From Candidatus Atribacteria bacterium 1244-E10-H5-B2 (GTDB lineage: Bacteria; Atribacterota; JS1; SB-45; 34-128): 20,095 nucleotides of DNA. Within the stretch, counting starts at the first letter, position 1. Each line of letters starts with the position of its first letter. Position numbers and translations under genes: made by a program. The stretch lies in NCBI GenBank assembly GCA_003575245.1, contig NMQN01000430.1, forward strand, positions 1-20,095, written 5' to 3'. Under the pieces are notes generated by a model. That model saw nothing but the letters and a program-made list of their open reading frames with translations. It did not search any database and was not told the DNA's origin. Shown piece by piece: positions 1-20,095 of this stretch.

Positions 1-52
1 TCATTCTTGGAGTGTGACAAAGAACTGTCTCCTGACACATAGAAGGATTTTG
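1..52 (+). repeat. 52-bp inverted repeat, left copy (REP-like)
   Basis: All 52 bases are identical to the reverse complement of 2240-2291; identity stops abruptly after this copy on the inner side. The repeat can fold on itself: GTGT (12-15) pairs with ACAC (35-38) and GACA (16-19) pairs with TGTC (26-29), leaving an AAGAAC loop and a TCCTG bulge. Small bulged palindromes of this kind resemble the REP elements mobilised in trans by RAYT (IS200-like Y1) transposases; that assignment is from memory of the family, not a search. The copy may extend left of the window. Confidence 0.85.
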
Positions 53-65
53 CACGTGTTATAGG

Positions 66-87
66 TTAGGCGACTCTTTTGCTTGGC
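66..87 (+). repeat. Inner imperfect inverted repeat, left copy
   Basis: The segment contains AGGCGAC followed by TTTTGCT. It matches the reverse complement of 1974-1994, which has AGGCGAC then TTTTGCT with one indel and a few substitutions. It lies 13 bp inside the left 52-bp repeat and just beyond the 3' end of the 69-aa gene, so the cassette has two nested inverted pairs. The match is short and imperfect. Confidence 0.45.
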
Positions 88-101
88 AAAAATAAAAAAA
101 A

Positions 102-311
102 TTATTTAGTTTTCTTGGCACCACGAACAAAAAGTCGGACACCTTCTATGCCTTCATAGGCATATGCACTATCTGGACTTATTATGCTTGGTAAACGACC
201 TCCTGAGGTGGAGAAAAGTTGAGCGTGATCAATATTACATTCTTTTAAAATTCTTTCTGCTTTCTTGCTTTCTTCCGAACGATCTCGCAACAAAATTGCT
301 TTCTTTTTCAT
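102..311 (-). CDS. Small glutaredoxin-fold-like protein lacking CxxC (69 aa)
   Basis: The layout resembles a short glutaredoxin/NrdH-type domain. It has an N-terminal strand (KKAILL, about residues 3-8), a helix (SEESKKAERILKE), then LPSI at about residues 41-44 where the cis-proline of the thioredoxin fold would sit, and an ending EGIEGVRLFV like the GxxxIxxFV end of glutaredoxins. The redox CxxC is absent: the corresponding stretch reads RDRSEES, and the only cysteine is Cys25. It is therefore unlikely to be a thiol oxidoreductase and may be a binding or regulatory version of the fold. A strong AGGAGG site precedes the ATG and overlaps the stop codon of the upstream 530-aa gene, so the two are co-translated partners. 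The fold call is pattern recognition only. Confidence 0.6.
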   Translation of the reverse strand: MKKKAILLRDRSEESKKAERILKECNIDHAQLFSTSGGRLPSIISPDSAYAYEGIEGVRLFVRGAKKTK

Positions 312-320
312 TTGTTCCTC

Positions 321-1913
321 CTATTTGCTTTTTCTAATATATTCAATAGTTTTCTCTACTAATGTTTCTGGGGATAGATTGTCATCTTCCCATAAAACAG
401 TTGCAGCCTGTTTATATGTACTGATGTAAAGGTAAAGATTATCAATATATTCCCTTGCTGTCTTAGTTATTAAATCAATAGCCTTTTGCGACTTATCACT
501 TTCTAAACCGTGTCTCGCGCCAACATAGATTATAGATTTATTGTCCATTATTTCCTTAAATACTTCTATCAAGTTGTTAATATTATTGCCAGCAGTGATT
601 AACTTTTTTTCTTCTTCTGAGTTCAGTGAAATAGATTCTCCAACTTCACATGTAATTTCCTTGCCTTCGTCGATTTTACTTTCCAAAATATCTTCTAACT
701 GTCTGCTTTTCAATTTATTTTGGTCTTCGGTTGGCATATAAATAAAACAATTTTTAACACTTCTACTGCCAGTTAGCTTTATATAGTATTGAATTTCTTT
801 CAATACACCGCCGGAGATATTACCATTGAAACACGGCCGATAAACAAAAAGAAAATCACTTTGTTCAACAAGCTTATGATCCCGAGAGCTTACTTGGACC
901 TCTATGTGATTGGACAAAGCTTCAAGTAATAAGTGAAATTCTCTGGAAGATTCAGCTTTTTTTCCCCATAGTGGGTCAATTTTTCTTTTAAGTGGCGGAA
1001 TAAAAAGTAAATCTATAGGATCTTGGTATTTTTTCGAGTCCCATCGTGGCATTAGTTTTGGCATATATACAATAGTTTGTCCATCTCTCTTCTCTTTCTG
1101 GATTCTAAGTTCATCAATAGTGGTTGGAAGAAAGCAAACGAATTTAGAAGATGATTTGTTCTCTAATCTATGAATTGCTCGGATCATCTGATTAGCTTTT
1201 CTTTTTTCTCCTCTTTTTTGCAAACGTCTGACCTCACTAATTGGATGGGAAATATAAAACTTAAGTTCGTCTTCAAAAATTAATTTGTATAAAGTGTCAT
1301 ACGAGTGCTTTACTGCGAAGACATAATGTGGAACGTTGAGTTCGTTAGCAAAATGCCTGGCCATCATTATTTCTTTCGATCTCCAATCTAATATCCTCAT
1401 TAATTCCAATATAGCACCTACCGGCTTAGTTGCCCCTCCATATGAAGGATTAAAAATTTGATCACGACATCTGAGTCTATCATAAATATCATAAATATCA
1501 TCTATCAGCGTAATAAATAAGTCAGGCTGGAATCTCTTCAGTAGCTCTGTCTTTACAGGAGAAAGATATTCAACTGTATAATGAAGATAGAAACAGGCAT
1601 GAAGAGTAATTAAAATATCTTTACTTTTATTTTCCTCATCCTCGATTTTTTTTAAAACAGATTTAAATGCCTTTTCCCAAAGGTCACAAAGAGCAGGAGT
1701 CGGTAACATTAATATCTCTCTTATCCAGACAATGGGGGAGTCAGCTTTCTTCTGCTCTTTTAAATAAATATTTTTCATCTCATTTTTAATCTTCAAAATG
1801 AAAGGTTCTGGGCGTTCTTTGGCAAAAGGTGAAGCTTGACTGATAAAATCTTCGCAGACCTTGTTAGTTTTTATACCTGGCTGTCCGGTAAATATTACTC
1901 GTCTTACCATCAT
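321..1913 (-). CDS. Kinase-like / nucleoside 2-deoxyribosyltransferase-like fusion protein (530 aa)
   Basis: No family is recognised with certainty. The N-terminus VIFTGQPGIKTNKV sits where a P-loop would be and resembles archaeal adenylate kinases (GxPGxGKT), but the GK pair is broken: G10-Q-P-G-I-K15-T16 lacks the glycine before the lysine. LITLHACFYL (about 101-110), then PDLFITLIDD and RLRCRD, resemble the THA, Pxx and RRxxRD segments of such kinases. The second half has YISHPI (220-225), SDFLFVYRP (352-360) and SGGVLKEI (367-374), an order seen in nucleoside 2-deoxyribosyltransferase-like folds (YxxGPI, aDxvva, GxxxEi). A role in nucleotide sensing or defence is conceivable but unproven. 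The ATGATG start has no Shine-Dalgarno of its own and overlaps the stop of a 13-codon leader ORF. The stop codon overlaps the ribosome site of the 69-aa gene. The pair lies inside the 52-bp inverted repeat. Confidence 0.75.
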   Translation of the reverse strand: MMVRRVIFTGQPGIKTNKVCEDFISQASPFAKERPEPFILKIKNEMKNIYLKEQKKADSPIVWIREILMLPTPALCDLWEKAFKSVLKKIEDEENKSKDILITLHACFYLHYTVEYLSPVKTELLKRFQPDLFITLIDDIYDIYDRLRCRDQIFNPSYGGATKPVGAILELMRILDWRSKEIMMARHFANELNVPHYVFAVKHSYDTLYKLIFEDELKFYISHPISEVRRLQKRGEKRKANQMIRAIHRLENKSSSKFVCFLPTTIDELRIQKEKRDGQTIVYMPKLMPRWDSKKYQDPIDLLFIPPLKRKIDPLWGKKAESSREFHLLLEALSNHIEVQVSSRDHKLVEQSDFLFVYRPCFNGNISGGVLKEIQYYIKLTGSRSVKNCFIYMPTEDQNKLKSRQLEDILESKIDEGKEITCEVGESISLNSEEEKKLITAGNNINNLIEVFKEIMDNKSIIYVGARHGLESDKSQKAIDLITKTAREYIDNLYLYISTYKQAATVLWEDDNLSPETLVEKTIEYIRKSK

Positions 1914-1951
1914 GATACACCAATTTTATCAGGAATAAAAATAAATTTCAT
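1910..1951 (-). CDS. 13-codon leader ORF coupled to the 530-aa gene
   Basis: The ORF encodes MKFIFIPDKIGVS. AAAGGA (1958-1963) is well placed before its ATG. Its TGA lies within the ATGATG that starts the large gene, an overlap typical of translational coupling. The large gene has no ribosome site of its own, so ribosomes probably arrive from this leader. It could also be a displaced N-terminal stretch of the large protein. Confidence 0.45.
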   Translation of the reverse strand: MKFIFIPDKIGVS

Positions 1952-1973
1952 CTTTAGTCCTTTGATTAAATTC

Positions 1974-1994
1974 GTCGAGCAAAATGTCGCCTGA
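1974..1994 (-). repeat. Inner imperfect inverted repeat, right copy
   Basis: Its reverse complement carries AGGCGAC and TTTTGCT in the same order as 66-87. It lies in the 5' leader of the cassette transcript, about 245 bp inside the right 52-bp repeat. The asymmetric spacing against the left end (13 bp) argues for two independent repeat families or for later insertions on the right side. Confidence 0.45.
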
Positions 1995-2130
1995 CTTAAA
2001 ATATCCAAACTGCTTTGTTTGTGCACGACTCTTGGTGGAGTTTCAAAAATAAACCACTATTTTTGTGTGTATATTTTTATATATCGGTAAGTTTACCATA
2101 AACTATTTTTATTATTTTAAAAATATTAAT

Positions 2131-2159
2131 ATTATATAATAATTTTGTATATAAGTAAA
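2131..2159 (-). promoter_or_regulatory. Sigma-A-type promoter of the two-gene cassette
   Basis: On the minus strand, TTTACT (2154-2159), a 17-bp spacer and a perfect TATAAT (2131-2136) form a good vegetative promoter. It would give a leader of roughly 170 nt before the small ORF at 1951. It lies inside the inverted repeat, so the cassette carries its own promoter. The rest of 1952-2239 is AT-rich with no gene; a weak hairpin (GTGGTTT against AAACtCCAC) lies near 2031-2056. Confidence 0.55.
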
Positions 2160-2239
2160 TCTACGCTTTTTTATTATATTTTTACAATTCTTCTCTTATT
2201 ATTTTTTCTTTCTAACTCCCCCATTAAAATTTACACTAA

Positions 2240-2291
2240 CAAAATCCTTCTATGTGTCAGGAGACAGTTCTTTGTCACACTCCAAGAATGA
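2240..2291 (-). repeat. 52-bp inverted repeat, right copy (REP-like)
   Basis: This is an exact reverse-complement match to bases 1-52. The flanking bases differ on the inner side (CACGTG on the left, TTAGTG on the right when read the same way), so the 52-bp unit has a sharp inner edge. No 2-10 bp target duplication can be tested because the left outer flank is outside the window. Confidence 0.85.
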
Positions 2292-2304
2292 ATATTTAAC
2301 TTAT

Positions 2305-2340
2305 TGAATCGCCACCAGCGGTTAAAAGAATTAGTCTTTT
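2305..2340 (-). pseudogene. Possible 5' remnant of a 6-phosphofructokinase gene
   Basis: The minus strand reads KRLILLTAGGDS and then runs into a stop a few codons later, next to the right 52-bp repeat. Phosphofructokinases begin with a strand and the ATP-binding loop of the form KRIavLTxGGDsPGxN, so this looks like the first dozen residues of such a gene. There is no start codon in frame; an AAGGTG lies shortly upstream. Twelve residues are few, so chance similarity cannot be excluded. Confidence 0.3.
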
Positions 2341-2410
2341 TCGATTTTTCTACACCTTAGTATTAATACGACAAGAGCTTTCAAAAATCCTTCTTTTTCT
2401 GGAAAATAAT

Positions 2411-2452
2411 TTATAAAAATATAAAAAGCCCTTCAGCAAATGCCAAAGGGCT
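2411..2452 (-). terminator. Rho-independent terminator behind tRNA-Asn
   Basis: On the minus strand AGCCCTT pairs with AAGGGCT (2446-2452 with 2427-2433) around a short loop, followed by TTTTTATATTTTTAT. It lies about 10 nt after the tRNA 3' end and would also stop any readthrough from the ABC transporter operon. Confidence 0.85.
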
Positions 2453-2462
2453 GGGAATGTCT

Positions 2463-2536
2463 TGGCTCCCCGGGTAGGATTCGAACTTACAACCTCCGGT
2501 TAACAGCCTGATACTCCACCGTTGAGCTACCGAACA
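2463..2536 (-). tRNA. tRNA-Asn (anticodon GTT), with weak stems
   Basis: The minus strand folds as a 74-nt cloverleaf with encoded CCA: acceptor TGTTCGG/CCGGGGA, D stem GCTC/GAGT, anticodon loop CTGTTAA, T loop TTCGAAT, discriminator G. The GTT anticodon gives asparagine. Pairing is imperfect: the acceptor has a G-G at the second pair and two G-U pairs, the anticodon stem TCAGG/CCGGA has an A-G, and the T stem GTAAG/CCTAC has an A-C. A promoter and terminator frame it, which argues that it is expressed. It may be a degenerate extra copy or a functional but unusual tRNA; metagenomic sequencing error is also possible. Confidence 0.85.
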
Positions 2537-2548
2537 AGGTCACAAGCA

Positions 2549-2577
2549 ATTATACCCAAAAACCTCATCCGAGTCAT
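2549..2577 (-). promoter_or_regulatory. Promoter of tRNA-Asn
   Basis: On the minus strand, ATGACT (2572-2577), a 17-bp spacer and a perfect TATAAT (2549-2554) lie just ahead of the tRNA 5' end at 2536. The position fits initiation a few bases upstream of the mature tRNA. It lies in the gap after the ATPase gene, where no separate terminator is visible. Confidence 0.6.
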
Positions 2578-2635
2578 AACTTTTTAAAACCCGGTCTTTC
2601 AATTGCTCCTTAACTGCTGCATATTTGTTTTTCTT

Positions 2636-3412
2636 TTACCTTTTCTCTTCACTAACTTCCATATAGTCCCCGGGCAATGAACCTACAATTAAACCAACTA
2701 CTTCATCAGTATTAGTCTTTTTCGTAATCCTTTCGGCTACTTTCTTACCTCGTCGCATGATTAACAGTCTTGTAGCAACTGAAAATACATCATGCATCTG
2801 ATGACTGATAATAATGACGGAAACCCCATGAGAGCTCAAAGTCTTCACTAAATTTAATACTTTTTCCCGCTCTGCTACTCCTAAAGCTGCTGTAGGTTCA
2901 TCCATAATCAATAACTTCGCATTCCAGTAAATAGAGCGGGATATAGCTACAGCCTGTCGCTGCCCTCCAGAAAGGATCATGATCTTATTTTTTAAAGAAG
3001 GTATGCTGATTTCTAAGCGATTTAACACCTTTTTAGATTCTTTTAACATATAATCATGGTCCAACACATCAATGAGGCCTAAAAATTTCTTTAATTTTTC
3101 TCGACCCAAAAAAATATTAGAATAAACGTCCATATTTTCAGCCAAAGCTAAATCCTGATAGATAGTTTCTATCCCGATTTTCAATGCTTCCCAAGGATTG
3201 CTGATTTTTATCCTGCTGCCTTCAAAAAATATCTGACCTACCTCGGCATGATATACACCAGAGATTACTTTAATTAAAGTTGATTTGCCTGCTCCGTTAT
3301 CACCTAAAATACCAACAACTTCCCCAGGATAAATTTGCATATCGAAATTATCAACTGCTGTTAAACCACCAAACCGCTTGGTAATGTTCTTTACTTCTAA
3401 TAAAGGTTTCAT
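2636..3412 (-). CDS. Sugar ABC transporter ATP-binding protein, half-size CUT2 type
   Basis: This is the nucleotide-binding subunit that powers sugar import. Visible motifs are Walker A GDNGAGKST (about 37-45), a Q-loop around IYQDLALAENM, signature LSGGQRQ (about 148-154), Walker B LLIMDEPTAAL (about 167-177) and the switch histidine in IIISHQ. CUT2 ATPases such as RbsA, XylG and MglA are usually about 500 aa with two fused cassettes; this 258-aa protein has one, as in FrcA-type systems, so it should work as a homodimer. It is the last gene of the operon, 10 bp after the second permease, with an AAGGAGG site. Because the neighbouring catabolic genes are xylAB, xylose is the likely substrate, although sequence alone does not fix specificity. 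Confidence 0.92.
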   Translation of the reverse strand: MKPLLEVKNITKRFGGLTAVDNFDMQIYPGEVVGILGDNGAGKSTLIKVISGVYHAEVGQIFFEGSRIKISNPWEALKIGIETIYQDLALAENMDVYSNIFLGREKLKKFLGLIDVLDHDYMLKESKKVLNRLEISIPSLKNKIMILSGGQRQAVAISRSIYWNAKLLIMDEPTAALGVAEREKVLNLVKTLSSHGVSVIIISHQMHDVFSVATRLLIMRRGKKVAERITKKTNTDEVVGLIVGSLPGDYMEVSEEKR

Positions 3413-3422
3413 TATACCCTCC

Positions 3423-4502
3423 TTATCTAATTTCCTCTTCTTTATGCATTAATTCAGGTGAAAACTGATCGACTAATACAGCAAAGATAAGTATACAACC
3501 AACAGCAATATGTAAATTATAAGTAGGAATACTCAAGTTTACCAAACCTATCTCTAATACACCAATAATTAGAGCACCAATAACTGTGCCCATTATTGTA
3601 CCTTTACCACCACTTAAACTGGCTCCACCAATAATCACCGCCACCACGGCATCTAATAAACGGGCACTGCCTGCAGGAGCCCTACCGGTTATAAATTGTA
3701 ACACATACATAACTCCAGCAAGAGAAGCAAAAAATGAAGATATCATATAAACCTTAATTAAATGGACTTTTACATTAACTCCTGCTCTTTCTGCCGCATT
3801 AATATTTCCACCGATGGCATAGGTGTGCTGGCCAAATTTAGTTTTAGCCAGAATAAAAGCAAAAATACCAATAAAAATAAAAGCAATGACTGTTACATTA
3901 GGAATAATCGATACTAAATGTTTTAATTCTTCTCTGCTCAGGTTTTCTGGCTTACCTAAAAAACTAAGAATCTTTCCTGGTAACCAGTAAAACAAATAAC
4001 CATGACCTAGTGACCCTAAAGAAGTAGGTAATTTATGAACAGGTACATTATTACAGATAATCTCGGCAAACCCATAGGCAATACCATACATACCAAAAGT
4101 TGCAATAAAGGGAGGTACTCTTAGTTTTGCCACTAAAAAACCATTGATAAATCCAGGAATTAGTCCTAAGAAAAGGGCGGTTAATATACCTATGGTTATC
4201 GCCAAAGGTTGAGAAAATCCTACTGTCCATAAATCAACCATTACTTTTGCGCTTACTACCGAGCTAAACCCAACCATAAATCCAATAGATAAGTCAATAC
4301 CCCCGGTAATAATAACAAAAGTTTCTCCAGTGGCTAATAAAAGCACAGTTGTCGAGGCTACCAGAATATTTTGTAAATTTTTTAAACTAAGATAATTCGT
4401 TCCGACAATACCAAAAAATACGATTTCCCCAATTAGAAATATTAAGATCCACCTTCTGAGTATATTAATTCCTATTTCTCTTGTTTTATTATAATTAATC
4501 AT
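3423..4502 (-). CDS. CUT2 sugar ABC transporter permease (second copy)
   Basis: This 359-aa polytopic membrane protein of the RbsC/XylH family has about 8-10 hydrophobic segments. It carries the family segments TFVIITGGIDLSIGF near residue 65, KLRVPPFIATFGMYGIA near 125, FGQHTYAIGGN near 222 and VIIGGASLSGGKGTIMGT near 285. Its start overlaps the stop of the upstream permease by ATGA (4499-4502), so the two are translationally coupled and probably form a heterodimeric channel. It is clearly paralogous to that neighbour over most of its length, consistent with tandem duplication. The inferred role is xylose or another pentose import with the adjoining ATPase and binding protein. Confidence 0.92.
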   Translation of the reverse strand: MINYNKTREIGINILRRWILIFLIGEIVFFGIVGTNYLSLKNLQNILVASTTVLLLATGETFVIITGGIDLSIGFMVGFSSVVSAKVMVDLWTVGFSQPLAITIGILTALFLGLIPGFINGFLVAKLRVPPFIATFGMYGIAYGFAEIICNNVPVHKLPTSLGSLGHGYLFYWLPGKILSFLGKPENLSREELKHLVSIIPNVTVIAFIFIGIFAFILAKTKFGQHTYAIGGNINAAERAGVNVKVHLIKVYMISSFFASLAGVMYVLQFITGRAPAGSARLLDAVVAVIIGGASLSGGKGTIMGTVIGALIIGVLEIGLVNLSIPTYNLHIAVGCILIFAVLVDQFSPELMHKEEEIR

Positions 4503-5599
4503 TCTCTATGCACCAACTCCGGAAAGAACTGATCAATCAAAATGGCAATAATTAAGATACAACCGGTTGCAATATATCGATAAAAAATAGGTAACCCCAT
4601 CATCATCAAGCCATTATTTAAGGTCCCAATTAATAATACACCGATGAGAGTACCCCAGATTGTTCCTTTACCACCTGTAAGACTTGCTCCGCCTATAACT
4701 ACCGCTGCAATTGCAAAAAGTTCATAGCTGGAAGTATATTGGGTATGCACACCCATATTCAATTTAAAAACTAATAATACGCCAGCTGCTGCTGCAAAAA
4801 AAGAAGAAATAATATAAATTTTAATCAAATGTAAGGGAACATTAATACCTGCTCTTATTGCCGCATCAACCTTTCCACCAATAGCATAAGTATGCTGTCC
4901 AAACTTGGTGCGAGATAGAATAAAAGCAAATATAATCAGAATAAAGGTTATTAATAAAATAGGTATAGGAATAACTTTTACCAAATTTAATATATCCTCC
5001 CTTTCGGTCAGTTCAGGTTTTATCAAAAAGGAAAAGCCCTTCTTGGGAGAAAAATAAGCCAGGTAGGCATTACCAATGTCTCGAACCTGTAAAGGTAAAA
5101 AACCAACGGGGAATCCTTCGCAAAGCCGCCAGGCTAAACCATTGGCAATTCCCCACATACCTAAAGTTGCAATAAAGGGAGGTACTCTTAATTTAGCTAC
5201 AAAAAAACCATTAATAAATCCCGGAATAAGACCTAATAAAAGTCCGATAAGTGAACCTGTCATCATGGAAATAATTGGAGAGTAACCAGCGGCATTTAAA
5301 TCTCGCATAATAATAGAAGAGCTGATGCAGACAAAACCCATAACAAAACCGATGGAAAGGTCAATACCTCCACTAATAATTACAAAAGTCTCTCCACTTG
5401 CCAATAAAAGCAGAGAACTCACTCCTAAAATAATATTATTAAAATTTTTCAGACCAAAAAAATTTTTTCCTAAAAAACTGAACAAAATTAACATGAATGT
5501 AAGAAAAATGAATGCCCAATTTCTACCCACTAAGAGTATCGTTCTATTTCTGCTAAGTTTTTCAAAATCGATAAAAAAATCATTATTTGACTTAGCCAT
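4499..5599 (-). CDS. CUT2 sugar ABC transporter permease (first copy)
   Basis: This 366-aa RbsC/XylH-type permease shares long stretches with the next gene (TFVIISGGIDLSIGFV, NGFFVAKLRVPPFIATLG, FGQHTYAIGGKVDAA, VIGGASLTGGKGTIWGT). Most CUT2 systems use one permease as a homodimer; two diverged copies in one operon suggest an obligate heterodimer. AAAGGAAA precedes the ATG. Ninety-two bp separate it from the binding-protein gene, and that gap carries a strong hairpin which may lower permease expression relative to the binding protein. Confidence 0.92.
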   Translation of the reverse strand: MAKSNNDFFIDFEKLSRNRTILLVGRNWAFIFLTFMLILFSFLGKNFFGLKNFNNIILGVSSLLLLASGETFVIISGGIDLSIGFVMGFVCISSSIIMRDLNAAGYSPIISMMTGSLIGLLLGLIPGFINGFFVAKLRVPPFIATLGMWGIANGLAWRLCEGFPVGFLPLQVRDIGNAYLAYFSPKKGFSFLIKPELTEREDILNLVKVIPIPILLITFILIIFAFILSRTKFGQHTYAIGGKVDAAIRAGINVPLHLIKIYIISSFFAAAAGVLLVFKLNMGVHTQYTSSYELFAIAAVVIGGASLTGGKGTIWGTLIGVLLIGTLNNGLMMMGLPIFYRYIATGCILIIAILIDQFFPELVHRE

Positions 5600-5623
5600 A
5601 AAAATTTCCTTTTATAAGATAGA

Positions 5624-5660
5624 ATATACGACAGGGAGTATTTTACCCCCTGCCGTATAT
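5624..5660 (-). promoter_or_regulatory. Intercistronic hairpin after the binding-protein gene
   Basis: ATATACG and CAGGG on one arm pair with CCCTG and CGTATAT on the other, with a single A-C mismatch and an 11-nt loop. No U-run follows on the minus strand, so it is more likely an mRNA stabiliser or partial attenuator than a full terminator. Such structures usually keep binding-protein mRNA more abundant than permease mRNA. It starts 31 nt after the binding-protein stop. Confidence 0.75.
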
Positions 5661-5691
5661 GTTAAATCTAAAAACCTTCCATCTTCAAAAA

Positions 5692-6660
5692 TTATTTGTA
5701 AATATACTGTTGCGCTTCTGGGTCGTTAACGTTCTCTTGGGTGAAAACAAAGAAACCCGGAATTACTTTCCTGGGAATTTCTGCTCCTTCGGTAAGATGT
5801 TTAACACCCCACTCTACGCATAAAGCTCCCATTTCTGCAGGCATCTGGGCTAAAATTAAATCTACCTCACCTCTTTTTAAGGCTTCGATTAGGGTTTCCG
5901 TCGCATCCCAGGTAGCAATTTTAATAGCTCCTTCTAATCCAGCAGTAACCACAGCCTGATGAGCCCCTTGAGCACTAAACACATTGACACCAAATACTCC
6001 TTCTAAATCAGGATCCTTCTGTAAAGCAGCACTGACTTGGGTAGCAGCCGTTTCCTGGAGATCAAGGCAATATTCTACTCCCACGAGCTCCATGTCGGGA
6101 AATATTTTTATTCCAGCTCGGAAACCCAATTCTCTACCCATTACACTGGATACATCTGGGTTAGTATTTTCTAAAAATACTTTTCCTTTTCCACCCAGCA
6201 GGAGAGCTAATTGACCGGCAACTACCTGACCACCCAAAAAGTTATCTGTCCCGATAAAGGCAAGAGGGAAATTGTAATTACTGGGTTTATCATAATCTCC
6301 ATCACCAAGATAGGTATCAACTGTAATAATTGGAATACCACTATCGTGAATTTCTTTCAGAACAGGGATTAAAGCTTCTGTGGAAGTAGGAGCAGTAAAG
6401 AGTAAATCAATATCCCCTCTTGCGACCAAAGCTTTTAATATTGGTACCTGATATTCTGGTCCCCAAGCTTTGGGGTATTCTCCAACAAGCAATTCTACAC
6501 CCAGTTCTTCCGCTTTTGCTTTAGCACCTTTTTCCATGGTAAAGTAGAAAGGATCAGCAATCCCGGGCATAAAGGCAAATCTCAACTGAGCAACACATAT
6601 CGTAGATGCAAAAGACAAAACTAAACAGATTAGCAGTAAAGTAATTATAAATTTTTTCAT
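5692..6660 (-). CDS. Sugar-binding protein of the CUT2 transporter (322 aa)
   Basis: This is a periplasmic-binding-protein type 1 (RbsB/XylF-like) receptor that delivers sugar to the permeases. It starts with MKKFIITLLLICLVLSF and a cleavage region STICVAQ, a signal peptidase I type leader without a lipobox, which implies a soluble periplasmic protein. The body begins LRFAFMPGIADPFYFTM and contains IDLLFTAPTSTEAL, PIITVDTYL and FIGTDNF, the usual alternating lobe motifs. An in-frame ATG at 6729 would add 23 residues but has no ribosome site and would bury the signal peptide; the ATG at 6660 has AAGGAG. First gene of the transporter operon. Xylose is the probable ligand because of the divergent xylAB genes; ribose, allose or galactose cannot be excluded. 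Confidence 0.92.
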   Translation of the reverse strand: MKKFIITLLLICLVLSFASTICVAQLRFAFMPGIADPFYFTMEKGAKAKAEELGVELLVGEYPKAWGPEYQVPILKALVARGDIDLLFTAPTSTEALIPVLKEIHDSGIPIITVDTYLGDGDYDKPSNYNFPLAFIGTDNFLGGQVVAGQLALLLGGKGKVFLENTNPDVSSVMGRELGFRAGIKIFPDMELVGVEYCLDLQETAATQVSAALQKDPDLEGVFGVNVFSAQGAHQAVVTAGLEGAIKIATWDATETLIEALKRGEVDLILAQMPAEMGALCVEWGVKHLTEGAEIPRKVIPGFFVFTQENVNDPEAQQYIYK

Positions 6661-6704
6661 TTTTTTCTCCTTAATTAATAATAAATTTACTTTCTTCAAT
6701 ACAG

Positions 6705-6745
6705 TTTCAAAAATATTTTTGAAAAACATGATAGTAAATTACTAT
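6705..6745. promoter_or_regulatory. Two adjacent perfect palindromes in the transporter leader
   Basis: Bases 6705-6724 are a perfect 20-bp palindrome (TTTCAAAAAT and its complement). Bases 6731-6745 are ATAGTAA, one A, TTACTAT. The second shares the half-site TAGTAA/TTACTA with the candidate XylR-type operator at 7327-7347. Both lie 45-85 nt upstream of the binding-protein start, downstream of any plausible promoter, and could be operators acting as roadblocks or mRNA hairpins. Confidence 0.4.
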
Positions 6746-6761
6746 TTTTTCTCCTTTGCTT

Positions 6762-6772
6762 TCACCTCCTTA
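6762..6772 (-). promoter_or_regulatory. Orphan perfect Shine-Dalgarno sequence in the leader
   Basis: The minus strand reads TAAGGAGGTGA, an 11-nt match to the 16S rRNA 3' end. It lies about 100 nt ahead of the real start at 6660 and is followed only by a 7-codon GTG frame (VKAKEKK). In Bacillus, SD sequences of this kind near an mRNA 5' end (STAB-SD, as in cry3A) bind ribosomes and protect the transcript. The same arrangement is seen at 18719-18729. Confidence 0.5.
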
Positions 6773-6872
6773 ATTTTTTTGATCTCTACTCGATGTGAAA
6801 TTACCTCGCTTGGCTTTTCCTTGCTTTGTCAGTAGATAATATATAAAAACTTTCTTGAAACTATAAATTCTC

Positions 6873-7316
6873 CTAACTGATAAGCTGTTTTGAATTTCTG
6901 TACTCTTTTTTTTCTAACCATTGGATCACCGCATAAATTCCTGCTCCACTTTGTACCGCCTTTGATGAGATACTGGAGAATTGAATATTCACTGCTTGTT
7001 CTCCAAATAAATAATGAGATACAGTTTCCCTAATAGGTTGAATTAAAGGTTCTCCCAATACGGCCATTTTCCCTCCAATAAATACAGTCTGAGGTCCAAT
7101 CATATGAATAGCATTCACAATAGCAGAACCTACCCAGGTTGCTAATTTTTTTACGATCGAGTTAGCAACCTGATTACCTTGTTGAAGTAATTCAGCTATT
7201 TCCTTTAAACTTTTTACCCGCAAGCCTTGAGAACTGGCCAAATGCAGTAAGACATCTACCCCGGTAATATCCTCCAGATACTTAAATTGTCCTTGCTCGT
7301 AACATAGAAAATGTCC
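6873..7316 (-). pseudogene. ROK-family regulator or kinase, N-terminally truncated
   Basis: The frame is open from just after a TAA (7317-7319) to a TAG at 6873-6875 and encodes about 147 residues matching only the C-terminal lobe of ROK proteins (XylR/NagC/glucokinase type). Features include a KYLEDITGVDVLLHLA helix where the zinc and GCLE region normally ends, MIGPQTVFIGGKMAV (the late glycine-rich IVIGGG segment), and the ending AVQSGAGIYAVIQWL. The winged HTH, the ATP-binding N-lobe and the sugar-binding residues are missing and no proper start exists; a TTG at 7241 is only an internal leucine. Full ROK regulators are near 380-400 aa. Lying between the xylose transporter and xylAB, it is probably the remains of xylR. 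Confidence 0.75.
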
Positions 7317-7326
7317 TTAATTTTAA

Positions 7327-7347
7327 TTAGTAAACTATACTTACTAA
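7327..7347. promoter_or_regulatory. Candidate XylR (ROK) operator
   Basis: TTAGTAA and TTACTAA form perfect 7-bp inverted arms around a 7-bp centre. Known Firmicute XylR operators begin TTAGT and end ACTAA with similar overall length, so this fits a ROK-type xylose operator in the xylA/transporter divergent region. The regulator gene beside it is truncated, so control would have to come from a copy elsewhere. Confidence 0.45.
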
Positions 7348-7407
7348 GTATTTTAGCAAGCCTCTATTTATTTGTCAATAACTCGAATTTCTTGTGTTAC
7401 TAACAAA

Positions 7408-7454
7408 TTAAAAGTGAACCGTTTTTTTTAATGATTTATGTTTTAAAAGTGAAC
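7408..7454 (+). repeat. Direct repeat TTAAAAGTGAAC, two copies
   Basis: Two identical 12-mers lie at 7408-7419 and 7443-7454. GTTCACTTTTA-like repeats in several copies are found at the ends of some IS21-family elements, so this might be the scar of an insertion that removed the front of the ROK gene. That link is inference; they could also be activator half-sites. Confidence 0.4.
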
Positions 7455-7503
7455 TCTTAGAAATATCTTAAAATTGTATTAATATAGGATCAAAAAATAA
7501 TGC

Positions 7504-7532
7504 TTGACGAAATTACAAAAGTATTATATTAT
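7504..7532 (+). promoter_or_regulatory. Candidate promoter for xylAB
   Basis: TTGACG (7504-7509), a 17-bp spacer and TATTAT (7527-7532) form a good sigma-A-type promoter. It would give a leader of about 330 nt before xylA. The surrounding AT-richness lowers confidence. Confidence 0.45.
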
Positions 7533-7803
7533 TTATAATATTATAACACTTAATTTAAGTAATATAAAAACTATCTTCAAAAATATCTTAGATTACATAA
7601 TTCTAAAAATGTACCCGCTATTAACTATAGAACGATAAAAATGAAATGAACCATTGTAGTTTATTAAAAAAATTCACTTGACTAGCATACAGTATATCTT
7701 TTAAAAATATTACCTTTTATTTAATGAAGCAGGGAGAAATATAGGTATAGGATTAGTCAATATCATTAATGAAAGAATTTAATTTATTTAATACAGATTT
7801 TAG

Positions 7804-7824
7804 AGAAAAAGAATGTCTTTTTCT
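7804..7824 (+). promoter_or_regulatory. Hairpin/palindrome in the xylA leader
   Basis: AGAAAAAG and CTTTTTCT pair perfectly around AATGT, about 44 nt upstream of the xylA ATG and clear of its AAGGAG (7855-7860). It could be a leader hairpin or an operator. The A/T-only stem core makes it weak as an RNA structure. Confidence 0.35.
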
Positions 7825-7867
7825 AAATTTATTTTTATAATTATTTAATTCTACAAGGAGTAAAAAA

Positions 7868-9007
7868 ATGAAAGAAAATAAATCATTACATAGTATCTGC
7901 CGATGGACCTTCAATGCAGGTAAAGGCGGTTTTGTCCCGGATGATATGAGACCAGAATGGAATTCACAAAATTTAAATACTGTTGACATGATTAAGCTGG
8001 TAAAGAATAGAATTGCCCCGAGGTTACCAGATAATGTGGAATTAGGAATTGAAATGCATTATGATTATGAATTTGATGAAAAAACTGCCCCTGAAATAGC
8101 TGATGCCTTAATAGATTCCAAGATATATCTGGCCATGGTAACCCCAGGAGCTCACAGACATTATGCTTATGGGGGCATAGCCTCCTTGGATCCTGAGGAG
8201 AGAAAATCAGCAGAAGAATTTGGAGAGAGAACTGTTAATCTTGCTTACGGTGCTTTAAGGAAAGCCTGGCATCCCGATCCCTTAAAATGGCCTGCTGTTA
8301 TTATTTGGAATGGTTCATTTGGCTATGATCTTGCATCTGTAGGAATCTTCCAAATGTATCAGAATCTTAAAGAGAGTATGGCAAAACTATGTAAATATGA
8401 GGAAAAATTGGGAGGAGACCTCTATTTTGCCATAGAACCTAAACCCAACGAAGGACATCCGGCTCTTTTAATTCCTACCGTAGCCAGTGCCCTGGTATTC
8501 TGGAATAAATTGGAAGAAGAGTTTAAAATTACTCCTACTAAAAAGGGAGTGAATAAAGAGTTTGGTCATTCAGAGATGATAGGGCTTGACCATGTATACG
8601 ATACTATTGAGGAAATAGATAACAATGCTTTAGTTCATATGCACTTAAACAGCCAAGGTTATAATGATGGCATAATTCTTGGGGGACCGGGCAAATATGA
8701 TATCGATCATGGGACACGGGTAAACGGTATGAATATAGCCATAGCAGGTTTAATTAAAGACGCGGGTTTTAATCGCTGGAAAGGGCACGATATGCAGGTA
8801 AGACCACATGATAATGAAGAACAAGGAATTGACAGAGTGATTAGGAGTATACTGAGCTGGGAGGCCTGCGCACAAGCTGCTCAAAAACTGGGTAAAGAAC
8901 AATTAATGAAATACCTTGCCGGCCGAGAAACCGCCAAGGCAGAGGATATTATGAGAGATGCCCTGGTAAATGCCCAAAACTATTTTGACCGAATGTATAA
9001 AGTGTGA
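7868..9007 (+). CDS. xylA: Xylose isomerase, divergent subfamily
   Basis: A TIM-barrel metal-dependent ketol isomerase converting D-xylose to D-xylulose in the cytoplasm. The catalytic pattern of XylA can be traced: MHYDYE (His64/Asp66, equivalent of the catalytic His-Asp pair), EPKPNE (Glu190, Lys192), EFGH (Glu231, His234) followed by SEMIGLDH, YDID (Asp278, Asp280) and HDMQVRP (Asp308). Outside these motifs it diverges strongly from class I and class II enzymes: the usual WTVGW/TFHDDD N-terminal block is replaced by RWTFNAGKGGF and WHPDPLKWP. At 379 aa it is close to class I length. AAGGAG lies 7 bp before the ATG. It is 36 bp ahead of xylulokinase, which supports the xylose assignment; action on another aldose remains possible. 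Confidence 0.85.
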   Translation: MKENKSLHSICRWTFNAGKGGFVPDDMRPEWNSQNLNTVDMIKLVKNRIAPRLPDNVELGIEMHYDYEFDEKTAPEIADALIDSKIYLAMVTPGAHRHYAYGGIASLDPEERKSAEEFGERTVNLAYGALRKAWHPDPLKWPAVIIWNGSFGYDLASVGIFQMYQNLKESMAKLCKYEEKLGGDLYFAIEPKPNEGHPALLIPTVASALVFWNKLEEEFKITPTKKGVNKEFGHSEMIGLDHVYDTIEEIDNNALVHMHLNSQGYNDGIILGGPGKYDIDHGTRVNGMNIAIAGLIKDAGFNRWKGHDMQVRPHDNEEQGIDRVIRSILSWEACAQAAQKLGKEQLMKYLAGRETAKAEDIMRDALVNAQNYFDRMYKV

Positions 9008-9043
9008 TTAGTAAAAATATAAAGATTAAAGAGCAGGTGTTTT

Positions 9044-10555
9044 ATGGAATATTTATTAGGACTTGATATCGGCACCAGTGGGGTGAAAGCCCTATTGGTA
9101 TCCCCAGAAGGCAAGATTATTTCTAGCAAAACAACCTCATATCCTCTAAAAACTCTCCACCCCGGTTGGGCAGAGCAATCTCCCTATGATTGGTGGGAAG
9201 CCACTGTAAAAGTAATAAGAAAAACAATATCTAATATTCCTATTGACTCTAAGCAGATTAAAGGAATAAGTCTGTCCGGACAGATGCACAGTTCGGTCTT
9301 CCTTAACAATAAGATGAAAGTTATTAGACCGGCTATCCTCTGGAGTGATACCCGTACCTCAGAACAATGTAGGAAGATTTATACTAAAGTAGGAGGATTG
9401 AATCAGCTCATCCGTTATGTATCTAATCCCGCCCTGGAGGGCTTTACCGCTCCCAAGATCTTATGGTTAAGGGAAAATGAACCAGAAAATTACCAAAAGG
9501 TTAAATATATTCTTTTGCCTAAAGATTACATCCGCTACAGGCTAACCGGTGAGCTATTTACCGAAGTCTCTGATGCTGCCGGTACTCTGTTGTTTGAGGT
9601 AATAAATAAGAGATGGTCTACCAGCCTACTAAAAAAACTGGAGATTGACCAGGATTTACTTCCTCCGGTACTTAATTCATTCGATTTAGCTGGTAGGATA
9701 ACTAAAAATATAGCTGAGCAAACCGGATTAAAATTTAAAACTCCGCTAGTTGCCGGAGGAGCAGATAATGCCTGTGGAGCAGTGGGAAGTGGAATTATCC
9801 AAGAAGGAAGGGTAATGGTTAGTATCGGCTCCTCAGGGGTAGTCTTAGCCCAGACCAATAATCCTCAGGCTGATCAAGAAGGGAGGATACATCTATTTAA
9901 TCATGCCTGCCCGGATAGCTGGTACATGATGGGTGTAACCTTATCAGCAGGTATGTCTTATGAATGGTTACAGAAAAAATTATTTAACCGTAGTTTAGAT
10001 TATACTAAATTAGATCAATTGGCAGAAGAGATAGAGCCCGGTAGTGAAGGATTGATCTTCTTGCCCTATCTCTACGGAGAAAGAACACCCCACGCTGATG
10101 CTAATGCTCGTGGGGTATATTTTGGTATATCCGGAAAACACGACCAAAGACATTTTGTAAGGAGTGTCTTAGAAGGTGTAACTTTTGCTTTAAAAGATTC
10201 TCTGGAATTAATTAAAGATAAGGGGGTTAAGGTTAAAGAGATAAGGGCTATCGGAGGGGGAGCGAAAAGTGGCGTATGGCAGCAGATATTGGCTGATATC
10301 TTGGGTGAAGAGATAAATCTACTGAATGTGGAAGAAGGACCCGCCTTTGGAGCAGCTTTGATTGCCGGAGTAGGTATTGGTATATATGACAGTTTTGCAG
10401 AAGCAGTGAATAGGATTATTAAAGTTAAAAAGACTATCGTTCCCGGGATTCAAAATGCCGAAAGATATAATCAATATTATCAATTATATAAGAAATTATA
10501 TTATAGCTTAAAAGAAAATTTTAAAGAATTGAAAAAATTAATCAGTTCTATCTGA
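9044..10555 (+). CDS. xylB: Xylulokinase, FGGY family
   Basis: Phosphorylates D-xylulose to xylulose 5-phosphate with ATP, feeding the pentose phosphate pathway. It has the FGGY/actin-fold motifs in order: LDIGTSGVK (7-15, phosphate 1 loop), SGQMHSSV (78-85, where xylulokinases carry the substrate-binding Met-His), LWSDTRT (99-105), [10 protein letters not shown] (238-247, with the catalytic Asp241), [14 protein letters not shown] and [17 protein letters not shown] (adenosine region). The GQMH motif separates xylulokinases from glycerol and gluconate kinases. Length 503 aa is normal. Encoded directly after xylA, with a modest AGCAGGTG ribosome site. No clear terminator follows before the convergent galK. 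Confidence 0.94.
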
Positions 10556-10579
10556 TTTACTTTCCTTAAACTTTAAATT

Positions 10580-10654
10580 AATTATAGTTCCACTATGATT
10601 GAAGATTATCGCTCGAGAACTGGTAGTTCCCTGATCCAGAGCCATAACATATTT
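10580..10654 (-). pseudogene. glpK: Glycerol kinase N-terminal fragment (25 residues)
   Basis: The minus strand encodes [18 protein letters not shown] followed by NHSGTII. This is the diagnostic N-terminus of glycerol kinase (phosphate 1 loop [10 protein letters not shown]). Homology begins right after an in-frame TGA (10655-10657) where the usual first Met-Ala/Ser codons would be, and stops at Ile-Ile; the frame then runs on through unrelated residues to a stop overlapping the end of xylB. The remaining 470 or so residues are absent. It is a relic left by a deletion or rearrangement between xylB and galK. The rest of 10655-10746 shows no recognisable gene. Confidence 0.8.
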
Positions 10655-10746
10655 TCAAAATGAACAATAAAGAAATATTTTAAAGTTGCAAAATGGCTGG
10701 ACAAGCTACCTTCTCGCTCTTATACTATCAATTCTTTTATCCTTTA

Positions 10747-11922
10747 TCACCTAAACTTCAAAACTTTGGCTCCTCCAGCAGGACGGGTTATGTATATATC
10801 CGGAGTAATACCAGTCGTCTTTTTATATTCTTTCTTAATCCTCTTCTCAAAGACATCAACATAATCTCTCTTTAATAAGTTTACGGTACAACCACCGAAT
10901 CCGGCTCCAGTCATACGGGCACCTAACACCCCCTCCTGTTTCAAAGCCAAATCGACTAAAAGGTCTAATTCGGCACAACTTACCTCATAATCATTCTTAA
11001 GGCTCCTGTGTGATTCTACCATTAGCTCCCCAAAAGCAGAAAAATTTTCCTCTCTTAAAGCCTGTACCCCGGTTTGTACTCTATAATTTTCTGAAATTAC
11101 ATGTCTGGCTCTTCGGGCTATGGGTTCTGGTAAATATTCCTGATATTGTTTAAACTCATCTATGGTAACATCCCGCAAAGCTAGTATTTCACTTGTTAAT
11201 TTATGATTAAATAATTCGCCAGCTATTCTACACTCTTCTCTTCTTTTGTTATATTCAGAATTTACCAAGCTCCTTTGAATCTCGGAATTACAAATTACTA
11301 TCTGGTAATTATGGTCTTTAAAAGGGACTGGTTCATAATTATTAGATCTGCAATCAATAAAAAGGGCATAGTTTTTTTGGCCCAAACAGGAGACATACTG
11401 GTCCATAATGCCACAGGCTACGCCTACAAAATTATTCTCTGCTTGTTGACAGAGACGTGCCATTTTTACAGGCTCGATCTTTAGCGAATTTAATTCAGCA
11501 ATAGCCAGGGCAGTAACAACCTCTAAAGCAGCAGATGAGCTTAATCCTGCTTTCCGGGGAATATTACTTTTAAAAATAAGGTTTGCTCCTTGCAAAATAT
11601 ATTCTGCTTTCTGTATTTCATCAACTACGCCCATCAAATAATTGGCCCAGGTATTTTTACGAAGAGGAATTAATTTATCTAAGGAAAAATCGATTTCAGT
11701 ATTATAGCCAAAATCAAAGACTCTAACCCTTCGATCGTTTCTTAATTGCCCCAGCATAATTACCTCTTTTTCGATAGCCATTGGCAAAACAAAACCATCA
11801 TTATAATCAGTATGTTCACCAATCAGGTTAACCCTTCCTGGGGCAGAAAAGGCACCTTTAGTTAAACCAGTATCAGCAAATTTATCCTTAAATATCATCC
11901 ACAATTTATTAAAATCTTGCAT
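10747..11922 (-). CDS. galK: Galactokinase
   Basis: GHMP-family kinase phosphorylating galactose to galactose 1-phosphate, the first committed Leloir step. It has the galactokinase signature GRVNLIGEHTDYNDG (29-43), the ATP-binding GLSSSAAL (126-133), the catalytic base in GIMDQ (Asp174) and the C-terminal MTGAGFGGC. Length 391 aa is typical. It is the last gene of the minus-strand galactoside row, 83 bp after galT, with AGAGGAAA before the ATG. No convincing terminator follows it. Confidence 0.96.
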   Translation of the reverse strand: MQDFNKLWMIFKDKFADTGLTKGAFSAPGRVNLIGEHTDYNDGFVLPMAIEKEVIMLGQLRNDRRVRVFDFGYNTEIDFSLDKLIPLRKNTWANYLMGVVDEIQKAEYILQGANLIFKSNIPRKAGLSSSAALEVVTALAIAELNSLKIEPVKMARLCQQAENNFVGVACGIMDQYVSCLGQKNYALFIDCRSNNYEPVPFKDHNYQIVICNSEIQRSLVNSEYNKRREECRIAGELFNHKLTSEILALRDVTIDEFKQYQEYLPEPIARRARHVISENYRVQTGVQALREENFSAFGELMVESHRSLKNDYEVSCAELDLLVDLALKQEGVLGARMTGAGFGGCTVNLLKRDYVDVFEKRIKKEYKKTTGITPDIYITRPAGGAKVLKFR

Positions 11923-12005
11923 TAGAATTTCCTCTTTATCTTACTTTGTATTTAAATATTTCTATAATTAATTCCTTGATAACTCTATTTTAACTTTGAT
12001 ATTTC

Positions 12006-12995
12006 TTATACCAAAACTATTTCTTGAGGTACTGTTTTTCTTAACTCTTGAGCTTTTTCTTCAGGCAAGCAATTATTAATAAAAGCTCCGACCCCTAACT
12101 CGCTTCCAGCTAAATATTTAAGTTTGTCTTTCGTGCGATAGGGAGGGTAGAATTCAATATGAAAATGGGAATATTCTTTGCCTGTTCCATTAGTAGGTTG
12201 TTGATGAATGGCCATGATATAAGGGAGGGTAAAACCAAAAAGATTATCAAATTTCATCATTAAAGTTTTTAATATTATGGCTAAATCAATCTCTTCCTTT
12301 TCCGAAAAATCATTAAAAGAAGGGAGATGTTTATTGGCATAGATGTGCACTTCATAACTGTAAGAAGCGTAAAATGGAACAAAGGCAGTAAATAAATTAT
12401 TGCTAATGATAATTCGTCCGCCATCTTTCTTCTCTTCTTCCAAGGTCTTGCAGAAGAGGCATTCCCCTTCTTTTTCTAAATACTCTTTGCTTGAATCCAA
12501 TTCCTGTTCGATAATTGGTGGAATAAAAGGATAGGCATATATTTGGCCGTGAGGATGATGAAGAGTCACCCCTACTTCCTCCCCTTTGTTTTCAAAGATA
12601 AAAACATAATCGATAAAGTCTTTAGCTCCTAACTCCCGATAGCGATCTCTCCATACCTTTACCAATTTAACATAACGACTTAATGGTTTTCTCGACATAA
12701 TCCCATCATGGTCAGAAGCAAATAAAACTACCTCACAAATTCCCTGAGCTTTACCATGTTTAAAAAATTTAGGATCTTTTTCGGTTACTTCTGGCAAGTC
12801 TTGTTGTAAAGATGGAAATTTATTTTCAAAAACTACCAAATCATAATCTTCGGCTGGTACCTCTGTAGCTAAACCTCCCTTTTTGGTAGGGCAAAGGGGA
12901 CAATAATCTTTCGGAGGTTTATAGGTCCTGTCCTGCCGATGAGTGGCTATTATTATCCATTGTTTCAGGATGGGATTCCATCTCAGCTCTAACAT
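12006..12995 (-). CDS. galT: Galactose-1-phosphate uridylyltransferase
   Basis: Transfers UMP between UDP-glucose and galactose 1-phosphate through a uridylylated histidine. Visible are RWNPILKQWIIIATHRQDR at the N-terminus, a zinc-type YCPLCP (Cys32, Cys35), the active-site HPHGQ (147-151, nucleophile His149), CLFC (179-182) and SHFHIEFYPP near 276. Length 329 aa is near the bacterial norm. Its start lies inside an out-of-frame 54-aa ORF (12919-13083) whose translation resembles the N-terminal extension of some GalT proteins, so the original reading may have begun at 13083. AAAAGGAG precedes the present ATG, so independent initiation is possible. galE is not in the window. Confidence 0.94.
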   Translation of the reverse strand: MLELRWNPILKQWIIIATHRQDRTYKPPKDYCPLCPTKKGGLATEVPAEDYDLVVFENKFPSLQQDLPEVTEKDPKFFKHGKAQGICEVVLFASDHDGIMSRKPLSRYVKLVKVWRDRYRELGAKDFIDYVFIFENKGEEVGVTLHHPHGQIYAYPFIPPIIEQELDSSKEYLEKEGECLFCKTLEEEKKDGGRIIISNNLFTAFVPFYASYSYEVHIYANKHLPSFNDFSEKEEIDLAIILKTLMMKFDNLFGFTLPYIMAIHQQPTNGTGKEYSHFHIEFYPPYRTKDKLKYLAGSELGVGAFINNCLPEEKAQELRKTVPQEIVLV

Positions 12996-13083
12996 CCGTG
13001 CTCTCCTTTTCTTCTTCGGTAAAAGTATAATAAATCAAATAACGACCGTCTTCTTTTTTAATTATTTTTTTATGTATTTGCAT
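12919..13083 (-). CDS. 54-aa ORF overlapping galT: probable displaced GalT N-terminus
   Basis: A strong AAGGAAGG site precedes the ATG at 13083, and the ORF runs 77 nt into galT in a different frame. The first half reads KKIIKKEDGRYLIYYTF and then EEEKESTDVRAE. Several GalT proteins (for example of the Thermus/Deinococcus type) start with a KKxDGRxLxLY segment followed by an acidic linker leading to LRWNPL. Here RAE of this frame lies right beside the ELRWNP of galT, so a small indel, such as loss of one CTGAG of a tandem pair, would explain the split. It may now act as a coupled leader cistron. The homology is recalled, not searched. Confidence 0.5.
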   Translation of the reverse strand: MQIHKKIIKKEDGRYLIYYTFTEEEKESTDVRAEMESHPETMDNNSHSSAGQDL

Positions 13084-13121
13084 AAAAATTTCCTTCCTTA
13101 TACCAATTCCATATTATTTTT

Positions 13122-15377
13122 CTATAACTTCTTAACTGGCACAGTTTCTTCTTGCATGGCAATAATGTTAATTATAATCTCAGCAGGTGGTAATTCATTA
13201 ACATAAGCCTTTAAACCTATTTTCCCGGGTTCACGGCCTGCCTGAATAAATATCGCTCCTTTCCCCGCTTCCAGACTAAAAGGATTTTCACCAATTAACT
13301 TACCAGGACCTGCCATTTCAAAAAAAACAGGATGATGAGATAAATGTAATATTTGACTATTTTTATCTTGTAATTCAATTACAACTCTTACACAATCAGC
13401 TCCATCAGCAATTAATTCTGTATAATCGGATTTCAGCACTAATTTATTAGGTCTGCCAAAAGGATAAATTTCATGTTGAGCCACCTCTTTGCCATTTATT
13501 TTCCCTATTGCTTTAAGGCTGGTAATATTACTTGCCCCCCATTCCCACCAACTACAATTTTCAAAAATAAAGGGAGGATGAGGTAAATTTGAATAATTAA
13601 TTCGATCAGGTTTAGCAGAATTAATATATTTCTCTCCTACATATAAATCAATTTCATCACAATTACTAAAAACGATAACTTCATCTCCGTAATCTTCGTT
13701 AAAAGAAGGAGTCAAATACCTTGCAATAAATACAACTTTTTCTATTTTTGGATCTATTTGACTTTTGTAAAAATAAGCTGCGAATTTGGGTAGACGAAAA
13801 ATATCACATACACCGTGGTAACAGATTCTATCTCCAGAACCAAAATAAGTATGAGTATTATAATCAAAAGCACACCAACCAGATGCACCTGCTAAATTAT
13901 GCATCCCATACTGGCAATTTTGAATTTTTGCATGATATACTGCGTGTTTAATTATCCGTTCTACACTATCATATGACTTAGTTGGATACATATGACCCAT
14001 ATATTCAGTAATCATATAAGGAATAAGATGTGGAGATTTTATTTTCCCCTTTAAATTATGTTCAAAATCATTGTAGATAAATACATCTTCAAGGAATTCA
14101 CTCTCTCGAAAATTACGAACACCGCAAGTTTTTCTACTGCTATCCAAAGAATGAGCAATCCGATTTGTGTCTAAGTAAAAATCATGATCATCCTTAGATT
14201 CATTAATACGAACTCCCCAAAGGAAAATACTAGCATGATTACGATCACGAATAATCATTTCTTCTTCATTCTTTTTAGCTAAAATTTTCCATTCTTTGTC
14301 ACCTATATATTGCCACCCAGGTATCTCCTCCAATACTAAAAGCCCTATTTCGTCACAACGAGTAAGAAAAGAAGGATTAGCCGGATAATGAGAAGAACGA
14401 ACAAAATTTACTCCAAGACCGTATTTAAGTATCTCAGCGTCCTTCCGTTGACCTCGATCCGGCATAGCACCACCAAGATAGGGAAACATTTGATGGCGAT
14501 TAAGTCCTCTTAACTTAAAAGATTCACCGTTGATATAAAATTTTCCATCATTTTTGAATTCAAATTTTCTAATTCCTATTTTCGTGTTGAAATCATCACA
14601 AATTCTATTGCCAATTTTAACTTGTGTATATACATCATAAAGATAAGGATGATTTGGATGCCACAGTTCTGGTTTCGAAAAAGAAATTTGTTCCTGTTTA
14701 ATTGTGTTTTTACCAGTTTTAATAATTAAAGTTTTTTCTTTAGTTATTACTGTCTTATTGTTTTGATCTATCAGCTGGGTAATTATTGTAGCTTCTTTAT
14801 TCTTATTATTTAAATTATTTAATTCAAATTTTGGATGAATTGTCGCTAACTTTTTAGTTGCCTCTATAATTTCCACAAAAGACCAGATAATATGCATGTT
14901 TTCTACTATCACCAGACGGACATTACGGTAAATTCCTCCGAAAAGCATATAATCAACTAATCCACCTTCAGGTGGGATATCAATTCTGCGGGTAGAATCT
15001 ACTCTAACAGTAATTATATTTTTCCCCTCAAAATTTATATAATTGGTAATATCAAAAGAAAAAGAAGTATATCCACCTTTATGCTCTCCAATAAATTCAC
15101 CGTTAACATAAATATTTGCATCACTCATAACACCATCGAATTCTACAATTATTCTTTTTCCTTTATATTCTTTATTTATATAGAAATTACGGTAATACCA
15201 AGAAATAAATTGATAATCCTTTTCCTCAAAATAATGGTGTGGTACAATTTTATTAGAATGTGGTAGATTAACTTTTACAAGTTTATTATCACCGGGGTGT
15301 ATATTTTTTGCATTTTCTATATCTTTATTTAGAAAATACCAATCCGTATTAAAATTCAATATTTTTCTGTATTTCAT
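13122..15377 (-). CDS. Glycoside hydrolase family 2, probable beta-galactosidase (751 aa)
   Basis: A retaining exo-glycosidase expected to release galactose from a beta-galactoside inside the cell, since no signal peptide is present. Domains in order: sugar-binding jelly roll (about 1-160, with SWYYRNFYI and GVMSDANIYVNGEFIGEHKGGY), an Ig-like domain (about 165-275), the catalytic barrel (about 280-580) with GLNRHQMFP, SSHYP, acid/base Glu393 in GVRINES and nucleophile Glu458 in MITEY, then C-terminal beta domains. The form lacks the long LacZ tail and resembles shorter GH2 enzymes, so beta-glucuronidase or beta-mannosidase activity cannot be excluded. Placement between a sugar transporter and galTK favours galactosidase. 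GGGAGG lies about 10 bp from the ATG. Confidence 0.88.
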   Translation of the reverse strand: MKYRKILNFNTDWYFLNKDIENAKNIHPGDNKLVKVNLPHSNKIVPHHYFEEKDYQFISWYYRNFYINKEYKGKRIIVEFDGVMSDANIYVNGEFIGEHKGGYTSFSFDITNYINFEGKNIITVRVDSTRRIDIPPEGGLVDYMLFGGIYRNVRLVIVENMHIIWSFVEIIEATKKLATIHPKFELNNLNNKNKEATIITQLIDQNNKTVITKEKTLIIKTGKNTIKQEQISFSKPELWHPNHPYLYDVYTQVKIGNRICDDFNTKIGIRKFEFKNDGKFYINGESFKLRGLNRHQMFPYLGGAMPDRGQRKDAEILKYGLGVNFVRSSHYPANPSFLTRCDEIGLLVLEEIPGWQYIGDKEWKILAKKNEEEMIIRDRNHASIFLWGVRINESKDDHDFYLDTNRIAHSLDSSRKTCGVRNFRESEFLEDVFIYNDFEHNLKGKIKSPHLIPYMITEYMGHMYPTKSYDSVERIIKHAVYHAKIQNCQYGMHNLAGASGWCAFDYNTHTYFGSGDRICYHGVCDIFRLPKFAAYFYKSQIDPKIEKVVFIARYLTPSFNEDYGDEVIVFSNCDEIDLYVGEKYINSAKPDRINYSNLPHPPFIFENCSWWEWGASNITSLKAIGKINGKEVAQHEIYPFGRPNKLVLKSDYTELIADGADCVRVVIELQDKNSQILHLSHHPVFFEMAGPGKLIGENPFSLEAGKGAIFIQAGREPGKIGLKAYVNELPPAEIIINIIAMQEETVPVKKL

Positions 15378-15642
15378 TATAATAAATACCTCCCTATTTC
15401 TATTATTCTACTATGTTAATCTTTCAATAAAAATATCTAACAAAAGAAGATAAATACAATTATTTCTGTATTGTTTAAACCAACAAAGATCTGTTCACCA
15501 ATAATTCCGGATGTAAAATAAAGTTTCAAAATAAATGTCTAGTAAACATTAAAATTTACGGACAATTCCTTATAAAATGGTACGATAATTCTCAAGATAA
15601 AATCATTAGAATCTCTTAACAATCATTCTTAGCATATCTTCT
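15378..15642. other. Gap between GH2 gene and permease; candidate control site
   Basis: There is no gene in this 265-bp AT-rich gap. GTAAA and TTTAC form inverted arms at about 15544-15561, and GTTTAAAC is a palindrome at about 15473-15480. Neither resembles the LacI operator at 19770-19793. No convincing promoter or terminator is visible, so the GH2 gene could be read from upstream or from a promoter not recognised here. Confidence 0.3.
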
Positions 15643-16461
15643 TTAGCCTTTAATGCTCCCAGCTGTTAACCCTTCAATAAAGTATTTCTGGAAAAGAAGG
15701 AAAAATATTAAAGGTACTATGGCCGCTATTATAGAACCTGCTGCTATTATATTCCATTGTGTTATCCATTCTCCCTGCATCGCGGTTAAACCAAGTGTAA
15801 TTGGTTTGTACTTATCGCTTTGGATTAATATTAATGACCAAAGGTAATCATTCCATATCCAGGTGAATTCCAAAATTCCAAGTGCTGCCAGAGCAGGCAG
15901 TATTAGTGGCAAAACAATCTTTCGATATATTGTGAAATGTCCTGCTCCATCTACCGTTGCAGCATCAAATATACTCTGTGGTATCGTTTTCATAAAGTTT
16001 CTAAGAAAAAATGTGCAAAAACCAGTTTGAAAAGCTATATGAAACAATATTAAACCTATAAAACTATTATATATTCCTATTTTTATAGATAAACGATACA
16101 CCGGGATCAATAGCATTTGAAATGGTATCAACATCCCACCAATAAAGATCAATAGTATAGGCTTTGAAAGTCTAAATTCATATCTGGACAAAGCAAAAGC
16201 ACTTAAGCTTGATATAAACAGAGCACCCAAAACAGCAGGTATAGTTATGATAAAAGTATTTAGAAAGTATTGTCTCATGTTTCCATCTTCCCAAGCAATA
16301 GTAAAGTTTTCAAAATGCCATACCTTAGAGGGAAATAACCAATTATGCGTACTCATAAGGGTATCCATAGTCTTGAAAGAGGTAAAAAAAGCAGCTATAA
16401 ATGGAATCAGCCAAATAAAAATTAATAAAGTAGCAAACGAGTAAAATACCACCTTTTTCAT
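15643..16461 (-). CDS. CUT1 sugar ABC transporter permease, MalG type
   Basis: A 272-aa inner-membrane permease with about six hydrophobic segments. The EAA loop, which contacts the ATPase, reads DAATVDGAGHFTIYRKIVLP at about residues 167-186. The C-terminus ends FQKYFIEGLTAGSIKG, the characteristic MalG-type tail. The ATG overlaps the upstream permease stop by 4 bp, showing coupling. The operon encodes no ATPase; CUT1 systems of this type commonly borrow a shared MsmX/UgpC-like ATPase encoded elsewhere. A galactoside is the likely cargo from context. Confidence 0.93.
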   Translation of the reverse strand: MKKVVFYSFATLLIFIWLIPFIAAFFTSFKTMDTLMSTHNWLFPSKVWHFENFTIAWEDGNMRQYFLNTFIITIPAVLGALFISSLSAFALSRYEFRLSKPILLIFIGGMLIPFQMLLIPVYRLSIKIGIYNSFIGLILFHIAFQTGFCTFFLRNFMKTIPQSIFDAATVDGAGHFTIYRKIVLPLILPALAALGILEFTWIWNDYLWSLILIQSDKYKPITLGLTAMQGEWITQWNIIAAGSIIAAIVPLIFFLLFQKYFIEGLTAGSIKG

Positions 16462-17327
16462 AGACTTACCTCTGATTTCATAACATGTCTCATATAAATT
16501 ATAATAAAACTTAATGTTATCAAGAACTGTACCACAGCTATGGAAGATCCATAACCCATACGATAATTATGAAATGCCTGGACGTACATGTAATTTGCCA
16601 TAACACTCGAAGAATAAAAAGGACCACCTCGGGTCATCACATAAATTATATCAAATGCTCTTAAGGAATCTATTACGTTAACCGTAATGGCTATAACTGT
16701 GGCAGGCCTTAACATTGGAAGAATTACATAGATAAATCTTTGCCATGAATTAGCACCATCTACACAAGAGGCATCAACAAGATTTTTGGGAACTTGTTTC
16801 AGGCCCGCCAAGAAGATGACCATTGCATACGGTATTTGCCTCCATAAGGCAGCCATTATAAGTGAGTAGGTCACAATTTTCGGATCACTTAGCCATCCAA
16901 TCCCTTGGATTCCCAAAAAATTAAGAAATGTGTTCAATATACCATCCCTTGGCTCGAATATCCAAGACCATATTTGCCCTATAACCACAAAAGAAAGTGT
17001 CATTGGAAGAAACATAAATGTTTTGTATATTTTTGATCCTGCGAACCCCTGATCTAAAAACATTGCTACAGCTAAACCCAGTGGAACAGCCACTATTGCA
17101 AAACCTAGTAACCATTTTATATTATTCCAAAAAGAAAGTATTAAATATCGATCTTTAAATAATTCCCTAAAATTTACCAAGCCAACAAAATTTATTACCG
17201 GAGATACACCATCCCAGTTTGCAAAACTGAGAAACATTGTTTGAAACATAGGGATAATAACCCATATACTATACATAAGCAATGGGATAATTAAGAATGA
17301 ATAGGGGACCCACCATTTACTCTTCAA
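16458..17327 (-). CDS. CUT1 sugar ABC transporter permease, MalF type
   Basis: A 289-aa membrane protein with six predicted segments. The EAA motif is DASCVDGANSWQRFIYVILP at about residues 181-200, followed by MTRGGPFYSSSVMANYMY, the conserved loop of MalF/UgpA-type permeases. It pairs with the overlapping MalG-type gene. It is preceded by a 99-bp gap with a strong hairpin after the binding-protein gene, and AAGGAG lies before the ATG. Confidence 0.93.
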   Translation of the reverse strand: MKSKWWVPYSFLIIPLLMYSIWVIIPMFQTMFLSFANWDGVSPVINFVGLVNFRELFKDRYLILSFWNNIKWLLGFAIVAVPLGLAVAMFLDQGFAGSKIYKTFMFLPMTLSFVVIGQIWSWIFEPRDGILNTFLNFLGIQGIGWLSDPKIVTYSLIMAALWRQIPYAMVIFLAGLKQVPKNLVDASCVDGANSWQRFIYVILPMLRPATVIAITVNVIDSLRAFDIIYVMTRGGPFYSSSVMANYMYVQAFHNYRMGYGSSIAVVQFLITLSFIIIYMRHVMKSEVSL

Positions 17328-17374
17328 TGTTTTTCTCCTTACCTAACCAATAAGAGCCTAAAAGAATCTTTTTC

Positions 17375-17421
17375 AATTGATGGGAGGCAATATCAAGTAG
17401 GAATATCGCCTCCCATCAATT
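17375..17421 (-). promoter_or_regulatory. Strong intercistronic hairpin after the second binding-protein gene
   Basis: A perfect 14-bp stem (AATTGATGGGAGGC with its complement), then an A-C mismatch and four more pairs (ATAT/ATAT), encloses a 9-nt loop. It begins 5 nt after the binding-protein stop and has no U-run. It probably protects the upstream mRNA from 3' exonucleases so that more binding protein than permease is made. The design is the same as at 5624-5660, with unrelated sequence. Confidence 0.85.
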
Positions 17422-17426
17422 ACGTT

Positions 17427-18650
17427 TTATTTTTGGTAAATTCTTTTTCTTTGATTTTCCAGGTTCTGGAGTATAGAATCTAATTTATCTGGTTGATCCA
17501 TGAATTCGACGAAACCATTCATCCCAGCAGTTGCCATTTCTGGGTTTGAATCCCTGTCGTAGAATTGCATGACACCATCTGATTCAAGAATCATATTTAA
17601 CCCATCCTGTGCATGTGGATCTGGAGCAGGAACAAATTTATTTGCGGCCAACCTGCCAAGCTCTTTTGCATTGTATTCTTGAGCATTTTTTGAAGCCAAG
17701 AACTCAAGAAAAACCTTTGCAGCCTTCTTATTAGCAGCTTTAGCCGGAATCATGAATCCATCAATAGGAGTATCTTCATAAAGCCCTATTTCACCATTAA
17801 TCACAGGGAACCTAAAGAAATCCAAATCACCTTTTACATCTTCCGGTGCTACATCTTTAATGAATTGTCCCATAAGATACATTCCTGCTTCACCGGTGAA
17901 GAGATAATTCGCTGCTTCTTGCCAGGAATAAGAGGTATGGTTATCAATAAAATATCCTGCATCTACAAGCTCTCGCCAATATTTAAAAGCCCCTTCTATC
18001 CCAGTATCAGTGTATGGAATTTCCCCATTAGTTAGTTTGAGATGATATTCAAGTCCATTAACTCTCATATTAAGATAATCAAACCAACCAGCGGCTGTCC
18101 ATAAAAATTTTGTACCAATTGTTATAGGGATATAATCATTTTCTTTAAGTTTGGCGCAAACATCCTTGAATTGTTTCCAGGTTACCGGTGTAGTAAGGCC
18201 AAGATCTTCAAAAATAGATTTTCTGTAATAAACACCCCACCAGTACCAGGAGACGGGAACAAAGTACAGCTGTTGGTCGAATGCACAAGCGCTCTTAAAG
18301 GCATCGGGAAAATAAGCTTCAAATCCGTCTTTGAATATATCATCGATTGGTTCTAATAGTTCCTTGCTTGCGAAATATCTCATTCTTTCTCCACTAAACC
18401 ATGTCACAACATCTGGGGCTTTAGGAGAATTTAGCCATGTTCTCAATAGTGTTTTGAAATCTTCATGCGCAAATGTATTAACAGTCACTTCATATTCAGG
18501 ATGTATCGCACTGAACTGATCTACTAATTCAGCAAATACCTTCTTAGGGGCAGGATCTGATTGATAGGAATTGATGATTAGCGTTTCTGCCGCCAAAGCA
18601 GTTACTGAAAAAGCTAACAACAGTAAAATTACAAGTAAAAATCTTTTCAT
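17427..18650 (-). CDS. CUT1 extracytoplasmic sugar-binding protein
   Basis: A 407-aa solute-binding protein of the MalE/UgpB family (family 1). The signal peptide is MKRFLLVILLLLAFSVTALA; no cysteine follows it, so it is not a lipoprotein. The body shows FAELVDQFSAIHPEYEV, PDVVTWFSGERM, the aromatic FVPVSWYWWGVYYRK, a GEAGMYLMGQF segment and KKAAKVFLEFLASKNAQEY near the end, all usual for oligosaccharide receptors. Ligand inferred as a galactoside from the adjacent GH2 and gal genes. GGAGGAATT precedes the ATG. It lies 109 bp after lacI with no separate promoter or operator visible. Confidence 0.93.
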   Translation of the reverse strand: MKRFLLVILLLLAFSVTALAAETLIINSYQSDPAPKKVFAELVDQFSAIHPEYEVTVNTFAHEDFKTLLRTWLNSPKAPDVVTWFSGERMRYFASKELLEPIDDIFKDGFEAYFPDAFKSACAFDQQLYFVPVSWYWWGVYYRKSIFEDLGLTTPVTWKQFKDVCAKLKENDYIPITIGTKFLWTAAGWFDYLNMRVNGLEYHLKLTNGEIPYTDTGIEGAFKYWRELVDAGYFIDNHTSYSWQEAANYLFTGEAGMYLMGQFIKDVAPEDVKGDLDFFRFPVINGEIGLYEDTPIDGFMIPAKAANKKAAKVFLEFLASKNAQEYNAKELGRLAANKFVPAPDPHAQDGLNMILESDGVMQFYDRDSNPEMATAGMNGFVEFMDQPDKLDSILQNLENQRKRIYQK

Positions 18651-18718
18651 TACAAATTCCTCCTTTTATTTTTCAAAAAATTAAAAATAACTAAAGCATG
18701 TTCGTTTTTCTACCTTTT

Positions 18719-18729
18719 ATCACCTCCTT
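18719..18729 (-). promoter_or_regulatory. Orphan perfect Shine-Dalgarno sequence upstream of the binding-protein gene
   Basis: AAGGAGGTGAT on the minus strand matches the 16S 3' end over 11 nt. It lies about 70 nt before the true start at 18650, which has its own site. Only an 11-codon GTG frame follows it. It may be an mRNA 5' stabiliser; the same arrangement occurs at 6762-6772. Confidence 0.5.
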
Positions 18730-18759
18730 CAATTGGGCTAATTTTCCAGGTATTACCCG

Positions 18760-19752
18760 CTATGTTTCCCTCTCAACAAGATCCACACTCAGCATTATCT
18801 TTTTTGTTTTTTCCCTGCTACCGTTTATACGGGAAAGTAAAAGTTTAACACTTTCTACACCCAAATCCTGTTTCTTCAACCTGATAGTAGTTAATGGTGG
18901 GCTGATGAGTGAGCTGAAGGGGATATCATCATAACCGACTAATCCGATATCCTCAGGTATTCTTAAACCTTTTTCCTTTACTGCCTGCATAGCCCCAAAA
19001 GCCATCATATCATTGTAAGCAAAAATAGCGGTAAAATCTAAATTTTTTTCCAGCATTTGCTTGGTTCTTTCGTGCCCATTTTCCATATTTATATCTCCTA
19101 CACTTATAAGCGACTCATCTAAAGATATTCTATGTTTATTTAATGCCCTTTTATATCCTTCTAGTCTACCTTTGGCAGGAGATTTGTATAAAAATCCATC
19201 TATTAAGACTATTCGTTTATGCCCTTTCTTAATCAGATATTCTGTTGCCAAAAATCCTCCTTTAACTTCATCATTATAAATTGCATCTATCTCAATATTT
19301 TCAAAATCTCTACCCACAACCACAAAAGGGATATTCGCTTCAATAAGATTCTTTATATCATCATCCTTGTCTTGAACCGGAGTTATAAGTAATCCATCTA
19401 CTCGTTTTGCTAATAATAAATTTATTGCTTCTTCTTCTTTCTTATAATCTCTTTGAGTATTGGTAAGAATTATATGATAGTTTTTCTCTCGGGCTGCTTC
19501 TTCCATTCCATTCAAAACCTCAGCATAGAATGGATTCCTGTTGTCTGCTATTATTACTCCTATGGTTCCGGTTCTTTTGGTCCTCAAGGCTACTGCGGTG
19601 TCATTTCGAACATATCCCAATTCTTGGGCAACTTTTAGTATCCGCTTCTTGGTCTCTTCGTTTATATCCGGTTTATTATTAATTGCTCTCGATGCAGTGT
19701 TTACAGAAACTCCTGCTTTTTCTGCTACCATCTTTAAAGTTATATACTTCAT
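18760..19752 (-). CDS. LacI-family transcriptional regulator
   Basis: A 330-aa repressor. The N-terminal HTH reads TLKMVAEKAGVSVNTASRAI (about 5-24), followed by the hinge helix region NDTAVALRTKRTGTIGVI. The periplasmic-binding-like core has NPFYAEVLNGMEEAA, RVDGLLITP, IFAYNDMMAFGAMQAV and IGLVGYDDIPFSSLISPPLTTI. Such proteins release DNA when a sugar binds. It heads the galactoside row and has a perfect palindromic operator at its own promoter, so it is autoregulated and may control the whole row. The inducer is unknown; galactose, lactose or a phosphorylated product are candidates. Confidence 0.94.
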   Translation of the reverse strand: MKYITLKMVAEKAGVSVNTASRAINNKPDINEETKKRILKVAQELGYVRNDTAVALRTKRTGTIGVIIADNRNPFYAEVLNGMEEAAREKNYHIILTNTQRDYKKEEEAINLLLAKRVDGLLITPVQDKDDDIKNLIEANIPFVVVGRDFENIEIDAIYNDEVKGGFLATEYLIKKGHKRIVLIDGFLYKSPAKGRLEGYKRALNKHRISLDESLISVGDINMENGHERTKQMLEKNLDFTAIFAYNDMMAFGAMQAVKEKGLRIPEDIGLVGYDDIPFSSLISPPLTTIRLKKQDLGVESVKLLLSRINGSREKTKKIMLSVDLVERET

Positions 19753-19769
19753 ATTATTTCTTACCTTTC

Positions 19770-19793
19770 GTTAACGTTACCGATAACGTTAAC
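19770..19793. promoter_or_regulatory. LacI-type operator
   Basis: A 24-bp palindrome with perfect arms GTTAACGTTA and TAACGTTAAC around CCGA. The ACGTTA...TAACGT core is typical of LacI-family operators. It starts 3 bp downstream of the -10 box and would overlap the transcription start, blocking initiation. No second copy was seen in the window. Confidence 0.88.
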
Positions 19794-19796
19794 ATA

Positions 19797-19825
19797 AAAA
19801 TAGCACAGGATTTTATGTATGTCAA
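19797..19825 (-). promoter_or_regulatory. Promoter of lacI and probably the galactoside row
   Basis: On the minus strand, a perfect TTGACA (19820-19825), a 17-bp spacer and TATTTT (19797-19802), with the operator immediately downstream. It is the strongest promoter seen in this row. Confidence 0.8.
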
Positions 19826-19898
19826 TATATTTTAGAGGAATTTCTAAACTTTTGTTTAAGTATTAATTAAAATGGTAATTTATTTGGGTGAAATTTAT

Positions 19899-19932
19899 TA
19901 ATTAGGGGTTTGATTTATCAAACCCCTAATTA
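19899..19932. terminator. Terminator hairpin at the right edge
   Basis: A perfect 14-bp stem (19899-19912 with 19919-19932; GGGGTTTG against CAAACCCC at its centre) with a 6-nt loop. It lies 19 bp after the stop of the partial gene on the minus strand. The A/T tails are short and not pure U-runs, so strength is uncertain. Confidence 0.7.
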
Positions 19933-19950
19933 TTGCTCTAACTCAAATTA

Positions 19951-20095
19951 TTATTTTCTTTTCGTGCCGATGTTCAGATAATTAGCGATATTGGCATCTT
20001 TGTTTAGATGGAATTTAATCTTGCTTGTTGTTGAAGTTAAAAGAGTGGCTACTCCTGGCCCATGTCCGGCAATTACACAATCACTATGGACCACT
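19951..20095 (-). CDS. Partial gene, 3' end only (unknown)
   Basis: An open frame enters from the right window edge and stops at a TAA (19951-19953) just before a terminator hairpin. The 47 visible residues include DCVIAGHGPGVATLLTS and end NIANYLNIGTKRK. No family is recognised. Its codon-like composition and terminator support a real gene. Confidence 0.6.
   Translation of the reverse strand, partial: VVHSDCVIAGHGPGVATLLTSTTSKIKFHLNKDANIANYLNIGTKRK

Follow-up and report, generated by a model that had tools for sequence, protein, structure and literature searches.

The window analysed here, a stretch of 20,095 nucleotides from Candidatus Atribacteria bacterium 1244-E10-H5-B2, begins with two genes on the negative strand that lie between the arms of a perfect 52-bp inverted repeat. 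The left arm (positions 1 to 52, positive strand) begins at contig base 1 and the right arm occupies positions 2240 to 2291 on the negative strand; sequence comparison bears out the exact reverse complementarity described in an earlier note on this DNA, and the similarity extends inward to 59 nt at 95% identity. Because the contig starts at base 1, how far the left arm extends outward is out of sight, and with it the full length of the repeat. As that note had it, the arms enclose a 530-aa gene (321 to 1913, negative strand), a 69-aa gene (102 to 311, negative strand) and a 13-codon leader ORF (MKFIFIPDKIGVS; 1910 to 1951, negative strand) that overlaps, at its stop, the start of the 530-aa gene; besides these, a 66-aa ORF lies antisense inside the 530-aa gene. 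No transposase was recognised between the arms, in keeping with the same note, since neither protein has a Pfam match at E ≤ 1. The promoter also placed there corresponds to a promoter-like site at 2131 to 2159 on the negative strand, a consensus match only that lies outside the conserved unit described below; the site itself is found, while such sites as a set do not exceed chance in bases 1 to 2600 (12, against 9.6 ± 3.1 in shuffles).

The N-terminal part of the 530-aa protein (model residues 1 to 212) takes an NMP-kinase or adenylate-kinase fold in a predicted, high-confidence model. The modelled fold resembles that of archaeal adenylate kinases (6pjw and 6ln3), from which the protein differs in sharing 12–15% identity, in lacking the Walker A lysine motif and in carrying a fused C-terminal part some 315 residues long. 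In a 27-row alignment of the family the canonical Walker A motif GxxGxGK[ST] is absent, with a degenerate, TGQSGIKI-type sequence instead. Structure matches for the model cover residues 1 to 215 and bear little on the C-terminal part, and those in a viral structure library are mostly kinase-like, with none at E ≤ 0.001. The C-terminal part contains conserved motifs in the order Y-x-SHPI, then SRD...VEQS...S-G-G-V-x-x-E. Nucleoside deoxyribosyltransferase (NDT)-like effectors occur, for example, in some retrons, and the same order of conserved motifs suggests that the C-terminal half may be NDT-like, an assignment that is unproven; differences from the retron effectors are that the protein has no PF05014 match and the unit no reverse transcriptase gene. 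Alignment of the C-terminal part by hhalign to three PF05014-search matches, one of them over the cut-off, was not significant, and a PF05014 search for a deeper NDT profile returned no match at E ≤ 1e-8 in any of ten genomes. Pfam gave nothing for the whole protein or for the C-terminal part alone, single family members gave weak Pfam matches (best E 0.0014, from one of 84 members), and a PDB sequence-profile search found no significant match for either the family profile or the C-terminal profile. The protein was not found by tblastn in phages or plasmids, and viral contigs yielded a single fragment match of 49 residues at 41% identity.

For the small protein, of about 70 aa, a thioredoxin/glutaredoxin-like predicted fold is plausible, with one of five models being good and a best Foldseek E of 0.025. 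The CxxC motif is absent from all 14 aligned small proteins, including that of the window, and viral contigs contained no relative of the 69-aa protein. PADLOC-DB 2.0.0 likewise returned no family at E ≤ 1 for either protein, NCBIfam gave the pair sub-threshold matches only, and no description of the family was found among the literature matches listed. The pair looks like known two-gene defence modules, while matching none of those testable here.

The profile of the 530-aa family identified 18 loci in a collection holding one genome per species. The closest to the window is L001, on a contig of a Hippea metagenome-assembled genome (G001), and L002 is an archaeal copy from Altarchaeum. Several bacteria and an archaeon share the two-gene order. 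The small-protein profile was built from ten database matches and the copies of the window, L001, L002 and L003; a small gene follows the large gene at these four places and, independently of the profile's own members, at L004, L005, L006 (E 0.011), L008 and L009, and one is present by eye at L010 and L018. The profile found none at L007, L011 and L015, and nothing like the small gene follows the longer proteins of L012 to L014, L016 and L017. Short ORFs similar to the leader of the window are present at L001 and L002.

Comparison of the window with L001 places the limits of the homology inside the 52-bp arms. DNA similarity runs from 65 to 1997 in the window (negative strand) and from 8719 to 10633 in L001, with 87% nucleotide identity over ungapped columns, and stops on both sides. 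When scores outside these limits were compared with shuffles, the 3′ flank scored 9 (shuffle mean 9.1) and the 5′ flank 21 (shuffle mean 13.6, maximum 22), both inside the shuffle range, the latter near enough to the maximum to leave room for faint similarity beyond the 5′ edge. At the edges of the homology lies a second inverted repeat, imperfect and some 25 bp long, with one arm 3′ of the genes (GTTAGGCGAC, 2 nt, TTTTGCTTGGC...; 65 to 91, positive strand) and the opposite arm 5′ of the genes (AAGTCAGGCGAC, 1 nt, TTTTGCTCGACGAA; 1970 to 1997, negative strand). In L001 this inverted repeat reads GTTAGGCGAC, 1–2 nt and TTTTGCTTGGCGAA, of which the window arms are slightly diverged versions. Inverted-end scores were 24 for L001 and 16 for the window, and none of 2000 random pairs reached either, the window score being only modestly above the null maximum of 14. 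The Altarchaeum copy has a recognisable 3′ arm (score 11; 99% null 9, maximum 13) and no recognisable 5′ arm, and L003 has no such ends. From the homology limits and the inverted-repeat ends the transferable unit is taken as 65 to 1997, and the earlier proposal that the 52-bp repeat bounds the mobile unit is not supported.

MITE-like elements consist of inverted-repeat ends around cargo unrelated to transposition. Tn3 transposons with toxin-antitoxin passenger genes are described in PMC7157771. The unit resembles both in having inverted-repeat ends that enclose non-transposition cargo, but differs in that no target duplication, no other copies of the ends in G001 and no mobilising enzyme were identified. 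No convincing target-site duplication was seen at the window or L001 copy, where the ends are exact to 1–3 bases only. Of the features expected of a non-autonomous DNA transposon, terminal inverted repeats are present at the unit edges in the window and L001, while further copies of the ends were found neither in G001 nor in the other genomes searched: the end sequences occur in G001 only at the unit's own two arms, the 5′-arm form is missing from the 24 further genomes of its phylum that were searched, and the 3′-arm form from six other family-bearing genomes. An 18-letter pattern of the inner ends matched 55 viral contigs and was judged too short for meaning.

The 52-mers themselves lie outside the unit, 12 bp and 242 bp from its edges. 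Their 28-nt core, searched with up to three mismatches, occurs at only two sites in the 20 kb (0 of 100 shuffles). The earlier note had likened the arms to short bulged hairpins of the REP type; in single-strand DNA folding they scored z −0.54 and +0.77, no better than shuffles, so a stable REP-type hairpin is not supported. REP and REPIN repeats and their RAYT transposases are described in PMC2817692 and PMC3116915; the 52-mer is similarly a short repeat with a partly palindromic core, but differs in that its arms are 52 bp long, perfect, about 2.2 kb apart and poor as hairpins. The same note proposed looking for the 52-mer in relatives; the core, again with up to three mismatches, was found in none of the 12 family-bearing genomes searched. 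Viral contigs had no match to the exact 28-mer core or to two loosened patterns, plasmids had none to window bases 1 to 60, and in phages these 60 bases gave one chance-level match (E 5). The 52-bp repeat is probably a separate repeat flanking the insertion, and not the edge of the moving unit.

Beyond the right arm the window continues with a tRNA-Asn gene (2463 to 2536, negative strand), which lies 171 bp beyond the arm and has its 3′ end toward the cassette. An Rfam scan of bases 1 to 3600 returned this tRNA and one chance match, a search for a tRNA-Asn remnant in 1 to 2462 gave nothing above the null, and among the best 20 of 36 plasmid matches to bases 1 to 2600 the tRNA was the only matching part. 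Further along, at 3423 to 5599, is a pair of neighbouring genes that, judged by eye, resemble sugar ABC permeases; they are tandem paralogues with 71–74% DNA identity in three blocks and belong to a sugar-use region that also contains galK- and galT-like genes. The GalT of the window is 86% identical to a protein labelled Atribacterota, its nearest match among those bearing an organism name, which makes Atribacterota the most probable host. A lone 122-aa ORF at 6873 to 7241 resembles by eye the C-terminal part of a ROK-family protein and, since it stands alone, may belong to a decayed gene.

Divergence between the copies of the pair is low for their hosts. The Nei-Gojobori dS of the 530-aa gene is 0.27 between the window and L001 and 0.51 between the window and the archaeal L002, compared with 0.27 for the kefB-like gene near the unit in G001 and its relative of the same phylum, G032, and 0.385–0.395 for a metE-like gene among three Altarchaeum-group genomes. 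With dS at 0.27 in both comparisons, the copies in different phyla have diverged at silent sites roughly as much as the kefB-like gene has between two related genomes. The dN/dS of the 530-aa gene between the window and L001 is 0.52, against 0.10–0.19 in four control pairs. Over the last 46 aligned codons, after codon 480, 17.5 nonsynonymous changes were counted against 1.5 synonymous; this excess at the gene end is a small-sample hint, from the alignment, of possible diversifying change. No family match was obtained in the remaining 24 genomes of the phylum of G001 (25 in all), the remaining 28 of the phylum of G002 (29 in all) or the remaining nine of the class of G003 (10 in all), absence counts on which the completeness of these non-matching genomes, which is not given, bears. 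The pair seems to have been exchanged in recent times among distantly related bacteria and an archaeon.

The places occupied by the pair can be followed in related genomes. The unit of L001 follows the kefB-like gene (after 8041). G032 shares 4.2 kb at 92% identity with L001, which supports the Hippea placement of that contig, and at the same position in G032 (L106, after 4975) stands a TdeIII restriction endonuclease (Pfam E 4e-59) along with a type II methyltransferase. In L002 the unit lies upstream of the metE-like gene and has on its flanks a direct repeat (168 columns, 87.5%) that contains the 5′ end of that gene; the copies at 9703 to 9867 and 11954 to 12121 include a truncated duplicate of the metE start. 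The same interval in G039 carries a Fic-domain gene matching the PADLOC candidate PDC-S04 and in G038 only ORFs of up to 65 aa, such that the interval in the three Altarchaeum-group genomes holds the gene pair (L002), the Fic gene (L107, 4240 to 6185) or short ORFs (L108, 1933 to 2795). These different contents in relatives mark the kefB and metE places as variable cargo sites. The earlier note's proposal of mobile cargo lacking a transposase agrees with the presence of the pair at unrelated loci and in unrelated hosts and with its absence from the same places in related genomes, which have a restriction-modification system, a Fic gene or short ORFs there.

Genes beside the family were compared with PADLOC models at 12 loci, L001, L002, L007, L011 and L015 being left out and L004 being assessed by Pfam only. 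At E ≤ 1e-3, 13 of 17 neighbour genes were positive, at nine of the 12 loci; as the neighbours, mostly large ORFs and one to three per locus, were hand-picked and not blind, and the L006 neighbour and one L010 neighbour were already known from Pfam as DNA methylases, this proportion is an indication and not a rate. The neighbours at L003 are Aga_TIR and pAgo_I, which we take to be a SPARTA-like system, and ZorA, ZorB and ZorE lie immediately upstream at L005. A type I methylase/specificity gene ends about 30 bp before the family gene at L006, type II methyltransferases are found at L010 and L012, mad8 at L009 and PifA at L016. Weaker matches were to mad2 at L014 and IetA at L018, where the former may be a generic methyltransferase because the same model accounted for the one positive among ten genes that lie next to kefB or metE relatives and served as controls. 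Neighbours at L008, L013 and L017 were PADLOC-negative, and three neighbours at L004 included no defence gene by Pfam.

Several explanations can be weighed against this evidence. It is unlikely that the 52-bp repeats, as REP or MITE ends, bound a mobile unit of 1 to 2291 that a RAYT or other transposase mobilises in trans: the perfect repeat encloses exactly this gene pair, and the region it bounds could represent an outer element that received the inner unit, but homology to L001 is limited to 65 to 1997, folding of the arms does not exceed that of shuffled sequence, and the core is missing from the family-bearing, viral and plasmid sequences searched, with the lone phage match at chance level. 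Equally improbable is an assembly effect, in which the contig ends in a repeat, the 52-bp sequence is a graph overlap or join, and the pair may not adjoin the tRNA-Asn region. The left arm falls exactly at contig base 1, as expected at a graph junction; however, the unit is complete, sharing its ends with L001 and having a leader similar to the one there, and 242 bp separate it from the right arm. A join at the right arm itself would be compatible with these observations.

An ordinary accessory operon for nucleotide metabolism, acquired laterally and without a defensive role, is an unlikely reading of the pair, though a little less so than either of the preceding. The adenylate-kinase fold, the absence of an experimental link to phages and the four loci with no defence neighbour (L004, L008, L013 and L017) are consistent with it, whereas the patchy distribution across the phyla and class sampled, the defence neighbours at most of the loci compared, the elevated dN/dS and the non-canonical Walker A argue against it. 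Integron cassettes are recognised by the core-site consensus GTTRRRY / RYYYAAC, which the ends GTTAGGC and GCCTAAC fit; L001 has both cores, and in it a strong, attC-like hairpin (10627 to 10698; z −2.40) directly follows the 3′ core GCCTAAC. An integron-type gene cassette is nonetheless very improbable, as the 5′ core of the window is GTCAGGC, no such hairpin follows its 3′ core (z −0.32), and homology stops at the core with the hairpin outside.

The balance of evidence leans somewhat toward reading positions 65 to 1997 as a compact unit of two genes, passed laterally among bacteria and archaea, that in all likelihood encodes a virus-defence or toxin-like abortive module. The homology limits, the inverted-repeat ends, the recurrent gene order, the low cross-phylum and archaeal divergence, the adenylate-kinase-like predicted fold and the frequent defence neighbours support this reading. 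A more specific proposal, offered tentatively, is a novel type of minimal immune cassette that joins a kinase-fold sensor, a glycosidase-type effector and a redox-dead thioredoxin partner between short inverted-repeat ends and travels across phyla and between bacteria and archaea with no recombinase of its own. The kinase-like half of the 530-aa protein, unlikely to perform the usual phosphate transfer, would bind a nucleotide-related cue, and the NDT-like half would, in infected cells, degrade a nucleotide or a metabolite of the NAD type, with E372 (P0001 numbering, without the first Met) as a candidate nucleophile. The small thioredoxin-like partner may hold or gate the larger protein, the leader ORF may couple translation, and the unit would be moved in trans by some recombinase or by general recombination. 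We infer the ligand, the activity, the roles of partner and leader and the mode of transfer in this scheme, and phage protection by the pair is unproven.

The lack of significant Pfam, NCBIfam and PADLOC matches, together with a high-confidence model and defence neighbours in distant lineages, makes the pair directly testable as a new immune module. That the unit has sharp edges and has diverged little across domains suggests that very small units lacking a transposase may carry defence genes from place to place.
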